Assembly (NCBI GenBank): GCA_022844205.1
Contig: JALHMF010000001.1
Span: 583,023-647,022, forward strand
DNA: 64,000 bases
Reading direction: 5' to 3'
Source of the DNA: Xanthobacteraceae bacterium
GTDB lineage: Bacteria > Pseudomonadota > Alphaproteobacteria > Rhizobiales > Xanthobacteraceae
Within the stretch, counting starts at the first letter, position 1, and every line of letters begins with the position of its first letter. Below are positions 1-64,000 of this stretch, in pieces. The translations under genes were made by a program, and so were the position numbers. The notes beneath the pieces were generated by a model that was not told the origin of the DNA, ran no database searches, and saw only the letters and a program-made list of their open reading frames with translations.

Positions 1-220
1 CCTTATGGGCGGGCCAGAATATGCCGACCGCAATTCCCGACCAGATCGCATAATACGCCGCCGCCAAAACCGGCTGATTGTTATAGCCCGCGGTTAAACC
101 AAACAGTCGAAAAAAGTAATAGTAGCCTGTATCGGCCAACAGAGTGATGACAGCAATCAAAGCGATGGTTGTCACCGGAATCGCGCTTTTCTGTTGCAGC
201 GGTTGTTCTCGCACGGGCAC
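1..220 (-). CDS. Partial integral membrane protein, N-terminus only
   Basis: The gene is read leftwards and runs off the left edge. From a GTG at 220 the frame stays open for 73 codons. The peptide begins with a short polar, Gln-rich stretch, then has two hydrophobic segments at about residues 14-40 and 50-70, with a run of aromatic residues (YYYFF) at the end of the first. This is the start of a multi-pass membrane protein. No family can be named from the fragment. A second in-frame GTG at 214 is also possible, and neither start has a strong ribosome binding site. Positions 221-340, upstream, hold nothing I recognise. Confidence 0.5.
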   Translation of the reverse strand, partial: MPVREQPLQQKSAIPVTTIALIAVITLLADTGYYYFFRLFGLTAGYNNQPVLAAAYYAIWSGIAVGIFWPAHK

Positions 221-340
221 TCTCGTGATGCAGGAGTTTATTGATCGGGCCGTTAAAATAGACGAATATTGAAGCAACTTGTTATTTTAAATCAAACCCA
301 CGTCTGCAACGACTGGTATGGTTGAAACCGTTCGGGGATT

Positions 341-754
341 TTGCCGAAGCTGATGCCAAAAGCGAATTTACCGGTTCGACAACAATTGATCGGAGACCGA
401 AACTTGGAAAATTGGCTGGAAAACTACAAGCAGCTGTCTGGGAAACTGCGAAGCTTGCGGGGAGATGCATCCGAAATCATGGCTGCTTTCTCCAAAATGA
501 CGCAAGCCGCATTGGCGAAAAAATCATTGGACGCCAAGTCAAAAGAGTTAATCGCGTTGGGCATTTCCGTGGCGGTCAGGTGTGATGATTGTATTACATT
601 TCATGTCAAAGCAGCGCTCGACAATGGCGCCACGAAGGATGAAATCGTCGAGGTTTTGGGGATGGCGATCTATATGGGCGCTGGTCCATCGGTCATGTTC
701 GCAAGCCACGCATTGGATGCATTCTCGCAATTTGAAGCCACAAAGGAGAAATGA
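341..754 (+). CDS. Carboxymuconolactone decarboxylase/AhpD-like protein
   Basis: Small all-helical protein of the carboxymuconolactone decarboxylase (AhpD) superfamily, 137 aa from TTG 341 or 133 aa from ATG 353. The core motif CDDC-x3-H (VRCDDCITFH) carries the redox CxxC pair and the following His expected of AhpD-type peroxidase partners. A Gly-Ala-Thr turn and the conserved YMGAGPS segment follow. The helical N-terminal extension is usual in this subfamily. It is probably a thiol-dependent peroxidase or disulfide reductase; the electron donor is unknown. It stands alone, about 180 bp upstream of the exporter operon, and nothing recognisable lies in 755-936. TTG 341 has a GGGGAT stretch upstream, so the start is undecided. 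Confidence 0.8.
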   Translation: MPKLMPKANLPVRQQLIGDRNLENWLENYKQLSGKLRSLRGDASEIMAAFSKMTQAALAKKSLDAKSKELIALGISVAVRCDDCITFHVKAALDNGATKDEIVEVLGMAIYMGAGPSVMFASHALDAFSQFEATKEK

Positions 755-936
755 AAGTCCCTCAATTTAAGCAATAAGGCTGGTCTTGATGGATTCTAAG
801 GGGTTCTCCTTAAGCGTTTCCTCTAGGTAGGAAATGGCGGAGCTAATTACTATCGACGATGATTACTTGACCCGCATTACTCCGCTAGACTGCATGCACG
901 AATTCTGCTGTCCGCTCGTCGCTATATGAGGAAGCG

Positions 937-2097
937 ATGACCCGCCGCTATAAAATCATTGCTGCTTCCATTGCAGTAGTCGTAGCTTGTGCGATTCTGC
1001 TTGCATTTTTGTTTGGGCGTGCCGTGAGTGTCGAGGTCGCCCTGCGCGAACCAAATGTGCGGGCGGCTGTATACGGTTTGGGGACCGTAGAAGCGCGTAT
1101 CCTTTCGCGAATTGGTTTTGACGTTCCCGGCATCCTTGCTGAGCTGAATGCTGATCACGGTGATCTCGTAAAAGCGGGCGACGTATTAGCTCGCCTGCAA
1201 TCCTTTAAGCAGGAATCCCGGGTCAATAAGGCCAAGGCTGGCCTAGCCAATTCCGAAGCGGCACTTTTACGTGCCCAGGCTGCCGCTGATAAAGCGACGA
1301 CGCTGCTCGCCCAAAGAAAGCGCACCAACCAAAGGCGCCAGTCCTTGCTTGGCAAGCAATTTGTCTCGGAGGAGGCGGCACAGCAGTCGCAAATGGATGA
1401 AGATGTCGCCGTGAGTGAAATTGCCGTATCGAGAGCAGACATCGAAGTTGCAAAATCTCTGGTCAAGGACGCCCAGGCGCAATACGAGTATGAAAGCAGA
1501 CTTTTAATGGATCACGCGTTGCGGGCGCCTTACGATGCTTTGGTGATCACACGTCACAAGGAGCTCGGCAGCGCTTTGGGAAGCAGCGAGGCACTTTTCA
1601 CCCTTGTTGAACCGAAGACGGTTTGGATTCTTGCCTACATTGACGAATCCCGCGCGGGTCCCATTCGACTAGATCAGCATGCGATTATCCGTCTCCGCTC
1701 CCTGCCAGGTCAGTCCTTCAAAGGTAAAGTGACGCGCATAGGTTTCGAGAGCGATCGCGTTACTGAAGAGCGGCGAGTTTATGTTTCCTGCGGCGGCTGC
1801 CCTGAAGCCTTACATTTAGGGGAGCAGGCGGAAGTGGAGATCGAAACCGCGTCCCTTGCCGATGCGCTCTTGATTCCGGAAGCGGCAATTACCCAGTTTG
1901 ATGGAGCCAAGGGAAAAGTATGGACCATTGAGGATGGATTGATCCGCCAGCGCGAGTTCAGATTCGGACACCGTACTTTGGACGGGCGCGCTCAACTTGT
2001 TTCCGATCTGTCGAAAGGCGTGTCCATCATCATTAAGCCTTCCATGGGTCTCCAAGAAGGATGGGCCGCCAAAATTACAAATGGAAAAGCGCCGTGA
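937..2097 (+). CDS. HlyD-family membrane fusion protein (DevB-like)
   Basis: Periplasmic adaptor of an ABC exporter, 386 aa. It has an N-terminal membrane anchor (about residues 7-26), a lipoyl/barrel half starting around residue 55, a long Ala/Gln-rich coiled-coil hairpin (about 90-190), the second lipoyl half (ALRAPYDALV) and a beta-barrel ending near residue 385. The layout matches the DevB/HlyD adaptors that join an inner-membrane FtsX-type permease to an outer-membrane TolC-like channel. ATG 937 has a GAGGAAG site just upstream. The next gene overlaps its stop codon by 4 bp and the ATPase follows, so the three form one operon. No TolC gene is present in the window. The substrate is not evident. 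Confidence 0.88.
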   Translation: MTRRYKIIAASIAVVVACAILLAFLFGRAVSVEVALREPNVRAAVYGLGTVEARILSRIGFDVPGILAELNADHGDLVKAGDVLARLQSFKQESRVNKAKAGLANSEAALLRAQAAADKATTLLAQRKRTNQRRQSLLGKQFVSEEAAQQSQMDEDVAVSEIAVSRADIEVAKSLVKDAQAQYEYESRLLMDHALRAPYDALVITRHKELGSALGSSEALFTLVEPKTVWILAYIDESRAGPIRLDQHAIIRLRSLPGQSFKGKVTRIGFESDRVTEERRVYVSCGGCPEALHLGEQAEVEIETASLADALLIPEAAITQFDGAKGKVWTIEDGLIRQREFRFGHRTLDGRAQLVSDLSKGVSIIIKPSMGLQEGWAAKITNGKAP

Positions 2098-3227
2098 ACC
2101 TCGCCTATCGCGAAGTGCGGCATAAGCTTGGGCGCTTTCTGCTTACCTGCGTCGGATTGAGCTTGTTGCTGGGCGTCGTTCTTTCGATGATCGGAATCTA
2201 CCGCGGGCTCGTTGATGACGCACTCACGATCTTAAGAGTTCCAAAAATCGATATTTGGGTGGTGGAAGCGGGGACGTTGGGTCCCTTTGCGGAAGCCTCG
2301 CGAATTCCGGGCGATACTCGAGAGGCGATTGCTCGTTTGTCCGGCATCACGGCCGCAGGTGCGGTCACTTACCAAACGGTAGAAGCAAATCACGCGGGTC
2401 GAAAATTACGGTTGTACGCGATTGGCTATGAAGTGGGGCGGCCCGGGGGTCCTGAACAGGTTTCCGCCGGACGGTTAATCGTGCGCAGCCACTATGAAAT
2501 CATCGCCGATGAGCAAACCGGGATGAATTTAGGAGACCGGATTAAACTCGGTCGCCGGAGCTTCACCGTTGTCGGTTTGACAAAGCACCACGTGGCATCG
2601 GGTGGCGATCCGGCAATTTACATGTCGCTTCGCGACTCCCAGGTCCTGCAGTTTGAGCTTGCGCCACCAGCCGCAAGGCGTGAAATTGCACGCGGCGCGG
2701 CAGTCCTATCGCTGGATACGGTGAATGCTGTAGTGGCGCGGGCAGATCCTAAGGTCGACACTGAGGCAGTGGCGGATACAATTCGCCGCTGGAAACATCT
2801 CGGCGCAATGACGCAACAGGAACAAGAGAGAGTTCTTACCGGATCGGTCGTTGATCGCGCGCGCAAGCAAATCGGGCTGTTTACGGCCATTTTGCTCACC
2901 GTTTCGACGGTTATTATCGCGCTGATTATTTACACCATGACGATGGACAAACTACGCGGGATCGCGACGCTAAAATTGATCGGTGCACCAGATAGCAGAA
3001 TTATAGGCTTGATCCTGCAGCAAGCCGTCGCCATGGGTGTGATCGGTTTCGTGTTTGGCGCGGCGCTCGTGACGCTCGTGCATGGTCATTTCCCGAGACG
3101 GGTGCTGCTTTTGCCACAAGACGTCGGGCTAATTGGGCTTATTGTTCTTTTTGTCTGTATTGCCGCGAGCAGTCTGGGTGTCCGGGTTGCTTTAAAGGTT
3201 GACCCGGCAAATGCTCTTGGAGGGTAA
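2094..3227 (+). CDS. FtsX-like ABC transporter permease (DevC-like)
   Basis: Inner-membrane permease of the MacB/FtsX class, about 377 aa from GTG 2094. It has one N-terminal transmembrane helix (LLLGVVLSMIGIYRG), a large periplasmic domain (about residues 50-250) and three C-terminal helices (ILLTVSTVIIALIIY; a Gly-rich second helix; LIGLIVLFVCIAASS). This is the DevC topology. I prefer GTG 2094 because it forms a GTGA overlap with the stop of the adaptor gene and has GGAAAA at good distance. An ATG at 2061 in the same frame would overlap the adaptor by 37 bp. It acts with the adaptor and with the ATPase that starts 4 nt after its stop. Confidence 0.85.
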   Translation: MNLAYREVRHKLGRFLLTCVGLSLLLGVVLSMIGIYRGLVDDALTILRVPKIDIWVVEAGTLGPFAEASRIPGDTREAIARLSGITAAGAVTYQTVEANHAGRKLRLYAIGYEVGRPGGPEQVSAGRLIVRSHYEIIADEQTGMNLGDRIKLGRRSFTVVGLTKHHVASGGDPAIYMSLRDSQVLQFELAPPAARREIARGAAVLSLDTVNAVVARADPKVDTEAVADTIRRWKHLGAMTQQEQERVLTGSVVDRARKQIGLFTAILLTVSTVIIALIIYTMTMDKLRGIATLKLIGAPDSRIIGLILQQAVAMGVIGFVFGAALVTLVHGHFPRRVLLLPQDVGLIGLIVLFVCIAASSLGVRVALKVDPANALGG

Positions 3228-3231
3228 GCCA

Positions 3232-3960
3232 GTGGCGGCAGCCCCCAGCAGCAAGCAACCCCTCGTGCAGGTTGAGAAGATTTCAAAGCACTTCGGGGAG
3301 GGCGCGACCCGCGTCGATGCCTTGCGTGAGGTCAGTATCAGCGTTTATCCAAAGGAAGTAGTTGCTTTATTGGGGCCCAGCGGCTCTGGAAAAACTACAT
3401 TGCTCAATGCCATCGGCTGCATCATGGAACCCAGTAGCGGCCATCTGACCTTAGACGGCGATCTCGTTTACGATAACCGATGGCTAAAGTCGGACCTCCG
3501 CCGGCTTCGCCTCGACAAGATCGGGTTCATTTTTCAAACCAACAATCTGCTTCCCTTCCTGGATTGCACCGATAACGTCGCACTCGTGCTGGAACTGGCG
3601 GGCTGGGAGGGCGTCAAAGCGCGCTCGCGGGCAATCGAACTGCTTGATTATCTAGAGGTGGGTCACCGTAAACACGCCTTGCCAGCCAAATTGTCTGGTG
3701 GCGAGGCTCAACGCGTTGCTATCGCCCGTGCCTTGGCAAACCGGCCGAGCATCATTCTTGCAGACGAGCCCACTGCCGCTCTTGATTCTCGCCGGGCAGG
3801 AATTGTGATGGACTTGTTGCGAAAACTCGCAATTGAACAAAATGCAGCAATCATAGCAGTCACGCACGACGACAAAATCTTCAATCGATTCGACCGTATC
3901 TTCGAACTGAGAGATGGCATGCTTGAAGCGGATCGAAAATTAAAGGCGAAGGCTAATTGA
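3232..3960 (+). CDS. ABC transporter ATPase (DevA/LolD/MacB type)
   Basis: Cytoplasmic ATPase of the exporter, 242 aa. Walker A is GPSGSGKTT (about residues 48-56), the Q-loop lies in IGFIFQTNNLLPF, the signature is LSGGEAQRVAIARA, Walker B is IILADEPTAALD and the switch His is in VTHDD. The family (LolD/MacB/DevA) pairs with FtsX-type permeases. GTG 3232 is chosen because GGAGGG lies 7 nt upstream and it begins 4 nt after the permease stop; the frame also has TTG 3199 and ATG 3211. The stop codon lies inside a perfect FixK-type box that belongs to the next operon. Confidence 0.9.
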   Translation: MAAAPSSKQPLVQVEKISKHFGEGATRVDALREVSISVYPKEVVALLGPSGSGKTTLLNAIGCIMEPSSGHLTLDGDLVYDNRWLKSDLRRLRLDKIGFIFQTNNLLPFLDCTDNVALVLELAGWEGVKARSRAIELLDYLEVGHRKHALPAKLSGGEAQRVAIARALANRPSIILADEPTAALDSRRAGIVMDLLRKLAIEQNAAIIAVTHDDKIFNRFDRIFELRDGMLEADRKLKAKAN

Positions 3961-3997
3961 TCTGCATCAAAACCCGGGAATCTTTTGAGAATATACT
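3957..3997 (+). promoter_or_regulatory. FixK/FNR-activated promoter of the DUF6455-glycosyltransferase operon
   Basis: A perfect FNR/FixK palindrome, TTGAT-CTGC-ATCAA, lies at 3957-3970 and overlaps the stop codon of the ABC ATPase gene. A good -10 hexamer, TATACT, lies at 3992-3997. The box centre (3963.5) is about 31 bp from the -10 centre, which is the spacing of a class II FNR/FixK-activated promoter with the site at about -41.5. Transcription would start near 4004, just before an AAAAGG site and the GTG at 4015. Confidence 0.8.
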
Positions 3998-4014
3998 GAT
4001 TCAAAAGGTGTCCT

Positions 4015-4389
4015 GTGGGCAACATTTTCAGCCATTGGTTCGGTCGGTTTACTCGGATATTTGCACCGGGAGAGTTGAAGCAGCTTGATCGCCAGCAAAT
4101 CGACGAACTGGCCCGTGATGTGGGAGTCACCTCCCAGCAATTGATCTCGATGGAAGCGAGGGGGAGCGGTGCGGCTGATCAGTTGCCAGAACGTCTGCGT
4201 GCACTTCACCTAGACGAAAAACAATTGCCCGTTACGGACTGGGCCACCCTGCGAGACATGCAGCGGGTTTGTTCTGTTTGCGGCGCCAAGTGGCAATGTG
4301 AAAAAGATCTGCGTGATCGGCCCGACGATCCGAAGTGGCAAGAATACTGTCCAAACGCAGAAACACTTCGTGGGCTCATAAAACGATGA
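4015..4389 (+). CDS. DUF6455-like cysteine motif protein
   Basis: Small soluble protein of 124 aa resembling the DUF6455 family. It has an amphipathic N-terminus (WFGRFTRIF), a helical middle containing ELARDVGV, and a C-terminal cysteine set: CSVCGAKWQC followed by YCPN. The spaced cysteines suggest a metal site or a redox-sensitive fold; no function is established. GTG 4015 is preceded by AAAAGG. The gene sits directly behind a canonical FixK-type promoter, and its stop overlaps the ATG of the glycosyltransferase gene by 4 bp. Low-oxygen induction and translational coupling to the glycosyltransferase are therefore likely. Confidence 0.7.
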   Translation: MGNIFSHWFGRFTRIFAPGELKQLDRQQIDELARDVGVTSQQLISMEARGSGAADQLPERLRALHLDEKQLPVTDWATLRDMQRVCSVCGAKWQCEKDLRDRPDDPKWQEYCPNAETLRGLIKR

Positions 4390-5201
4390 GAGAAATTCCT
4401 TCCATTTATGTGGGTTATGACCCACGGGAAGACTCGGCGTATCGCGTGTTAAAATTCAGCGCGCTGAAATACGCGTCTGGACCGTTGAACATCTATCCCA
4501 TTCGCCAGGACAAGCTTCGGCGTATGGGGCTTTATCGCCGCGCCTGGATGCTTGGTAGTTCAAGCTTGCCGAGACCAAAATCGGATGAAGACATCTGGCA
4601 TCGGGACCTTTTTGATGGGAAGCATTTCTCCACTGACTTCAGCTTTTCGCGGTTTCTCGTACCATTCCTGAACCGGCTCGAGGGCTGGGCGTTGTTCATG
4701 GATTGCGACATGTATTTCCGTTCGGACCCGCTCGAACTTTTCCGCCAGTTCGATGATCCTTCCTTCGCAATCTATTGCGTGAAACACGACTATGCGCCGG
4801 CCGAGCCGATCAAAATGTACGGCAATCCGCAGACCCGTTACCCGAAAAAAAACTGGTCGAGTTTCGTGCTCTGGAATTGCAGTCACAAGGCGCACGAGTT
4901 TCTTACAGTTGACGATGTCAACACCAAGAGCGGCACGTGGCTGCATAATTTCATGTGGATTGAAGACAAGGATATCGGCTCATTGCCCGAATCCTGGAAC
5001 TGGCTAGACGGCCACTCTCCTGAAAATCTGACTGCAAAAAACGTTCACTTCACCCGCGGAGGACCATGGTTCAGAGGGCAGGCATGGGAGCCGCTGCGCG
5101 ATCAGGATGAACTCTACGCGCAGGAGTGGGAAACGCTGAAACGCGATCTGGATAATTTCGAAGCCGCTGAAGAGCGTCTGGAAACGGCTGCATTTATCTG
5201 A
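4386..5201 (+). CDS. GT8-like glycosyltransferase
   Basis: Putative nucleotide-sugar glycosyltransferase, 271 aa. The N-terminus (IYVGYDPRE) is the typical opening strand of GT-A-fold GT8-like enzymes. FMDCDMYF supplies a DxD metal/nucleotide motif, and HFTRGGPW near the C-terminus resembles the late His-containing motif of such enzymes. No membrane segment is visible, so it probably acts in the cytoplasm or at the inner membrane face. ATG 4386 is chosen because it overlaps the previous stop as ATGA. With its partner it lies under a FixK-type promoter and next to a DevBCA-like exporter, so a role in envelope glycoconjugates is plausible but not shown. Confidence 0.75.
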   Translation: MREIPSIYVGYDPREDSAYRVLKFSALKYASGPLNIYPIRQDKLRRMGLYRRAWMLGSSSLPRPKSDEDIWHRDLFDGKHFSTDFSFSRFLVPFLNRLEGWALFMDCDMYFRSDPLELFRQFDDPSFAIYCVKHDYAPAEPIKMYGNPQTRYPKKNWSSFVLWNCSHKAHEFLTVDDVNTKSGTWLHNFMWIEDKDIGSLPESWNWLDGHSPENLTAKNVHFTRGGPWFRGQAWEPLRDQDELYAQEWETLKRDLDNFEAAEERLETAAFI

Positions 5202-5252
5202 ATCTGCCGGTGAATCTGGACCAAACGAATCTCAATCGGAAATGGGCAACAC

Positions 5253-5459
5253 ATGAAAGCAAATGTTGGGACTGTCGATCGGATCTTCCGAATCCTCATT
5301 GGGCTGCTATTAATCGCCTATGCAATTCCATTAGGATTTTCAAACACCGGCTGGAACTGGGTTGGCTGGATCGGCGTCATTCCGATCTTGACCGCCGTCT
5401 TCAGCTTCTGCCCGCTCTATGCAATGCTCGGTCTGAACACCTGTCCTGCACGGCGCTGA
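5253..5459 (+). CDS. DUF2892 (YgaP-like) small membrane protein
   Basis: 68-aa inner-membrane protein of the DUF2892 type. It opens with the motif VGTVDRIFRILIG, has two transmembrane helices separated by NTGWNWVGW, and ends in SFCPLYAMLGLNTC, the family signature with two cysteines. The YgaP membrane part belongs to this family; stand-alone copies have no assigned role, though some sit in sulfur or redox contexts. The gene begins 50 bp after the glycosyltransferase and may be part of the same FixK-driven transcript. Confidence 0.85.
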   Translation: MKANVGTVDRIFRILIGLLLIAYAIPLGFSNTGWNWVGWIGVIPILTAVFSFCPLYAMLGLNTCPARR

Positions 5460-5553
5460 CAGCAAAGTCAGAATGCGGAGCCTGCCACGTGTGTAGTTCG
5501 ATGACGATTTGGGGAAGCAGACGTGTCTGGAGTAAAATGGCTGCCTGATGCAG

Positions 5554-5594
5554 TTGATTTGCATCAAGGCCGGCGGCGCGGAAGCCGGTACTTT
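5554..5594 (+). promoter_or_regulatory. FixK/FNR-activated promoter of the flavoprotein-hemN operon
   Basis: A perfect palindrome, TTGAT-TTGC-ATCAA, lies at 5554-5567. A -10-like TACTTT lies at 5589-5594, about 31 bp from the box centre, again the class II spacing. The inferred start is near 5602, about 45 nt before the ATG at 5648. HemN genes of bradyrhizobia and relatives are classical FixK/FNR targets, so site and target fit each other. Confidence 0.78.
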
Positions 5595-5647
5595 TATCTT
5601 CCATGGATTGAACGGTTTCGCGCAGGTGCTGCTGCGGAGCAGTTCCG

Positions 5648-6244
5648 ATGGATATCAGGACCATGACCCAGACAATTGCTGTCATTGATGGCCATCCCGA
5701 CCGGGACCAGCGCCATTATTGCCATGCGCTCGCTGACGCCTACGCAGCAGGCGCGCAGTCAGCAGGCCATGTGGTTCACCGCATCAACATCCGCGAATTA
5801 GATCTTCCATTTCTTCGCTCCCGCGAGGAGTGGGATTCGGGGCAGCTGTCTCCGATAGTGCGCGAATGCCAGTCGAAAATCGGGGCGTCTTCCCATGTGG
5901 TCATCATCTATCCGCTCTGGCTTGGATCGATGCCTGCAATGCTGAAGGCTTTCTTCGAGCAGGTATTCCGGCCCGGTTTTGCCATTCAGCAAACACAGCG
6001 TGCAGGCTTGGCCGGTCTTCTGAAAGGAAAGTCGGCTCGCGTCGTCGTGACGATGGGCATGCCGTCCTGGCTCTATCGCTGGTTCTTCTTCGCGCACAGC
6101 TTGCGCAGCCTGGAGCGAAATATCCTTCGCTTTTCGGGGTTCAAGAAAGTTCGCGAGAATCTCATCGGCAGCGTCGAGGCAAGCGCGCAGAAAAGGGAAC
6201 GTTGGCTGAAGAAAATGAGCGAATTAGGACAACGGGCAGCCTGA
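5648..6244 (+). CDS. Flavodoxin-like NAD(P)H:quinone reductase family protein
   Basis: Flavodoxin_2/NQO family FMN protein of 198 aa. It has the N-terminal phosphate-binding strand AVIDGHPD, a central IYPLWLGSMPAMLKAF (the W/P-rich flavin loop of NQO-type enzymes) and FEQVFRPGFA. It probably transfers electrons from NAD(P)H to a quinone or other acceptor in the cytoplasm. ATG 5648 has GGAG 8 nt upstream; ATG 5663 is an alternative. Its stop overlaps the hemN start (TGATG), and a FixK-type box lies about 80 bp upstream. It may supply or drain reducing equivalents around the radical-SAM HemN step; that role is inferred. Confidence 0.82.
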   Translation: MDIRTMTQTIAVIDGHPDRDQRHYCHALADAYAAGAQSAGHVVHRINIRELDLPFLRSREEWDSGQLSPIVRECQSKIGASSHVVIIYPLWLGSMPAMLKAFFEQVFRPGFAIQQTQRAGLAGLLKGKSARVVVTMGMPSWLYRWFFFAHSLRSLERNILRFSGFKKVRENLIGSVEASAQKRERWLKKMSELGQRAA

Positions 6245-7608
6245 TGGAAGATACATCGATCCTGGCCGGAGCGACAGGCAAGGAACGTGACGCAGTGCTG
6301 CTCGACATGGCTGTCCGGCCTGTGCCTCGCTACACATCCTATCCAACCGCGCCGCACTTCACGGACCATGTTAATGAAGCGACCTATGCTCGCTGGCTGA
6401 GGGAAATTCCTGCCGATACGCCCTTGTCGCTTTACATCCACGTTCCTTATTGTGCGGCGATCTGCAGTTATTGCGGCTGCAATACGAAAGCAGTCCGCCG
6501 TCTAGAACCTCTGAATGCTTACAGCAAGGCGCTATCTGCGGAGATCGCGCTGATTGCCAGTCAACTCCGGACCAGGCAGGTCAGCCGGATTCATTGGGGT
6601 GGGGGAACACCGTCAATCCTAGGGCCGCAAAATCTGATTTCCGTTTATCAGGAACTGGAAAGTCATTTTGAACTAGAAGCCCTGAAAGAGCACGCCATCG
6701 AACTTGATCCGCGCGTGGTTACACCTTTGCTCGCGGATACCCTGGAGGGGATGGATGTCACGCGCGTGAATTTTGGCGTCCAGGAATTCTCGCCGGAGGT
6801 GCAGGAAGCTATCGGGCGCGTACAGCCGTTCGGCACGGTACAGGAAGCCGTACGCCTGCTGCGGCAACGCGGCATTTCCAGCATCGGATTCGACCTGATG
6901 TATGGACTGCCACAGCAAAGTTTGAATGATATCGAACGGACCCTCTCGCTGGCGCTGCTCCTGAATCCGGATCGGATTGCAGTCTTTGGTTATGCGCATG
7001 TTCCCTGGATGAAAAAGAACCAGAAACTTATCCGAGAGGACGAGCTTCCCGGCATCGATGAGCGCTTCGGCCAGGCGGAGACGGCGCGCCGGCTTCTGAT
7101 TGCGGCGGGGTATGAACCCATCGGAATCGACCACTTTGCACTCCCGGACGATGAACTTGCCATCAAGGCCCGAAACGGAAGCTTGCGGCGGAATTTTCAG
7201 GGTTACACGGTCGATGACTCGCCAGCCCTGATCGGATTGGGCGCATCGGCAATCGGGAAACTGCCGGCCGGCTATGTGCAGAATATGCCGGCGACAACGG
7301 AATATGTACGCACCGTGCGAAACGGTTCCTTCGCCTGCGCTCGAGGCATTGAGCTTTCAAACGATGACCGGCGGCGGGCCGCCATCATTGAGAAACTGAT
7401 GTGCAATTTCTCCGCGGATCTGCGTTCAATCGACGCGCACAGTTTCGAAGAACAGTTCCTGGACGAGTGCATGAAAAACGGATTGATACGGCGAGAGGGC
7501 ACTCTCATCGAGGTGCTCGATAAAGGGCGCCCCTATGTCCGTTTGGTGGCTAGCGCCTTCGATCGATATTATCAGAAAGGGCTGGTGCGATACTCGACTG
7601 CTGTATGA
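6244..7608 (+). CDS. hemN: Oxygen-independent coproporphyrinogen III oxidase
   Basis: Radical-SAM enzyme of 454 aa that decarboxylates coproporphyrinogen III to protoporphyrinogen IX without O2 in haem synthesis. The [4Fe-4S] motif is HVPYCAAICSYCGCN, with cysteines at residues 70, 74 and 77 and the extra HemN Cys at 79. WGGGTPS and FDLMYGLPQQ are the SAM and substrate motifs, and the C-terminal HemN domain is complete. The length matches E. coli HemN. The N-terminal PRYTSYPTAPHF is the diagnostic HemN lead-in, which argues against a HemW-type paralogue. ATG 6244 is fixed by the TGATG junction with the flavoprotein gene. Expression under low oxygen through FixK is strongly suggested. Confidence 0.95.
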   Translation: MEDTSILAGATGKERDAVLLDMAVRPVPRYTSYPTAPHFTDHVNEATYARWLREIPADTPLSLYIHVPYCAAICSYCGCNTKAVRRLEPLNAYSKALSAEIALIASQLRTRQVSRIHWGGGTPSILGPQNLISVYQELESHFELEALKEHAIELDPRVVTPLLADTLEGMDVTRVNFGVQEFSPEVQEAIGRVQPFGTVQEAVRLLRQRGISSIGFDLMYGLPQQSLNDIERTLSLALLLNPDRIAVFGYAHVPWMKKNQKLIREDELPGIDERFGQAETARRLLIAAGYEPIGIDHFALPDDELAIKARNGSLRRNFQGYTVDDSPALIGLGASAIGKLPAGYVQNMPATTEYVRTVRNGSFACARGIELSNDDRRRAAIIEKLMCNFSADLRSIDAHSFEEQFLDECMKNGLIRREGTLIEVLDKGRPYVRLVASAFDRYYQKGLVRYSTAV

Positions 7609-7626
7609 CAGCAATCTTCGCAGGTC

Positions 7627-7860
7627 TCAGAGAACCAAGTCGATGAGCCATATCGGGGCACCGAAAGCCAAAGACCACAAGCCGATAACCGCGGCGAAGA
7701 AGCCCAGCGGACCCAAAATCCCGAATAGAAACATTCCGAAGCTGCCAAAGGTGATGGCCATCCACATCCAATACGCCCAACCCGTGATGACCAAGGTTGA
7801 GATTGCGAGGAAACCCGTGACTCCGATGGTCGTAATCAAATAATTAAATGTCGCTTTCAC
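7627..7860 (-). CDS. Small two- to three-helix membrane protein
   Basis: 77-aa very hydrophobic protein from a GTG at 7860, with GGAG 7 nt upstream of the start. Two to three membrane spans can be drawn: about residues 8-30, 33-50 and 53-75. Trp, Gly and Phe are abundant and there are no charged residues after the first few. It faces hemN tail to tail (18 bp apart). A FixK-like half-palindromic site and a hairpin lie upstream. The family is not recognised; a small microaerobic membrane protein is a guess from context only. Confidence 0.6.
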   Translation of the reverse strand: MKATFNYLITTIGVTGFLAISTLVITGWAYWMWMAITFGSFGMFLFGILGPLGFFAAVIGLWSLAFGAPIWLIDLVL

Positions 7861-7957
7861 GTTCTTGCTCCAGATTGTGATGGTGGTCTTTGTGGATCGC
7901 CGGGCAACCGCAATCTAATCCACCTAGTATCGCAAGAGTGAATTACCTTGATCTGAA

Positions 7958-7996
7958 CAAAATCGCCTCGGGGCCAGGTCCGGGGCGATTTTTTTG
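7958..7996. terminator. Bidirectional rho-independent terminator
   Basis: A 12-bp stem (AAATCGCCTCGG at 7960-7971 with CCGGGGCGATTT at 7980-7991, one G-T pair) is followed by seven T on the plus strand and by TTTT on the minus strand. It lies about 75 bp past the stop of the permease gene, so it most likely ends the leftward fixL-fixJ-permease transcript. A transcript starting at the FixK-like site at 8044 would have to cross it. Confidence 0.7.
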
Positions 7997-8043
7997 TTCA
8001 GGCTGCTACTTTAACAATTAAGCGCCCTCTCTGTCTGTAAACA

Positions 8044-8057
8044 TTGACTTGGATCAA
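8044..8057. promoter_or_regulatory. FixK-like box, one half-site imperfect
   Basis: TTGAC-TTGG-ATCAA matches the TTGA-N6-TCAA core in all eight positions but not the full TTGAT-N4-ATCAA consensus. About one such core match is expected by chance in a window of this size. The only gene it could serve is the small membrane protein that starts at 7860 on the minus strand. The terminator hairpin between them makes this doubtful unless that hairpin acts as an attenuator. Confidence 0.35.
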
Positions 8058-8069
8058 CTGAGCCACGGC

Positions 8070-9287
8070 TCAAAGCAGTGCAAAGCTCAACATGCCCAGG
8101 CAAGTGATAAGGCCCATCACGGGTACCCAGACCGGGACTGCGACGGCTGGCTGCGGTGTCGCCGAGTGACCGAGTTTAAGCTTCAGCAGTGCAGCATTAA
8201 TGGTAGCGAAAATGCCGAGGGTGGCGAGGGACGTCCATTCCGCGAGGGTCTGAAGCGGAGAGACGAGCGCCAACAAAAGCACCGATAGGACGACAATGAC
8301 GGTGCTTACGATCGGCGTGCGTGTGGTTGCATGTACGTGTCCAAAAATCCGGGGCAAGTCGCCTTGGTTTGCCATTCCATAGAAAACGCGCGAGGCCATC
8401 GTGATTTGCACGAGAACAGTATTCAACGTGGCTACAATCGCGATCAACGTAATGACGAGGGGATTCACTCCCGCCACTTCCCTGAAAACAAGGCTCAACG
8501 GAGCGCTGGAAGCGGCGAGCCGCTCGGGTGAGACAGCGAGCACCGAATAGGCCGCAACGAAGAAATACAGGAAAATCGAAATGATCAGCGTCAGTGCAAT
8601 CGCGCGCGGCACGGTCTTCTGTGGCTCCCGAACTTCTTCGACTACGTTGACCAGATCTTCGAAACCGATAAAGGCGAAGAAGGCGAGCAGGCTTGCAAAG
8701 GCAATGCCGGTGAGCGCTAGAGAATCGAGTGGGGGCATCACCAGATCGGGCAAGGCCGACCAGAGCTGAATATCTCCCCGGAATCCTGCAGCGACGATCA
8801 ACAGCAGGCCTGCAACTTCGATCACCGTAAACACGGCGGCCAACACCACGGATTCCAGAATGCCGAAAATGGCGACGCCGCCGAGCAGAACGAGGATCAA
8901 GATTAGCAGGAACGGAGGGGGAAAGTCGATCAGTTCACGGATATAGCCTACGCTGCCCAAACTCACGGCCGCTGACGAAATAACGCCAATGAACGCCGTC
9001 ACGAGTCCGACGGTGATGGAAAAAGTCCGCGAAGCGAAAGCGGCCTTCACATAGTTTGCTTCACCGGCCGCGTAAGGCAGGCGGGTGCACAGTTCCGCGT
9101 AAGAAGCCGCAGTAAATGCCATTACAACGCCAGCAACTATGAAAGCCAGCGGCGTTTTCATTCCCGCGTGTCCTGCCATGGCGCCAATCAGGACGTAAAT
9201 CCCGGCGCCAACCGTGACCCCCACCCCATAAAGAGTGAGTAGAGTAAGGGTAAGACGCCGGTGCAGACCGACTTTTTGCGCGATCAT
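8070..9287 (-). CDS. APC-superfamily amino acid permease
   Basis: Integral inner-membrane transporter of 405 aa with about 12 hydrophobic segments. The first helix has the APC signature GVGVTVGAGIYVLIG, followed by AELCTRLPYAAGEANYV; FAFIGFEDLVNVVEEV is the conserved segment around TM6. It probably imports or exchanges an amino acid or amine; the substrate is not predictable. Its ATG overlaps the fixJ stop (ATGA), which places it third in a fixL-fixJ-permease operon. That coupling is unusual. A rho-independent hairpin follows at 7958-7996. Confidence 0.88.
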   Translation of the reverse strand: MIAQKVGLHRRLTLTLLTLYGVGVTVGAGIYVLIGAMAGHAGMKTPLAFIVAGVVMAFTAASYAELCTRLPYAAGEANYVKAAFASRTFSITVGLVTAFIGVISSAAVSLGSVGYIRELIDFPPPFLLILILVLLGGVAIFGILESVVLAAVFTVIEVAGLLLIVAAGFRGDIQLWSALPDLVMPPLDSLALTGIAFASLLAFFAFIGFEDLVNVVEEVREPQKTVPRAIALTLIISIFLYFFVAAYSVLAVSPERLAASSAPLSLVFREVAGVNPLVITLIAIVATLNTVLVQITMASRVFYGMANQGDLPRIFGHVHATTRTPIVSTVIVVLSVLLLALVSPLQTLAEWTSLATLGIFATINAALLKLKLGHSATPQPAVAVPVWVPVMGLITCLGMLSFALL

Positions 9288-9901
9288 GCAGGATGACTGT
9301 TGGCGAGCAAGGTCATGCGAACAAGATCGGACAAGCTGTTCGCGTTCATTTTCGTCATGACATTCGCGCGATAGATTTCGACCGTGCGCGGGCTGATATT
9401 GAGATCAAAGGCGATGATCTTGTTCGGCTTGCCGTCGATGAGGCCTTGCAAGACCTGCTGCTCGCGAACCGTGAGGGAAGCAATTCGCAGGTTGGTCTCG
9501 GCAACCTCATTTTGCTGGCCGATCATTTGATTACTGGAATTGATGGCCCGGCGCACTGAATTTAGGATGTGTTCATCGTCATACGGCTTCTCAATGAAAT
9601 CGATGGCTCCGATCTTCATGGCCTCAACAGCAAGCGGAATGTCGCCATGTCCCGTCATGACTATTACCGGCAGTGATACACCGCCCTGTTTCAAGTGACG
9701 CAACAGCGTTATCCCGTCCATTTCCGGCATACGCACGTCCGTGACAATGCAGCCTTGCTTAAGGGAGGGGGCGGCCTTCAGAAATTTCGCCGCCGATTCA
9801 TAAACCGCCGTCTTGAAACCCGCGGTCCCCAACAGGAATGCAAGCGAGTCCCTTGCCGCGTCGTCATCATCAATGACATGTACAATCGTATCAACCGGCA
9901 T
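9284..9901 (-). CDS. fixJ: Response regulator FixJ
   Basis: Two-domain regulator of 205 aa. The receiver (about residues 5-120) has the acidic pocket IDDDD, the phospho-acceptor D55 in [11 protein letters not shown], the conserved Thr in VMTGHGDIP and Lys in IEKP. The C-terminal LuxR/FixJ helix-turn-helix (about 140-200) reads LTVREQQVL with recognition helix [13 protein letters not shown]. It is phosphorylated by FixL when oxygen is low and activates fixK and other promoters. Its start overlaps the fixL end by 11 bp and its stop overlaps the permease start. Placement beside fixL and near a fixK gene supports the assignment over other NarL-family regulators. Confidence 0.93.
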
Positions 9902-11393
9902 CTTCGAGATCTCCCTCCTTCACCCAGGGAAGCGTGAAATGGAACACGGTACCGCCGCCTGGATTCGCTTCGGCCCAGATTTCCCCACCATGCGCTTCGA
10001 TGATGGTCTTTGAAATTGACAGGCCCACCCCCATACCCTGCGGCTTGGTGGTGAAAAATGGCTGGAACAAAGAGGCGGCGGTTTCCGTGTCGATACCGGA
10101 GCCAGTATCCGAAACGCTGACCCGGACCATGTCCCCGGAGTGCTCGGCTGTTTGAATGACAAGATTGCGGACCTTCGAGCCGGCCATCGCCTCGATGGCA
10201 TTGCGCATAAGATTCAAGAGCACTTGCTGAATCTGAATCTTGTCGGCAAGCACGAGGTCACAATCGCTACGGAACCGGTACTGGGTCCGGATGCCGAGTT
10301 CCTTCGCGCCGACAAGTGCAAGCGCGCTCGATTCCTCCGCGATTTTCGTGATGCTTTCGATCGAATGTTCGCTTTCGCGCCGGGCAACAAATTCGCGAAG
10401 CCTGCGAATGATCTGGCCCGCCCTGATGGCCTGATCGCCTGCCTTGTTCAGTGCGTCATGCAAAACTTCAAGGCTCGGCGCCGGCTGTTCCACCACCCGC
10501 TTTGCGCCTTTGAGATAGTTGGCGATGGCCGTAAGCGGCTGGTTCAGTTCGTGCGCGAGCGTCGAAGCCATTTCCCCCATCGCGGTGAGGCGTGAAACAT
10601 GCACGAGTTCAGATTGCAGCTCCTGCATGCGCCGTTCCGTCAGACTCCGTTCGGTGAGGTCGCGAATAAAGCCGGTAAAAAAGCGGCGCTTCCCCGAATG
10701 CACTTCGCCAATCGCGAGTTCCATGGGAAACGTCGATCCGTCCTTTCGCTCTCCGACGACAATCCGGCCAATGCCAATAATGCGCCGTTCGCCCGTCGCA
10801 AGGTAGCGACCGATATAGCCGTCGTGTTCCTGGCGATAGGGTCCCGGCATCAGGATTTTGACGTTCTTGCCGAAGACCTCCGCGGATTCATACCCGAACA
10901 GCCGTTCAGCAGCGCGGCTGAAGGATTGAATAAACCCGCCTGAATCGATCACGATCATCGCGTCCGGGATCGTGTCCAGAATCGATTGCAGATGGGCCTC
11001 TCGTGAACGCAAGTCATCGGTGGCCGAAAGCGCCTCCCTGCGGCTCCCATGCAAGTAGCCGCCAAGGCCCGCCATTCCGAAGGCGATGACGGCAAAGGCG
11101 ACAAAGGCGGCAAGGTCGTCTTGCCTTGCGAGCGAAATCGGCGTCGGTGAAAAGCCGAGCTTCACCGCAAATGCCAAAGCGAGTGAGAAAATCGCGGGGC
11201 CCATGCCGCCCACGCCGCTCGCGATCACAATGGCAGTCGCGTAAAAAAGAAATGACGACTGGTTGTAGAGCCAAGGCTGGAACACCATGTCGGCCGCCAG
11301 TGCGAGACCGATCACCGCCGCGGCGAACAGGTAGGGCAAGACCCTGGACTCCCTCCATTCACCCCGAAATAAGCCGCGCCGCCTGCCGAGCAT
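9891..11393 (-). CDS. fixL: Oxygen-sensing histidine kinase FixL
   Basis: Haem-PAS sensor kinase of 500 aa. Four hydrophobic segments (about residues 20-115) anchor it. The PAS domain (about 130-250) contains HDGYIGRY with the proximal haem ligand His190 and GIGR with Arg210; the 20-residue spacing is the same as His200/Arg220 of Bradyrhizobium FixL. The kinase core has the H-box [12 protein letters not shown] (His281), the N-box [10 protein letters not shown] and the Gly boxes SDTGSGID and GVGLSISK. Oxygen leaving the haem switches on the kinase, which phosphorylates FixJ. ATG 11393 starts the operon, divergent from fixK, with about 150 bp between them. Confidence 0.95.
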
Positions 11394-11465
11394 GAAGCAT
11401 TCCTTGTCTAGCGGGGCATTTTAGCAATTCATGCCCGCCTTTCCCCCGGCTTGGACTACGGGATT

Positions 11466-11476
11466 CCCCTTAGGGG
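11466..11476. promoter_or_regulatory. Short palindrome in the fixL/fixK divergent region
   Basis: CCCCT-T-AGGGG is an inverted repeat with 5-bp arms, in the 157-bp region between fixL and fixK and about 75 bp before the fixK start. A FixJ-type operator is expected in this region, but I cannot match this palindrome to a FixJ consensus. No perfect FNR/FixK box is seen here, so autoregulation by FixK through a canonical site is not supported. Confidence 0.25.
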
Positions 11477-11550
11477 CAATATCTGAATTTTCTCCCGGAA
11501 ATCATGCGGTTACCCAAGAGCATTCAGGGTTAATGCTCGGAGGGCCAGCC

Positions 11551-12246
11551 ATGCGCACTTTAGTCTCCACGGTCGCGAAACTCGGAAACCCCCTTACAGC
11601 CGCCGTTTCTCCCATCAGTGTAGCTGCACAAGAGCATGACCCGGCGTCCGATCTGCAATTGATCGGCGCCACGATTCCCTATGCCCGGAACACAGAGATC
11701 TTTGGTGAGGGTGAGGCAGCCGAATATATCTATAAAGTGGTGCGCGGCGCGGTCCGCACCCACAAGCTTCTTGATGACGGACGCCGGCAGATCGGCGCGT
11801 TCCATCTTCCGGGCGATGTATTCGGTCTCGAGGCCGGTGTTACGCACCGCTTCACCGCCGAAGCGGTTGCCGATTCCAGTATCATTGTAACGAAGCGCAG
11901 CTGGCTGATGGCGCTGGCGACACAGAAACCAGAAGTCGCCCGCAGTCTGTGGACGCTGACGGCCCGCGAGCTCGAGCATGTACAGGATTTGATGCTTACG
12001 CTCGGCCGCAAGAACGCTGTGCAGCGCGTGGCCGCCTTTCTGCTCGAAATGGAAAGCCGCAGCAACTGCGAGAAGGTAATCAATTTACCGATGCCGCGTC
12101 AGGACATCGCCGACTATCTCGGTCTTACGATCGAGACGGTCTCCCGGACGTTCACGCAACTGGAGAGCAACTCGGCCATCGAATTGCAGACGTCGCGCCG
12201 CGTAGTCCTGCGTAACCGTGAAGCGCTGAAGCAGATGAACTCATGA
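11551..12246 (+). CDS. fixK: CRP/FNR-family regulator FixK
   Basis: Transcription factor of 231 aa. The cyclic-nucleotide-like sensor fold covers about residues 35-150 (KVVRGAVRTHKLL, FHLPGDVFGLEAG). The C-terminal helix-turn-helix has RQDIADYLGLTIETVSRTF, whose E-x-x-S-R recognition motif matches FNR/FixK proteins that bind TTGAT-N4-ATCAA. The N-terminus lacks the FNR cysteine cluster, so it should not sense oxygen through [4Fe-4S] and is placed below FixLJ. ATG 11551 is chosen because GGAGG lies 7 nt upstream; the frame is open further upstream to 11431. Boxes at 3957, 5554 and 27123 are candidate targets. Confidence 0.9.
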   Translation: MRTLVSTVAKLGNPLTAAVSPISVAAQEHDPASDLQLIGATIPYARNTEIFGEGEAAEYIYKVVRGAVRTHKLLDDGRRQIGAFHLPGDVFGLEAGVTHRFTAEAVADSSIIVTKRSWLMALATQKPEVARSLWTLTARELEHVQDLMLTLGRKNAVQRVAAFLLEMESRSNCEKVINLPMPRQDIADYLGLTIETVSRTFTQLESNSAIELQTSRRVVLRNREALKQMNS

Positions 12247-12284
12247 TCGGACTTGCACCGATTTTTTGGGGAGGGGCTACGAAC

Positions 12285-12671
12285 GTGGAAAAGAGCAGGG
12301 GACTGCCCAGTTCATTCCGCCGCATCCGCCTCGAGCTTGCGCGCGAGCCGGGCCATCCGGAGGGCAGCAGCAAAATCGGATACGTGTTTGTCGCGCCACT
12401 GAACAGCGACAATCGGATTGATGCCGAGCTTTGGCGTTCACACCGCGACGATTGCCGTGTCGTTCGCTTTCGTCCGCGCGACGAAGACGTGGGTCATCTC
12501 GTGCACAAACCGGGCGGCGCCTGGGCCTTTCATTACGATGTTCACGGTGATGCCGAGGATGAGACCGGCTTCAAGTTTGGCAATGAGACTTTTGTGATCG
12601 GAGAATACGTGTCGATCAAGGAAGCGGACACGATGCACACGTTCAGGGTGACATCGGTGGAGCATCTCTGA
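12285..12671 (+). CDS. Conserved hypothetical protein downstream of fixK
   Basis: Predicted soluble protein of 128 aa from GTG 12285, which has a strong GGGGAGGGG site 9 nt upstream. An in-frame ATG at 12243 overlaps the fixK stop (ATGA) and would add 14 residues. The sequence has a small beta-rich look (IGYVFVAPLN, WAFHYDVHG, FVIGEYVSIKE, HTFRVTSVEHL), many His and Asp residues, and no membrane segment or signal peptide. I recognise no family. It lies between fixK and the stress protein gene in one transcription direction, so it probably belongs to the low-oxygen response. Confidence 0.7.
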   Translation: MEKSRGLPSSFRRIRLELAREPGHPEGSSKIGYVFVAPLNSDNRIDAELWRSHRDDCRVVRFRPRDEDVGHLVHKPGGAWAFHYDVHGDAEDETGFKFGNETFVIGEYVSIKEADTMHTFRVTSVEHL

Positions 12672-12688
12672 TAGGGACGAGGACTGCC

Positions 12689-13519
12689 ATGATCAAAGAT
12701 ATTCTTGTTGCAGTCTTCAATGATGGAAGTTCGGATGGAACGGCTAGATTGGCCCAATCCATGGCTGAACGATTCGATTCGCATCTCACGGCGCTCGCTT
12801 GTGCATTCTACCCAGTCTATCCGACCACCACCGTGATGGACATGGCGGGTGTTGGTTTCATCGATGAAGAAATTTCAGCCAATAAGGCGGCCGCGGCTGA
12901 AGCGCTGGCGCAATTCTCCAAAGGCGCCCTCGGCAATGTTCGGCAATCCGGAACAATCGTATTGGAAGGTTTTGTGGCCGACTGCTCGAAGCAGTTCGGC
13001 GAGATCGCCCGCCGGTTCGATCTCGCCATCATCGGCCAAGCAAAGACGGACGAGATGAGGCAGACTCAATTGATCGAGGCGCTTCTGTTCGAATCCGGGC
13101 GCCCCGCCTTGGTCGTTCCCTTTGTGAACAAGGGCGGCCTCAGTCTTGATCATATCGCGATTTGCTGGGACGGCAGCAAGAATGCCGCGCGGGCAGTGGG
13201 CGATGCCATGCCTCTTCTCGTGCGCGCCAAGAAGATCACCATCCTGACCGTTTCCACCGAAAAGCCGAAGAGCCGCGAGTTGCCGGCGGCCGATATCGCA
13301 CAGCATCTGGCACGGCACGGGCTGCCGGTGGAACTCGTTCCGGTCTACGTGGAAAATACCGATGTTGCGCAGGTGGTTCTTTCATACGCCGCCGATCGCA
13401 ACATCACGCTGTTCGTGATGGGTGCTTATGGTCACTCGCGAATTCGCGAATTTGTACTCGGCGGCATGACAAGAAGCATGCTGGAAAGCATGACAATCCC
13501 TGTTTTTATGTCGCACTGA
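12689..13519 (+). CDS. Universal stress protein (UspA family, two-domain)
   Basis: 276-aa protein built of two Usp-like halves. The first starts IKDILVAVFNDGSSDGTA. The second starts near residue 150 with HIAICWDGSKNAARAV and ends with the nucleotide-binding signature MGAYGHSRIREFVLGGMT, a G-2x-G-9x-G arrangement. This predicts an ATP-binding UspA/UspE type protein. The first half lacks a clear nucleotide motif. In facultative anaerobes such proteins are induced by FNR-type regulators and help survival under low oxygen. It begins 17 nt after the previous stop, with a GGGACGAGGA leader, in the fixK run. Confidence 0.9.
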   Translation: MIKDILVAVFNDGSSDGTARLAQSMAERFDSHLTALACAFYPVYPTTTVMDMAGVGFIDEEISANKAAAAEALAQFSKGALGNVRQSGTIVLEGFVADCSKQFGEIARRFDLAIIGQAKTDEMRQTQLIEALLFESGRPALVVPFVNKGGLSLDHIAICWDGSKNAARAVGDAMPLLVRAKKITILTVSTEKPKSRELPAADIAQHLARHGLPVELVPVYVENTDVAQVVLSYAADRNITLFVMGAYGHSRIREFVLGGMTRSMLESMTIPVFMSH

Positions 13520-13534
13520 ATCGGGAGCACTGCC

Positions 13535-13990
13535 GTGAAAAGTAACAAACTGACACCAGGTTGCTGGGTTGTCGTCTGCGATGGCAACAAGGCTCTGATT
13601 CTCGAAAACAGGGGAGATGAAAAGTTCCCCAATCTGCGTTCGATCGAAGTGCATACGCGCGAGGACTGGATGACTCACGAAATGGGTTCGGACCGTCCGG
13701 CTCGCATACAGCATTCCGGAGGGCCGTCCCGCAGTTCCATCGAGCAAATCGATCTGCACGATCAGGAAGAAAGGAAATTTCTCGAAAGCCTGGCAAAGCG
13801 GCTTCATCAGAGTGTCGCGGCCAAAAAGCCACAGCATCTCTTTATTGTGGCGCCTGCGCGCGCGCTGGGTATGATGAGGCCCGCATACTCACCTATGTTG
13901 AGGCATGCCTTGATTGGGGAGCTGGACAAGGACTTCGTGAAGATGCCGATTCATGAAATCGAAAAGCATGTTGTTGCACTCACGCAATAG
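13535..13990 (+). CDS. Host attachment protein family (PF10116) protein
   Basis: 151-aa protein of the Host_attach family. Its N-terminal half forms a WVVVCDGNKALILEN segment, and the second half has HLFIVAPARALGMMRP and the closing ALIGELDKDFVKMPIHEIEKHV, typical of the family. The name comes from an Agrobacterium attachment gene; the biochemical role is unknown, and the fold resembles release-factor eRF1 domains. The GTG start has a CGGGAG site. The gene is 15 nt after the stress protein gene and 15 nt before the cytochrome gene, so a shared transcript is likely. Confidence 0.85.
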   Translation: MKSNKLTPGCWVVVCDGNKALILENRGDEKFPNLRSIEVHTREDWMTHEMGSDRPARIQHSGGPSRSSIEQIDLHDQEERKFLESLAKRLHQSVAAKKPQHLFIVAPARALGMMRPAYSPMLRHALIGELDKDFVKMPIHEIEKHVVALTQ

Positions 13991-14005
13991 GAAGTCGGGC
14001 TGACC

Positions 14006-14314
14006 ATGAAGAAAATACTTAGCCTCGTCTGCTTGATCAGCCTGCAGTCTTTGCAGACCTCGGCAAGCGATATCGAGAATGGCGAACGGCTCGCAAAGTT
14101 ATGGTGTTCGTCCTGCCATGTCGTCAGCGCCTCACAACAGAAAATCGAGAACAACGCTCCCAATTTCTCGACGATCGGACGTACTCGGGATATTTCAGAA
14201 TCGGATCTCGCCCAGTCACTCTTGGCCCCGCATCCCCGAATGCCGGACCGCGGATTGACTCGTGACGAGGCGGCGGACATTGCTGCTTATATTCGCAGCT
14301 TCAGGAACCGTTAG
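14006..14314 (+). CDS. Small class I c-type cytochrome
   Basis: 102-aa secreted monohaem cytochrome c. A signal peptide (about residues 1-20, ending TSA) is followed by the haem motif CSSCH at residues 34-38. A probable axial Met is residue 79 in HPRMP, and the C-terminal helix is EAADIAAYIRSF. It would carry electrons in the periplasm. It sits in the fixK-led cluster, so it may serve a high-affinity or alternative respiratory branch. No oxidase or reductase gene lies beside it, so its partner is unknown. Confidence 0.9.
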   Translation: MKKILSLVCLISLQSLQTSASDIENGERLAKLWCSSCHVVSASQQKIENNAPNFSTIGRTRDISESDLAQSLLAPHPRMPDRGLTRDEAADIAAYIRSFRNR

Positions 14315-14353
14315 CCTCGAAAGGGCCAGCAGATCCTCTCCATTCTTGCGCGA

Positions 14354-15808
14354 TTGAAGGACGGATTAATCGCCAGTGTGCTGCGGCCGGTCCGCGGCAT
14401 GCGCGCGGCCTATATTCCCCTGCTTCTGATTTATTTTTCCTATGGTGCGCTCGGTCTGATCGACGTCACGCGCGACATGTGGATCAAGGAATCCCTCACG
14501 CTCAGTCCGGCGGAACTTGCCGGCATTGGCGTGTGGCTGGGGCTTCCGTGGTCCATCAAAATGGTGTTTGGCCAGCTTGTTGACAGCGTTCCGCTGTTTG
14601 GCTCGCAGCGGCGCTCTTATATTGTAATCGGTGCGGCACTCACCGCCGGCGGACTGCTCGTTCTTGCGAGCGCGGCGGGCGGCCGGGTTTCCTCAATCGC
14701 GCCCGATCAGCTGTATCTTACCGGCGCGCTTTTGATCGTAATCGGCACGGTGGTGCAAGACGTTGTTGCCGACGCGATGTCGACCGAAGTTGTTGCCCGG
14801 AAGAATGAGCGGGGTGCACCGCGGCCTGACGAAGAAATTCGCATCGAACTCGGCATGGTTCAGGTTCTCGGACGCCTCGCGCTCGGCGTTGGCATTTTTT
14901 TGGTTGCCGGCCTGTCGGGTTGGCTCGCGCAATTTCTTTCCCGCGAAACCGTGTTCCTCCTTGGCCTTGCAATCCCGGCGTTCTCGCTTGGTTCGGCCTT
15001 GATGATTGGCCGTGAGGTCGCGGAGCGGCGGCCGGTCAACTGGCGCATTCTGGGAGGCGGCATCCTGTTCGGGGCCATCGTCGTTGCAATTGGAATTGGC
15101 GGCGTGCCCTACGCTCAGGAACTGGTATTCGTAATCTCGATGACGGTCATCATTACGATGCTCGTGATTGTGACGAAGGATATCGATTCTTCCACCCGGC
15201 GAGCCATCCTGTTCGCCACCATCATTATCTTCGCCTTTCGGGCCACACCCGCTGTTGGCGACGGCTTCTTCTGGTGGACGCTGGATGTCCTGAAATTCGA
15301 CGAGGCCTTCTATGGAACGTTGCGGCAAACTGCAGCCTTCATTGGGATCGCCGCACTCTGGATGTTCAGCCGCGAACTGACAAAGTACTCCGTCGCCAAA
15401 GTGCTGTTCTGGATCACGATTGTCGGCACGATCCTGTCATTACCGAATGTGGGTCTATACTTTGGTCTGCATCACTGGACCGAGGCGCATCTTGGCATCG
15501 GCGCTCGCACGATTGCGATTGTCGATGCGGCGACTGCTTCACCGTTCGCGCAGCTCAGCATGGTGCCTCTCCTGACGCTGATTGCCTATTACGCTCCGCC
15601 AGCAGCGCGTGCGACCTGGTTTGCGCTAATGGCCTCGCTTATGAACATGGCGCTCGTCGCGGGCCAGTTGCAAACCAAATATCTAAACCAGATTTTCGTC
15701 GTGGATCGCGGCGAGTATTTGCAACTCGGCAATATTCTGATTCTCGCGGTGGCTATGGGGTTGCTCGTTCCACTTTCCGCCATTCTTTTTCTCGGCCGCA
15801 AGGTGTAA
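14354..15808 (+). CDS. Major facilitator-type transporter, folate-biopterin transporter-like
   Basis: 484-aa membrane protein with about 12 predicted helices. The first part (LLIYFSYGALGLIDVTRDMW, then GVWLGLPWSIKMVFGQLVDS) resembles the BT1/folate-biopterin branch of the major facilitator superfamily, as does IGTVVQDVVADAMS with its charged intramembrane residues. The substrate is unknown. A TTG at 14354 gives the full length; an ATG at 14399 would remove 15 residues, and neither has a clear ribosome binding site. It follows the cytochrome gene by 40 bp on the same strand. Confidence 0.7.
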   Translation: MKDGLIASVLRPVRGMRAAYIPLLLIYFSYGALGLIDVTRDMWIKESLTLSPAELAGIGVWLGLPWSIKMVFGQLVDSVPLFGSQRRSYIVIGAALTAGGLLVLASAAGGRVSSIAPDQLYLTGALLIVIGTVVQDVVADAMSTEVVARKNERGAPRPDEEIRIELGMVQVLGRLALGVGIFLVAGLSGWLAQFLSRETVFLLGLAIPAFSLGSALMIGREVAERRPVNWRILGGGILFGAIVVAIGIGGVPYAQELVFVISMTVIITMLVIVTKDIDSSTRRAILFATIIIFAFRATPAVGDGFFWWTLDVLKFDEAFYGTLRQTAAFIGIAALWMFSRELTKYSVAKVLFWITIVGTILSLPNVGLYFGLHHWTEAHLGIGARTIAIVDAATASPFAQLSMVPLLTLIAYYAPPAARATWFALMASLMNMALVAGQLQTKYLNQIFVVDRGEYLQLGNILILAVAMGLLVPLSAILFLGRKV

Positions 15809-15868
15809 GACCGTTGGCGATAAGCCAGTACTGAGCACTGCTGTGCAGGAAACCATTGAGGTTGTTCC

Positions 15869-16447
15869 ATGGGTACGATTATCGCAAATTTGATTGAACA
15901 AATACGCGCGCTGGAAGATGAACTCGAGGGCGAACTTGCCAAGCATCGCGCCAAGCTTGGCTTTGGAATCGAGCGCGGGCGCGTGTTGTTCGAGCAGGAG
16001 CTTCTCCGGCGGCATCGTGAGATGAAAACTACACTGAGGCAATACCTGCTCAACGCCAGTCCTCTCGTCGTGCTGACGGCGCCCGTAATCTACTCTCTTA
16101 TTGTGCCGCTCGTGATCCTTGATCTTTTTGTTACGCTTTACCAGGCGATTTGTTTTCCAATATATGAAATCGAGAAGGTCAAGCGCTCAGACTTCTTCGC
16201 CTTCGACCGCTCACATCTGGGCTATCTCAATGCGTTGGAGAAAATGAACTGCGCCTACTGCTCCTACGCCAATGGCCTGATCAACTATTCACGCGAGATT
16301 GCCGCACGCACCGAGCAATACTGGTGCCCGATCAAGCATGCTCGAAGAGTCATTGGAATCCATCAGATTTACGCATCGTTTAGCGACTATGGAGATGCGA
16401 AGACATTCATGGAATCGAAGAGGAAGTCCGGCGCAGAGAAGCAGTAA
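15869..16447 (+). CDS. Conserved membrane protein with a CxYC motif
   Basis: 192-aa protein. It has an N-terminal charged coiled-coil-like stretch (residues 5-55, rich in Glu and Leu), then a hydrophobic double span (about 63-105, LLNASPLVVLTAPVIYSLIVP and onward), and a cytosolic tail with CAYCSYANG and WCPIKHARR. Three cysteines plus a His form a possible metal or haem site. I do not recognise a named family. The location between the transporter and the CBS-BON gene suggests the same low-oxygen regulon. Confidence 0.65.
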   Translation: MGTIIANLIEQIRALEDELEGELAKHRAKLGFGIERGRVLFEQELLRRHREMKTTLRQYLLNASPLVVLTAPVIYSLIVPLVILDLFVTLYQAICFPIYEIEKVKRSDFFAFDRSHLGYLNALEKMNCAYCSYANGLINYSREIAARTEQYWCPIKHARRVIGIHQIYASFSDYGDAKTFMESKRKSGAEKQ

Positions 16448-16585
16448 TTGCGTGCGCCCGGGAGAAATCGTCAACCGGTGCCCGAGAAAAAACAGCATTA
16501 TTGATTTGGCTCACTTACGAATTGAGGAAGATCAAAGCGGCGAGCCGCTGCCTGCGCCAGCATTCTCCAAAATGGAGGAAAAGCC

Positions 16586-17278
16586 ATGCTTGCGCGCGAT
16601 GTAATGACGAAGCCCGTGCTTACGATAGGCGCCGATGCGAGTGTCCGGGAGCTTGCGGACCTATTGGTCAAATATCAGATCAGCGCTGTTCCCGTTACGG
16701 ATCGTGGCGGCAAGGTCGTGGGTATGGTCAGCGAGGGTGATCTCATGCGCCGGACAGAACTCGGCACACGAAAAGCCCGTTCCTGGTGGCTCCAGATCTT
16801 CTCTGATCGTGATTCAGAAGCCGCTGATTTCGTGAAGGCTAACGCTCATAAAGTAAGGGACGTTATGTCGAAGTCTGTCATTTCCGTCGCGTCCGATACT
16901 CCCTTGAACGAATTGGCCAAAACGCTTGAAGAAAGCAACATCAAGCGCGTGCCGGTTATCAACGACGGACAATTGGTCGGGATTGTCAGCAGGGCGAATT
17001 TGATTCGCGCCTTTGCGACGCACGAACACCGTATTGGTCTGGAAATCGAGCGATCCGACGAGTCAATCCGGAAGCGCGTTGATGAAGCATTGTTGGCTGA
17101 GCCCTGGATGAAAGGTTTGATCGTCAATTGCCTCGTCGAAGGCGGCGTGGTCGACCTGTGGGGCTTGGTACCAGATGAAACGGTCAAGACCGCTGTACGC
17201 GTGGCGGCAGAAGCCGTGCCCGGCGTAAAAGCTGTCAACGATCATCTGGTCATTCGCTGGTATGGATCGGGCACCTGA
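16586..17278 (+). CDS. CBS-pair protein with C-terminal BON domain
   Basis: 230-aa protein with two CBS repeats (about residues 5-60, VMTKPVLTIGAD to GMVSEGDLMRR; and 93-150, VMSKSVISVASDTPL to VGIVSRANLIRAF), followed by a BON domain (about 160-226) ending AVPGVKAVNDHLVI. CBS pairs bind adenosine nucleotides; BON domains bind membranes or ligands. It is likely an energy-state sensor with an unknown target. GGAGGAAAA precedes ATG 16586. An imperfect TTGATTTGG-CTCAC resembling a FixK box lies about 80 bp upstream but deviates in the last base. Confidence 0.9.
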   Translation: MLARDVMTKPVLTIGADASVRELADLLVKYQISAVPVTDRGGKVVGMVSEGDLMRRTELGTRKARSWWLQIFSDRDSEAADFVKANAHKVRDVMSKSVISVASDTPLNELAKTLEESNIKRVPVINDGQLVGIVSRANLIRAFATHEHRIGLEIERSDESIRKRVDEALLAEPWMKGLIVNCLVEGGVVDLWGLVPDETVKTAVRVAAEAVPGVKAVNDHLVIRWYGSGT

Positions 17279-17290
17279 GCGGGTAAGAAC

Positions 17291-17311
17291 CCGCACCCCC
17301 CAAAGGTGCGG
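17291..17311. terminator. Hairpin between convergent genes
   Basis: CCGCACC at 17291-17297 pairs with GGTGCGG at 17305-17311 in the 61-bp gap between the converging CBS-BON and acyl-CoA synthetase genes. There is no T-run on either side, so it is a possible rather than typical terminator. Confidence 0.45.
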
Positions 17312-17339
17312 AGAGGTTGTCGCCCGCAACCGAACTGCT

Positions 17340-20033
17340 TCAGTACCCTTCATTTGAAGCAAGCTGAAGTTGAACGAGATATACTCCTTCATCATCTTGC
17401 AGCGGCTTTACTTCGAATCCAAGTTGCCGACACATGGACAGCATGCGTGTGTTCTCAGCCAGTACTTGTCCTTCCAGCGACTGAAGGCCTTCCTGCCGAG
17501 CGTATTCGATCAACAAGTTCATGAGCTGCCAGCCCAGCCCCCTTCCTTTCAGGTCCGAGCGTAAAAGAATTCCATACTCTGCCTTCTGATAATCGGCGTC
17601 GGAATGCAGCCGTGCGACGCCCGCCAACTCGCCTGTCGTGTCGATTGCGACGAACGCCATGGAGCGCGCATAATCGAGCTGCGTCAATTTTGCTATGAAC
17701 GCATGATCAAACTCTTTTACCGTGTCGAACAGGCGCAGGCGCAAATCCTCCGCCGTGACGCGGAGAAAGAATCGCGAGAATAGCGGCTCGTCTTCTGCGC
17801 GGACCGGTCGCACATGAATTTGTTTCCCTTCCCAATTAATCTCTCGGTCCCAATCTGCCGGATAGGGTCGGATGGACATCCGAGGATGCCCGGGCTTGCT
17901 TCTATTCACTGTGTCTGGCGCTATCGAGACGCGAGCGTCGAGAGCGAGCACACCTTGCTCGTCGGCAAGTAGCGGATTGAGATCAATCTCTCGGATTTCT
18001 GGAATATCCGCGGCAAGCTGACCGAGCCGCACGAGTGCGTTTGCCACATCATCGGTCCTGGCGGCCGGGACATTACGGTAGGCCTTGAGCAGCCTGGATA
18101 TACGTGCGCTCTGAATCACATCACGCGCGAGCTCGATGTCCAGCGGGGGCAACGCAAGAACTTTGTCGTCGATGACTTCCGTCGCCGTTCCACCGTGTCC
18201 GAACAGAATGACTGGACCAAAGGTCGGGTCGTCCGCGATGCCGGCAATCAGTTCGCGTGCCTTCGGCTTGTGGATCATCGGCTGCACGATGATGCCGGCA
18301 ATGTGCGCAGCGGGTCTTTGCGTTTTCACGCGCTCGATCATCTCGCTTGCCGCACTGCGGATCCGATCTACGCTCGACAAGCCGAGTCTAACTCCGCCGA
18401 CATCAGACTTGTGAACGATGTCGCGCGACCAGATCTTGATTGCAACAGAGCCAAACTCTTTTAGGAACGGCTCTGCAACATGGGCGGCTTCCTCGGGGGT
18501 TCGCGCAGTGCGACAAGGCACCAGGGGTATTCGGTAGATTTCAAACAGTTCTGCGGCCTCGATCGGGTCGAGCCAGGCCCGTCGATCGGCAAGCGCTCGC
18601 TCCACAATGCGTCGCGCGGCAGCCACGTCCATCGGCTGGATCTCGGTTGCCGCCGGCGTTCGAGACAATCGATCCTGTGCGCGTTTGTACTCGACTAGAT
18701 GCATGAAACCGCGCACCGCATCGGCTTCCGATCCAAAGACCGGAATTCCCGAACTGCGAAACGAATTCGAGGAAGACTCATCCCCGCCCACCCAGGTTGC
18801 CATTATCGGCTTAGGGCTTGATGTTCGCTTTTCCGCGTTCAGTGCCGCCAGCCGCGAGGCGATCTTCGCGGGTGAGGCAATCGACGTGGGCACGTTCATG
18901 ACAAGGATTGCGTCGTTCTCGGGATCCTTCATCAGCGCGGAGAAACTTGCCCCATACCGCTCCTCGTCGGCATCGCCGATGATGTCGACCGGGTTTGCCT
19001 TCGACCAGGTGGGTGGAAGGATCTTATCCAGTTCGGCGATTGTGGCTGGCGATAGCTTCGCAAGGATGCCTCCGAGGTCCGTCAGCCGATCCACGGCCAA
19101 GACGCCAAGGCCACCGCCATTGGTCAGGATCGCGAGCCGTTCTCCGTGAAACGATGCAAAACGTCCGAGGATTTGCGCGGCAGCGAAGAATTCATCCAGA
19201 TCCATGGCGCGCACGAGGCCGGCCCGCCGGAATGCGGCACAGTAAACGGCGTCGGAACCGGCAAGCGCTCCGGTGTGCGTGGCTGCGGCACGTGCGCCTT
19301 CCTCATGCCGCCCCGCCTTCAATACAACGACGGGCTTAATGCGAGCGGCGGCACGCGCCGCCGACATGAATTTGCGAGCGTTTTTGATCGCCTCGACATA
19401 AAGCAGGATCGCACGTGTATGCCTATCAATCGTGAAGTAATCTAGAAGATCAGGCAAATCGACATCGAGCTGATCGCCGATTGAAATGATGCCGGAGAAG
19501 CCCACAGAGCGCTGGTGGGCCCACTCGATAAGTCCGCCTGCGATCGCGCCCGATTGGGAAATCAAGGCTAGATTGCCTGCCTGCGCAGGGCGTATGGCGA
19601 AACTTGCATTCAGCCTGGCATAAGGCGCAAGAATTCCAATGCAATTTGGTCCGACAATACGAAGCCCATGTTTGCGCGCTGCCTTATCCGCGGCTTCTGC
19701 GAGCGATCCAGGGCCTTGATCCAAACCTGCCGAAATCACGATGGCAGCCGCCGCGCCCTTTACACCCGCTTCATGAATAAGTCCGGGAATTGTGGCTGCT
19801 GGGGTTGCAAGTACGACAACATCAGGCGAGATGGGCAACGCTGAAATACTTTGATGAATCTCGATATTGCGGAATTTTTTCTCTTGCGGATGAACGGCAA
19901 GAACATCGCCCGTGAAGCCGCCATCCAGAATGTTCGCAAGTATTTTTCCGCCCACGGATTTAGAGCGTTCGCTCGCGCCAATGACTGCGATCGAACGGGG
20001 GGAAAGAAGGGTCGAGAGGCGATAGCTCGACAT
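17340..20033 (-). CDS. ADP-forming acyl-CoA synthetase/GNAT fusion (Pat-like lysine acetyltransferase)
   Basis: 897-aa fusion. In order: CoA-binding domain (about residues 8-130, SIAVIGASE), succinyl-CoA-ligase-like domains (about 145-450), ATP-grasp domain (about 490-710, ending EIDLNPLLADE) and a C-terminal GNAT acetyltransferase (about 740-890, GILLRSDLKGRGLGWQLM). The layout is that of the protein acetyltransferase Pat/PatZ, which acetylates lysines such as those of acyl-CoA synthetases. The phosphohistidine motif THTGALAG is intact here. I choose ATG 20033 (MSSYRLSTLLSPRSIAVIG); the frame is open to 20174 but that part looks non-coding. It converges with the CBS-BON gene. Confidence 0.9.
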   Translation of the reverse strand: MSSYRLSTLLSPRSIAVIGASERSKSVGGKILANILDGGFTGDVLAVHPQEKKFRNIEIHQSISALPISPDVVVLATPAATIPGLIHEAGVKGAAAAIVISAGLDQGPGSLAEAADKAARKHGLRIVGPNCIGILAPYARLNASFAIRPAQAGNLALISQSGAIAGGLIEWAHQRSVGFSGIISIGDQLDVDLPDLLDYFTIDRHTRAILLYVEAIKNARKFMSAARAAARIKPVVVLKAGRHEEGARAAATHTGALAGSDAVYCAAFRRAGLVRAMDLDEFFAAAQILGRFASFHGERLAILTNGGGLGVLAVDRLTDLGGILAKLSPATIAELDKILPPTWSKANPVDIIGDADEERYGASFSALMKDPENDAILVMNVPTSIASPAKIASRLAALNAEKRTSSPKPIMATWVGGDESSSNSFRSSGIPVFGSEADAVRGFMHLVEYKRAQDRLSRTPAATEIQPMDVAAARRIVERALADRRAWLDPIEAAELFEIYRIPLVPCRTARTPEEAAHVAEPFLKEFGSVAIKIWSRDIVHKSDVGGVRLGLSSVDRIRSAASEMIERVKTQRPAAHIAGIIVQPMIHKPKARELIAGIADDPTFGPVILFGHGGTATEVIDDKVLALPPLDIELARDVIQSARISRLLKAYRNVPAARTDDVANALVRLGQLAADIPEIREIDLNPLLADEQGVLALDARVSIAPDTVNRSKPGHPRMSIRPYPADWDREINWEGKQIHVRPVRAEDEPLFSRFFLRVTAEDLRLRLFDTVKEFDHAFIAKLTQLDYARSMAFVAIDTTGELAGVARLHSDADYQKAEYGILLRSDLKGRGLGWQLMNLLIEYARQEGLQSLEGQVLAENTRMLSMCRQLGFEVKPLQDDEGVYLVQLQLASNEGY

Positions 20034-20219
20034 TGCGATGCAGGTTGCCAGCTTTTTCCAACGCCTGTCCAATGAATCCGGATGGACACTAGCCAGCGGC
20101 GGAATGCAGCAGAATGCTGTAGGCCCAGATGAAGGCTCTCCGAAACCGGCCAGTAATCTCCTCAGAGACGTCACCAGCGGTATTTTCGTGGGCGGGAGAC
20201 TTTAATATTTCCCCAGCCA

Positions 20220-20432
20220 ACAAAAAATATAGCCTGAGGTCTCCCAACATTGGCGCACGGCGTTCCCGGCCGCATCCATGTTTCCAAGGTTACCGCCGAC
20301 TGCCTCGGAGGAAAGTTCGCGCTGGAGCCCCGCGGCGTCATCGAGATCAAGGGCGCGGGTAGTGGAAACGTTTTTCCTGGAAGAGAAGGCGCGCGGGTAA
20401 TTTTTGCACCGGAAAACACGCTCCCGGGATAG
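20220..20432 (+). pseudogene. Degraded C-terminal remnant of a class III adenylate/guanylate cyclase
   Basis: The frame from 20250 to 20432 reads HGVPGRIHVSKVTADCL, then FALEPRGVIEIKG. This is the end of class III nucleotide cyclase domains (usual pattern GVPG-x-I-x-VS ... LE-x-RG-x-I-x-[VI]KG-x-G). Just upstream the matching piece PNIGAR, from the conserved N-[IV]-A-[AS]-R block, is in another frame, so a frameshift or deletion separates them. No catalytic residues remain and there is no start codon or ribosome binding site. The rest of this intergenic stretch (20034-20219) shows nothing recognisable. Confidence 0.7.
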
Positions 20433-20531
20433 GGCGCGCTCAGGAGCACTTGAACTTCTTGTGAGCGGGATTGCAGTCCGGAGCGATTCCAAGTCATGCT
20501 AGTTTCAAGTTTCTATCCTAAGGAGAATCTC

Positions 20532-21092
20532 ATGAGCTACGGATCGTTGCCGGCGACGGGCTATTCGGGGACCGCCAAACTCTTGCACTGGCTGGTGGCC
20601 CTCTGCGTCCTCACCATCATCCCGGTCGGTTTCTGGATGAACATGGAAGGGCCGTACCAGAACCAGCTCTTCAATCTCCACAAATCGCTGGGCGTTCTGA
20701 TCCTCGGGCTGATGATCGTCCGCATCGCCTATCGGCTGCTCGCGGGCGCACCCGCGGCTGAGCCGGGTATCGCGCGCTGGCAGAAAGCGATTTCGTCCGC
20801 GGTGCATGGAATTCTCTACATTCTGCTGATTGGGCTTCCGATCGCTGGCTACATTGCGAATTCCGCTTACGGCGCGAACGGTACGCCGACGCCGTTCTTC
20901 GGGCTGTTCGAGCTTCCGCCGATCGTGGGCCCGAACGAGGAACTCTCAAAAAGCATCTTCGCGGTCCACAAGATCGTCGGCTGGGTCGTCGGCGGACTCG
21001 TGGTGCTGCACATCGGCGGCGCGATGATGCACTTCCTGAAAGGCGACGGCGTCATGCAGCGCATGATCCCGAAGTCGTTCAGCGGCCGCTGA
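20532..21092 (+). CDS. Cytochrome b561 family protein
   Basis: 186-aa di-haem inner-membrane cytochrome of the bacterial b561 (CybB) family. It has four helices with candidate haem His in KLLHWL, NLHKSLG, AVHGILY and FAVHKIVGW, and a late His in VVLHIGGAMMH. It probably passes electrons from quinol to an unknown partner; E. coli CybB oxidises ubiquinol with superoxide. ATG 20532 has AGGAGA 5 nt upstream. It lies just after the cyclase remnant and converges with the methyltransferase gene, whose stop is 1 bp away. Confidence 0.9.
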   Translation: MSYGSLPATGYSGTAKLLHWLVALCVLTIIPVGFWMNMEGPYQNQLFNLHKSLGVLILGLMIVRIAYRLLAGAPAAEPGIARWQKAISSAVHGILYILLIGLPIAGYIANSAYGANGTPTPFFGLFELPPIVGPNEELSKSIFAVHKIVGWVVGGLVVLHIGGAMMHFLKGDGVMQRMIPKSFSGR

Positions 21093-21093
21093 A

Positions 21094-21933
21094 CTATTTC
21101 GGAAGCGCCAGCAAATCCTCATGGCCGACGGTGCATGAAGTGCCGTCGGCCGTTCGCGCTTCATACCATTGCGTGATGGCCGCTTCCGGCACGGAGCCTG
21201 TTTCACGGACGGCTACGGCCCAGCCATGGGCCAGTTCGCGAATGAGTGCACGGTCCTTGCCGTCCAGCACCCAAGGGCTTTTTCCAGTCGTGATTTTGTA
21301 ACCCGCATCGGCGAATTTCTCTGCCATCAAGGACGCGGCGTGCGCTCCAGCCGAGGGACCAAAACCCTTGTCGCGGCCGAAATGACTTTCGAAGGCGGCA
21401 ACCATTGTCTTGTCCGCCGGGTGCGCGGGCTTCCATTCCGTAATCGAATCGTGCGTAAGCGCGGTGTAGAAAGCGATCTGCTTTTCCGCGAGCGTGGAAA
21501 CAAAACGGGCGATCCAATCCACGGAGACTAGATCGAACAGCGCCGCCGCGGTGACGAGATCGGGCTTGGATTTGCCCCAAGGCGCTGGATCGGCGGCGAG
21601 GTCGTGCCGCTTCAGTTCGATCTCCAATTCGCGGCCATCCTTCACCACCTCGATTCCTGTTTTCGAGGCGCGGGCGAAATCGGCCCATTGCGAAAGGGTC
21701 TCCGAAGCGGCGGATAGAAGAATCGGATCGTAATCGACCAGAGTCCAACGCTGCTTTGCGGGCAGGAAAGGGGAGATCGCGCGCAGGTTCGAGCCAAGAC
21801 CGGTGCCGAGGTCGAACACATGGACCGATTTCTGCTTCGCAAAAGCAGCACCCAGCTTTTCGAGCAGCCCGCGATCCCGCGAGCGATGATCGACCGGCTC
21901 GCGCAGCGTGAGCCATTCCGGTGCGAAGCTCAT
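21094..21933 (-). CDS. Class I SAM-dependent methyltransferase
   Basis: 279-aa Rossmann-fold methyltransferase. Motif I is VFDLGTGLGSNLRA, followed by an acidic strand end (LVDYDPILL); post-motif VTAAALFDLVS and a WVLDGKD segment follow. The N-terminus has PVDHRSRDRGLLEKL, typical of this conserved but uncharacterised alphaproteobacterial group. ATG 21933 overlaps the stop of the glycosyltransferase gene (ATGA), so it is the last gene of a four-gene operon with a dehydrogenase, a pterin-synthase-like protein and a glycosyltransferase. The substrate is probably the product of that set. Confidence 0.8.
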   Translation of the reverse strand: MSFAPEWLTLREPVDHRSRDRGLLEKLGAAFAKQKSVHVFDLGTGLGSNLRAISPFLPAKQRWTLVDYDPILLSAASETLSQWADFARASKTGIEVVKDGRELEIELKRHDLAADPAPWGKSKPDLVTAAALFDLVSVDWIARFVSTLAEKQIAFYTALTHDSITEWKPAHPADKTMVAAFESHFGRDKGFGPSAGAHAASLMAEKFADAGYKITTGKSPWVLDGKDRALIRELAHGWAVAVRETGSVPEAAITQWYEARTADGTSCTVGHEDLLALPK

Positions 21934-22988
21934 GCGTTGACTCCGGCGCGGGCCTTGTCGAGCGCACGCGCGACACGAGCGGCCGTTTCGTCCCAGCCGG
22001 GAAGTTTCTTCGCATGGTTCCACGCCGCATCGGCGCGGCGCTTCAGTTCGGATTTATCGGAAAGCATTGTCCGAAGCGCATCGGCGAGCGCCGCGGCGTC
22101 TCCGGGCGGCACGAGAATTCCCGCGTCCGCCGGCACCGTGTTGACGACGGCCCCTCCGGTACAGCCGACAACCGGCAGCCCGCGCGCGAGCGCCTCGGCG
22201 AATGCCATGCCGTAGCCCTCAAAGTGAGAAGGCAGCACGAAGAGGTCGGCGCGATCATATTCCCGCTCAAGCGTCTCGTCGTCGAGCGAGCCGAGAAGCT
22301 TCACGCGGCCGGCAAGATCATGTTTTGCAATCGCATCGCGAACGATTTTCACCGCGGCTGAATCGCGCTCGGCACTGCCCGCAATATGGTTTTCCCATTG
22401 CAGGTCCTTGATGCGCGCGAGTGCCGCGACCAGAACGTCATATCCCTTGCGCGCGGTGACGGAGCCGACGCTGAGGAGACGAGGGACTCCGCCGCTGCCT
22501 TTCGCACGCGGGGCGGGATCGGTACCCGGCTCCGCGACGGATATCAAATCTTCCCGAACGCCAAAATCGCGCGTCAGCAGATCCTTCGTGCCGGAACTGG
22601 TCACAATCACATGAACGGTGCGGGAGAGCGCCTCGCGTTCGGTCCGCTCGAAATATTTCGCTCGCTCCGCGTCGATCCCCGTCTCGAGCGCCAGCGGATG
22701 ATGCACGAGCGCCACGATCGGCTGGCGAACTTGCCTTACGAATTCCAAAGGCATCGCACCGAAAGCGAGACCGTCAATCAGCACCAGCGATTCGGCAGGC
22801 GTTTCGGAAATCATCCGCACGCTTGCTTCGAGGCTTGCTGTAACCGGCGACGGAAAATCACCCGGCAAGGCGATGTGCCGGACCTTCCATCCCTGCTGCG
22901 GAAGCAGGTCGATCACGCGCCGGTCGTAACGGTAGCCGCCGGTGGGCGTGCTGATATCGCCGGGTATGGCGAAGACGACCTCGCGCAT
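21930..22988 (-). CDS. GT4-family glycosyltransferase
   Basis: 352-aa GT-B-fold glycosyltransferase of family 4. It starts with VVFAIPGDISTPTGGYRYDR (acceptor-side Gly loop) and continues with LSVGSVTARKGYDVL (donor domain start). FVLPSHFEGYGMAFAEALARGLPVV carries the E-x7-E motif, and VPPGDAAALADAL ends the domain. It transfers a sugar from a nucleotide sugar; the operon (dehydrogenase, pterin-synthase-like protein, methyltransferase) suggests a small-molecule acceptor rather than a polysaccharide. ATG 22988 starts 5 nt after the previous stop, and its own stop overlaps the methyltransferase start. Confidence 0.87.
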   Translation of the reverse strand: MREVVFAIPGDISTPTGGYRYDRRVIDLLPQQGWKVRHIALPGDFPSPVTASLEASVRMISETPAESLVLIDGLAFGAMPLEFVRQVRQPIVALVHHPLALETGIDAERAKYFERTEREALSRTVHVIVTSSGTKDLLTRDFGVREDLISVAEPGTDPAPRAKGSGGVPRLLSVGSVTARKGYDVLVAALARIKDLQWENHIAGSAERDSAAVKIVRDAIAKHDLAGRVKLLGSLDDETLEREYDRADLFVLPSHFEGYGMAFAEALARGLPVVGCTGGAVVNTVPADAGILVPPGDAAALADALRTMLSDKSELKRRADAAWNHAKKLPGWDETAARVARALDKARAGVNA

Positions 22989-22993
22989 GAAAA

Positions 22994-23392
22994 TCAGACC
23001 GCGGCCTCGTACCAGCCGCGCGCGATGTGGGATTCGTGCATCGTCACGCGGATTTTCGAAACGCCTTCGGAGTCCGCACCCAGCTTGCCGGCTTTCAGCG
23101 CGGCTTTCATCCGGTCGAATACATAGCGCGACAGAAATTCCGTCGTGGTCTGCTTGCCCTTGAATTCCGGCATGTCGTCGAGATTGCGATAGTTGATCGG
23201 TTCGAGCGTAGCCTTGAGCGCGTCGATGGCGGCGCCGATGTCCACCACCACTTCATTCGGCCCGAGCTTCTCGCGAAAGAACGCGACATCGCAGACGAAG
23301 GTCGCGCCATGCACACGCTGGGCGGGCCCGAAGAACTCGCCCTTGAACGAATGGGCGATCATGATGTGGTCGCGAACTTCGACGGCGTACAT
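22994..23392 (-). CDS. Divergent 6-pyruvoyl/6-carboxytetrahydropterin synthase homologue
   Basis: 132-aa member of the PTPS/QueD superfamily (T-fold). MIAHSFKGEFFGP gives the first zinc His and IRVTMHESH the late E/H pair. The middle motif is altered: the usual C-x3-HGH reads AQRVHGATF, so the catalytic Cys and the third zinc His of canonical QueD/PTPS are missing. It may therefore catalyse a different reaction on a 7,8-dihydroneopterin-like substrate. It lies 28 bp after the dehydrogenase gene and 5 bp before the glycosyltransferase gene. A queuosine role is unlikely, since no queC or queE is nearby. Confidence 0.8.
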   Translation of the reverse strand: MYAVEVRDHIMIAHSFKGEFFGPAQRVHGATFVCDVAFFREKLGPNEVVVDIGAAIDALKATLEPINYRNLDDMPEFKGKQTTTEFLSRYVFDRMKAALKAGKLGADSEGVSKIRVTMHESHIARGWYEAAV

Positions 23393-23420
23393 GGTTTTCC
23401 CTCAAGCGTTTGAAACGGGA

Positions 23421-24431
23421 TCAATAGCGCACAAGCGCGCCGACGCCAGCGGCGTCAGCGGCCAGCAACCGCGGCAATTCGCGCGGCAGGTCGGCGAACG
23501 GTACTTCTTCACCCAGCAGTGCTTCATAGCGATCGTCGGCAAGAAGGCGCAGTGCTGCATCCATGCGGCGGCGATGGGTCCAGCGCGCGCGGCGGTCGGC
23601 TGGAATGGTGCCGACCTGACTGGAAATGATGCGCAGCCGGCGGGAGTGAAAATTGCCGCCAAGAGACAAACTTACAGGCTTGTCGCCGTGCCAGCTTGCT
23701 TCCACGACGCTGGCTTCCATTCCGGCAAGTTCGATGCCGAGGCAAAGTCCCGCCTCAGTGGCGCTGGCATTCACGACGAGGTCGGCTTCATGCGGAGCGT
23801 TTTCGGGCAAGGCAAACCGGGCACCGATTTTTTCGGCGAGTGCCGCACGGGACTTGTCCTTGTCCACCACGGTCACTTCCGCGCCGGGCAGGCCAGCCGC
23901 GAGTGCGGCGGTCAGCAAACCCACAAGCCCGCCACCGATAATGACAATGCGATCGGCGGGGGCGGCATGGCCGTCCCAGAGAATGTTCAAGGCGGTTTCC
24001 AGATTGGCGGCGAGCACCGCGCGACGGGCCGGTACGTTACCCGGCACGACGACGGCGGCGTCGGCCGGGATCGTGAAGCGGTCCTGATGCGGGTGAAGCG
24101 CAAAGACAGTTTTGCCCTTCAGATTTGCCGGTCCTTCTTCCACCAGCCCCACCGCCGCATAGCCGTACTTCACCGGGAAGGAGAACTCGCCCTCCTGCGT
24201 GGGTAGCCGCATCCGGGCGTATTCGCCGGGCGGCACCTTGCCTTCGAACACCAGCCGCTCGGTGCCCCGGCTGAGGCCGGAAAACAATGTTTTTACAGTG
24301 ACTTGTCCGGAAACGGGTGCGGGGAGGGCCGTTTGCCGCAGTTCAGCCTTGCCCGGCGCTGTGTACCAGAGCGCCGTTGCGGCGGTGTTTGCTTTTACGT
24401 CCGCTGAATTCACAGTCCGGCCCATTCGCAA
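23421..24431 (-). CDS. Medium-chain dehydrogenase, BchC-like
   Basis: 336-aa oxidoreductase of the MDR superfamily. The N-terminal catalytic domain has LFSGLSRGTERLVFEG and FPVKYGYAAVGLVEEG, a pattern also seen in BchC (bacteriochlorophyllide dehydrogenase) relatives. The Rossmann domain has IIGGGLVGLLTAALA and an acidic strand end VVDKDK, so NAD(H) is the likelier cofactor. The structural-zinc cysteines of classical alcohol dehydrogenases are absent. It is the first gene of the operon. No photosynthesis genes are nearby, so a BchC role is not supported; it more likely oxidises or reduces the pterin-like or sugar product. Confidence 0.82.
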   Translation of the reverse strand: MRMGRTVNSADVKANTAATALWYTAPGKAELRQTALPAPVSGQVTVKTLFSGLSRGTERLVFEGKVPPGEYARMRLPTQEGEFSFPVKYGYAAVGLVEEGPANLKGKTVFALHPHQDRFTIPADAAVVVPGNVPARRAVLAANLETALNILWDGHAAPADRIVIIGGGLVGLLTAALAAGLPGAEVTVVDKDKSRAALAEKIGARFALPENAPHEADLVVNASATEAGLCLGIELAGMEASVVEASWHGDKPVSLSLGGNFHSRRLRIISSQVGTIPADRRARWTHRRRMDAALRLLADDRYEALLGEEVPFADLPRELPRLLAADAAGVGALVRY

Positions 24432-24539
24432 TAAAGGGGCTGCCGTTCTAGGACAGCACTTAATTCCGCCACGGGTTTGTAGCGATTTCCCGGCGGAAGG
24501 CGAGTGCGCCCGGAAGATAGCCTAAACGCAGAAAAACCG

Positions 24540-26336
24540 ATGTCCCTTGATCCCACGATGAAGCTGCCCGCCGGTGCCAAGACCGCCGCGGAACACACCA
24601 CGCCGACCGGCATGCAGAGCGTACCGGACCTGTTCATGCGGCGCGCATTCTTCACGCTGCTTTGCCTCGCAACGACGGCCTGGCTGTGCTGGTGGCTCGC
24701 CAAAATTCTTGCCACGGACGGCTTCGGAGTCATCGATTTCATGATGGTCGTGGCATTTCTCACCAATGCGCCATGGATCGTGGTCGGGTTCTGGAATTCG
24801 GTGATCGGCTTCGCGCTGCTGCACTTCACGCGCGAGCCGCTGGAGAGCGTGCTCCCCGTTGCCGCCGACCGCCGCGCGAACGATCCGGTGAATATGCGTG
24901 TCGCGATTCTAATGACCGTGCGGAACGAAGATCCCGCGCGCGCCGCCGCGCGTCTGCGCGTGGTGAAGGCAAGTCTCGACAAGACGGGGTTCGGCGACAA
25001 TTTCGATTATTTCGTGTTGAGCGACTCCTCTCGTCCTGAAGTGATCGCGGAAGAGGAAGCGACCTTCGCGGCCTGGCGCCGGGAATTTTCCAATCCGGAT
25101 CGCATGGTCTATCGCCACCGCGAAAGAAACACCGGCTTCAAGGCCGGCAACGTCCGCGACTTCTGCGAGCGCTGGGGACCGAAATACGAGATCATGATCC
25201 CGCTCGACGCCGACAGCCTGATGACCGGCACGTCGATTGTGCGGCTGGTACGCGTGATGCAGGCAAGCCCGAAGCTCGGCATTTTGCAGAGCCTTGTTGT
25301 CGGCATGCCGAGTCCGAGCTTTTTCGCGCGCGTGTTTCAGTTCGGCATGCGTCATGCGATGCGCTCCTTCACCACCGGCAGCGCCTGGTGGCACGCGGAC
25401 TGCGGACCATTCTGGGGTCACAACGCGGCGGTCCGCATCGCGCCGTTCACCGAACACTGCAAATTGCCGGACCTGCCGGGCAAGCCGCCGTTCGGCGGGC
25501 ACATCCTTTCGCACGACCAGATCGAAGCGATCATGATGCGCAAGGCCGGTTTTGAGGTGCGCGTGCTGCCGGAAGAAGAAGGCAGCTATGAGGAAAATCC
25601 GCCGGCACTGCCGGATTTCATGGTGCGCGACCTGCGCTGGTGTCAGGGCAACCTCCAATACTTCAAGCTCGTCGGCCTGCCGAAGCTGCCGGCCAGCCGG
25701 TTCAATATCCTGTTCGCGATCCAGATGTTCATCGGGGTTGCGGGACTGATCCTGTTCGTTCTGCTGGCGGCGATTTCTGCGGTGCTGTGGCCGTCCAGCG
25801 TTGCCTTCCCCGTGGTTTCGGCGCTCGCTTTCTATCTCGTCTGGCTGTTCTTGTATTTCGCCCCGAAATTCGCCGGCGTCGCCGACGCGATCATCCGCTC
25901 GCCGCGCCACTACGGCGGCATCGGCCGCCTGCTTGGCGGCGGATTGCTGGAGACGGTGTTTACGTTCATGCTCGTGCCCATCTCTATGGTGGGTCAGACC
26001 ATCTTCATGGTGGCGCTCGCCTTCGGGAAAATGGTGCATTGGGACGCGCAGCGCCGCGACCGCTATCGCCTTGCCTGGAGCGAGGCGTTCAAGGTGCTGT
26101 GGCCGCATACGCTGTTTGGCTTGGCGATCCTCGCACTGCTCGTCATCGGCAATCCATCCGCGATCCCGTGGTTTCTTCCGTTCCTGACCGGTCTGGTGCT
26201 TTCGATACCGTTCGCGGTGTTCACGGCTTCGCCCGAACTCGGTGCGTGGGCGGCGAAAGCGAAGCTCTGCGCGATCCCGGAAGAGTTCGAGACGCTGCCG
26301 GAGATCGCGGCGCTCGAATCTTCCCAAGCCCACTGA
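24540..26336 (+). CDS. opgH: Glucans biosynthesis glucosyltransferase H
   Basis: 598-aa membrane glucosyltransferase (GT2, OpgH/MdoH) that builds the beta-1,2-glucan backbone of osmoregulated periplasmic glucans from UDP-glucose. Two N-terminal helices (about residues 35-95) are followed by the catalytic loop: ILMTVRNEDP, PLDADSLM (DxD), HDQIEAIMMR and RDLRWCQGNLQ (the Q/R-x-x-RW-type motif). The C-terminus has about five helices. It is shorter than E. coli OpgH, lacking the long N-terminal cytoplasmic region. A GTG at 24504 with GGAAGG nearby is an alternative start. No opgG lies beside it; an FkbM methyltransferase gene follows 7 nt later. Confidence 0.92.
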   Translation: MSLDPTMKLPAGAKTAAEHTTPTGMQSVPDLFMRRAFFTLLCLATTAWLCWWLAKILATDGFGVIDFMMVVAFLTNAPWIVVGFWNSVIGFALLHFTREPLESVLPVAADRRANDPVNMRVAILMTVRNEDPARAAARLRVVKASLDKTGFGDNFDYFVLSDSSRPEVIAEEEATFAAWRREFSNPDRMVYRHRERNTGFKAGNVRDFCERWGPKYEIMIPLDADSLMTGTSIVRLVRVMQASPKLGILQSLVVGMPSPSFFARVFQFGMRHAMRSFTTGSAWWHADCGPFWGHNAAVRIAPFTEHCKLPDLPGKPPFGGHILSHDQIEAIMMRKAGFEVRVLPEEEGSYEENPPALPDFMVRDLRWCQGNLQYFKLVGLPKLPASRFNILFAIQMFIGVAGLILFVLLAAISAVLWPSSVAFPVVSALAFYLVWLFLYFAPKFAGVADAIIRSPRHYGGIGRLLGGGLLETVFTFMLVPISMVGQTIFMVALAFGKMVHWDAQRRDRYRLAWSEAFKVLWPHTLFGLAILALLVIGNPSAIPWFLPFLTGLVLSIPFAVFTASPELGAWAAKAKLCAIPEEFETLPEIAALESSQAH

Positions 26337-26343
26337 GGCGCAT

Positions 26344-27126
26344 TTGTCCGACGCTCTCGATACGATCCGCGGGGTCATCCGGTCGCTGCGCATTTATTAT
26401 GGCGATCCCGCGCGCAAGCAGACGATAGACGCGATGCATGCGCGTTTCCTGAAGAGGGGCGACCTCGCCTTCGACATCGGCTCGCATGTCGGCGACCGCG
26501 TAGCGTCGTTTCGCAGGCTGGGCGCGCGCGTGGTGGCGCTGGAGCCGCAACCGGCACTTGTGCGCACATTGCGCGTGCTGTTCGCGCTCGACCGCAAGGT
26601 CAGGATCGAGGCCGCGGCGGTCGGGCGTGCGGCCGGTGAGATCGAGCTGAACCTCAATCTGAAAAATCCGACGGTCGCCACCGCTTCGGACGATTTCATC
26701 AAGGCTGCGGACGGCGCCCTCGGCTGGGAAGAGCAGCGCTGGACCCGCAAGCTCAAAGTTCCGATGACGACGCTCGATGCGCTGATTGCAAAGCACGGCA
26801 CGCCGCAATTCGTGAAGATCGACGTCGAGGGTTTCGAGGACGAAGTCCTCGCCGGTCTCTCGCAGCCTTTGGCTGCGCTGTCGCTCGAGTTCACCACCAT
26901 CCAGCGCGATGTCGCAGTTCGCGCGATTGAACGGCTCGCCGCCGCCGCACCCTACCGCTTCAACGCCTCGCTCGGCGAAAACCAGCGCTTCGAACATGAG
27001 ACCGCACTGGATGCCGCGGGGATCACGGCCTGGCTGAGCGATCTGCCGCTCGCAGCCAATTCCGGCGACATCTTTGCAAGCCTGAACGCCTCGGCACTCG
27101 GACCTGCAAATCCGCGGGCCAATTGA
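26344..27126 (+). CDS. FkbM-family methyltransferase
   Basis: 260-aa SAM-dependent methyltransferase of the FkbM type. LAFDIGSHVGDRVASFRRLGA is motif I, VVALEPQPALV the acidic loop, FVKIDVEGFEDEVLAG the hallmark FkbM motif, and LSLEFTTIQ the late motif. Such enzymes O-methylate sugars and small molecules. The TTG at 26344 has GAGG 5 nt upstream and begins 7 nt after the opgH stop. The pairing suggests methylation of periplasmic glucans or another glycan; this is inferred. The stop codon falls inside a perfect FixK-type box. Confidence 0.85.
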   Translation: MSDALDTIRGVIRSLRIYYGDPARKQTIDAMHARFLKRGDLAFDIGSHVGDRVASFRRLGARVVALEPQPALVRTLRVLFALDRKVRIEAAAVGRAAGEIELNLNLKNPTVATASDDFIKAADGALGWEEQRWTRKLKVPMTTLDALIAKHGTPQFVKIDVEGFEDEVLAGLSQPLAALSLEFTTIQRDVAVRAIERLAAAAPYRFNASLGENQRFEHETALDAAGITAWLSDLPLAANSGDIFASLNASALGPANPRAN

Positions 27127-27136
27127 TCCAGATCAA
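27123..27136 (+). promoter_or_regulatory. Perfect FNR/FixK box upstream of pcaHG
   Basis: TTGAT-CCAG-ATCAA, all ten fixed bases present, overlaps the stop of the FkbM gene and lies 116 bp before the pcaH start. No -10 hexamer sits at class II distance (about 27158-27164 is GC-rich). A TATATC at 27197-27202 would put the box near -80, a distance seen for class I FNR sites, and repression is also possible. The sequence match is strong but its function is uncertain. Confidence 0.6.
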
Positions 27137-27251
27137 CCAACCGGTCCGTTCCATGCCGTCCCGCGAACGGGTATAGCCGCGACATTCAGCCAAGCGTATA
27201 TCTTCGAAAAGTGGATGTAATGCTTGGGAACAATTGTCCCTGGAGGACGCC

Positions 27252-27956
27252 GTGATCGATCCCGTTCCGTACAAGCCCGAGGAAGAAGGCGTCTGGCCGC
27301 CGACATTGTTTCCGCCCTACACCTCGACGGTGAAGCGCGCGCCGCGCCAGCCGCTCGTCTATATTCCGCAGACGCTTTCGGAAGTGACCGGGCCGGTTTA
27401 CGGCCACAGCAAACTCGCGGTCGACGATCACGACCTGACAAAACACCATAAGGGCGAACCGCTGGGCGAGCGCATTATCGTGACCGGCCGCGTGCTGGGG
27501 GACGATGGCTGTCCCGTTCCCAACACGCTGGTGGAAATCTGGCAATGCAACGCCGCCGGCCGCTACCGGCATCATGGCGATCAGCACGACGCGCCGCTCG
27601 ATCCGAATTTCTCCGGCGGCGGCCGCGTGCTGACCGACGCGCAAGGCAATTACAAATTCATCACGATCAAGCCGGGCGCCTATCCGTGGCGCAACCACCA
27701 GAACGCCTGGCGGCCGGCGCATATCCATTTTTCGCTGTTCGGTCCTGCTTTCGTGACCCGGCTCGTGACCCAGATGTTCTTCCCCGGCGATCCGCTGCTG
27801 GCACTCGACCCGATCATGATGAGCGTCCCCGATCCGGTTGCTCGCGACCGCATGATCTGCAAGTTCGATATCGGCTTGACCAAGCCGGAATGGGCGCTTG
27901 GCTACCGGCACGACATCGTTCTGCGCGGCCGCAACGCGACTCCGATGGAGCACTGA
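27252..27956 (+). CDS. pcaH: Protocatechuate 3,4-dioxygenase beta subunit
   Basis: 234-aa iron-binding subunit of the intradiol dioxygenase that opens protocatechuate to 3-carboxy-cis,cis-muconate with O2. The ligand pattern is visible: a Tyr in NAAGRYRHHGDQ, a Tyr in GAYPWRNH, and the His pair in WRPAHIHFS. GQCPVPNT-type strand DDGCPVPNTLVEIWQCNA is the core signature. GTG 27252 has GGAGG 6 nt upstream; a TTG at 27234 is in frame. The alpha-subunit gene starts 1 nt after its stop. No other pca genes are in the window, so the pathway must continue elsewhere. Confidence 0.95.
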   Translation: MIDPVPYKPEEEGVWPPTLFPPYTSTVKRAPRQPLVYIPQTLSEVTGPVYGHSKLAVDDHDLTKHHKGEPLGERIIVTGRVLGDDGCPVPNTLVEIWQCNAAGRYRHHGDQHDAPLDPNFSGGGRVLTDAQGNYKFITIKPGAYPWRNHQNAWRPAHIHFSLFGPAFVTRLVTQMFFPGDPLLALDPIMMSVPDPVARDRMICKFDIGLTKPEWALGYRHDIVLRGRNATPMEH

Positions 27957-27957
27957 C

Positions 27958-28527
27958 GTGTCGAAGCAGACGCCGTCGCAGACGGTCGGCCCTTTCTTTC
28001 ATCTGGACCTGCCTTTCGAAGGCGGCGACGTACTGGTTACCGCAAACACCAAGGGCGAGCGCATCCTGTTGGAGGGCCGCGTTGTCGATGGCGACGGCGA
28101 GCCGCTGAACGATGCGCTGATCGAAATCTGGCAGGCGAATGCGGAAGGCCGCTATGACCATCCGGAGGATGCGCAGGAAAAGCAGATCGATCCGGAATTC
28201 CATGGCTGGGGCCGCTGTCCGACCAGCCAGGATGGCGTGTATCGCTTCCAGACAGTACGCCCCGGCCCGGTTCCGGGCCCCGGCAATACGCTGCAGGCGC
28301 CGCATATCAATGTCATCGTTTTCGCGCGCGGCATGTTGCGGCATCTCACGACGCGGGTTTATTTTGAAGGCGAGGCCTTGAATGCAGACGATCCAATTCT
28401 TGCGCGCGTAACCGATACGAAACGCCGCGAAACGCTGATCGCCAAAAAGCAAAACGGCGGGTCAGCGGTCTACCGTTTCGACATCGTGCTCCAGGGCGCA
28501 AACGAGACGGTTTTCTTCGCCGCCTGA
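27958..28527 (+). CDS. pcaG: Protocatechuate 3,4-dioxygenase alpha subunit
   Basis: 189-aa non-catalytic subunit that pairs with PcaH in the (alpha-beta)n dioxygenase. It begins with SKQTPSQTVGPFFHLDLPF, the standard PcaG opening, and has ALIEIWQANAEGRYDHP and HINVIVFARGMLRHLTTRVYF, where the iron His of the beta subunit are replaced. The GTG at 27958 follows the pcaH stop by one base, so translation is probably coupled. The gene ends before a 349-bp intergenic stretch that leads to the TRAP transporter genes. Confidence 0.95.
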   Translation: MSKQTPSQTVGPFFHLDLPFEGGDVLVTANTKGERILLEGRVVDGDGEPLNDALIEIWQANAEGRYDHPEDAQEKQIDPEFHGWGRCPTSQDGVYRFQTVRPGPVPGPGNTLQAPHINVIVFARGMLRHLTTRVYFEGEALNADDPILARVTDTKRRETLIAKKQNGGSAVYRFDIVLQGANETVFFAA

Positions 28528-28876
28528 ATCTCGGCTGCTATTTCCGTCAACGAAAACAACTTGAGCGCGTGGCGGTTTTCCTGCTTGAATTTAGGGCAGC
28601 AAGCACAGCCCTTCGTATGGCGTTCAATTACACCAAGCACAGCACCTTATTCCTTTGCGTGTGCATGATAATTGGGCCTGTTTCCATGCTTTTCGGGGAA
28701 GTAGAACTATTGGATACCCAATCGAATTGGTGCAGTGCAGGATAATGAAAACTTGCCCGCCCCCATTACGAATTTGCTAGAGTGCCGCCGAGTGCGCGAC
28801 GAACGTGCACCGCCAATTGCGCGGCGTTAGATCGCGTTCTCCATCGTCGACGATGGTTTTCTCTAGGGAGGATTAC
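28528..28876 (+). promoter_or_regulatory. Intergenic region upstream of the TRAP operon, with a perfect palindrome
   Basis: This 349-bp stretch has no gene. It carries the leader of the TRAP operon. A perfect 16-bp palindrome, CCATCGTCGACGATGG, lies at 28841-28856 and is followed by TTTT. The ribosome binding site TAGGGAGGA comes next, then ATG at 28877. The palindrome could be a repressor operator (GntR- or LacI-type regulators commonly control TRAP operons) or an attenuator hairpin. A weak -35/-10 pair (TTGCCC at 28753; GCTAGA at 28776) is possible but not convincing. Confidence 0.5.
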
Positions 28877-30013
28877 ATGACCAAGAAGATTCGGACGCCC
28901 GAAGCCGGGCGCCGTAAGTTTTTGAAAACTGCTGGCCTTGCCGGTGCTGCTGCCGCGGCGACCATTGCGATGCCGCAGATTTCGCGCGCCCAGACCGTAG
29001 CCCTGAAGATGCAGGGTTCGTGGGGTGCGAAAGACGTCTTCAACGAAATGGCGCAGGACTACGTTGAACGCGTCAACAAGATGGCCAGCGGCCGTCTCAA
29101 GATCGACTACCTCGTCGGTGGCGCGGTCGTGCATCCGTTCCAGGTGCTCGATGGCGTGCATGGCGGTCAGATCGATGCAGCGCATACCGTGACTGTGTAC
29201 TGGTACGGCAAGCACAAGGCAGCTTCGCTGTTCGGCACCGGCCCGGTGTTCGGCTTCAACGCCAACGAAGGCCTCGGCTGGATTCACAACGGCGGCGGCA
29301 AGGAATTGTTCGAAGAACTCCAGACGCAGATCATGAAGATCAACGTCAAGAGCTTCTTCGCGATGCCGATGCCGACCCAGCCGCTGGGCTGGTTCAAGAA
29401 GCCGGTGACGTCCGCGAACGACGTGAAGGGCCTCAAGTACCGCACCGTCGGTCTCGCGGCCGACCTTCACCAGGCGATGGGCATGTCCGTCGCGCAGCTT
29501 CCGGGCGGCGAAATCGTGCCCGCCATGGAACGCGGCGTGATCGATGCGTTCGAATTCAACAACCCGACTTCCGACCGCCGCTTCGGCGCTCAGGACGTCG
29601 CCAAGAACTACATGATGGGCAGCCATCACCAGGCGACGGAATACTTCGAAATCATGTTCAACCGCACGAAGTTCAATTCGATGCCGACTGAAATCCAGGC
29701 GATCTGTCAGTACGGCGCAGAAGCCGTGTCTTCGGCCAACGAGTGGAAGGCTTACGACTACTACTCGAAGGACATGCAAGAGCTGATCAACAAGGACAAG
29801 GTCAATGTGCTTCGTACGCCGCAGGGCATTTTCGACGCACAGATCAAGGCTTGGGACGGACTGATCGTCGAGCTGGCGAAGGATCCGTTCATGAAGAAGG
29901 TGATGGACTCGCAGAAAGAGTGGGTCCGCCGCGTAGTCCATTACACGCAGTTGAACGCCACCGATTATAAGGGTGCGTTCAACCACCACTTCCCGGGCGT
30001 CCTGAAGATGTAA
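28877..30013 (+). CDS. TRAP transporter substrate-binding protein (DctP family)
   Basis: 378-aa periplasmic binding protein. A twin-arginine signal (GRRKFLKTAGLAGAAAAAT) ends near residue 38. The mature part has the DctP fold: KYRTVG holds the conserved carboxylate-binding Arg, and PGGEIVPAMERGVIDAFEF is the family block. FNNPTSDRRFGAQ and the Tyr/Trp-rich pocket resemble the TakP/alpha-keto-acid group. Substrates of this type are organic acids. Strong TAGGGAGGA precedes the ATG. Stem-loops behind the gene (30022-30074) would favour higher expression than the membrane subunits. Confidence 0.93.
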   Translation: MTKKIRTPEAGRRKFLKTAGLAGAAAAATIAMPQISRAQTVALKMQGSWGAKDVFNEMAQDYVERVNKMASGRLKIDYLVGGAVVHPFQVLDGVHGGQIDAAHTVTVYWYGKHKAASLFGTGPVFGFNANEGLGWIHNGGGKELFEELQTQIMKINVKSFFAMPMPTQPLGWFKKPVTSANDVKGLKYRTVGLAADLHQAMGMSVAQLPGGEIVPAMERGVIDAFEFNNPTSDRRFGAQDVAKNYMMGSHHQATEYFEIMFNRTKFNSMPTEIQAICQYGAEAVSSANEWKAYDYYSKDMQELINKDKVNVLRTPQGIFDAQIKAWDGLIVELAKDPFMKKVMDSQKEWVRRVVHYTQLNATDYKGAFNHHFPGVLKM

Positions 30014-30021
30014 TCACTACG

Positions 30022-30074
30022 GCAGCACATCCGTGCTGCTTGCTATTGGAGAGGGCGGCGCCATAGCGCCGCCC
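30022..30074 (+). terminator. Tandem stem-loops between binding-protein and membrane-subunit genes
   Basis: Two perfect hairpins: GCAGCAC-ATCC-GTGCTGC (30022-30039) and GGGCGGCGC-CATA-GCGCCGCCC (30053-30074). There is no U-run. They sit in the 127-bp gap after the binding-protein gene. Such structures usually protect the upstream mRNA segment or partly stop transcription, so that the binding protein exceeds the permease. Confidence 0.65.
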
Positions 30075-30140
30075 AATCCTGCATTTGGGGGGATGCGTAT
30101 ATCTTCGGATTTACGCGCTTAAGTCGCAAAGTGGGGCACC

Positions 30141-30737
30141 ATGAATCGTTTTCTTTTCGCGATCGATTCGCTCAGCACCTGGGTAGGTAAGGCGTTCGGC
30201 TGGCTGATCCTCGTGCTCACGTTCGGCATCAGCTACGAAGTCTTCGTCCGCTATGTGCTCGGCAAGCCGACGACATGGGCGTTCGACTTCAGCTACATCA
30301 ATTATGGTGCGCTGTTTTTGATGTGCGGCGCCTATGCCCTGGCTCGTAACGGTCATGTGCGCGCGGACGTATTTTACCGCTTCTGGCAGCCGCGCACGCA
30401 GGCGAAATTCGATCTTGTACTCTACATCATCTTCTTTTTGCCGGCGGTCCTGGCCCTGATCTATTCGGGCTGGAATTACGCTGCGGCGTCGATCCGTTTT
30501 CGCGAAGTCAGTATTTTCAGTCCTGCCGGCGTTCCGGTGTTCCCGCTCAAGACCCTGATTCCGGTAACCGGCGTGTTCCTTCTTTTACAGGGCATCGCGG
30601 AAATCATCCGTTGCATCCTCTGCATCAAGACCGGGCAGTGGCCGCAACGCCTGCATGACGTGGAAGAAACCGAAAGCGTGATCATGCATGAGAAAGCGCA
30701 TATGGACAGTGCCGCCTCCAAGAAGAAGGGGGCCTGA
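30141..30737 (+). CDS. TRAP transporter small membrane subunit (DctQ family)
   Basis: 198-aa protein with four predicted membrane helices and the DctQ features: FGWLILVLTFGISYEVFVRY in the first helix, FLMCGAYALARNGHVRADVFY (the family block with the conserved His and Arg), and a charged C-terminal tail (about residues 165-198). It supports the large DctM subunit in Na+-coupled uptake. ATG 30141 lies after a short GGGGCACC leader. DctM begins 2 nt after its stop, indicating one transcript and a fixed subunit ratio. Confidence 0.9.
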   Translation: MNRFLFAIDSLSTWVGKAFGWLILVLTFGISYEVFVRYVLGKPTTWAFDFSYINYGALFLMCGAYALARNGHVRADVFYRFWQPRTQAKFDLVLYIIFFLPAVLALIYSGWNYAAASIRFREVSIFSPAGVPVFPLKTLIPVTGVFLLLQGIAEIIRCILCIKTGQWPQRLHDVEETESVIMHEKAHMDSAASKKKGA

Positions 30738-30739
30738 TT

Positions 30740-32089
30740 ATGACCGATCCGCAGGTCGGCATGTTGATGCTGGGTTTGTTCATCTTCATCATCATGCTTG
30801 GATTTCCGATCGCCTTCACGCTGATCGCGATGGGCGTCGGCTTCGGCTACTACGCCTATTATACACCGGGACAAGATATCACTCAGAACCGCATATTCAC
30901 GCAGCTCGTGTTCAAGGCCTTCGAGGTGGCGTCGAACGACGTGCTGGTGGCGGTCCCGCTATTCCTCTTCATGGGGTATCTGGTGGAACGCGCGAACATT
31001 CTGGATCGCCTGTTCCACTCGCTGCAGATCTCGCTGAAGAACGTGCCCGGCGCGCTCGCCGTGGCCACGATGCTTACCTGCGCGATGTTCGCGACCGCGA
31101 CCGGCATTGTGGGCGCCGTCGTCACGCTGATGGGGTTGCTGGCGTTCCCGGCGATGCTGCGAGCGGGCTATGATGTGAAGCTCTCCGCGGGTGTCGTCTG
31201 CGCTGGCGGTTGCCTCGGCATCCTGATCCCGCCGAGCATCCTGCTCATCGTCTATGCGGCCACGGCCGGCATTTCAGCGGTGAAGCTCTATGCGGCGGCG
31301 TTTCTGCCGGGCTTCCTGCTCACGTTCTTCTATGTGGTCTATATCATCATCCGCGCGATGCTGAATCCGAAGCTGGCGCCGAAACTGCCGAAAGAGCAGA
31401 CGGATATTCCGATCTCGGAAGTTATATCCGCGCTGGCGACCTCATTTCTCCCGCTCGCGCTGCTGATCATGTGCGTGCTGGGTGCGATCCTGTTCGGACT
31501 GGCGACGCCATCGGAAGCGGCGGGCATCGGCGCGCTCGGCGCCATCTTGCTGGCGCTCATGTACGGTTCGCTGACCTACACGATGGTTCGCGACTCGGTA
31601 TATCTGACCGCGCGCGCGACCGCGATGGTGTGCTGGCTGTTCGTCGGCTCATGGACCTTCTCGTCGGTCTTCGCCTATCTCGGCGGGCAGGCGGTGGTCG
31701 AGCAGTTCTTCCTCAGCCTCAACCTGTCGCAGACGGGCTTCCTGTTGTTGACGCAGACGCTGATCTTCCTCCTGGGCTGGCCGCTGGAATGGACCGAGAT
31801 CATCGTGATCTTCGTGCCGATCTTCCTGCCCCTGCTGGATGATTTCGGCGTCGATCCGATCTTCTTCGGCATCCTTGTGGCATTGAATACCCAAACGGCT
31901 TTCAACACGCCACCGGTGGCAATGGCAGCCTTCTACCTGAAGGGGGTTGCGCCGCCGCATGTGAAACTCTCGGACATCTTCAACGGTTCGCTGCCGTTTG
32001 TGTTCATGGTCTTCCTCACCATGATTCTCGTGTACGTATTCCCCGGCATCGCGCTTTGGCTGCCGGATTATCTGTACACGCCACGCTGA
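30740..32089 (+). CDS. TRAP transporter large membrane subunit (DctM family)
   Basis: 449-aa integral membrane protein, the ion-coupled transport subunit. It has about 12-13 helices and DctM motifs: GFPIAFTLIAMGVGF, VAVPLFLFMGYLVERA, GGCLGILIPPSILLIVYA and LNTQTAFNTPPVAMAAFYL. Together with the binding protein and DctQ it makes a full tripartite transporter. An amidase gene follows after 31 bp, which hints that the substrate may be an amide or an acid related to the amidase product. Confidence 0.94.
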   Translation: MTDPQVGMLMLGLFIFIIMLGFPIAFTLIAMGVGFGYYAYYTPGQDITQNRIFTQLVFKAFEVASNDVLVAVPLFLFMGYLVERANILDRLFHSLQISLKNVPGALAVATMLTCAMFATATGIVGAVVTLMGLLAFPAMLRAGYDVKLSAGVVCAGGCLGILIPPSILLIVYAATAGISAVKLYAAAFLPGFLLTFFYVVYIIIRAMLNPKLAPKLPKEQTDIPISEVISALATSFLPLALLIMCVLGAILFGLATPSEAAGIGALGAILLALMYGSLTYTMVRDSVYLTARATAMVCWLFVGSWTFSSVFAYLGGQAVVEQFFLSLNLSQTGFLLLTQTLIFLLGWPLEWTEIIVIFVPIFLPLLDDFGVDPIFFGILVALNTQTAFNTPPVAMAAFYLKGVAPPHVKLSDIFNGSLPFVFMVFLTMILVYVFPGIALWLPDYLYTPR

Positions 32090-32120
32090 CCGGCGCGGGC
32101 TAACGGCAAGGGTTGCAACG

Positions 32121-33479
32121 ATGAGTTTGGGGGCGCTGAGCCTTTGCGAAGCGGCGGAGCACATCCGTGAAGGCCGGCTCAAATCGGTCGAGCTTGTATC
32201 CGACTGCCTGAAACGCATCGACGAAGTCGACGGCACCGTAAAGGCCTGGGCGCATCTCGACCGCGATCACGCGCTCATGCGGGCCCAGGCTGCCGACGAT
32301 ATCCGTGCGGCGGGAAAGAATATCGGCCCCCTGCATGGTGTGCCGGTCGGCATCAAGGACATCTTCGACACCCGCGATTATCCGACCGAACTCGGCTCTC
32401 CCATCTGGGAGGGCAGGACACCGAGAGAAGATGCGTTCGCCGTTGCGAAACTGCGCGCGGCGGGCGCCATCATTCTCGGCAAGACGGTAACCACCGAATA
32501 CGCCTATTTTTTCCCCGGCAAGACGACCAATCCGCACGACAGCACCCGCACGCCGGGCGGCTCCTCCAGCGGCTCCGCCGCGGCCGTCGCCTCGTTCATG
32601 GTGCCGGGTGCCATCGGCTCACAGACCAACGGCTCCGTGATCCGGCCGGCGTCTTTCTGCGGTGTGGTCGGTTTCAAGCCGACGCATGGCCTGATCCCGC
32701 GCACCGGAGCGCTGCTTTTGTCGCGTGCGCTCGATCACGTCGGCACGTTTGGCCGTACGGTGCAGGATGTGGCCCTGCTTGCCGAAGTGATGGCGGGCGC
32801 GGACGATGAGGACCCGGACACAAGACCGGTTGCCCGTCCGCCCTTCGCTGAAGTGGCGGTGAGCCAACCGCCGCTGCCCCCGCGCTTGGCGTTCGTGAAG
32901 TCGCCGGTCTGGAATCTGACCGAAGCGGACACGCGCGAGGCATTCGCGGGTCTGGTGGAGCTGCTTGGTGAAAGCGTGTCAGAGGTCGAACTCGGACCGA
33001 GCTTCGATCGCGTCGTGGACATGCAAAAAGTGATCATGGAAGTTGAAATGGCGCACAATCTGCGCCGCGACTACGACAAGGGCAGCGACCGTTTGAGCCC
33101 GCAACTCCGGCAGTTGATCGAGCGCGGCCGCGCCTTCAAGGCGATCGACTATGCCGGGGCGCTCGCCGGCATCGGCCCGGCCAATCAAGCCATCGACGGT
33201 ATTTTCGACGAATACGACGCGATCATCACGCCGGCTGCGACAGGGGCCGCCCCCAAGGGACTGGAGAGCACCGGGAATCCTGTATTCTGCACGATCTGGA
33301 CCTATCTGGGGGCTCCCGCGGTGACCGTGCCCCTGTTGCAATCGGAATCGGGCATGCCGATCGGCGTGCAGCTTGTCGGACGCCGGGGAAACGACGCACG
33401 GCTCTTGCGCACGGCCAACTGGTTGGTCAAAACTGCAACGAAGAAGGGCCGCAAGAAGGGCGGCAAGGGAAAATCGTAA
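32121..33479 (+). CDS. Amidase signature family enzyme
   Basis: 452-aa Ser-cisSer-Lys hydrolase. The catalytic Lys is K79 in GVPVGIKDIF, the cis-Ser lies in TPGGSSSGSAAAVAS (about residues 148-150) and the nucleophile is probably Ser172 in QTNGSVIRPAS. The usual GG-x-S-x-R reads NGSVIR here, a common variant. It hydrolyses an amide, substrate unknown. The position behind a TRAP transporter suggests a catabolic amidase rather than GatA, and no gatB or gatC is present. The C-terminal tail is Lys/Gly-rich. Its stop overlaps the start of the next small gene (TAATG). Confidence 0.9.
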   Translation: MSLGALSLCEAAEHIREGRLKSVELVSDCLKRIDEVDGTVKAWAHLDRDHALMRAQAADDIRAAGKNIGPLHGVPVGIKDIFDTRDYPTELGSPIWEGRTPREDAFAVAKLRAAGAIILGKTVTTEYAYFFPGKTTNPHDSTRTPGGSSSGSAAAVASFMVPGAIGSQTNGSVIRPASFCGVVGFKPTHGLIPRTGALLLSRALDHVGTFGRTVQDVALLAEVMAGADDEDPDTRPVARPPFAEVAVSQPPLPPRLAFVKSPVWNLTEADTREAFAGLVELLGESVSEVELGPSFDRVVDMQKVIMEVEMAHNLRRDYDKGSDRLSPQLRQLIERGRAFKAIDYAGALAGIGPANQAIDGIFDEYDAIITPAATGAAPKGLESTGNPVFCTIWTYLGAPAVTVPLLQSESGMPIGVQLVGRRGNDARLLRTANWLVKTATKKGRKKGGKGKS

Positions 33480-33658
33480 TGGTATTTTTCACCGGACTGA
33501 TCGGCATTTTCGGTTTCGCGGCCTTCCTCGGCTTCATGCTCTGGTGGGTGAAGGCGCTCCCGCTCATCATCATCGTGATCGTCGTATCGCTCTTGCTGAT
33601 TTACGACTGGATCATGACCGTTCGCTACGGCGACGGCTGGGAATCGACCAAGCGCTGA
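33479..33658 (+). CDS. 59-aa small membrane protein coupled to the amidase gene
   Basis: Short gene starting at ATG 33479, whose A is the last base of the amidase stop codon (TAATG). The 59-aa product has two hydrophobic helices, about residues 3-24 (Phe/Gly-rich, ending MLWWV) and 27-45 (PLIIIVIVVSLLLIYDW), and a polar tail TVRYGDGWES. Translational coupling, the double-helix design and codon use like its neighbours support a real gene. The family is not recognised. It may be an accessory to the TRAP transporter or to the amidase at the membrane. Confidence 0.65.
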   Translation: MVFFTGLIGIFGFAAFLGFMLWWVKALPLIIIVIVVSLLLIYDWIMTVRYGDGWESTKR

Positions 33659-33667
33659 CGGCGGACG

Positions 33668-35023
33668 TTACTGCACGCGGTTTCCGCTCAGCGTGACCTG
33701 CGCATAGCGGCTCGCGTCTTCCTTGGTGAGATCGCCGGTGATGATCCGGCGCCGGTCCATGCCCACCACCGCACCCGTTGAAGCGCCGGCAATCAGATTG
33801 TCGGCCACGAGAGCCGAACCGGCCCCTTCCGACATCGAGATCCCGACGCCGATCGGCGTGGACCGGATGACATTGCCGTTGATCGCGACATCGCGCAGAT
33901 ATTTTCCGTAGCCCGCCAGCACGCCCGCATAGAGCGCCTTCTCGATCACGTTGCCGGTGACGGAAGCATCGGCTTCCACCGCGATGCCGGTGCCCTGGCC
34001 GTTCTTCACATCGCCGCGCGTGATGTTGCGGACGAGATTGCCCTGGCAGACCGCGAGCCGGCCGCCTTCGTTGAAATTGGTGATGGAAATGCCGGTCGCC
34101 GCACCGTCAACGATGTTGCCGGAAATCACGGCGCCCTCGAAACCGAATTCCGCATAAAGCGCCACTTCGCCAAGCGCGCTGGCCGCGTTGCCGCGGATCT
34201 GCAGGTTCGATGCGGCGTTGCCGCGTACCGCCGAGAACGCGCAGTTGCGAATGCGGTTGTCGGCTACAATCACATTCGCCGCCCGAAACACATTAATTCC
34301 GTTGCCGTTCTGCCCCGAACCGCCGTCGCGCGCACTGATCTCCTCGATGCGGTTCGCCATCACCAGCGTGCCGTCGTCGCCGGCTTTCGAGCGCCAGACC
34401 TGGATGCCGTTATTGGCGGCGTTCAGAATCGTGTTGTTGGAGATCGAAAGCCCGCGCGCGTCGAGCGAAAAAATCGCGGCTTTGCCCGCGCCCATGATCG
34501 TGTTCGCGGAGATTTCGCCGGAGACACCATCGAGATAGATGCCGTTTCCACCGCTCGCCTGCACGGTGCAGTCATGCATGCGGAAGCCGCGGGTGTTGCG
34601 CGCCAGCACAAGGCCGGTACTTTCCGTCAGCGGCTTGCCCACGCCGTCGAAGACGAGGCCTTGCAGCGTGATCTGGTCGGCTTGCGCCGAAGACACAATC
34701 GAGCGGCCGGCCCCGAGAATGAGCCGCGTGGCGCCGCGGATGCCGAAAATCTGCGCGCCCGACGGCAGAATGAGATCGCCCACGAGATAGCCGCCTGCCG
34801 GCAGCCAGAGGGGAACGCGTGCGGAAGCGGCGGCCTCGATCGCGCGCTGCAATTCGGCGGACTGGTCGTTCTCGCTGCCCGGTGTGACGCCAAAATGCGT
34901 GACGTCGATGCCAAGCGATCCCAGCGGTGCCGTGCTGGCGCGGACCTGCATCGGCAACAGCGGTGCGGCGGCGCCCGCGGCGGACAGTCCGATGATCGAA
35001 CGGCGGTCGAGGTCGATGGCCAC
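33668..35023 (-). CDS. TIGR03808-family Tat-exported right-handed beta-helix repeat protein
   Basis: 451-aa exported protein. The N-terminus LDRRSIIGLSAAGAAAPLL is a Tat signal (RRS). The rest is a parallel beta-helix built of repeating N-x-I/V units such as ISANTIMGAG, ISNNTILNAANN, VADNRIRNC and VSGNRVQ, with the lead-in DVTHFGVTPGSENDQSAELQRAI of pectate-lyase-like/pectin-degrading folds. Proteins of this Rhizobiales family have no known activity; binding or cutting of a polysaccharide is inferred from the fold. It converges with the small membrane protein gene (9 bp gap). Confidence 0.85.
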   Translation of the reverse strand: MAIDLDRRSIIGLSAAGAAAPLLPMQVRASTAPLGSLGIDVTHFGVTPGSENDQSAELQRAIEAAASARVPLWLPAGGYLVGDLILPSGAQIFGIRGATRLILGAGRSIVSSAQADQITLQGLVFDGVGKPLTESTGLVLARNTRGFRMHDCTVQASGGNGIYLDGVSGEISANTIMGAGKAAIFSLDARGLSISNNTILNAANNGIQVWRSKAGDDGTLVMANRIEEISARDGGSGQNGNGINVFRAANVIVADNRIRNCAFSAVRGNAASNLQIRGNAASALGEVALYAEFGFEGAVISGNIVDGAATGISITNFNEGGRLAVCQGNLVRNITRGDVKNGQGTGIAVEADASVTGNVIEKALYAGVLAGYGKYLRDVAINGNVIRSTPIGVGISMSEGAGSALVADNLIAGASTGAVVGMDRRRIITGDLTKEDASRYAQVTLSGNRVQ

Positions 35024-35094
35024 GCTGAACTCCTGTAATTCCGGAGTTCAAGAGATCAAGGTTCGTGCCGTGTTTTTGTATCGAAGCGGGACGG

Positions 35095-35739
35095 TTAACG
35101 CCGCTTCGCTGCCGAAAGCAGAACCGCGAGCATGGCGGCTCCTGCCTTTTCCAGCCTGTGCGCGGTCGGGCGAAGGCGATTTCCTGCCACGCCGCCTCGC
35201 AGCGGCTTGCGCGGCCAGGGAATGTGAACGAAAGCGATGAAGCGGGGGCGTCCGGTTCCGCGCCTCAAATCGAGACAGGTGTAGAGCGACGCATTGCAGA
35301 TGTAGCGCCCGGCATTGTGCGAGAGGTTAGCGTTAACGTGGGCGTTCCGCGCGGCGGTCACCAGTGCGGCGAGCGGAGCGGCAGTTCGCAGGCGGCCGGG
35401 ACCGCGCGGCGCAAGCGCCCGTGCGGCGGGAATGCGGGAGCCGGCGTCCGGATGCAGCAGCGAGCGCGCGTTGATCCCTTGCGATTCCACCCGCACGCTT
35501 TTGGCGCGGGCCGCAAGCCCGAACATCAGCACGATTTCGGGATCATGCTTGCGCACGAGCGCAGGGAGGTCGCGTTCCACCGCGGCGTAATGTGTCGGGA
35601 GCACATGCGTAACGATCTTCGTATCGCTGAACGCGGGCCGCCGCATCCGGCCGAGCGCGCGGACAAGCGTTGCACTCGGATTGACGGGCGCGCCCGGAAA
35701 CGGCCCGAAGCCGATCACGAGCGCGGTGACTTGTTTCAT
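35095..35739 (-). CDS. pcp: Pyroglutamyl-peptidase I family protein
   Basis: 214-aa cysteine peptidase of family C15, which removes N-terminal pyroglutamate. It begins [18 protein letters not shown], the Pcp signature. The triad appears complete: Glu in SVRVESQG, Cys in [12 protein letters not shown] and His in FVHIPWP. The length is usual. ATG 35739 overlaps the meaB stop (ATGA), so it is translated behind meaB in the methylmalonyl-CoA mutase operon, although no metabolic link is known. It reads leftwards and ends 71 bp before the start of the TIGR03808 gene. Confidence 0.85.
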
Positions 35740-36716
35740 AGACCGAGAATGTCCGCGATCTCTTGTGCGGCGAGATCGGCGGGCAGCTTGCCGTCGGCCA
35801 CCGCCTTCTCGAGGGCGGGCAGCTTCGCCTTGATCTTCGGATCGCTGCGCAGGCGGCCGCGGAAACGTTCCTCCAGCAGCGTCCACATCCACTTGATTTG
35901 CTGGGCGCGGCGCTTGTCGGCAAGTGCGCCGGATTTTTCCAATTGCTTGCGGTGGAGTGTAATGGCATCCCAAACCGAAGAGACTTTATCTCCGGTGAGC
36001 GCTGAATAGGTCAGCACCGGCGGCGCTTCATGGCCCGCGGTGATATGCAATGCGGCGGTCAGCGAAGTGGCGGCAGCCTTCGCGCGCATGATGTTGTCGC
36101 CGTCCGCCTTGTTGACCGCGATCACATTGGCAAGCTCCAGCACGCCCTTCTTGATGCCCTGCAATTCGTCGCCGGCACCCGGCAGCATCAGCACCAGAAA
36201 CGAATCCGTCATCTCGGCGACCGCGACTTCCGACTGGCCCGCACCCACCGTTTCCACGATCACGATGTCGTAGCCCGCCGCCTCGCAGAGCAGCATCGTT
36301 TCGCGCGTGCGCGCGGCGACGCCGCCGAGCGTACCTGTGGAAGGAGAGGGCCGGATGAATGCGGCTTCGTCGGCGGAGAGGCGCGGCATCCGCGTCTTGT
36401 CGCCCAAAATCGAGCCGCCGGTGCGGACGGAGGAGGGGTCCACCGCCAGCACCGCCACGCGATGGCCCTTGCCTGTGAGATACGTGCCGAGCGCGTCGAT
36501 GGTGGTGGATTTTCCAACGCCCGGCACGCCGGTGATCCCGAGCCGGATCGTCTTGCCGGTATGCGGCAGCAGCAGGCGCAACATTTTCTGTGCCTGCTCG
36601 CGGTGCTCCGGTTTTTTCGATTCCACCAGCGTGATCGCGCGCGCGAGTGCCGCGCGGTCGCCTTTCAAAACGAGCTTCGCGAGGTCGGTGGGCGAGGGCG
36701 TAGAGGTTTTGGTCAT
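35736..36716 (-). CDS. meaB: MeaB/ArgK-type GTPase, methylmalonyl-CoA mutase chaperone
   Basis: 326-aa G3E-family GTPase that loads and protects adenosylcobalamin in methylmalonyl-CoA mutase. Walker A is GVPGVGKST, followed by [23 protein letters not shown] (switch regions), [17 protein letters not shown] and the NKAD specificity motif in [14 protein letters not shown] 36716 is preceded by CGGAG at 4 nt; the upstream in-frame extension to 36824 lies in repetitive intergenic DNA. It would normally follow mutB directly, but here a 1.5-kb segment with an HNH gene lies between them. Confidence 0.94.
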
Positions 36717-36779
36717 TGGTCTCCGGCTGAATCGTTCCTTGATGATTTTAGCTGAGAGTATGGGGGGAGTCCCTGTCAT

Positions 36780-36856
36780 CGCCGGGCTTGTCCCGGCGAT
36801 CTCGTTTAGGAAGGTAATGCCCACCTAAGCGGGATGCCCGCGACAAGCGCGGGCAT
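36780..36856. repeat. Paired short palindromes of the Rhizobiales intergenic type
   Basis: Two hairpins lie just upstream of meaB: CGCCGGG (36780-36786) with CCCGGCG (36792-36798), and ATGCCCGCG (36834-36842) with CGCGGGCAT (36848-36856). Sequences of the form GCCCGGC...GGGCATGAC are widespread intergenic repeats in bradyrhizobia and relatives, and a related unit lies at 41999-42088. They probably form hairpins in the mRNA or act as REP-like elements. Confidence 0.65.
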
Positions 36857-36900
36857 GACAATATTTCCCGCCGCATCGAAGCGGCGAGGATGAGGGGACC

Positions 36901-37079
36901 GGAGCGCCGAAAGGCGCATGGGTCTTCGTTTCGCGCACCTGCGAGGTGCACGCATCGCCTTTCGGCACTCCGTTTCGGCGTTTTCCTTACGGCCCGGGCC
37001 ACGCTTTTCGTAAAGTCCCGGTCTTGCATCTGGGACTTTTCCGTCAGCCAAGCTCCCGGCAGGCGAGCCTAGTCTCGCC
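36901..37079. repeat. Structured GC-rich element with nested stem-loops
   Basis: This stretch has no credible gene but strong potential for structure. An outer stem GGAG-c-GCCGAAAGGCG (36901-36916) pairs with CGCCTTTCGGC-a-CTCC (36956-36971) and encloses a hairpin GCACCT-gcg-AGGTGC (36935-36949). Next come AAAGTCCC/GGGACTTT (37012-37039) and GGCGAG/CTCGCC (37062-37079). It could be a mobile intergenic repeat or a structured RNA. The rest of 36717-37244 holds an AT-rich tract (37185-37240) without a gene. Confidence 0.5.
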
Positions 37080-37244
37080 GGGTGGAGCCCCGAACCGCCC
37101 CGGCACGTGGCTGCGAACCACATACGGAGGCGCCGCTCCCGCTCCGCATTCAGGATCGCCTCTAGAAGCGCCCCTCATGAGCGGGATATATGTGAATATA
37201 ATCCTATTATAAAAAAAGTCAAGTCGCGAAAAGAAATAATACTC

Positions 37245-38192
37245 TTAGTTGAGAGATCCGCCTGAAACTCGGATCGACTCGCCAACAAATGGAGAAAGCT
37301 CTCCAAGGAAAAAAGCTTTAACTTCAATTTTATATGGTGTCCGCTTATTGGAGAGTGCCGCTTTAATTGGATCAATTAATTCACCTACGACGATCTGATA
37401 TTTCGGGGTTCCCAGAAAGGAAAACAAGCGTAAGTCCACAACAACGTAGTTCACATTTTTGACTGTGACGATCTCCCAACCAATCTCGTGGAGAACGTCA
37501 GACGAAATCGGACCAATTTGATCAGCTCCTATCCACTCCAATGCTCGCAAAGAATGACCACGAATGAAATCAGTCAAGATTGGTCGCATAATACCTTGCC
37601 CGAGTTCGGCGGTTGCGTAGGCATGGGCTATTTTTGCTAATAATCGCAAGAAGGCATTTGGGTTGCTCGGAGCAACCCAGAATCCATCCTTGTTGTTCGG
37701 GGTATGTTTACGAAACTCATCTTTGGAAATTTTTCCAAATATCTCGTAATTAACATCTGCTTCCGGATCGCGATCCACGAGAATTGCTGGTGGAGGAAAT
37801 TTATAAGCGACATACGATAACGGGTATTCATTAGAAGGTAGTTCATCCACTCCCATTTTTTCATAGCTGATTGTCCCATCAGCATTTTTGTTGGTGACTC
37901 GCATTTTCCTAAGTCTAAATGTCTCAGGAGGATCACTTCGGCTAGGAGTTCCCAGTCGTGTCCGAAATGGCCACCACATATGCCGCAAACATGTGTTCTC
38001 AAACCTTTTCGTTGCGTCACTACACTTTGGGCAACTTGATCGTGGCAAGACCAGTGAATTTCCTGCTAAGCCATAGGCGATAATGTGTTCGTCAGAAAAT
38101 TTGCTCGCTTGGCGGTTGCAATAAATACAACGAGCTAGCGGTTTGTATCTTTTAGGCGGAGTAATTATTTCCAATGGAGCGGTGACGACCAT
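37245..38192 (-). CDS. Orphan HNH-endonuclease-like protein in an AT-rich segment
   Basis: 315-aa protein with an N-terminal treble-clef/HNH-type motif: CIYCNRQASKFSDEHII, then SCPKCSDATKRFE. This gives two CxxC zinc pairs and the catalytic His (HNH_5-like). The remaining 250 residues match no family I know and contain no RuvC, methylase or helicase motif. ATG 38192 lies 12 bp from the mutB stop. The gene is visibly AT-rich against its neighbours, with AT-rich codon use (AAA, ATT, AAT), and splits mutB from meaB, so it was probably acquired. A role in defence or in a mobile element is a guess. Confidence 0.75.
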   Translation of the reverse strand: MVVTAPLEIITPPKRYKPLARCIYCNRQASKFSDEHIIAYGLAGNSLVLPRSSCPKCSDATKRFENTCLRHMWWPFRTRLGTPSRSDPPETFRLRKMRVTNKNADGTISYEKMGVDELPSNEYPLSYVAYKFPPPAILVDRDPEADVNYEIFGKISKDEFRKHTPNNKDGFWVAPSNPNAFLRLLAKIAHAYATAELGQGIMRPILTDFIRGHSLRALEWIGADQIGPISSDVLHEIGWEIVTVKNVNYVVVDLRLFSFLGTPKYQIVVGELIDPIKAALSNKRTPYKIEVKAFFLGELSPFVGESIRVSGGSLN

Positions 38193-38203
38193 CAAAGCCA
38201 GAG

Positions 38204-40360
38204 CTACTCCGCAGCTTCGCGGCGATGGCCAAGACGTGCGGCGAGCTTGCGCAGCAACTCGATGGCAGCCTCCGCGATCACGGTCCCCGGCGGGAAAATC
38301 GCTTCCGCGCCGGCCGCCTTCAGCGCCTCGTAATCCTGCGGCGGCACGACGCCGCCGACCACGATCATGATGTCGCCGCGGCCTTCTTTTTCGAGAGCCG
38401 CTTTCAGTTCCGGCACCAGTGTGAGATGCGCCGCGGCGAGCGAAGAGACGCCCACCACATGCACGTCGTTTTCGATGGCCTGCCGTGCCGCCTCGCCGGG
38501 TGTCGAAAACAGCGGGCCGATGTCGACGTCGAAACCCAAATCGGCGAAAGCCGACGCGATCACCTTCTGGCCGCGGTCGTGGCCGTCCTGCCCGACCTTG
38601 GCGACGAGGATGCGTGGACGGCGGCCTTCCTCGGCCTCGAAGGCATCGACGAGTTTCTGCACCTGATGCACGGCCTCGGTCATGTCCCCGACCTCGCGCT
38701 TGTAGACGCCTGAAATGGAACGAGTCTCCGCGCGATGGCGACCATAGACTTTCTCGAGTGCATTTGAAATCTCGCCCACCGTGGCCTTTGCCCGGGCCGC
38801 ATCGATGGCCAGCGCCAGCAGGTTTCCCTGCCCCGTTTCAGCCGATTTCGTCAGGGCGGCAAGGGTGGCTTCGAGCACCTTCGGATCGCGCTCGCCGCGA
38901 AGTCTTTTCAGCTTGTCGATCTGCAACGTGCGGACGGCCGAATTGTCCACCTTCAGGATTTCAATCGGCGCTTCGCTTTCGGGCTTGAAGCGGTTCACGC
39001 CGACGACAATCTGATTGCCGGAATCGATGCGCGCCTGCGTGCGGGCGGCGGCTTCCTCGATGCGCAGCTTCGGAATGCCGCCCTCGATCGCTTTCGTCAT
39101 GCCACCGAGCGTCTCGACTTCCTGAATGTGCTCCCATGCCTTCGCGGCGAGATCGGCGGTGAGCCGCTCCACATAATAGGAGCCGCCCCACGGATCGGCG
39201 ACGCGGCAGGTGCCGGATTCCAGTTGCAGGACAAGCTGCGTGTTGCGCGCGACCCGCGCGGAAAAATCCGATGGAAGCGCCAGCGCCTCATCCAGTGCAT
39301 TGGTGTGCAGCGACTGCGTGTGGCCCTGTGTTGCCGCCATCGCCTCGATCATGGTGCGGATGACATTGTTGTAAATGTCCTGCGCGGTGAGCGACCAGCC
39401 GGAAGTCTGCGTGTGCGCGCGCAGCATCAGCGACTTGTCGGATTTGGGCGAGAACTGCTTCATCAGCTTCGCCCACAACATGCGGGACGCCCGCTGCTTG
39501 GCGACTTCCATGAAGAAGTTCATGCCCGAATTCCAGAAGAACGAAATACGCGGCGCGAACTGGTCGATGTCGAGGCCGGCTTTGAGCCCGGCGCGCACAT
39601 ACTCGACGCCGTTCGCGAGCGTGTAGGCAAGTTCGAGATCGAGCGTCGCCCCGGCTTCCTGGATGTGATAGCCCGACACCGAAATCGAATTGAACTTCGG
39701 CATGTTCGCCGACGTGTAGGCGAAAATGTCGGAGACGATGCGCAGCGACGGAGCGGGCGGGTAAATATACGTGTTCCGCACCATGAACTCTTTCAGAATA
39801 TCGTTCTGGATCGTGCCGCCGAGGTCTTTCGGCGAAACACCCTGTTCCTCGCCCGCGACGATGTAGAGCGCCAGCACCGGCAGCACCGCACCGTTCATGG
39901 TCATCGACACGGTCATCTGGTCGAGCGGAATGCCCGCGAACAGCGTGCGCATGTCGTAGATGGAATCGATCGCAACCCCCGCCATGCCGACATCGCCCGA
40001 CACGCGCGGATGATCGCTGTCGTAGCCGCGATGGGTGGCAAGATCGAACGCGATGGAGAGGCCCTTCTGGCCGGCCGCCAGATTGCGCCGGTAGAAGGCG
40101 TTGGAATCTTCCGCCGTGGAGAAGCCGGCATATTGCCGGATCGTCCAAGGCTGGTTGACGTACATGGTGGGATACGGCCCGCGCAGAAAAGGTGCAAGGC
40201 CCGGCCAGGTATCGAGGAAGTCGAGACCCTTCAGGTCGGCCGCGTCATAGCTCGTTTTGACCGGGATGCTTTCCGGCGTCATCCACGGTTCGCCCTCCGG
40301 CTGCGGCGCGAATTTCGGTGCGCGCCATTCGGTCTTGGTGAAATCAGGCAGCCGGGTCAT
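38204..40360 (-). CDS. mutB: Methylmalonyl-CoA mutase large (catalytic) subunit
   Basis: 718-aa adenosylcobalamin enzyme converting methylmalonyl-CoA and succinyl-CoA. The TIM-barrel part (about residues 20-560) starts [10 protein letters not shown] and has [20 protein letters not shown] and [23 protein letters not shown]. The C-terminal B12 domain (about 585-718) has [14 protein letters not shown], the D-x-H-x-x-G cobalt-ligand motif, and [15 protein letters not shown] choose ATG 40360, since ATG 40375 lies in the intergenic repeat. mutA is upstream in the same direction. The enzyme serves propionate or amino-acid breakdown and the ethylmalonyl-CoA route. Confidence 0.96.
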
Positions 40361-40371
40361 TCGCCTATCCG

Positions 40372-40480
40372 TCATCCTGAGGTGCGAGCGAAGCGAGCCT
40401 CGAAGGATGGCGGCCGCCCGTTCGCTTTACCGTTCACCCTTCGAGGCTCGATCGCTGCGCGATCTCGCACCTCAGGGTGA
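40372..40480. repeat. Nested inverted repeat between mutA and mutB
   Basis: An outer pair, TCATCCTGAGGTGCGAG (40372-40388) and CTCGCACCTCAGGGTGA (40464-40480), matches at 16 of 17 positions. An inner pair is GCCTCGAAGG (40397-40406) and CCTTCGAGGC (40438-40447). The whole forms a cruciform of about 109 bp. This TCATCCTGAGG...CTCGAAGGATG type is a common intergenic repeat in bradyrhizobia and related genera. It abuts the mutB start and may shape mRNA stability between the two mutase genes. Confidence 0.8.
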
Positions 40481-40511
40481 CGCATACATATATTGTAACA
40501 CATGCTGAAGC

Positions 40512-41942
40512 TCATTCGAACTGCTCGCTCAGCCGGATGCGCGGCAGCGGTTTCACCTGTACGGCGGGTTTCATGGCGGGGAGGCTGACGCGGGGCAGGT
40601 CCAGTACCTCGACCGGGAGTTCTTTCGCGTCCTTGAATACCGTAACGCCAATCAGCGGATCCTTACCGTCCTTGATCGCCTTCAGACGTTCCTCGCGCAC
40701 GGCCGCGACCTGTTTCTGGATCAGGCCGTTGTCCAGCGCGGCGAACGCGCCGCCGACCGCTTCAATTTTCTGAAACTGCTTCCATGCCATCGCGCATAGT
40801 TTTTCGGTCAAATCTTCAATCGCGCCCGAACCGGCGGCGGGATCGGCTACGCGATGCAGGTTGGATTCCTCGATCAACAGCAGTTGCAGATTGCGCGCGA
40901 TGCGGCGTGCGAAACGGTCGGGCAATCCATGCGCGGCGGTATGCGGCAGTACGCTGATAGCGTCCGCGCCACCAAGCCCGGCGGAAAATACAGCGATGGT
41001 GGTGCGCAGCCAGTTCACCTGCGGGTCGCGTTTGGTCATCATGCGCCAGGCGGTTTCGGCATGGAGCTTGATGGGCTCTGGCGTGAGGCCGCTTGCCTCC
41101 TCCACGCGCGACCATAATTTTCTGAGCGCACGGAATTTCGCCATCGTGAGAAACTGATCCGCGTCGGCGGACAACAGGAACGCGATCTGCGCGCTGGCTT
41201 GCTCGAGCGAGAGGCCCGCCTTCTCCAGCGCGCGCACGTAGGTGACCGCGCAGGCGATCACCCAAGCCAGTTCCTGCGCTTCCGATCCGCCTGCATCGTG
41301 AAGGGGCCGCCCGTCGGCGATGAAAACCTGTCCGGAAAATCCGCGCTTCACGAGTGAAGACGCGAAGTCCGCGCGCTTTGCGATGCCTTCGTTCAACGGC
41401 TCGGGAATGCCGCCGAGTGCCGCCAGCGCGCCGAGCGGATCGATGCCGAGCGCCACATCGAGCTTGGAAATTTCAATTCCGCGGCCCTCAGCGGATTTCA
41501 GGAACGATTCCGCCGCCTTGAACACGCGCGGCCGGGCGTCGAGGCGGATGGAGACGGCATCGAGCCAGACATTTTGCAGAACGCGATCGAGTGTATTTTC
41601 ATTCACTTCAGCAAGACCGAAGCCGTTGGCCGAAGGGGCCCCCGCAAAAACCAGGGAGAGGCCGGAAGCACCGTTCTCAAGATCGTGCAGCGCCTCATGA
41701 TTGGCGGCAGCCGCCTCGGGATGATCGACGCGCTGGACGATGCCCCATGGCGCACCCGGAGCGCGGCCTTGAACCGGCGCTGCATCCCTGGCGCGTTCAT
41801 ACAGCGGCTCGATCCGAAGTCCGTCCAGCGTTCTGGAGACCAGCGTCTCCGCCGAAGCGCCCTTGAGCACCCTGGCGACGAGCGCGAGCCAGTCCTCGCG
41901 GGTCGCGGGTGGAAATTCGGAGGCGAGGGGCAGCGCGGTCAT
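40512..41942 (-). CDS. mutA: Methylmalonyl-CoA mutase small subunit
   Basis: 476-aa partner of MutB, homologous to its barrel domain but without the C-terminal cobalamin domain and without the D-x-H-x-x-G motif. It begins FPPATREDWLALVARVLKGAS, has GLRIEPLYERA and PWGIVQRVDHP, and GFSGQVFIADGRPLHDAGG further on. The length is typical of the alpha-type subunit of heterodimeric bacterial mutases. It is the first gene of the mutA-mutB-(HNH)-meaB-pcp run. A nested repeat follows it (40372-40480) and another unit lies upstream (41999-42088). Confidence 0.92.
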   Translation of the reverse strand: MTALPLASEFPPATREDWLALVARVLKGASAETLVSRTLDGLRIEPLYERARDAAPVQGRAPGAPWGIVQRVDHPEAAAANHEALHDLENGASGLSLVFAGAPSANGFGLAEVNENTLDRVLQNVWLDAVSIRLDARPRVFKAAESFLKSAEGRGIEISKLDVALGIDPLGALAALGGIPEPLNEGIAKRADFASSLVKRGFSGQVFIADGRPLHDAGGSEAQELAWVIACAVTYVRALEKAGLSLEQASAQIAFLLSADADQFLTMAKFRALRKLWSRVEEASGLTPEPIKLHAETAWRMMTKRDPQVNWLRTTIAVFSAGLGGADAISVLPHTAAHGLPDRFARRIARNLQLLLIEESNLHRVADPAAGSGAIEDLTEKLCAMAWKQFQKIEAVGGAFAALDNGLIQKQVAAVREERLKAIKDGKDPLIGVTVFKDAKELPVEVLDLPRVSLPAMKPAVQVKPLPRIRLSEQFE

Positions 41943-41998
41943 TTTTTAGGGTTCTGGCGTTGGGTTCACTCCAAACTGCCACGGCACTCACGCCTTGT

Positions 41999-42088
41999 CA
42001 TGCCCGGTGTAAGCGGGGCATGCAGTAAACGCTTGCAAATACTGGATCATCCGCTCCCCCCTTCGCGGGGACAAGCTTCGCGGATGAT
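41999..42088. repeat. Palindromic intergenic repeat upstream of mutA
   Basis: CATGCCC (41999-42005) pairs with GGGCATG (42016-42022), and ATCATCCGC (42046-42054) with GCGGATGAT (42080-42088) around a CCCCTTCGCGGGG hairpin. The unit resembles the one near 36834-36856. It fills most of the 152 bp between folK and mutA, both on the minus strand. Confidence 0.7.
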
Positions 42089-42094
42089 GACCCA

Positions 42095-42571
42095 TCAGAG
42101 TTTGGCGATGCCGCTTGAATCGAGCCGCTGAAGCGCGCGGCGAACGGGCATGCCGTGCACGATCAGGCCGGGCGCGATCTTCGCGAGCGGTACCAGCACG
42201 AAAGCGCGCTGCATCATGCGCGGATGCGGGATTTGCAGCACACGGGTCCGAAGATTGATACCTTCATAAAGGAGAATGTCGAGATCGGCCGTGCGCGGGC
42301 CAAAACGTGTTTCCCGGCTGCGGTCGCGTCCGAGTGACTTCTCAATCCTGCGCAGCGCCAGCAGCAGCGCATGCGGCGGAAGTTTCGTGCTGCCGCGGAT
42401 GACTTGGTTAAGATAGCGGTCCTGCTTCACCGGGCCCCAGGGTTCGGTCTCATAGATGGAGGAAGAGGCCGTTACGCGAATGCCCATGCGCTGCATGGCC
42501 AAGCGGGCGCGGCCGATATGATAATTGCGGTCGCCCAGATTGCTGCCGAGTGCGATGAAGACTTCAGCCAT
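42095..42571 (-). CDS. folK: 2-amino-4-hydroxy-6-hydroxymethyldihydropteridine diphosphokinase
   Basis: 158-aa folate enzyme that pyrophosphorylates 6-hydroxymethyl-7,8-dihydropterin using ATP. VFIALGSNLGDR is the N-terminal signature, SSSIYETEPWG the middle loop, and RFGPRTADLDILLY the catalytic motif with the metal-binding Asp pair. ATG 42571 is supported by the start of the conserved domain and overlaps the folB stop by 8 bp. It is the last gene of folP-folB-folK. A repeat-filled gap separates mutA (upstream on the minus strand, at higher coordinates the fol genes) from this operon. Confidence 0.95.
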   Translation of the reverse strand: MAEVFIALGSNLGDRNYHIGRARLAMQRMGIRVTASSSIYETEPWGPVKQDRYLNQVIRGSTKLPPHALLLALRRIEKSLGRDRSRETRFGPRTADLDILLYEGINLRTRVLQIPHPRMMQRAFVLVPLAKIAPGLIVHGMPVRRALQRLDSSGIAKL

Positions 42572-42932
42572 CGCGCTTGCGCGTGACCGTCGCCGAAACA
42601 TGGTCGATAACCGCCGGCACGGGTGCAGAGGGTTTTCGTACCGTGACGCGCGCGGAATCGAGGCGGGGGAAATGCGCGAGGATCGCGCCCGCAATGTGCG
42701 ACGCCACCGCCTCGATCAGGTAAAAGCGCTTGTCGCGGAAGGCAGCTTCCGCCACCGCGACGACCTCGCCGTAATCGACGGAGTCCGAAATTCGATCAGA
42801 ACGGGCGGCTTCGCGCATGTCGTATTTGAGATGCAAATCGAGGATGAAACGCTGGCCGAGTTCTTCCTCGGCCTTGTTCACACCGTGACGGCCAAAGATA
42901 ACCAGGCCGATGACTTCGATTTCACCCAGCAT
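42564..42932 (-). CDS. folB: Dihydroneopterin aldolase
   Basis: 122-aa T-fold enzyme that cleaves dihydroneopterin to 6-hydroxymethyl-dihydropterin and glycolaldehyde. IEVIGLVIFGRHGVNKAEEELGQRF carries the conserved GxHGVxxxE-type substrate site, DSVDYGEVVAVAEAAF the DY-x-x-V block, and VASHIAGAIL and VTVRKPSAPVP the closing strands. The start codon directly follows the folP stop, and its own stop overlaps folK, so the three genes are tightly coupled. Confidence 0.95.
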   Translation of the reverse strand: MLGEIEVIGLVIFGRHGVNKAEEELGQRFILDLHLKYDMREAARSDRISDSVDYGEVVAVAEAAFRDKRFYLIEAVASHIAGAILAHFPRLDSARVTVRKPSAPVPAVIDHVSATVTRKRDG

Positions 42933-43772
42933 TTACTTCGAACTCCGGATTGCGTCGAGTACGCGAACGGCCTGCACATGCGCCGCTACATCGTGCACGC
43001 GAATGATGTCGGCGCCCGCATGGATGCCGAGACTGTTGGCTGCGATCGTGCCCGGCAGGCGTTCCTTCGGCTCCGAGGGGTATAGCCGGTTGATGAAGGA
43101 TTTTCGCGATACGCCGAGCAAAATCGGAAAACCGAGATTCCGCAATTCGTCCAGTCGCTTAAGCGCGGACAGGTTTTGCTCCGGCGATTTTCCAAACCCG
43201 ATCCCGGGGTCGATGGCGATCCGGTCGGCCCGCACGCCGGCTTTGGCAGCGCATTCGATGGAGCGGCCGAAGAAGGCCCGCATCTCATCGAGGATGTCGA
43301 GCGAAGGGTCGATGCTTTCGCGATTGTGCATGATAACGACCGCCGCCTCGCCGTCGGCGGCGACTTTCGCGATCTCCGGGTCGCGCTGAAGTCCCCAGAC
43401 ATCGTTGACGATCTTCGCGCCGGCTATCAGCGCGCGCTCGGCGACTTTTGCCTTGTAGGTATCGATCGAAACCGGCGCGGAAATCCTTGCGACAAGTCCT
43501 TCGACTACCGGAATCGCCCGCGCCATTTCTTCTTCGGCGGAAATTTCCCGATGACCGGGCCGGGTGGATTCGCCGCCCACGTCGACGATGTCGGCTCCGT
43601 CCTTCACCTGTTGAACGCCCGCCGCGATTGCGGCGCTGACATCCGCATGGGAGCCGCCATCGGAAAAGGAGTCGGGCGTTACATTGACGATGCCCATGAT
43701 CAATGTGCGCTCGCCGAGCGGCAGTTTCATGCCGCGGGCGTCAAGAGAGCGAATAGGAGCTTGATGCGGCAT
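42933..43772 (-). CDS. folP: Dihydropteroate synthase
   Basis: 279-aa TIM-barrel enzyme that joins hydroxymethyl-dihydropterin diphosphate with p-aminobenzoate, the target of sulfonamides. MGIVNVTPDSFSDGG is the first diphosphate loop, VDVGGESTRPG the second signature, and IDPGIGFGKSPEQN the pterin site. PILLGVSRKSFI and VHDVAAHVQAVRV close the domain. ATG 43772 begins the fol operon. About 90 bp of unremarkable sequence separate it from the DUF4332 gene upstream. Confidence 0.96.
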   Translation of the reverse strand: MPHQAPIRSLDARGMKLPLGERTLIMGIVNVTPDSFSDGGSHADVSAAIAAGVQQVKDGADIVDVGGESTRPGHREISAEEEMARAIPVVEGLVARISAPVSIDTYKAKVAERALIAGAKIVNDVWGLQRDPEIAKVAADGEAAVVIMHNRESIDPSLDILDEMRAFFGRSIECAAKAGVRADRIAIDPGIGFGKSPEQNLSALKRLDELRNLGFPILLGVSRKSFINRLYPSEPKERLPGTIAANSLGIHAGADIIRVHDVAAHVQAVRVLDAIRSSK

Positions 43773-43864
43773 CTGGGGCGCGACCGGTGAGGGTTATCTG
43801 GCCCGGAGCGTCAAATTGCAAGACTGCGGATGCGTCTTCGGAACCGCGTAGCCGGACCTATCGA

Positions 43865-44272
43865 TCAATAGGTGATCTTCATCGGCAGCGATCTCGCCTG
43901 CGCGATCCACTTTGCGAGCATCTGCTCGCTCGGGACCACGCGGACGAGTTTCCGGTGTTTGTTCGCTTCGGCCATCGCTTTCGCCAGATTCTTCGGATTC
44001 CTGAATTTCAGCTCGCGCACCGTATCGACCCCGGCCACTTCAAGCAGTTCCGAATACTCCTCGCCGACGCCCTTGATGCGCATCATATCGGCCATATTGG
44101 CCCATTTCAGGATTTTTGCGCATTCAACGCCGGTCTGCTCCGCGAGGGCCTTGCGGCGTTTTGGATTCTTCGCGGCTTCTAGGAGCTTCGTTGTAGTCCG
44201 GATGCGGAGTGCCTTCAGGCGGTCGGCGATCGCGGGGCCAATGCCCTCGATATCGGTAATCGGATAACTCAT
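43865..44272 (-). CDS. DUF4332 helix-hairpin-helix protein
   Basis: 135-aa small protein of the DUF4332 family with two helix-hairpin-helix-like motifs: ITDIEGIGPAIADRLKALRI (about residues 5-25) and MRIKGVGEEYSELLEVAGV (about 70-90). It ends with a basic helix. Such proteins probably bind nucleic acid or act as scaffolds; no function is set. ATG 44272 is the start because conserved sequence begins there, and the longer frame is Cys/Arg-rich and unconvincing. It is followed at 92 bp by folP on the same strand. Confidence 0.8.
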   Translation of the reverse strand: MSYPITDIEGIGPAIADRLKALRIRTTTKLLEAAKNPKRRKALAEQTGVECAKILKWANMADMMRIKGVGEEYSELLEVAGVDTVRELKFRNPKNLAKAMAEANKHRKLVRVVPSEQMLAKWIAQARSLPMKITY

Positions 44273-44670
44273 CGCCGCGCCCCAACTTCGCTTCTTGCGC
44301 CCGCAAGCACCCTTGCACGCTCTCCGGCAAAGGCAGTTGCGAAACACAGCCTCGTGTCACGCGCTTCGCTGACCATTCTGGGGCCTGCGAAAACCGGTAA
44401 AGCCAGCTACGAAGACTTCGATTGGATCGGCTGTGCAGGAAAATTTCCAAACAGGCCGCGTTCTGAAACGTTACAATCGGATTGCTTTCGTAGATTTCAT
44501 GCCGATTTGAGCAAGCGGCGGCTTCCAGCACAAGCGCTAAGATTTTCTATTTTCAAGGTCCCGGGAGAAGCGTTCTCCTGCACTTGTGCGGTGCGTAATC
44601 TGGTAGAATCCGCATCGGCGCCGGACTATAAGCTGGCTGAGACGAGGAACGTGCGGACAAGGAGAGCCTG
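44273..44670. other. Intergenic region with no recognisable gene
   Basis: These 398 bp separate the divergent DUF4332 and HerA-like genes. A plus-strand frame (44354-44671) is open for 105 codons, but it has no ribosome binding site, no recognisable motif and a Ser/Arg-rich composition, so I do not call it. The right end holds AAGGAGAG, the ribosome binding site of the HerA-like gene. Confidence 0.6.
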
Positions 44671-46239
44671 ATGGCGGCTGCAAAGAGCGACGGCAAGATC
44701 TTCGTGGGCAAGAGCACGAAGCCTGAGTATCTCGAACTGCGTCTTGCGAACCGCCACGGCCTCGTCACCGGTGCCACCGGTACCGGCAAGACCGTCACAC
44801 TTCAGATTTTGGCCGAAGGCTTCTCCAATGCAGGCGTTCCGGTATTCGCCGCCGACATCAAGGGCGACCTTTCCGGCATTTCGGAAAAGGGCGACGGCAA
44901 GGATTTCATCCTGAAGCGCGCGAAGGACGTCGGGATCAAATATGAGCCCGACCAGTTTCCGGTCATCTTCTGGGATTTGTTCGGTGAGCAGGGCCACCCG
45001 ATCCGCGCGACGGTTTCGGAAATGGGTCCTTTGCTCTTTTCCCGCTTCATGGGCCTGAACGAAGTGGCCGAAGGGGTCCTGAACATCGCTTTCCGCGTCG
45101 CCGACGAGCAGGGTTTGCTGCTGCTGGACCTGAAAGACCTGCGTGCGATGCTGACCTTCATCGCCGAAAACGCGGCGAGCCTCACCAAGGAATACGGAAA
45201 CGTCTCCACCGCGACGATCGGCACGATCCAGCGCCAGCTTCTGGTGCTGGAAAACCAGAGCGGCGACAAGTTCTTCGGCGAGCCCGCGCTGGACATCAAG
45301 GACCTGATGCGCACCACCCGGGATGGCAGGGGCGTGGTGAGCATCCTGGTGGCCGAAAAATTGATGGAAACGCCGCGTCTCTATTCCACCTTCCTGCTAT
45401 GGCTGCTGTCGGAATTGTTCGAGGAACTGCCGGAAGTCGGCGATCTCGACCAGCCGAAGGCCGTGTTCTTCTTCGACGAAGCGCATCTTCTGTTCGACGA
45501 AGCGCCAAAGGCGCTCCTGCAGAAGATCGAGCAGGTGGTCCGGCTGATCCGCTCCAAGGGAGTCGGCGTTTATTTCGTGACACAGAACCCGCTCGACGTG
45601 CCGGATACCGTGCTCGCCCAGCTCGGCAACCGCGTGCAGCATGCGCTGCGCGCCTATACGCCGCGCGAACAGAAGGCGGTGAAGGCAGCGGCCGAAACCT
45701 TCCGGCCCAATCCCAAGATCAAGACCGAGCGCGTGATCACCGAGCTTGGCAAGGGCGAGGCGCTGGTTTCCTTCCTCGAAGGCAACGGCGTGCCCTCGAT
45801 GGTGCAGCAGGCGCTGATCCGTCCGCCGTCCGCCCGTGTCGGCACGATCACGCCCGATGAGCGCCGCGCCATCATCAAGGACAGTCCCGTGCGCGGGGTG
45901 TACGATAAGATGATCGACCGCGAGTCGGCTTACGAAAAGCTCCAGGGCCGCACCAGCGAGAAAGCGGCGGATGCGGCCACGGCGGAACAATCCTCCGGCG
46001 GGGGTATTGGCGGCGCCATCGGTGGCGCCATCGGCTCCATCTTCGGCATGGGCCGCAAGCGCGGCGAAAAGCTCAGCACCTCGCAAACCGTCGCCCGCGA
46101 AGTGACGCGCACCGTGGCCAACCGGGTCGCCGGCAAGATCGCGGCGGACCTTGGCAAAAGCGTAGGCGGCAGCATCGGCGGCTCGATCGGGCGCGCCATC
46201 ATCCGCGGTACGCTGGGAGGCATCCTGCGCGGCCGCTAA
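44671..46239 (+). CDS. HerA-like ATPase (DUF853, YjgR family)
   Basis: 522-aa P-loop ATPase of the FtsK/HerA superfamily, DUF853 branch (E. coli YjgR). It has [21 protein letters not shown], Walker [11 protein letters not shown] (about residues 33-42), [11 protein letters not shown], Walker [16 protein letters not shown] and the sensor [11 protein letters not shown]. The C-terminus is a Gly/Ser-rich low-complexity tail (about residues 440-522). The family is hexameric; its DNA or protein substrate is unknown. AAGGAGAG lies 6 nt before the ATG. A peptidase gene follows after 23 bp. Confidence 0.93.
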
Positions 46240-46262
46240 GCCTGCCGCGCCGAGCGTCCATC

Positions 46263-47648
46263 ATGTCCATTGACCGCGTTCTCGCCGCCATCGATCACGA
46301 CCTCGACAACAGCCTTGAGCGGCTGTTCGGTCTGCTGCGGATTCCAAGCGTCTCCACCGATCCTGCCTATAAACCAGATTGCCTGCGGGCGGCGAACTGG
46401 CTGAAGGAAGAACTGGGCGCGCTCGATTTTGCCGCCAGGGTTTATCCGACGCCCGGCCATCCGATGGTGGTGGCGCACGCGGCCGCGAAAGGCGGTGCGA
46501 GGGGGCCGCATGTCCTGTTTTACGGTCATTACGACGTGCAGCCGCCGGACCCGCTCGATCTCTGGAAGACGCAGCCCTTCGAGCCCGCCATCGTGCAAAG
46601 CAACGGCAAGCAGGTGATCGTGGCCCGCGGCTCGGCCGACGACAAAGGCCAGTTGATGACCTTCCTGGAGGCCTGCCGTGCTTTCAATACGGTGGAAGGC
46701 GGCCTGCCGCTGCCGGTGACGATCCTGTTCGAGGGCGAAGAAGAAACCGGAAGCCCCTCGCTGAAGCCGTTTCTGGACGCGCACCGGGACGAACTGAAAG
46801 CCGATCTGGCACTGATCTGCGACACCGACATGTGGGACGAGAAAACGCCCGCGGTGACGACCATGCTGCGCGGCCTCGTACTGGAAGAGGTCACGATCAG
46901 GGGCGCCGACCGCGATTTGCATTCGGGCCTGTTCGGCGGGGCCGCGATCAATCCGATCCGCGTGCTCGCGCGCATTCTTGGTGACCTTCACGACACGCAG
47001 GGACGCATTACCATCCCCGGCTTCTACGACGGCGTTCGTGAGCTTGATCCTGAAGTGCAGGCGCAATGGAAGGCGCTGGACTTCAGCCAGGAACAGTTTC
47101 TCGGTGAACTCGGCCTGAAACAGCCGGCGGGCGAAAGGGGCCGGCATCCGCTGGAGCAGATCTGGTCGCGGCCGACCTGCGACGTGAACGGCATCTATGG
47201 CGGCTATATGGGCGAAGGCTCGAAGACCGTGATCCCCGCCAAAGCCACCGCCAAGGTTTCATTCCGCCTCGTCGGCGAGCAGGACCCGCTGAAAGTCCGC
47301 GATGCGTTCCGCGCCTTCGTCCGCGAGCGGTTGCCCGCCGACTGCAAGGCTGAATTCATTTCGCACGGCGCCAGTCCGGCCTTGCAGCTTCCGCTGAACT
47401 CACCGCAGCTTGCCAAGGCGAGGGAAGCGCTCGCGGCCGAATGGGGCAGGCCCGCGGTACTGAAAGGCTCTGGCGGCTCGATCCCGATCGTGGGTGCTTT
47501 CAAGCACGACCTAGGCATGGATTCGCTGCTGATCGGCTTCGGGCTGGATGACGACCGCATCCATTCACCGAACGAGAAATACGATCTGGAATCGTTCCGC
47601 AAAGGCGCCCGCTCCTGGGCGCGAATCCTGTCCGCGCTCGCGCATTGA
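46263..47648 (+). CDS. M20-family metallopeptidase (dipeptidase)
   Basis: 461-aa di-zinc peptidase. Metal and catalytic residues are visible: His in LFYGHYDVQPPDP, Asp in ARGSADDKGQ, the catalytic Glu and ligand Glu in FEGEEETGSPS, Asp in ICDTDMW and His in IHSPNEKYDLESF. The dimerisation/lid domain lies at about residues 205-360. It belongs to the dipeptidase/carnosinase-like M20 group and would hydrolyse dipeptides in the cytoplasm. It is the second gene after the HerA-like gene and ends at a strong bidirectional hairpin. Confidence 0.92.
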   Translation: MSIDRVLAAIDHDLDNSLERLFGLLRIPSVSTDPAYKPDCLRAANWLKEELGALDFAARVYPTPGHPMVVAHAAAKGGARGPHVLFYGHYDVQPPDPLDLWKTQPFEPAIVQSNGKQVIVARGSADDKGQLMTFLEACRAFNTVEGGLPLPVTILFEGEEETGSPSLKPFLDAHRDELKADLALICDTDMWDEKTPAVTTMLRGLVLEEVTIRGADRDLHSGLFGGAAINPIRVLARILGDLHDTQGRITIPGFYDGVRELDPEVQAQWKALDFSQEQFLGELGLKQPAGERGRHPLEQIWSRPTCDVNGIYGGYMGEGSKTVIPAKATAKVSFRLVGEQDPLKVRDAFRAFVRERLPADCKAEFISHGASPALQLPLNSPQLAKAREALAAEWGRPAVLKGSGGSIPIVGAFKHDLGMDSLLIGFGLDDDRIHSPNEKYDLESFRKGARSWARILSALAH

Positions 47649-47668
47649 TCGCGCGCCCTCGCGCGATC
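47647..47668. terminator. Bidirectional hairpin between convergent genes
   Basis: GATCGCGCG-CCCT-CGCGCGATC is a perfect 9-bp stem that spans the 19-bp gap between the converging M20 peptidase and GT39 genes and overlaps both stop codons. TATTT follows on the plus strand. It is a compact terminator for both directions. Confidence 0.7.
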
Positions 47669-49437
47669 TATTTCGGCTTGCCCATCGCGACGGTCTTTTG
47701 CTCTTTCGGGATTGTAATCGTGTTGGCAACCGGCTTGGCGATTTCACCGTTCTTCAAGTCGTGTTGCCAGAAGGTATTGACCTTCTTCTTCGCCAGCTTC
47801 CGGTCTGCTTCGGTTGCCGGCGTGTAGGTCGATGCGATGGTTTTCCCGCGCAGGTCGTAAGCGCGTGCGAACACAACGCCCTCACGCTCCGCTTTTGCGA
47901 GGATCGGCGCATCGAGTTTTGCGCAATAGAAGGTGCCGAGCGATAGCGCGAAATCGGCACCCTTCGGATCGTAGGTCGTATCGAAATTTGGACCGAGTTC
48001 GAATGACACTGTGTGCGCCGGCCCGCAGACGACCACCTTCCACTTGCGGCCCTTGGGCGGCAAGATGTGTTTCTTTTCGAGGCTCTCCAGGAGTTCTTCG
48101 GAGGCTTCCTTGAAACCGAGCCCCCAGTAATCGAGCATGTAGTGATTGCGAGCGCCTTCCAGTCCGCCCGCGAACTGGTTGAAGAGCGCGTACTGATAGG
48201 GATGGATGCGAACGAGCTGCGAGACGCTGATCGCCGTCAGCACGACGAATGCGGACGCGGCGAGCTTCATGCCGGTTTCCGAGCGTGCACTCACCCATCT
48301 GTAAGCGTAAGCGGCGGCGATTCCCCCCAGTACCGCGAGCGGCGGCAGCACGAACAGGAAATGCCGGATACCGTTGTACATCACCGGCTTTGTGATGATC
48401 GTGAAGACCACCGGCACAGTCGCGGCCGAAACAATCAGGGCCAGCACGGCGCGATGCCGGAAGCTTACCCGCGGGTTCACAATGGCGATCGCGGCCCCGA
48501 TCAAGCCGGAAATCGTGAACAGCACCAGAAGTTCGGGCAGCTGCAGCAGGCAGAGCTTCGCCACATAGAAGCGCGGCATGTCCGGGATCGGAATTGGCAC
48601 GCCATCGAACAGTTCTTTCCACGGCGCCTCCCAGAAATTCGAGTAGTAGGCGAGCGCGCGAATGGGGTTGAGCGGGTTCTGCACCGACCACGGCCACACC
48701 GCCGCCATTATGAGATAGGCTATCGGCAGCGCCAGCATCAGCCAGCCGCTGAAACCGAACATGCGCAGGCCCGCTTTCTTCCAGCCGAACTTTTTCGCCT
48801 CTCCGTGCAAAAGCACGATCGCGCCGGCTGCGAAAAAGATCCCGGCGATGCCGCCGATCAGCCGCGTGCCGATGGTGAGGCCAAGGGCTACGCCGAACAG
48901 CAGGAGTGTGACCGGCTGCGGCCGCGGATATTCGTCGAACGCGCGGACGAGCGTGTAGATCAGGAAGATCATCGCCACCGCGAAGGGAATATCCTTCGGG
49001 TTGATGAACATGTGGCCGTAATAGGCGGGCGTGATCGCAAGCAGCGTCACGGCGACGAGGCCGGCGATCGGGCCTGCGATGCGGCGGGCGAGGCGCCAGA
49101 CGATCATCAGGCCGACGATGCCGACCAGCGCACCCAGAAGCCTGCGCATCTCGAAAAGATCGAGACCGGTCGCGCGGTGGATCGCTTCGGCGACGAGATC
49201 GAAACCGCCGCCATAGAAATAGAGATTGGAGAACGAGAAGGCGGAGAGGTCTTTCAGGCCGGAGGCGTAATAGAGGAAGAGCAGCTTGCCGTAATGGGAA
49301 TGCGCGTAGTCATCCCAGGCGAGCCCGTAGTCCCTGAACGTGAAAAAGGAGACGATGAGAAGTCCCGCGACCAAGGCCGCGGACACATAATCACCCGGCG
49401 CGGTAAGCCACCGCGCTGTTGTCTTGCTGTTCGTCAT
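47668..49437 (-). CDS. GT39/ArnT-like membrane glycosyltransferase
   Basis: 589-aa multi-pass enzyme of the GT-C fold. The first periplasmic loop has DYGLAWDDYAHSHYG with the catalytic Asp pair expected in GT39/GT83-like transferases. About 10-11 helices follow, then a C-terminal soluble domain (about residues 450-585). Such enzymes use polyprenyl-phosphate sugars to modify lipids or proteins in the periplasm. No decaprenyl-phosphate-sugar synthase gene is adjacent. The start at 49437 lies about 230 bp from the sodB stop, and that gap holds only an inverted repeat. Confidence 0.82.
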   Translation of the reverse strand: MTNSKTTARWLTAPGDYVSAALVAGLLIVSFFTFRDYGLAWDDYAHSHYGKLLFLYYASGLKDLSAFSFSNLYFYGGGFDLVAEAIHRATGLDLFEMRRLLGALVGIVGLMIVWRLARRIAGPIAGLVAVTLLAITPAYYGHMFINPKDIPFAVAMIFLIYTLVRAFDEYPRPQPVTLLLFGVALGLTIGTRLIGGIAGIFFAAGAIVLLHGEAKKFGWKKAGLRMFGFSGWLMLALPIAYLIMAAVWPWSVQNPLNPIRALAYYSNFWEAPWKELFDGVPIPIPDMPRFYVAKLCLLQLPELLVLFTISGLIGAAIAIVNPRVSFRHRAVLALIVSAATVPVVFTIITKPVMYNGIRHFLFVLPPLAVLGGIAAAYAYRWVSARSETGMKLAASAFVVLTAISVSQLVRIHPYQYALFNQFAGGLEGARNHYMLDYWGLGFKEASEELLESLEKKHILPPKGRKWKVVVCGPAHTVSFELGPNFDTTYDPKGADFALSLGTFYCAKLDAPILAKAEREGVVFARAYDLRGKTIASTYTPATEADRKLAKKKVNTFWQHDLKNGEIAKPVANTITIPKEQKTVAMGKPK

Positions 49438-49608
49438 CTAGATTATACGCCTGCTGCCCCCTGAGAGCTGCAACGCATGAATGCGATGCTTGGCTCCAGC
49501 CTCCCTAAACACACTATAAAAATAACAAACTGCGGAGAAATTATGCAATCCGGATCGGTGGAAAAAAGCCAATATAATGAAATACTTGCGTGCACTGCAA
49601 TATGAGTT

Positions 49609-49646
49609 CTCCCGGAACCGGAACTAAAATCTGCCACTTCCGGGAG
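49609..49646. terminator. Inverted repeat downstream of sodB
   Basis: CTCCCGGAA (49609-49617) and TTCCGGGAG (49638-49646) are perfect 9-bp arms around a 20-nt loop, about 22 bp past the sodB stop in its reading direction. No T-run follows; it may end or protect the sodB mRNA. The remaining 49438-49608 is AT-richer and holds nothing recognisable. Confidence 0.5.
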
Positions 49647-49668
49647 TTAGTTGCGATCCGTTGGCGTC

Positions 49669-50265
49669 TTACTTCGCTTTTGCGAGAAGCTCCGCCACAT
49701 ATTCCCAATTTACGAGGTTCTCGACGAAGGCCTTCATGTAGTCCGGCCGGCGGTTGCGATAGTCGATGTAATAGGAGTGCTCCCAGACATCGCAGCCAAG
49801 GATCGGTGTCGCGCCGTGCACGAGCGGGCTTTCGCCGTTTGGCGTTTTGCTGACGATGATTTTGCCGTCCTTCACCGCAAGCCAGCTCCAGCCGGAACCG
49901 AACTGGGTCACGCCTGCCTGGACAAATTCTTCTTTCATTTTATCGACGGAGCCGAGATCGGCGACGATCTTCTTTTCCAGTTCGCCGGGGATTTTGCCGC
50001 CGCCATTCGGCTTCATCCACTTCCAGAAATGCAGATGATTGTAATGCTGGCCGGCATTGTTGAAGAGACCGGCGTTCTTGCCGAATGAGCCTTTAACAAT
50101 TTCCTCCAGCGGTTTTCCTTCAAGGCCGGAGCCCTTGAGAAGATTGTTCCCGTTATTGACGTAGGCGAGATGATGCTTGTCGTGATGATACTCGAGCGTC
50201 TCGCGTGACATGTAAGGAGCAAGCGCGTCATGCGAATACGGAAGATCGGGCAAACTGAATGACAT
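49669..50265 (-). CDS. sodB: Superoxide dismutase, iron type
   Basis: 198-aa enzyme that dismutates superoxide. Metal ligands are seen: His in LEYHHDKHHLAYV, His in NAGQHYNHLHFW, and Asp and His in GCDVWEHSYYIDYRNRRPDY. The Gln in NAGQ, before the second ligand, is the position that marks iron-type enzymes, although cambialistic use of manganese cannot be excluded. No signal peptide is visible, so it is cytoplasmic. ATG 50265 has GGAGAACTCC upstream. It stands alone. Confidence 0.94.
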   Translation of the reverse strand: MSFSLPDLPYSHDALAPYMSRETLEYHHDKHHLAYVNNGNNLLKGSGLEGKPLEEIVKGSFGKNAGLFNNAGQHYNHLHFWKWMKPNGGGKIPGELEKKIVADLGSVDKMKEEFVQAGVTQFGSGWSWLAVKDGKIIVSKTPNGESPLVHGATPILGCDVWEHSYYIDYRNRRPDYMKAFVENLVNWEYVAELLAKAK

Positions 50266-50498
50266 GGAGTTCTCCTGCGGGGAGCGGGTTATGCGGGCTT
50301 ATATGGACCGGAACGGACGTTCCTGCAAAATTCAAACTCAGGGCAGTACCGCTGCGTTCCGTGCAGCCCCGATGCGACGCCGCAACGGCTTTCACCCTTT
50401 ATCCAATGTGCAAAATTGCACACTTTCGGCTGGCCCGGTTTGATAACATTATATAACCATCATATAACTTCGTGCGCAGTCGGTGGAGTAGCGTTCGT

Positions 50499-51293
50499 AT
50501 GCCGCAGATGTTGGTTGTCCTGGGTTCGGTCCTGGCGCTCGCTGGACTGGGCGGTATAGCGGCAGGCGCCCCCTCGTGGGCGCTTGGTTTGGGACTCGGC
50601 AGCACGCTGATCCAGAGTGGCACCATCTGCTTCGTCGGCGGGCTCATTCTTGTCGGCATGTCGTTGCTGCTCCGCTCCGTGCAGGATCTGTCGCAACGGA
50701 TCGAAATGCTCTCCCGTTCACAGGGCTCTCCGGCAGGACGCCAGCTTCCCGCACCGCCTGCACAGCATGCCTCTGATCAACAAATGCAGCCGGCGCAGGG
50801 CCGGGATTTTCCCGCCCGCGAGCCCGCGCGCGATCCGAGGGAACCGATGCGCGGGCGGCGCGAACCGCCGCCGATGCCAGTCCCGCACGAAGACGACTAT
50901 GCGCCGGAAGAGCGCCGCTTGCCGCCTGAGCGCCGCGCCCCGTCACCGCAGGAAAGGCGCATGGCGCCACCACCGCCGCCGCCTCCGCAAGATGATTGGG
51001 GGCGGGCACCGGTCGCCGATCCTTATCAGCAGGGCATGCCGCCGCCACCGCGTCCACGCCAACACCAGGATTTACAGCCGCACGCGCCCGAACGTGTAAT
51101 GGCCCCCGCCGTGCCGACCGTCGTTCGCTCCGGCATTATCGGCGGGATGGCCTATACGCTTTATTCGGATGGCTCGATCGAAGCCGAACTGCCGATCGGC
51201 ACTGTGCGTTTCGGTTCCATCCAGGAACTGCAGGAGCATGTCTCCAACACCGGGATGGATGCCGACATGCAATTCAAAGAGCCGGCCCGCTAG
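50499..51293 (+). CDS. Membrane protein with Pro/Arg-rich linker
   Basis: 264-aa protein. Two N-terminal helices (about residues 3-23 and 36-57, LVGMSLLLRS) are followed by a long disordered linker rich in Pro, Arg and Gln (about 75-205). A conserved C-terminal piece follows (205-264): IIGGMAYTLYSDGSIEAEL, then TVRFGSIQELQEHV. The tail may be a small cytosolic interaction module. ATG 50499 has GGTGGAG about 10 nt upstream; a GTG at 50472 is an alternative. The family is seen in Rhizobiales but I know of no function. Its stop overlaps the peptidase stop on the other strand. Confidence 0.7.
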   Translation: MPQMLVVLGSVLALAGLGGIAAGAPSWALGLGLGSTLIQSGTICFVGGLILVGMSLLLRSVQDLSQRIEMLSRSQGSPAGRQLPAPPAQHASDQQMQPAQGRDFPAREPARDPREPMRGRREPPPMPVPHEDDYAPEERRLPPERRAPSPQERRMAPPPPPPPQDDWGRAPVADPYQQGMPPPPRPRQHQDLQPHAPERVMAPAVPTVVRSGIIGGMAYTLYSDGSIEAELPIGTVRFGSIQELQEHVSNTGMDADMQFKEPAR

Positions 51294-53422
51294 GCGGCCA
51301 CGCCAGCCGTTTTCAGCGCGAAGACATATTCAAGCGCTACTTCCTCAAGCCGGTCGAAACGGCCGGCGGCGCCGCCGTGACCCGCATCCATGTTTGTCTT
51401 GGAGTAGATCGGCTCCTTGCCGGTATTGAAAACGCGCAGTTTCGCGACCCACTTCGCCGGTTCCCAATAGGTCACGCGCGGATCGGTCAATCCAGCAAGC
51501 ACCAGCATCGATGGATATTCCTGTGCGCGCACATTTTCATAAGGCGAATAGCGCTTGAGGAGCCTGTACGCCTCGGGATCGGTGATCGGATTTCCCCATT
51601 CCGGCCATTCGGGCGGGGTCAGGGGCAGCGTTTCGTCGAGCATCGTGTGAACCGCATCGACAAACGGCACCTCCGCGATGATGCCCGCGAAAAGCTCGGG
51701 TCGCATATTCGCGACCGCACCCATGAGCAGTCCGCCGGCCGAGCCGCCATGCGCCACGATCTTTTCGGGCGATACGAATTTCTCCCGGATCAGGTGTTCG
51801 GCGGCCGCGATGAAATCGGTGAAGGTGTTTTCCTTCTTCGTCAGCTTTCCCTCGCGGTACCAGCGCCAGCCTTTCTCGGTGCCGCCGCGGATATGCGCGA
51901 TGGCATAGACGAAGCCGCGATCGACCAGCGATAGCCGGTTTGTGTTGAAGGAAGCAGGTATTGCGTTGCCGTAGGCGCCATAACCGTAGAGCAGGCAGGG
52001 CGCGGAGCCATCGAGTTTCGTATCGCGGTGATAGAGCAGCGACACCGGAACGATTTCGCCATCCTGCGCCGGCGCCTGAATCCGCCTGGTGATGTAATTC
52101 GCGGGATCGTGACCTGACGGAATTTCCTGGCGCTTTTTTAGGACGCGCTGCTTGGTGCGCATGTCGTAGTCCCACACTTCGGTGGGTGTGGTCATCGAAG
52201 CATAGGAGAAGCGCAAGTTGTCGGTGACGAATTCGTAGCCGCCCGCCATGCCGAGCCCATAGGCTTCCTCGTCGAACGCAATCGTATGTTCCGACCCGTC
52301 GGACAGTTGCCGCACGATCAGGCGGGGCAAACCCTCATTTCGTTCGAGACGGATCATCCAGTCGCGCAATACCTGAATATCCATGACGAGGGTGCCCGGC
52401 CGGTGCGGGATCAACTCACGCCAGTGCTCGCGGCCCGGATTGTCGAGCGGCGCCAGCATTACCTTGAAATCTTCAGCGCCGTTCGCATTCGTCACAATGA
52501 CCAGCGAAGGCACGCCATTCAGCGATGGATGATGATCGATCTCGTAGCGTTCACCGGTCTTGCGGGGCGCCACCATTTTTGGCGAGGAAAGGGGATTGGC
52601 GAGATCGATCAGCCGCGTCTCTGTGGTTTCATGATCGCCGACGGTAATGACGCCAAACATGCCGGCAAGCAGTTCGCCGACACCGACGAACATGCCCTTG
52701 TCCGCCTCCTCGTGGATCAGTGTGTCTTGGTTCGATGGTGTGCCGAGCTTGTGCAGGAAGACCTTGCTCGGCCGGTTCTCGGCATCGCGCCAGACATAGA
52801 AAAAGGCGCTCGCATCGCGCGTCCACACCGCGCCGCCCGCCGCATCCTGCACGATGTCGGGCAGGTCATTGCCGGTCGCAATATCGCGCACGCGGATTTT
52901 ACAGAATTCGGAGCCTGCATCGTCGAACGACCAGGCAAACAGCTTGTGATCCGGCGAGTGGCGCGACGGGCCAAGCTGGAAATAGGCGAGGCCCTTTGCC
53001 TGCGCGTCGCCATCGAGAAGGATTTGTTCGCTTCCGCCTTCAGCCGGCAAGCGGCACAGCAGCGGATGCTGCCCGCCGTCGCGATAGCGCAGATAATAGC
53101 CGAACGGACCGTCCCTGGAGGGGACCGAAGAGTCGTCTTCCTTGATGCGGGCCCGCATCTCGGCGACGAGTGAGCGTTTCAGCGCGTCGAACGGCGCGAA
53201 CGCCGCTTCGGTATGCCGGTTTTCGGCTTCGAGATTGTCGCGGATTTCCGCATTGAGCTTCGATGGATCGCGCATGACCTCGCGCCAGTTCGGATCGCGC
53301 AGCCAGCCGTAATCGTCGATCAACGTGTCGCCGTGAATTTCATGTTTCACCGGCCGGCGCACCGCTTGCGGAGGAGCATGCGTTACGCCGCCCGCGGCGG
53401 AATCACTCTTTTTCACCGTCAC
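51290..53422 (-). CDS. ptrB: Oligopeptidase B (S9A serine peptidase)
   Basis: 710-aa prolyl-oligopeptidase-type enzyme that cuts small peptides after Arg or Lys. An N-terminal beta-propeller (about residues 70-420) covers the alpha/beta-hydrolase domain (about 430-700). The Ser nucleophile is in [12 protein letters not shown], the Asp in [16 protein letters not shown] and the His in [11 protein letters not shown]. It acts in the cytoplasm. The start at 53422 overlaps the end of msrB by 20 bp, so the two are read together. Confidence 0.93.
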
Positions 53423-53831
53423 CGTCCTTGGCCTTCAGTTTCAGGGCGGTGCCGTTCATGCAGTAGCGCAGCCCGGTCGGGTTCGGCCCGTCCGGAAAGA
53501 CGTGGCCGAGATGGGCTTCGCAGGATGCGCAGCGAACCTCGGTGCGGCGCATGAACATGGAAACATCCTCGTGCTCGCTGACCGATTGGAGGTCGAGCGG
53601 CGAATAGAAGCTCGGCCATCCGCTGCCGGAATCGTATTTGGTGCCGGAATCGAACAGTGGATTGCCGCAACTGACGCAGAGATACGTTCCCTCGCGCTTC
53701 TCGTTCAGATACGGACCGGTAAAAGGCCGTTCCGTTCCGTGCTGGCGGGTAACGTAAAACTGATCCGGGGTGAGTTCGTTGCGCCACTGGTCGAGCGTCT
53801 TTGTCACTTTCGCAATCGGCTTCTCTGCCAT
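53403..53831 (-). CDS. msrB: Peptide-methionine (R)-S-oxide reductase
   Basis: 142-aa repair enzyme that reduces methionine-R-sulfoxide. Zinc cysteines lie in LCVSCG and [13 protein letters not shown], and the catalytic Cys in [13 protein letters not shown]. It starts with [15 protein letters not shown], typical for the family. ATG 53831 is chosen where the conserved domain begins; the frame is open to 53888. It overlaps oligopeptidase B by 20 bp downstream. It fits oxidative protein repair and turnover together with that peptidase. Confidence 0.95.
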
Positions 53832-53860
53832 GCTGGCTTGCTCCGGGCTGATGGGGGCTG

Positions 53861-53884
53861 TCGGGAGAGAATTATGTCTCCCGA
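53861..53884. terminator. Hairpin at the end of the 107-aa gene
   Basis: TCGGGAGA (53861-53868) and TCTCCCGA (53877-53884) form an 8-bp stem that overlaps the stop codon of the minus-strand gene ending at 53872 and precedes msrB. No T-run is seen, so it may be an attenuator between the two genes rather than a full terminator. Confidence 0.45.
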
Positions 53885-54195
53885 GCACCCTTCACAAGGC
53901 CGCGACCATACACGTCCTTGCGATCACTAGACCGCAATTTAAGCGTTTTCAGGTAGCGCACCAGCAGGAGATGACGGACGGGGTCGTAGTCCTTCGCGCC
54001 TGCGTTCGCGGCGCGGCGTGCCTTGCGTAAGGCACGCGCCAGCCGCTGCGGTTTTGAGTGGTCGATGGCCGCGAATTCGCCGCTCAGTCCGAGCAGCATG
54101 CGGCTCCGGTGCAGCTGGTCGGAAACATCGTCGTGGCGGATCGCCCGGATGCGGCCGGCGGGCCGTTCCGGAATCTGTCTGTGCTTTTCGCTCAT
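53872..54195 (-). CDS. Hypothetical basic protein
   Basis: 107-aa soluble, strongly basic protein (many Arg, Lys and His) with predicted helices such as [20 protein letters not shown] and [18 protein letters not shown]. There are no cysteines, signal peptide or membrane segment. I recognise no family; the charge suggests nucleic-acid binding. ATG 54195 reads away from the DnaA-domain-like regulator, sharing a 203-bp divergent region. A hairpin overlaps its end. Confidence 0.6.
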
Positions 54196-54237
54196 GTCAG
54201 GCCTCCAGGCGGCAACTCTGGGGCCGGTGCGAATGCA

Positions 54238-54380
54238 GGGGATAAATTCCTATAAGATTTTCCGGGAATACGCGCCTGACCACAGGCCAAGTCTTTGCAG
54301 GGGAAAGAAAAAGTGCAGCGGCGGGCAGGCTTATCCCCGTCCGCTCCGGGTGGCGCAGAATGGGAATAAGTATATATTCC
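54238..54380. promoter_or_regulatory. Divergent control region with DnaA-box-like and inverted repeats
   Basis: Two TTATCCCC octamers lie in opposite orientation: GGGGATAA at 54238-54245 and TTATCCCC at 54331-54338. They match 7 of the first 8 positions of the DnaA box TTATCCACA. An inverted repeat GGAATA-AGTATA-TATTCC lies at 54363-54380, just upstream of the regulator gene, and ATTCCTAT occurs twice (near 54245 and 54376). These are candidate operator sites for the DnaA-domain-like protein encoded next door. Confidence 0.4.
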
Positions 54381-54398
54381 TATTCACGGGAGCCGCAG

Positions 54399-54830
54399 AT
54401 GACCACCCCAATGATCGTCCCCTCCGGGAAGAAACAAGGAAATCTCCACGCCCGGCGGCGACCGCCGATCCGGCGCGCGCGCTACTTCGCCTCCACGCAC
54501 GGCTGGCCGGAAGATCTGTTTTGCAATGTAGCCACGAAACTCGCGGCCGACTATTTCGGCGTTCCGGTCAGCGACATTTCCTCCAACACCCGCCGTTCGC
54601 CCAGAGTCGCCCGGGCCCGGCAGGCGGCGATGTATCTCGCCCATGTTGCGTTCGGCTTGAAGATCGCCGAAGTCGGCACCTGTTTCGGGCGCGACCGCAC
54701 CACGGTTTCCTATGCCTGCAACCGTATCGAAGACAGCCGCGACGATCCGGCGGTGGATGCGGCGCTCACGGAAATGGAAATCGCCGCGGCCATCATGCGC
54801 GGACTGCACACGCGCCCGGTGCGTCCATGA
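54399..54830 (+). CDS. DnaA domain IV-like DNA-binding regulator
   Basis: 143-aa protein. An Arg-rich N-terminus is followed by a domain like the C-terminal DNA-binding domain IV of DnaA (about residues 45-130): NVATKLAADYFGVPVSDI, then RSPRVARARQAAMYLAHV and GRDRTTVSYACNRIE. The last motif corresponds to GRDHTTV in DnaA, which contacts the DnaA box. No AAA+ part is present. It could compete with DnaA at its boxes or act as a transcription factor. ATG 54399 has GGGAG 7 nt upstream. Its stop overlaps the DUF6456 start (ATGA). Confidence 0.8.
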   Translation: MTTPMIVPSGKKQGNLHARRRPPIRRARYFASTHGWPEDLFCNVATKLAADYFGVPVSDISSNTRRSPRVARARQAAMYLAHVAFGLKIAEVGTCFGRDRTTVSYACNRIEDSRDDPAVDAALTEMEIAAAIMRGLHTRPVRP

Positions 54831-55393
54831 GCGGCAAGAGCCGAAAGAGCAGCCGCGCAACCGGCAAAAACAAATCCGGCGATTTCGCCAGGTCGATGCA
54901 GTTCAATGAATCGGAGAGCCCGCTCGCTTGGCTTGTCCGGCGGCGCGACCGGAACGGGCAGCCATTGATCGAGGAGAGCCAGTTCGTGGCCGGTGAACGG
55001 CTGCGTGCGGATTTTACACGCGCGGGCATGATGCCGCGCATCACCGCGAACTGGATCGCGCCCATCTCACAGGGAAGACGCGGCAGCGGCGACGGGACGG
55101 CCTATTTCACAGATTCCGTGATCGCCGCGAAAGAACGGCTCAATCGCGCACTCGCCGCTGTCGGGCCGGAGTTTTCGGGTTTGCTGCTCGATGTCTGCTG
55201 CTTCCTGAAAGGCCTGGAAACGGTCGAGCGCGAACGGCGCTGGCCGCAGCGCACGGCAAAGGTGGTGCTTGGGCTGGCGCTCGACCGTCTCGCGCGGCAC
55301 TACGGAATTTCCGCGGAAGCGCGCGGCCCATCGCGTGCAGCAATGCGTGCGTGGCAGGCGGAGGGAGCGAGACCGTCGATGGACGGAAATTAA
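54827..55393 (+). CDS. DUF6456 domain protein
   Basis: 188-aa protein with the DUF6456 domain. It has SPLAWLVRRRDRNGQPLI and QFVAGERLRADFTRAGMMPRI, then GPEFSGLLLDVCCFLKGLE, where the paired cysteines are notable, and WPQRTAKVVLGLALDRLARHYG at the end. The N-terminus is Ser/Lys-rich. Helical structure and a basic end suggest DNA binding, and in related bacteria the domain occurs next to helix-turn-helix genes. It is translationally coupled to the DnaA-domain-like gene, so the two likely act together. Function unknown. Confidence 0.8.
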   Translation: MSGKSRKSSRATGKNKSGDFARSMQFNESESPLAWLVRRRDRNGQPLIEESQFVAGERLRADFTRAGMMPRITANWIAPISQGRRGSGDGTAYFTDSVIAAKERLNRALAAVGPEFSGLLLDVCCFLKGLETVERERRWPQRTAKVVLGLALDRLARHYGISAEARGPSRAAMRAWQAEGARPSMDGN

Positions 55394-55394
55394 A

Positions 55395-55826
55395 TCAGGC
55401 CGCGCGGGCGAGCGCCTGTTCGGCGTCCGCGCGAATCCGGTTCACCATCGAGCGGAAGCCGTTCGAGCGCTGCGGGGTCAGGTGCTCGCCAAGGCCGAGC
55501 TTGTTGAACACCTCGTTGGCGTCCGTATCGAGAATGGTTTTTGCGGGCTGTCCCGAATAGAGCGCAAACAGGATCGCGATCAGGCCTTTGACGATGTGCG
55601 CGTCGCTGTCGCCCTGAAGTTCGAGCAATGGCCCGCCGGCACCGTTGCCGGGTTTGGTTTCGCTGGTAAGCCAGACCTGACTCGCGCAGCCCTGCACCTT
55701 GTTCTTGTCGTTATGCTCGGCTTCCGGCAGCGGAGGCAGCGCACGGCCAAGCTCGATCACGTAGCGATAGCGGTCGTCCCAGCTATCGAGTACATCGAAA
55801 TCGTCCATGATCTGTTGAATGGCCAT
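55395..55826 (-). CDS. sufE: SufE-family sulfur acceptor protein
   Basis: 143-aa protein that takes sulfur from the cysteine desulfurase SufS for Fe-S cluster assembly. IMDDFDVLDSWDDRYRYVIELG is the SufE opening, and the acceptor Cys lies in KVQGCASQVWL; LIAILFALYSGQPAKTIL and FNKLGLGEHLTPQRSNGF follow. ATG 55826 is set by the conserved start. No other suf genes are in the window, so it acts with a set elsewhere. It ends 1 bp from the DUF6456 stop on the other strand. Confidence 0.93.
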   Translation of the reverse strand: MAIQQIMDDFDVLDSWDDRYRYVIELGRALPPLPEAEHNDKNKVQGCASQVWLTSETKPGNGAGGPLLELQGDSDAHIVKGLIAILFALYSGQPAKTILDTDANEVFNKLGLGEHLTPQRSNGFRSMVNRIRADAEQALARAA

Positions 55827-55894
55827 TGTCCCGCCTCGGGTCTTACGTCCTGCGAGACATATAAGGTGTCGGGCGCCCGAGGCCAACCGGAGGA

Positions 55895-56320
55895 TCAGGC
55901 GGCGGGACGGCGCGGCGGCAGCGGAGCCTGCTTCGGTTCCGGCCCGTTCCAGCGCGGCACCACGTCGGCGGGCGTCAGCGTATCGCGGCCCGGATGCTCG
56001 AACGACTTGCGCAGACGCGGCTCGCTGTTGGTCGATGCCGTATGGTCGTTGCCGAATTTGTCGGAGAGAAACTCGTAGAGCATCTTCGCGCCATGCTGCG
56101 CTTTCTGGCCGAAGGTCTGGAATGCCTGTGCGCCGGTCTCGCATGCTTCGGGGCGGCGCGCGCAGAAACGGGCCGCGTCTTCCAGCGCCGCCTGCGCCAC
56201 GCCAAGCGCCTCCATCGTGCCGACCTGTGCACGGCTGCCTTCGCGCTGCGCCGGGTCAGCCGGCAGAAACAGCACCACGATCGTCAGCCAGAAGCCTGCT
56301 CGAAGCAAAAACCTGATCAC
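55895..56320 (-). CDS. DUF5330 family exported protein
   Basis: 141-aa protein of the DUF5330 family of Rhizobiales. An N-terminal hydrophobic segment (about residues 3-20, LLRAGFWLTIVVLFLP) is a signal or anchor. RFCARRPEACETG has two cysteines that could form a disulfide, and FGQKAQHGAKMLYEFLSDKFG is the family block. The C-terminus is Pro-rich. It probably acts in the periplasm; its role is unknown. It lies 68 bp upstream of sufE on the same strand. Confidence 0.8.
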   Translation of the reverse strand: MIRFLLRAGFWLTIVVLFLPADPAQREGSRAQVGTMEALGVAQAALEDAARFCARRPEACETGAQAFQTFGQKAQHGAKMLYEFLSDKFGNDHTASTNSEPRLRKSFEHPGRDTLTPADVVPRWNGPEPKQAPLPPRRPAA

Positions 56321-56721
56321 TTGCCCGCGTCCCTGGAATCGAACTTGCGGCTGTTCTGATCCGCCGCCTGAAGATGCACCCTAACCGACGCATTTGAAAT
56401 TTTTATTCGGCTTTCGCCGCGCATTCGCATCGAATTTGCCGAAAATCCGAATCAAAAAATTCGCGATTTGGAAACCATAAAAGCCGCGCCATGGCGGGAT
56501 TCCGCGCGCGAGCCGCGCCAAATTCGCGTCAAAGCTGAACAGTTCGCAACCCTTCGTTCACCATGCACAAGGGTTCCCAGCCGGAAGTACTAGAAATGCC
56601 CGCTGGACGGGCATTTCCGGCATCTGCCGGTTGCCCTGTTTAGCGTTCGTTTAAGCGGGGCTGTCACGATCCGCGGACAGGTGAGGGACGGCGTGGCAGG
56701 GACTGCGTCGCACAGTGTTCG
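56321..56721. other. Intergenic region upstream of the histidine kinase gene
   Basis: These 401 bp hold no gene. The left half is AT-rich (56396-56480). A perfect inverted repeat GAAATGCCCG-CTGGA-CGGGCATTTC lies at 56593-56617, without a T-run, as a possible operator or mRNA hairpin. Three GANTC sites (56336, 56449, 56498) could be CcrM methylation targets, which would fit a cell-cycle kinase gene, but the number is only modestly above chance. Confidence 0.5.
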
Positions 56722-58551
56722 TTGCGTAACTCATATTTCGATCCGCTCCGCGCTTACATCGATGCGCTCGTGCATCCGTCCGCGCGCATGGATTCCGTAA
56801 CCGCCGCGCGTCATCGCGCCTTCATCGCAACGCGCCTGCTTGGCGGGTTGCTGGCGCTTGCAATCATGCCGCTGCATTTCGCGCTGCGCGGCGCGCCGTC
56901 GCCGCTGGAGGCCGCGGTTTTCGCATGGTTCGTCGCACCGCCGCTCGTGGCCTGGTACCTTTCGCGCAGCGGCGCCTATGATCGCGCGCATCTGCTCTGG
57001 ACGCTTTCGCTGGCGGGCCTGATCGCGATCGTCGCGAGCACTACGGGCGGCATCGCCTCGTTTGTGATTGTCTGGGCCGCGATCCTGCCGTTCGATGCGG
57101 CACTCTCGGCTTCGCGTCGGATCATCCTGTGGTCGGCTGCCATGGCGGGGACTCTGCTCGCCGGACTTTGGATCGCCGGTGCGATGGCCCTGCTGCCGGA
57201 GCCGATGGCGGGATCGATCGACTCGACAACGCTGCATCTGCTCGCCACGCTTTCGGCGGCTCTCTATGCAGCCGCAGTAGCGCTGGGTGCCGGCTCGCTC
57301 GCCCGCTTCGGCGAGCGCGTGAAAAAACTCGGCGAGTTCCGCTATCGCCTGCTCGCCCAGCATTCCACCGATATGATCTCCCGCCATGGCCGCAGCGGCA
57401 CGACGCTGTTTGTATCGCCGGCCGGCGAGAAACTCGCGGGTGTCGCCTGCACGCAGTTGCTCGGCCACGGCCTGTTCGATCGCGTGCATGTCGCCGACCG
57501 CCCGGCCTTCCTCAACGCGATTGCGGACGCCGCCCTCTGCGACAGGGAAATCACGCTCGAATATCGCCTGCGCCGCGGCAGCCTCGGGCAGGAAGCCGGC
57601 CATCTGGAGCCGATGTTCATCTGGGTCGAGATGCATTGCCATGCGGACGATCGCACGGCACTCGATGCAGAGGGACAGCGCGAAGTCATCGCCACATCCC
57701 GCGACATCACGCGCCGCAAGCAGGACGCGATCCAGATCGAAGCCGCGCAGGAAGAAGCAGCCCGCGCCAATTCCGCGAAAAGCCGTTTCCTCGCCACCGT
57801 CAGCCACGAACTCCGCACGCCGCTGAATGCCATCATCGGCTTTTCGGAAATGCTGAAGAGGGAAAAGGATATCGGGCTCGACTTGGAGCGCCGCCAGGAT
57901 TATGCGCGCCTGATCAACGACAGCGGCAATCATCTGCTCGCGGTCGTGAACGGCATCCTCGATGTGTCGCGCATCGAGGCCGGTCATTTCGATGTGACCC
58001 CAGAGAGCTTTACGATCGCGCCGCTGGCGGAAGCCTGTTACGAGATGATGCTGCTGCGCGCCGAGCAGGCCGGGCTCGATCTGGAACTGACCGTGGCCCC
58101 CGATCTGCCGGATATCCGCGCCGACAAGGTCGCGCTGCGGCAGATCCTGATCAATCTTCTCTCAAACGCCATCAAGTTCACGCCGCGCGGAGGCAGCGTG
58201 GATATGAGCGTCGATGTGGATGACCGCGATCTCATTCTGGTCGTCGAGGATACCGGCATCGGCATCGCCGAAAGCGATCTCGTGCAGCTCGGCAATCCAT
58301 TCTTTCAGGTGAAGGGCGCCTATGACCGCCCCTATGAAGGAACGGGCCTCGGCCTCTCCGTGGTGAAGGGTCTGGTCGGCCTGCACGGCGGCCGCATCGA
58401 CATCAAGAGCCGCCTGGGACAAGGCACCAGCGTCGTCGTGCGCTTGCCGCGCAACGGTGAAAAGCAAACACCGCGCGCGTCCGCCGTGGTCGAAATCCTG
58501 AAACCGCGGACGCCATCCGTTGAAGGTTTGAAGGTGAAGAAAAGTGCGTGA
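56722..58551 (+). CDS. Membrane PAS sensor histidine kinase, DivJ/PleC-like
   Basis: 609-aa hybrid-free sensor kinase. About six helices (residues 35-190) are followed by a PAS domain (about 205-345, LAQHSTDMISRHGRSGTTLF). The kinase core has the H-box ATVSHELRTPLNAIIGFSEML, the N-box ILINLLSNAIKFTPRGG, and G-boxes VEDTGIGI and GTGLGLSVVKGL. The layout and H-box match the DivJ/PleC group that controls DivK and the CtrA pathway in alphaproteobacteria; I cannot choose between them. TTG 56722 is used because conserved sequence starts there. The next gene overlaps its end by 8 bp. Confidence 0.85.
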   Translation: MRNSYFDPLRAYIDALVHPSARMDSVTAARHRAFIATRLLGGLLALAIMPLHFALRGAPSPLEAAVFAWFVAPPLVAWYLSRSGAYDRAHLLWTLSLAGLIAIVASTTGGIASFVIVWAAILPFDAALSASRRIILWSAAMAGTLLAGLWIAGAMALLPEPMAGSIDSTTLHLLATLSAALYAAAVALGAGSLARFGERVKKLGEFRYRLLAQHSTDMISRHGRSGTTLFVSPAGEKLAGVACTQLLGHGLFDRVHVADRPAFLNAIADAALCDREITLEYRLRRGSLGQEAGHLEPMFIWVEMHCHADDRTALDAEGQREVIATSRDITRRKQDAIQIEAAQEEAARANSAKSRFLATVSHELRTPLNAIIGFSEMLKREKDIGLDLERRQDYARLINDSGNHLLAVVNGILDVSRIEAGHFDVTPESFTIAPLAEACYEMMLLRAEQAGLDLELTVAPDLPDIRADKVALRQILINLLSNAIKFTPRGGSVDMSVDVDDRDLILVVEDTGIGIAESDLVQLGNPFFQVKGAYDRPYEGTGLGLSVVKGLVGLHGGRIDIKSRLGQGTSVVVRLPRNGEKQTPRASAVVEILKPRTPSVEGLKVKKSA

Positions 58552-59356
58552 GCCCGAACGACGTCCCCGCGTGGCACCCATACCGCGCAGCGTCCGCAAC
58601 GCTGCGGCCACTCCGCGCGAGCAAAAGCGCTCGTTTCTCGGGGGGTTGATGAGGTTGCTGCTTCCCCGCCGGGCATCGGATGCGGTGGCGGTCATGGTTG
58701 CCTTCACCGCGACCGTCATCGTGATCGTGAATGCCGTGGCGCTTCAACGGCCCTCGGAGCCTGCTGCACCGGCTCCCGCTGGGGTCGCTGCGCGGCAAAG
58801 CGCACCGCTTCCGCCGCTTCCGCCGAAGCGTCCGGCGCAGCAATCGGCTGCGGTCGCCAATCCCACGAACGCACTCGCGCCGCCGGCTTCCATTCCGAAT
58901 GCAAACAGCCCCGCGGTGAAAGCCCGCGTGGAAATGATCGTCACCGTGCAGCGTGAACTGGCGCAGCGCGGTTACTATGACGGCGCCCTCGACGGCCTTC
59001 CGGGTCCGCGCACGGTAGAAGCCATCAAGGAATTCGAGCAGTCGCAGGGCCTGCGCATCACCGGAGAGGCGAGCGAGCAGTTGCTCGGCCATATCCGCAA
59101 GGCGAGACATCGTTCGGAGATCACCGGCTCGATCCCGCGCGCCGATGAAACGAAACAGTCCACGCGTATCCTCGGCATTCAGCGCACGCTGTCCCGGCTC
59201 GGCTACGGCCCCCTGAAATTCAGCGGCCTGCACGATGCCTCCACCCGTGCGGCCATCGAGCGTTTCGAGCGCGACCGCGGGATGCCGGTCACGGGTGAAG
59301 TGAGCACGAAAGTGCAGACCGAACTGGTGCAGGTGACAGGGACCGCTCTCGATTAG
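58544..59356 (+). CDS. Membrane-anchored protein with two peptidoglycan-binding domains
   Basis: 270-aa protein: a basic cytosolic start, one membrane helix (about residues 46-66), a Pro/Ala-rich periplasmic linker, then two PG_binding_1 domains (about 125-185, VQRELAQRGYYDGALDGLPG; and 205-262, IQRTLSRLGYGPLKFSGLHD). It likely ties the inner membrane to the cell wall. The GTG start lies 8 bp inside the end of the histidine kinase gene, so the two are translated together. That suggests a link between kinase signalling and the cell envelope. Confidence 0.85.
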   Translation: MREPERRPRVAPIPRSVRNAAATPREQKRSFLGGLMRLLLPRRASDAVAVMVAFTATVIVIVNAVALQRPSEPAAPAPAGVAARQSAPLPPLPPKRPAQQSAAVANPTNALAPPASIPNANSPAVKARVEMIVTVQRELAQRGYYDGALDGLPGPRTVEAIKEFEQSQGLRITGEASEQLLGHIRKARHRSEITGSIPRADETKQSTRILGIQRTLSRLGYGPLKFSGLHDASTRAAIERFERDRGMPVTGEVSTKVQTELVQVTGTALD

Positions 59357-59388
59357 TCTTTGCCTTCCCGCTCGCCTAAATTCTTCCC

Positions 59389-59742
59389 ATGCGACTGAAA
59401 AGCGCCATCTGGGTCTCGGCCCATATCCGCCGCTGCCACATTGAAGGGGCGTTCGCGGTGGTCCGCCGCCGTGGGGCCGAGGAAGCGGGTGCCATCTTTA
59501 TCAAGCTCGCGCGGCTCGACGGGACGGCCGCACTTTTCGGCCCGGCACCGCAGACCGCCTTCGATGAAGCCCGGCCGAGCGAAAGACTGTTCGTGTCTTC
59601 GTTCGCCGAAGGCTTTGTCCCCGAAGAAAAGGTAGAGGCGCGGATTGTGCGCGAGATCGATTTCGACCCCGACACCTGGATCCTCGAGGTTGAGGACCGC
59701 GCCGGCAGGCATTTTTTGGATCTGGCGGAGACGCCGCGCTGA
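59389..59742 (+). CDS. DUF1491 family protein
   Basis: 117-aa soluble protein of the DUF1491 family, restricted to alphaproteobacteria. It begins RLKSAIWVSAHIRRCHIEGAF, with VVRRRGAEEAGAIFIKL and DPDTWILEVEDRAGRHFLD further on, all family blocks. The fold is predicted alpha/beta; no function is known. It follows the peptidoglycan-binding protein by 32 bp in the same direction. Confidence 0.88.
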   Translation: MRLKSAIWVSAHIRRCHIEGAFAVVRRRGAEEAGAIFIKLARLDGTAALFGPAPQTAFDEARPSERLFVSSFAEGFVPEEKVEARIVREIDFDPDTWILEVEDRAGRHFLDLAETPR

Positions 59743-59893
59743 TCGAAGCCCCGCAAATGGGCATTTCCTGACGCCATTTTCCGCACGGGCGGCGTTTTCC
59801 CGTTAGGAAACTATTAACCATAACCGAACCTAACTGTGCCCAAGGCCGCCATGGTTGCGGCCAAGACCCCGGCCTTTGCCGGAGGAGGGCAAG

Positions 59894-60100
59894 ATGGGGA
59901 CCGTTCATCGTTTTCCCAGTGAGCGAGTAAGAGGCGCGCTGTACCCGGTTGAGCGGGCAGAAGCCGCGAAAATCCTGATTCTGCCGGCCATCCGCATCGA
60001 GCGGCATGCGGAATTCGTGTCCGGTACGTCGCCGGCGGAGACCACGCCGCCGGAAGACCGCAACGGCAGCAAGAGCCGCCGCCGCGCCCGGCGCGGGTGA
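59894..60100 (+). CDS. Small hypothetical protein, 68 aa
   Basis: 68-aa polar protein from ATG 59894, which has a strong GGAGGAGGG site 4 nt upstream. It starts with TVHRFPSERVRG and ends with a run of Arg, Lys and Ser. No membrane segment or known domain is seen. A TTAACCAT sequence (a CtrA half-site-like octamer) lies at 59814-59821, and the leader between 59743 and 59893 is otherwise plain. Similar small proteins occur in Rhizobiales; function unknown. Confidence 0.6.
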   Translation: MGTVHRFPSERVRGALYPVERAEAAKILILPAIRIERHAEFVSGTSPAETTPPEDRNGSKSRRRARRG

Positions 60101-60109
60101 TCGGGATTG

Positions 60110-60868
60110 ATGCGAACCGTTTCAAAGATTTTTGCATGGATCGTGCTGCCGTCGCTCGCGGCCGGATGCGCGTCGCCGCTGGGAGATTTTGGACGGCCTA
60201 GCGTCTCCTACATGAACGACGAGGTTCTGCCGAAGATCGGCGCGTACACAGCCGCGCGCAGGGGAGAGCCGGTTTCGTTCGCGCCATTCACGAATGAAGA
60301 ACGCGAGCTGCAAAACCAGGCTTATGCGATCTTGATGCCCGCATCCGACCGGCGCGAATGGGATCGCAGCCTTGCTGAAATGCGGCGCACCCGACTGATC
60401 CCGAACGACGCTCCCTACTTCGACGCGCGCAACTACGCGGACAATCTGTTGGACACGCATTACCGATCGAGCACCGCGCGCTATTCCAAACTCATAGACG
60501 ATGTCCGTTCCGATCTTTCGCGCATCGGCCCGTTCTTTGCCGTGGGACGGCGGGTCGTGGACATGGATACGGTTCGCGAACGCAGCCTCGCTCGGCTCAA
60601 CAGCGTGACTCCGACCGACCACGAGAACGCGATGGCGCGCATTGCGGAGAACCGGATGCTGATCGGCTGGGTTTTCCGGCGGTTCGGCGAACGGTTCGCC
60701 GGCTACAAGATTGCGCTTGAGCAACTGGTCGTTGCCACCCCCGCGCCGGCGGCGGTGGATGCCGAGCGCGCATTGAAGTCGCTGGAAGAGCGGCTCGCGA
60801 TGATTCCGGTGTTGACTGAATCCGCGGGCGTGCCGGTCGCCGCGGCCGGCGTTCACGTCAGCAAATAA
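60110..60868 (+). CDS. Hypothetical lipoprotein
   Basis: 252-aa exported protein. The signal sequence ends in the lipobox LAAGC, with the lipidated Cys at residue 20. The mature part is helical and charged (FTNEERELQNQAYAILM, LIDDVRSDLSRIGPFFAVG, RIAENRMLIGWVFRRFGER) and has no other cysteines. I recognise no family. Its start is 9 bp after the 68-aa gene, so they are probably co-transcribed. It converges with the DUF1254 gene, with adjacent stops. Confidence 0.75.
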   Translation: MRTVSKIFAWIVLPSLAAGCASPLGDFGRPSVSYMNDEVLPKIGAYTAARRGEPVSFAPFTNEERELQNQAYAILMPASDRREWDRSLAEMRRTRLIPNDAPYFDARNYADNLLDTHYRSSTARYSKLIDDVRSDLSRIGPFFAVGRRVVDMDTVRERSLARLNSVTPTDHENAMARIAENRMLIGWVFRRFGERFAGYKIALEQLVVATPAPAAVDAERALKSLEERLAMIPVLTESAGVPVAAAGVHVSK

Positions 60869-61414
60869 TTATTGCTGCTGCACGCAAGAAGACTCCGCAA
60901 CGCGCGCTGCTATGGAATCCAGCACGCCGGATTCGCGCGCCAACGCACGGATCAACACCACGCCGTCGAAGGTCGGAGACTCCACAATCAGCCGGTCCGC
61001 CGCGGTGATTTCCTCATCGTCGGGAAGCGCGGCGCGTTGCGCGGGCGTCATCAGCATAAGATCGATGTTGCGCCGTCCGGCGGCGCGATCGTTGATCGCA
61101 TAATAAGGCAGCCCGTGGCGCGTGTAGAACGACACGGACGTATAGTCCGGTGCGAGCGGCACGCGCACGCGCAGTGGACCCGTGCGCAGATTGTAGAGAC
61201 AGACCGCTGATACGAAGGCCGGGTCCATTCTTGGTAGGGTGGATGCGAACGAAGTCGGGCTCGGCAGCATATGGACCTTGTTCGGCGGACCGATGCGTTC
61301 CAGCCGCGCATAGGCGTCTTCGAGTGCGAGCCGGGGCATCGCGAGCACCGTCGTCAGGTGCACGAGGCCGCCCAGCACGACGCCGACCGCAAGGGGAAGA
61401 GCATAATTTCTCAC
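60869..61414 (-). CDS. DUF1254 domain protein (split pair, first domain)
   Basis: About 181-aa membrane-anchored protein. One N-terminal helix (about residues 5-25) is followed by a DUF1254-like domain with FVSAVCLYNLRTGPLRVRV and YTSVSFYTRHGLPYYAIND. GTG 61414 forms a GTGA overlap with the DUF1214 stop; a GTG at 61420 is also in frame. In many bacteria DUF1254 and DUF1214 are fused in one protein; here they are separate, overlapping genes. The function is unknown; the pair probably forms one periplasmic complex. Confidence 0.8.
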   Translation of the reverse strand: MRNYALPLAVGVVLGGLVHLTTVLAMPRLALEDAYARLERIGPPNKVHMLPSPTSFASTLPRMDPAFVSAVCLYNLRTGPLRVRVPLAPDYTSVSFYTRHGLPYYAINDRAAGRRNIDLMLMTPAQRAALPDDEEITAADRLIVESPTFDGVVLIRALARESGVLDSIAARVAESSCVQQQ

Positions 61415-61986
61415 GGACACTTCACCTGCGTGACGTTGGGGAGCTCAACCGGGTCGCCCGAGCGGCTGGCAAGGCCGACGGGCGCGTCGTAGAGCCGAAG
61501 CAGGATCGAGATGCGCTCGTTGTTGCCGGTCGGCAGCCAGTTTCCGCTGCGCGCACGCGGCGCCAGCGTCACCTCGAAGCTGCCATCCGCATTCCACACG
61601 ATTTCCGAACTGTTGAAGCTGTAGCGGTTGGCCGGATTCTCAATCAGCCGGCCGCGCGCGTCATACACGGTGAGCGTCCAGAAGCGGGCCGAGGGCAGAC
61701 GGCCGGAAATGCGTGTGTCGCAACGGCCATCCAGACGGCCCCGATTGTTGTCGATGCCGGCTTCGAAAGCGATCCCGTCGGCCCGTTCGATCGGCAATTC
61801 ACCGGAACGGGCGAAACTTGCCCGCGAATAGGGATCGATCTCCGCGGTGCCGCTGCGCGGCCATGTCGTCCAGGCCCCGATCTGCACCGAGCCGAAGGGT
61901 GTGCCTCCCGCCGAGGCGAGCCAGGTCAGGCCCAGACCCGACAGCGTTCCGACAAAAAATGCGAGCAGGACCGTAAGAATGCGCAC
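61411..61986 (-). CDS. DUF1214 domain protein (split pair, second domain)
   Basis: 191-aa protein with an N-terminal hydrophobic anchor (about residues 3-25) and a DUF1214 domain. That domain has GAWTTWPRSGTAEIDPYSRA, then CDTRISGRLPSARFWTLTVYD, SSEIVWNADGSFEVTL and NWLPTGNNERISILLRLYDA near the end. It is read before the DUF1254 gene, with a 4-bp overlap. The strict coupling supports a two-chain version of the usual DUF1254-DUF1214 protein. Confidence 0.85.
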   Translation of the reverse strand: MRILTVLLAFFVGTLSGLGLTWLASAGGTPFGSVQIGAWTTWPRSGTAEIDPYSRASFARSGELPIERADGIAFEAGIDNNRGRLDGRCDTRISGRLPSARFWTLTVYDARGRLIENPANRYSFNSSEIVWNADGSFEVTLAPRARSGNWLPTGNNERISILLRLYDAPVGLASRSGDPVELPNVTQVKCP

Positions 61987-62056
61987 GCGTGGATGTTCCG
62001 GGGCGTCGTGCCCGTGAGCGAAAGTGCCGTATCAATGATACCGCCGCCGCGCGGCG

Positions 62057-64000
62057 TCAATTGCCGCGAACGGGACCGGTGTTTCCTGTTGCATCACCGG
62101 GCGCGGAAGCGGAGCGCCCGGGCCGGGATGTCGAGGAAGAGGTCGGCGGCGCGTCCTTCAGCAGGCGCTCCAGCCGCAAGAGATGAGTGACAGAACGCGG
62201 CGAGAGCGTGGTCGGCCGCTGGCCCGGTGCCAAGTCCGGATTGGCCGCGACCGCCTGACCATCGACGCGCGGTGCGGGACCCTTCAGGCCAGACAGCACG
62301 ACCGGCTCCACGCCCTGATGCGCATAGGCCATCACCTTCTGCCAGGTCATCGCCGGCAGCGAGCCGCCGGTCATGCGGCGCGTCGGCGAGTAATCGTCGT
62401 TGCCGAGCCACACGCCGCCCACGAAGTTTCCGCTGTAGCCCATGAACCAGGCATCGCGATAGGCGTTGGTCGTGCCGGTTTTGCCCGCGACATAAATCCC
62501 GTTGATGCGGGCGCGGCGGCCGGTTCCGTTTTCCACGGCGTTGTGGAGCATCAGGTTCATTTCATCGGCAACTGAAGCCGGTAAAATTTGCTCGGGCTTC
62601 GTCGCGTCCCGCTCGTGCCGCCAGATGATCTCGCCGAGCGGCGTGCGGATCTCCGACGCCGCATGAGTGAGGACGGCGCGGCCGTTGTTGGCGAAATGCG
62701 CGTAAGCGCGCGTCATCTCAAGCACGGTGAGATCGGCGGCGCCGAGCGGAAGCGGAGCGGAATTGATGATGTCGCTCGTGACTCCCATCTTGCGCATCAA
62801 CGCAATGATTTTGTCCCGGCCGACCGCCTGTGCCGTGCGAACCGCCGGCGTGTTGAACGAATTCGTCAACGCAGTCAGCATGGTGACGGGGCCGGCGTAG
62901 GAATGGCTGTAGTTTTGCGGGCACCAGTTTCCGATGCAGAGCGGGGCGTCGAGGATGATGGACGACGACTTGTAGCCGTTCATCAGCGCGGTTGCGTAGA
63001 CATAGGGCTTGAACGAGGAGCCCGGCTGCCGCTGCGCATCGGTCGCCCGGTTGAACTGGCTCTCGCCGTAGTCGCGGCCGCCGACCATGGCGCGCACGAG
63101 GCCATCCGGCTGCATGATGACGATGGCTCCCTGCGAAGCGCCGTAATCCTTGCCGAACTGCCTTAAGCTCGACTCCAGCGCCGCATCCGCCGCGCGCTGG
63201 ATGCCGGGATCGAAGCCGGTGCGCACGACAAACACGCGCTCTGCCGTCTGCTTGCCGAGCTTGCTCTCCACGAGTTTCTGAATCTCGCGGTAGGCCCAGT
63301 CGAGATAATAATTCGGCGTATCTTCCTCGCGCCGGTCGATCGGCCGCGCCGGATTGCGCCGCGCGCCGAACACCTGACCTTCGGTCATGAAGCCGGCTTC
63401 GACGAGGTTATCCAGCACCACCGACGCCCGCGCGCGCGCCGCGGCGAGGTTGATGTGCGGCGCAAAGCGCGCCGGCGCCTTGAACAGGCCCGCGAGCATC
63501 GCCGCTTCCGCGAGGCTCACGTCGCGCGCGGACTTATTGAAGTAATACTGTGCGGCGCCGTCAACGCCGAAGGTGCCGCCGCCGAGATAGGCGCGGTCGA
63601 GATAGAGCTTCAGAATTTCCTTCTTGGTGAGCCGCGTCTCCAGCCAGACGGCGAGAAACGCCTCCTTTACTTTGCGTTCCAGCGTGCGTTCATTATTCAG
63701 GAACAAATTCTTCGCCAACTGCTGCGTGATCGACGAGCCGCCCTGCACCACGCCCTGCGCGCGCAGGTTGGCGCCAAGCGCGCGGAAGGTGCCGGGAAAA
63801 TCGATGCCGAAATGCTCGAAGAAGCGCCGGTCCTCGGTCGCGAGCGTCGCCTTGATGAGGTGATCGGGAAATTCATCGAGCGGCACGGTGTCGTTGTGGC
63901 GGATGCCGCGCTCGCCGATCTTCTGGCCGTAGCGATCCAGAAACGACACGGCGAGTTCCGAACGCTTCAGCCAGTCGTCATCGGAGGTCTCGCGGAAGGC
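62057..64000 (-). CDS. Class A penicillin-binding protein 1A-type (5' end cut by the window)
   Basis: Bifunctional peptidoglycan synthase, open to the right edge, with 647 residues visible. The glycosyltransferase domain has the catalytic Glu in ATEDRRFFEHFG and QGGSSITQQLAKNLFL. The transpeptidase domain has the Ser nucleophile in QPGSSFKP, the S-x-N in TNSFNTPAV and the KTG triad in VAGKTGTTNAYRDAWFMG. The frame continues through WLKRSELAVSFLDRYG to 64000 without a convincing start, so a GTG at 63949 is internal. The N-terminal anchor lies outside the window. The C-terminal tail is Pro/Ser-rich. Confidence 0.94.
   Translation of the reverse strand, partial: AFRETSDDDWLKRSELAVSFLDRYGQKIGERGIRHNDTVPLDEFPDHLIKATLATEDRRFFEHFGIDFPGTFRALGANLRAQGVVQGGSSITQQLAKNLFLNNERTLERKVKEAFLAVWLETRLTKKEILKLYLDRAYLGGGTFGVDGAAQYYFNKSARDVSLAEAAMLAGLFKAPARFAPHINLAAARARASVVLDNLVEAGFMTEGQVFGARRNPARPIDRREEDTPNYYLDWAYREIQKLVESKLGKQTAERVFVVRTGFDPGIQRAADAALESSLRQFGKDYGASQGAIVIMQPDGLVRAMVGGRDYGESQFNRATDAQRQPGSSFKPYVYATALMNGYKSSSIILDAPLCIGNWCPQNYSHSYAGPVTMLTALTNSFNTPAVRTAQAVGRDKIIALMRKMGVTSDIINSAPLPLGAADLTVLEMTRAYAHFANNGRAVLTHAASEIRTPLGEIIWRHERDATKPEQILPASVADEMNLMLHNAVENGTGRRARINGIYVAGKTGTTNAYRDAWFMGYSGNFVGGVWLGNDDYSPTRRMTGGSLPAMTWQKVMAYAHQGVEPVVLSGLKGPAPRVDGQAVAANPDLAPGQRPTTLSPRSVTHLLRLERLLKDAPPTSSSTSRPGRSASAPGDATGNTGPVRGN

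What the first reader, a model, noticed from the sequence alone, without database searches (positions are those of the whole stretch)
21094..24431. Four-gene operon for an unknown, possibly glycosylated pterin
A BchC-like dehydrogenase, a PTPS/QueD homologue, a GT4 glycosyltransferase and a methyltransferase are packed with gaps of 28 and 5 bp and a 4-bp overlap. Glycosylated pterins exist in cyanobacteria (established), made by a pterin glycosyltransferase. No queuosine genes are present. I infer a pathway that makes a sugar-bearing, methylated pterin-like compound, which to my knowledge is not described in this group.
Basis: partly seen in the sequence, partly recalled or inferred. Interest (0 to 1): 0.65.

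Follow-up and report, generated by a model that had tools for sequence, protein, structure and literature searches.

The report
Orphan GTP-derived sugar-compound gene cluster
A tightly packed set of four genes, shared by many bacteria, probably builds an unknown sugar-bearing compound starting from the nucleotide GTP, using a pterin-enzyme relative that has lost its usual catalytic parts.

Summary
The four-gene operon is real and strongly co-conserved. In the 80 loci nearest to the window's PTPS-like gene (10 kb flanks where available), the dehydrogenase is found in 75, the GT4 in 76 and the methyltransferase in 68.

The PTPS-like protein is not a working QueD or PTPS by sequence. All 125 distinct family members examined have HGA instead of HGH, 124 have Ala at the catalytic Cys, and all keep the ring-anchoring Glu. 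Its solved homologue is SCO6650 of Streptomyces coelicolor (3d7j, E 4e-41).

Among 41 genomes (own plus relatives), 12 of 19 with the operon and 0 of 22 without it have a second strong RibD_C match, each beside the operon.

I read this as an uncharacterised pathway making a methylated, glycosylated compound from a GTP-derived 2-amino-4-oxopyrimidine, perhaps by the cyclohydrolase II branch. The window's own genome lacks that cyclohydrolase and reductase but has two FolE genes, so a true pterin precursor stays open. The product is unknown.

The parts
23421..24425 (-). BchC-like MDR dehydrogenase (DH), first gene of the operon; the family alignment shows SRGTE and YGY where zinc ADHs have Cys and GHE (comparison recalled), so it probably lacks the catalytic zinc
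   Evidence: found in 75 of 80 loci
22994..23392 (-). SCO6650-type PTPS-like T-fold protein: HGA for HGH, Ala for catalytic Cys, ring-anchoring Glu kept
   Evidence: closest solved chain 3d7j SCO6650, E 4e-41
21930..22988 (-). GT4 glycosyltransferase; nearest solved chains are 6kih (Tll1590) and 7qsg (D-inositol 3-phosphate glycosyltransferase)
   Evidence: 76 of 80 loci
21094..21933 (-). class I SAM-dependent methyltransferase (MT), ATG overlapping the GT4 stop by 4 bp
   Evidence: 68 of 80 loci, 6 of them displaced and on the other strand
24504..26336 (+). MdoH/OpgH-type membrane glucosyltransferase, divergent from the operon (in-frame ATG at 24540)
   Evidence: over the cut-off of two MdoH models; 59 of 80 loci; co-directional 2 bp upstream of DH in a Neorhizobium plasmid; no MdoG match in the genome
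24426..24539 (.). intergenic stretch between the two divergent transcription units, presumably holding both promoters (inference, not tested)
20496..21092 (+). cytochrome b561-family membrane protein, convergent with MT; frequent but optional companion
   Evidence: 32 of 80 loci
26242..27126 (+). FkbM-family methyltransferase downstream of MdoH; optional companion
   Evidence: 23 of 80 loci

Best explanation
The operon is the core of an uncharacterised, horizontally mobile biosynthetic module (the SCO6650 module). Inferred route: a GTP cyclohydrolase II opens GTP to 2,5-diamino-6-ribosylamino-4(3H)-pyrimidinone 5'-phosphate. A stand-alone RibD-type reductase turns the ribosyl into a ribityl side chain while the 2-amino group stays. 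The SCO6650-type T-fold protein holds the 2-amino-4-oxopyrimidine by its conserved Glu and carries out a step that does not need the PTPS zinc and Cys-Asp-His machinery. The MDR dehydrogenase, GT4 and methyltransferase then oxidise or reduce, glycosylate and methylate the product. In most loci examined a divergent MdoH-type membrane glucosyltransferase takes part, perhaps adding glucose at the membrane; in other lineages a CDP-alcohol phosphatidyltransferase, often with flippase- and sulfatase-like proteins, is found instead. Shown: gene content, co-conservation, loss of catalytic residues. Inferred: every reaction, the order and the product. The window's genome lacks the dedicated cyclohydrolase and reductase, so there the precursor must come from another source, for example the riboflavin or the FolE pathway.
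For: Co-conservation of the core: DH in 75, GT4 in 76, MT in 68 of 80 loci; DH and GT4 in 19 of 19 near-relative loci and 17 of 18 further strong loci. RibD_C reductase in 53 and GCH II in 39 of 80 loci. In 41 genomes, 9 of 12 GCH II matches of 160 bits or more lie within 8 kb of the operon, and a second RibD_C match of 100 bits or more occurs in 12 of 19 operon genomes against 0 of 22 others. Cluster GCH IIs keep the three Zn cysteines (38 of 39 rows, the other cut); the 19 weaker matches examined, akin to the own RibB-fused protein, do not. The one cluster reductase searched best matches a solved 2,5-diamino-6-ribosylamino-4(3H)-pyrimidinone 5'-phosphate reductase (6p8c, E 1.7e-24). Anchor Glu 125 of 125. 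Five relatives carry both a QueD with intact residues and the cluster PTPS. MdoH is co-directional with the core, 2 bp upstream of DH, in Neorhizobium.
Against: The own genome has a single RibD_C match, in a 387-aa frame of bifunctional size, its only GCH II-like domain lacks the Zn cysteines, and it has two FolE genes. Of 66 loci with at least 6 kb downstream, 17 have neither RibD_C nor RibA in the locus. RibD_C and RibA change at least 10 and 17 times on the operon tree, so they are not obligatory. The 80 loci are those most similar to the window, not a random sample. PTPS-like genes without the operon exist (L067; L138 and L172). No chemistry was tested.
Confidence: 0.45

Rival explanations
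1. The pathway starts from a true pterin of the folate route (dihydroneopterin or its phosphates, made by FolE); the PTPS-like protein is an aldolase- or epimerase-like T-fold enzyme acting without zinc, and the end product is a glycosylated, methylated pterin. RibA and RibD_C are accessory.
For: T-fold family and invariant anchor Glu. The own genome has two FolE genes (this late result moved some odds here from the main reading) but neither dedicated RibA nor RibD_C. Other loci without RibA/RibD_C still keep the core. Dihydroneopterin aldolase is a metal-free T-fold enzyme (recalled).
Against: The two FolE genes are not near the operon (contigs C4 and C5). I recognised no FolE-, FolB- or sepiapterin-reductase-type gene among the frequent neighbour clusters (not all of these clusters were annotated), while a GCH II and a ribosyl reductase are there.
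Confidence: 0.27
2. The operon mainly makes a cell-envelope carbohydrate: MdoH, GT4 and FkbM are the core, and the PTPS-like, dehydrogenase and GCH II genes decorate or regulate a periplasmic glucan.
For: MdoH in 59 of 80 loci and co-directional in Neorhizobium. An NdvA-type glucan exporter gene next to MdoH in seven betaproteobacterial loci (family checked on one).
Against: None of 57 loci with 9 kb upstream has both MdoH and the CDP-alcohol phosphatidyltransferase, and no MdoH match lies in the stretches around the three actinobacterial clusters L137, L141 and L175, while DH/PTPS/GT4/MT persist there. The own genome has no MdoG match.
Confidence: 0.15
3. The PTPS-like gene is this genome's QueD and serves queuosine; the neighbours are incidental.
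For: It is the only PTPS-family match of the genome and a QueC match is present.
Against: TIGR03367 28.2 bits against a cut-off of 89.25. Catalytic Cys and third Zn ligand lost in the whole family examined. The QueE model gives no match although it rings in 8 of 14 controls. Five relatives keep a QueD with intact residues besides it.
Confidence: 0.03

Closest known systems
SCO6650 of Streptomyces coelicolor (PDB 3d7j)
   Same: Same protein family over the full length (E 4e-41), with the same FGPAQ, HGAT and HESH stretches in the alignment. Two Streptomyces plasmids carry the family in the same DH-PTPS-GT4-MT order with CDP-alcohol phosphatidyltransferase, creatininase and GCH II (L137, L175); two others that I opened carry the gene without these partners (L138, L172).
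   Different: Recalled, not read: its structure paper reported no active-site zinc, no catalytic triad and no PTPS activity, but pterin-type binding residues, and left the function unknown. The proteobacterial operon mostly has MdoH instead of the CDP-alcohol enzyme, and its cluster GCH IIs carry Tyr (37 of 39 rows) where the two Streptomyces ones carry Met (read by eye).
SCO6655-type GTP cyclohydrolase II that stops at the formylaminopyrimidine (recalled from the literature, not read)
   Same: The two Streptomyces cluster RibAs have Met at the position of E. coli Tyr105 and a creatininase-family gene beside them, which would fit a deformylase step.
   Different: Proteobacterial cluster RibAs keep Tyr; eight of them also have a creatininase in the locus, so the creatininase does not simply track the Met switch.
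QueD / 6-pyruvoyl-tetrahydropterin synthase (COG0720)
   Same: T-fold family, two of three zinc histidines, ring-anchoring Glu.
   Different: The third zinc His and the catalytic Cys are lost in the family and Asp-His are mostly Asn-Tyr. PMC5041015 (passages seen) gives motifs of PTPS-I/II/III and calls the function of PTPS-V unclear; whether this family is PTPS-V could not be checked.
Archaeal/fungal-type riboflavin branch (cyclohydrolase, ArfC/Rib7 reductase; recalled)
   Same: Many clusters have a GCH II and a stand-alone reductase; the one searched matches best a 2,5-diamino-6-ribosylamino-4(3H)-pyrimidinone 5'-phosphate reductase.
   Different: I recognised no lumazine or riboflavin synthase among the frequent neighbour clusters (not all annotated); instead GT4, MT and MDR dehydrogenase.
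Cyanobacterial pterin glycosyltransferase systems (recalled)
   Same: A glycosyltransferase beside pterin-type genes.
   Different: Those glycosylate biopterin made by a catalytically intact PTPS-II; here the PTPS-like protein is degenerate.

Membership tests
QueD (PTPS-I) | CxxxHGH motif, three Zn histidines, Cys/Asp/His catalytic residues | tested here: not met
   Third Zn His is Ala in 125 of 125, Cys is Ala in 124 of 125, catalytic His is Tyr in 114 of 125.
QueD (PTPS-I) | passes the QueD equivalog cut-off | tested here: not met
   TIGR03367 28.2 bits, cut-off 89.25
QueD (PTPS-I) | genome has QueC and QueE | tested here: inconclusive
   QueC match yes; no match to the E. coli-type QueE model, which rings in 8 of 14 controls
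SCO6650 family | full-length sequence homology to 3d7j | tested here: met
   E 4e-41 over residues 1-131
SCO6650 family | loss of the zinc site and catalytic triad with retained ring anchor | tested here: met
   residue counts; zinc content itself not testable here
SCO6650 family | DH-PTPS-GT4-MT neighbourhood with GCH II and RibD_C | tested here: inconclusive
   core met in the window; GCH II and RibD_C met in many relatives but absent in the window's genome
MdoH (OpgH) glucosyltransferase | passes MdoH equivalog models | tested here: met
   over the cut-off of two models (NF003958 553.5 against 419, NF003962 487.4 against 328), below that of the other seven listed, such as NF003963 811.7 against 884
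OPG (periplasmic glucan) system | OpgG/MdoG partner | tested here: not met
   no PF04349 match in the own genome; 10 of 41 genomes searched have one
BchC | passes TIGR01202 cut-off | tested here: not met
   46.4 bits against 291.25
Cyanobacterial pterin glucosylation | pterin glycosyltransferase acting on a tetrahydrobiopterin-type acceptor | not testable with these tools
   acceptor cannot be read from sequence; GT4 nearest solved chains are 6kih and 7qsg

The most novel reading that the evidence does not exclude
The module makes a new class of cell-envelope compound: a pteridine- or ribitylaminopyrimidine-bearing glycolipid or glycan. The GTP-derived head is glycosylated and methylated, then attached or extended at the membrane by interchangeable modules: a CDP-alcohol phosphatidyltransferase (weakly matching models of enzymes that use polyol phosphates) with flippase- and sulfatase-like proteins, or an MdoH-type glucosyltransferase with or without an NdvA-type exporter.
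Probability: 0.08. Interest if true: 0.9.

Novelty: new variant of a known kind. Interest (0 to 1): 0.6.

Why it matters
The same core appears in Pseudomonadota, Actinomycetota and two bins labelled Acidobacteria, and on plasmids, yet its product is unknown in anything I could search. Dedicated GTP-opening and ribosyl-reducing genes in many relatives name a likely precursor, so the pathway becomes testable. It would also give a function to a solved but orphan enzyme family that lost the PTPS catalytic residues, and would correct annotations of these genes as queuosine-type 6-carboxytetrahydropterin synthase.

Tried and rejected
Queuosine QueD: rejected. Idea that a creatininase appears exactly where the cluster RibA has lost its Tyr: not borne out in Proteobacteria (8 of 8 creatininase loci with a RibA have Tyr), although both Streptomyces RibAs with Met have a creatininase beside them. 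Idea that MdoH and the CDP-alcohol phosphatidyltransferase replaced each other often: the tree needs as few as 3 changes, so the exclusivity (43 MdoH only, 9 CDP-alcohol only, 5 neither, 0 both of 57 loci) is largely clade inheritance. Structure searches of the MT and DH gave only generic relatives, no substrate hint. Paper searches found nothing on such a cluster; 6 led to PMC5041015; 84 (on RibBX) listed four papers, none opened. After the report check I added; the two FolE genes made me lower the main reading from 0.5 to 0.45 and raise the FolE rival from 0.22 to 0.27.
Full report
OBSERVATION. The dehydrogenase more likely starts at the ATG at 24425. The PTPS and GT4 assignments are firm. 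The MT is a weak Pfam match but is modelled confidently as a class I SAM methyltransferase (mean pLDDT 96.3; PDB matches). The dehydrogenase is a medium-chain dehydrogenase whose best NCBIfam model is BchC, far below its cut-off. Its family alignment shows SRGTE and YGY where zinc alcohol dehydrogenases have Cys and GHE, so it probably lacks the catalytic zinc (comparison recalled).

CO-CONSERVATION. In these 80, counted by tblastn with the window proteins anywhere in the locus, DH was found in 75, GT4 in 76, MT in 68 (6 displaced), the MdoH-like gene in 59, b561 in 32 and FkbM in 23; several loci are cut short by contig ends. Clustering of all ORFs added a stand-alone RibD_C protein (53), a GTP cyclohydrolase II (39) and a creatininase (9) (recounted in 96). 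These 80 are the loci most similar to the window, so the fractions are not those of a random sample. By genome sampling, the PTPS-like protein is in 19 of 41 genomes, own included, and at 50% identity or more in 19 of 299 genomes drawn from the phylum, own included (the other 21 of the 40 matches are weak). In the short stretches fetched around these, DH and GT4 are both present in 19 of 19 (one search set) and in 17 of the 18 further strong loci.

WHAT THE PTPS-LIKE PROTEIN IS. Its only strong solved relative is SCO6650 (3d7j), E 4e-41. Over 125 distinct family members the first two zinc histidines are kept (125 each), the third is Ala (125), the catalytic Cys is Ala (124), the catalytic Asp is Asn in 102, the catalytic His is Tyr in 114, and the ring-anchoring Glu is kept in 125. 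In 27 other PTPS-family rows (E. coli QueD, 15 from relatives, 11 weak phylum matches) all three His, the Asp and the catalytic His are kept in 27; Cys in 21 and the anchor Glu in 21. So it is unlikely to use the PTPS/QueD mechanism. Five relatives (G004, G005, G010, G017, G022) carry a QueD with intact residues as well, so this protein does not stand in for QueD there. From recall, the SCO6650 structure paper reported no zinc, no triad and no PTPS activity; I could not read it.

WHICH PRECURSOR. In the 41 genomes there are 12 cyclohydrolase II matches of 160 bits or more; 9 lie within 8 kb of the operon, the other 3 are in two genomes without it. A second RibD_C match of 100 bits or more occurs in 12 of 19 operon genomes and 0 of 22 others (Fisher p 6e-6; genomes are not independent), each with one copy beside the operon. 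Of 30 cyclohydrolase matches read at residue level, all 11 strong ones keep the three Zn cysteines and all 19 weaker ones, akin to the own RibB-fused protein, lack them. The one cluster reductase compared with solved chains matches best a 2,5-diamino-6-ribosylamino-4(3H)-pyrimidinone 5'-phosphate reductase, and the two scanned show no deaminase domain. On the operon tree, where RibD_C differs between independent pairs, RibA goes the same way in 4.8 of 8 and never the opposite way (median p 0.06). This suggests that the pathway begins with the cyclohydrolase II branch and keeps the 2-amino group. Against this, the window's genome has neither gene and has two FolE genes, on other contigs, and 17 of 66 loci with enough downstream DNA have neither RibA nor RibD_C. 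A folate-route pterin precursor is therefore a serious rival.

THE MEMBRANE PARTNER. The MdoH-like gene lies divergently upstream of DH in 59 of 80 loci. In a Neorhizobium plasmid it has turned round and lies 2 bp upstream of DH on the same strand, the best single sign that it belongs with the operon. The window's genome has no MdoG match, so this MdoH is not part of a standard periplasmic glucan system. In seven betaproteobacterial loci an NdvA-type exporter gene is beside MdoH (family checked on L071). Other lineages have a CDP-alcohol phosphatidyltransferase, in part with flippase-like and sulfatase-like genes; of 57 loci with 9 kb upstream, 43 have MdoH only, 9 the CDP-alcohol enzyme only, 5 neither, none both. 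The tree needs at least three changes between the two states (two if only starred branches count), against 15.6 in shuffles.

MOBILITY. The PTPS-like gene is on 20 plasmid records. In the tree of DH+PTPS+GT4, betaproteobacterial rows lie inside alphaproteobacterial ones, a Xanthomonas row groups with Rhizobium and Agrobacterium rows, and the two acidobacterial bins group with two proteobacterial rows (quick tree, not all forks starred). This is consistent with transfer of the whole unit. The three actinobacterial rows form one group.

EXCEPTIONS. Not every PTPS-like gene has the operon: L067 (Rhodomicrobium) and two Streptomyces plasmids (L138, L172) have it alone. Of the 83 loci searched (besides the window), five lack GT4 (L067, L091, L098, L125, L174); three of these have a ribokinase-type gene nearby.

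CONCLUSION. The product remains unknown.

Noticed in passing
G000:C1:553997-554434 (locus L134): The genome's only GTP cyclohydrolase II-like domain is fused behind RibB and lacks all Zn cysteines, as do 18 further copies read in relatives, so how these bacteria open GTP for riboflavin is not evident from this family search.
   Followed up: partly
G000:C4:160633-161166 (L241) and G000:C5:170711-171244 (L242): Two strong FolE (GTP cyclohydrolase I) matches in the genome, 245 and 239 bits; whether the second copy goes with the operon was not tested.
   Followed up: no
G000:C3:372940-373611 (L130, L133): A QueC match is present although no QueE match and no second PTPS-family match were found in the genome.
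   Followed up: no
L158 (G019:C207:1911-2324): A further type of PTPS-family protein, below the QueD cut-off (55.8 bits, cut-off 89.25) and not of the operon type, in a relative that also has the operon.
   Followed up: no
L091, L098, L174, L239: Ribokinase-type genes lie near the core in three of five loci that lack GT4, and in Palleronia (L239) where GT4 is displaced.
   Followed up: partly
L071, L072, L073, L075, L086, L094, L096: An NdvA/ChvA-type glucan exporter gene follows MdoH in these betaproteobacterial loci, and in six of them MT lies beyond it on the other strand (family checked on L071).
   Followed up: partly
window 27234-28527: Two adjacent plus-strand ORFs look by eye like the two subunits of protocatechuate 3,4-dioxygenase, followed by a TRAP-type transporter; not searched.
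   Followed up: no
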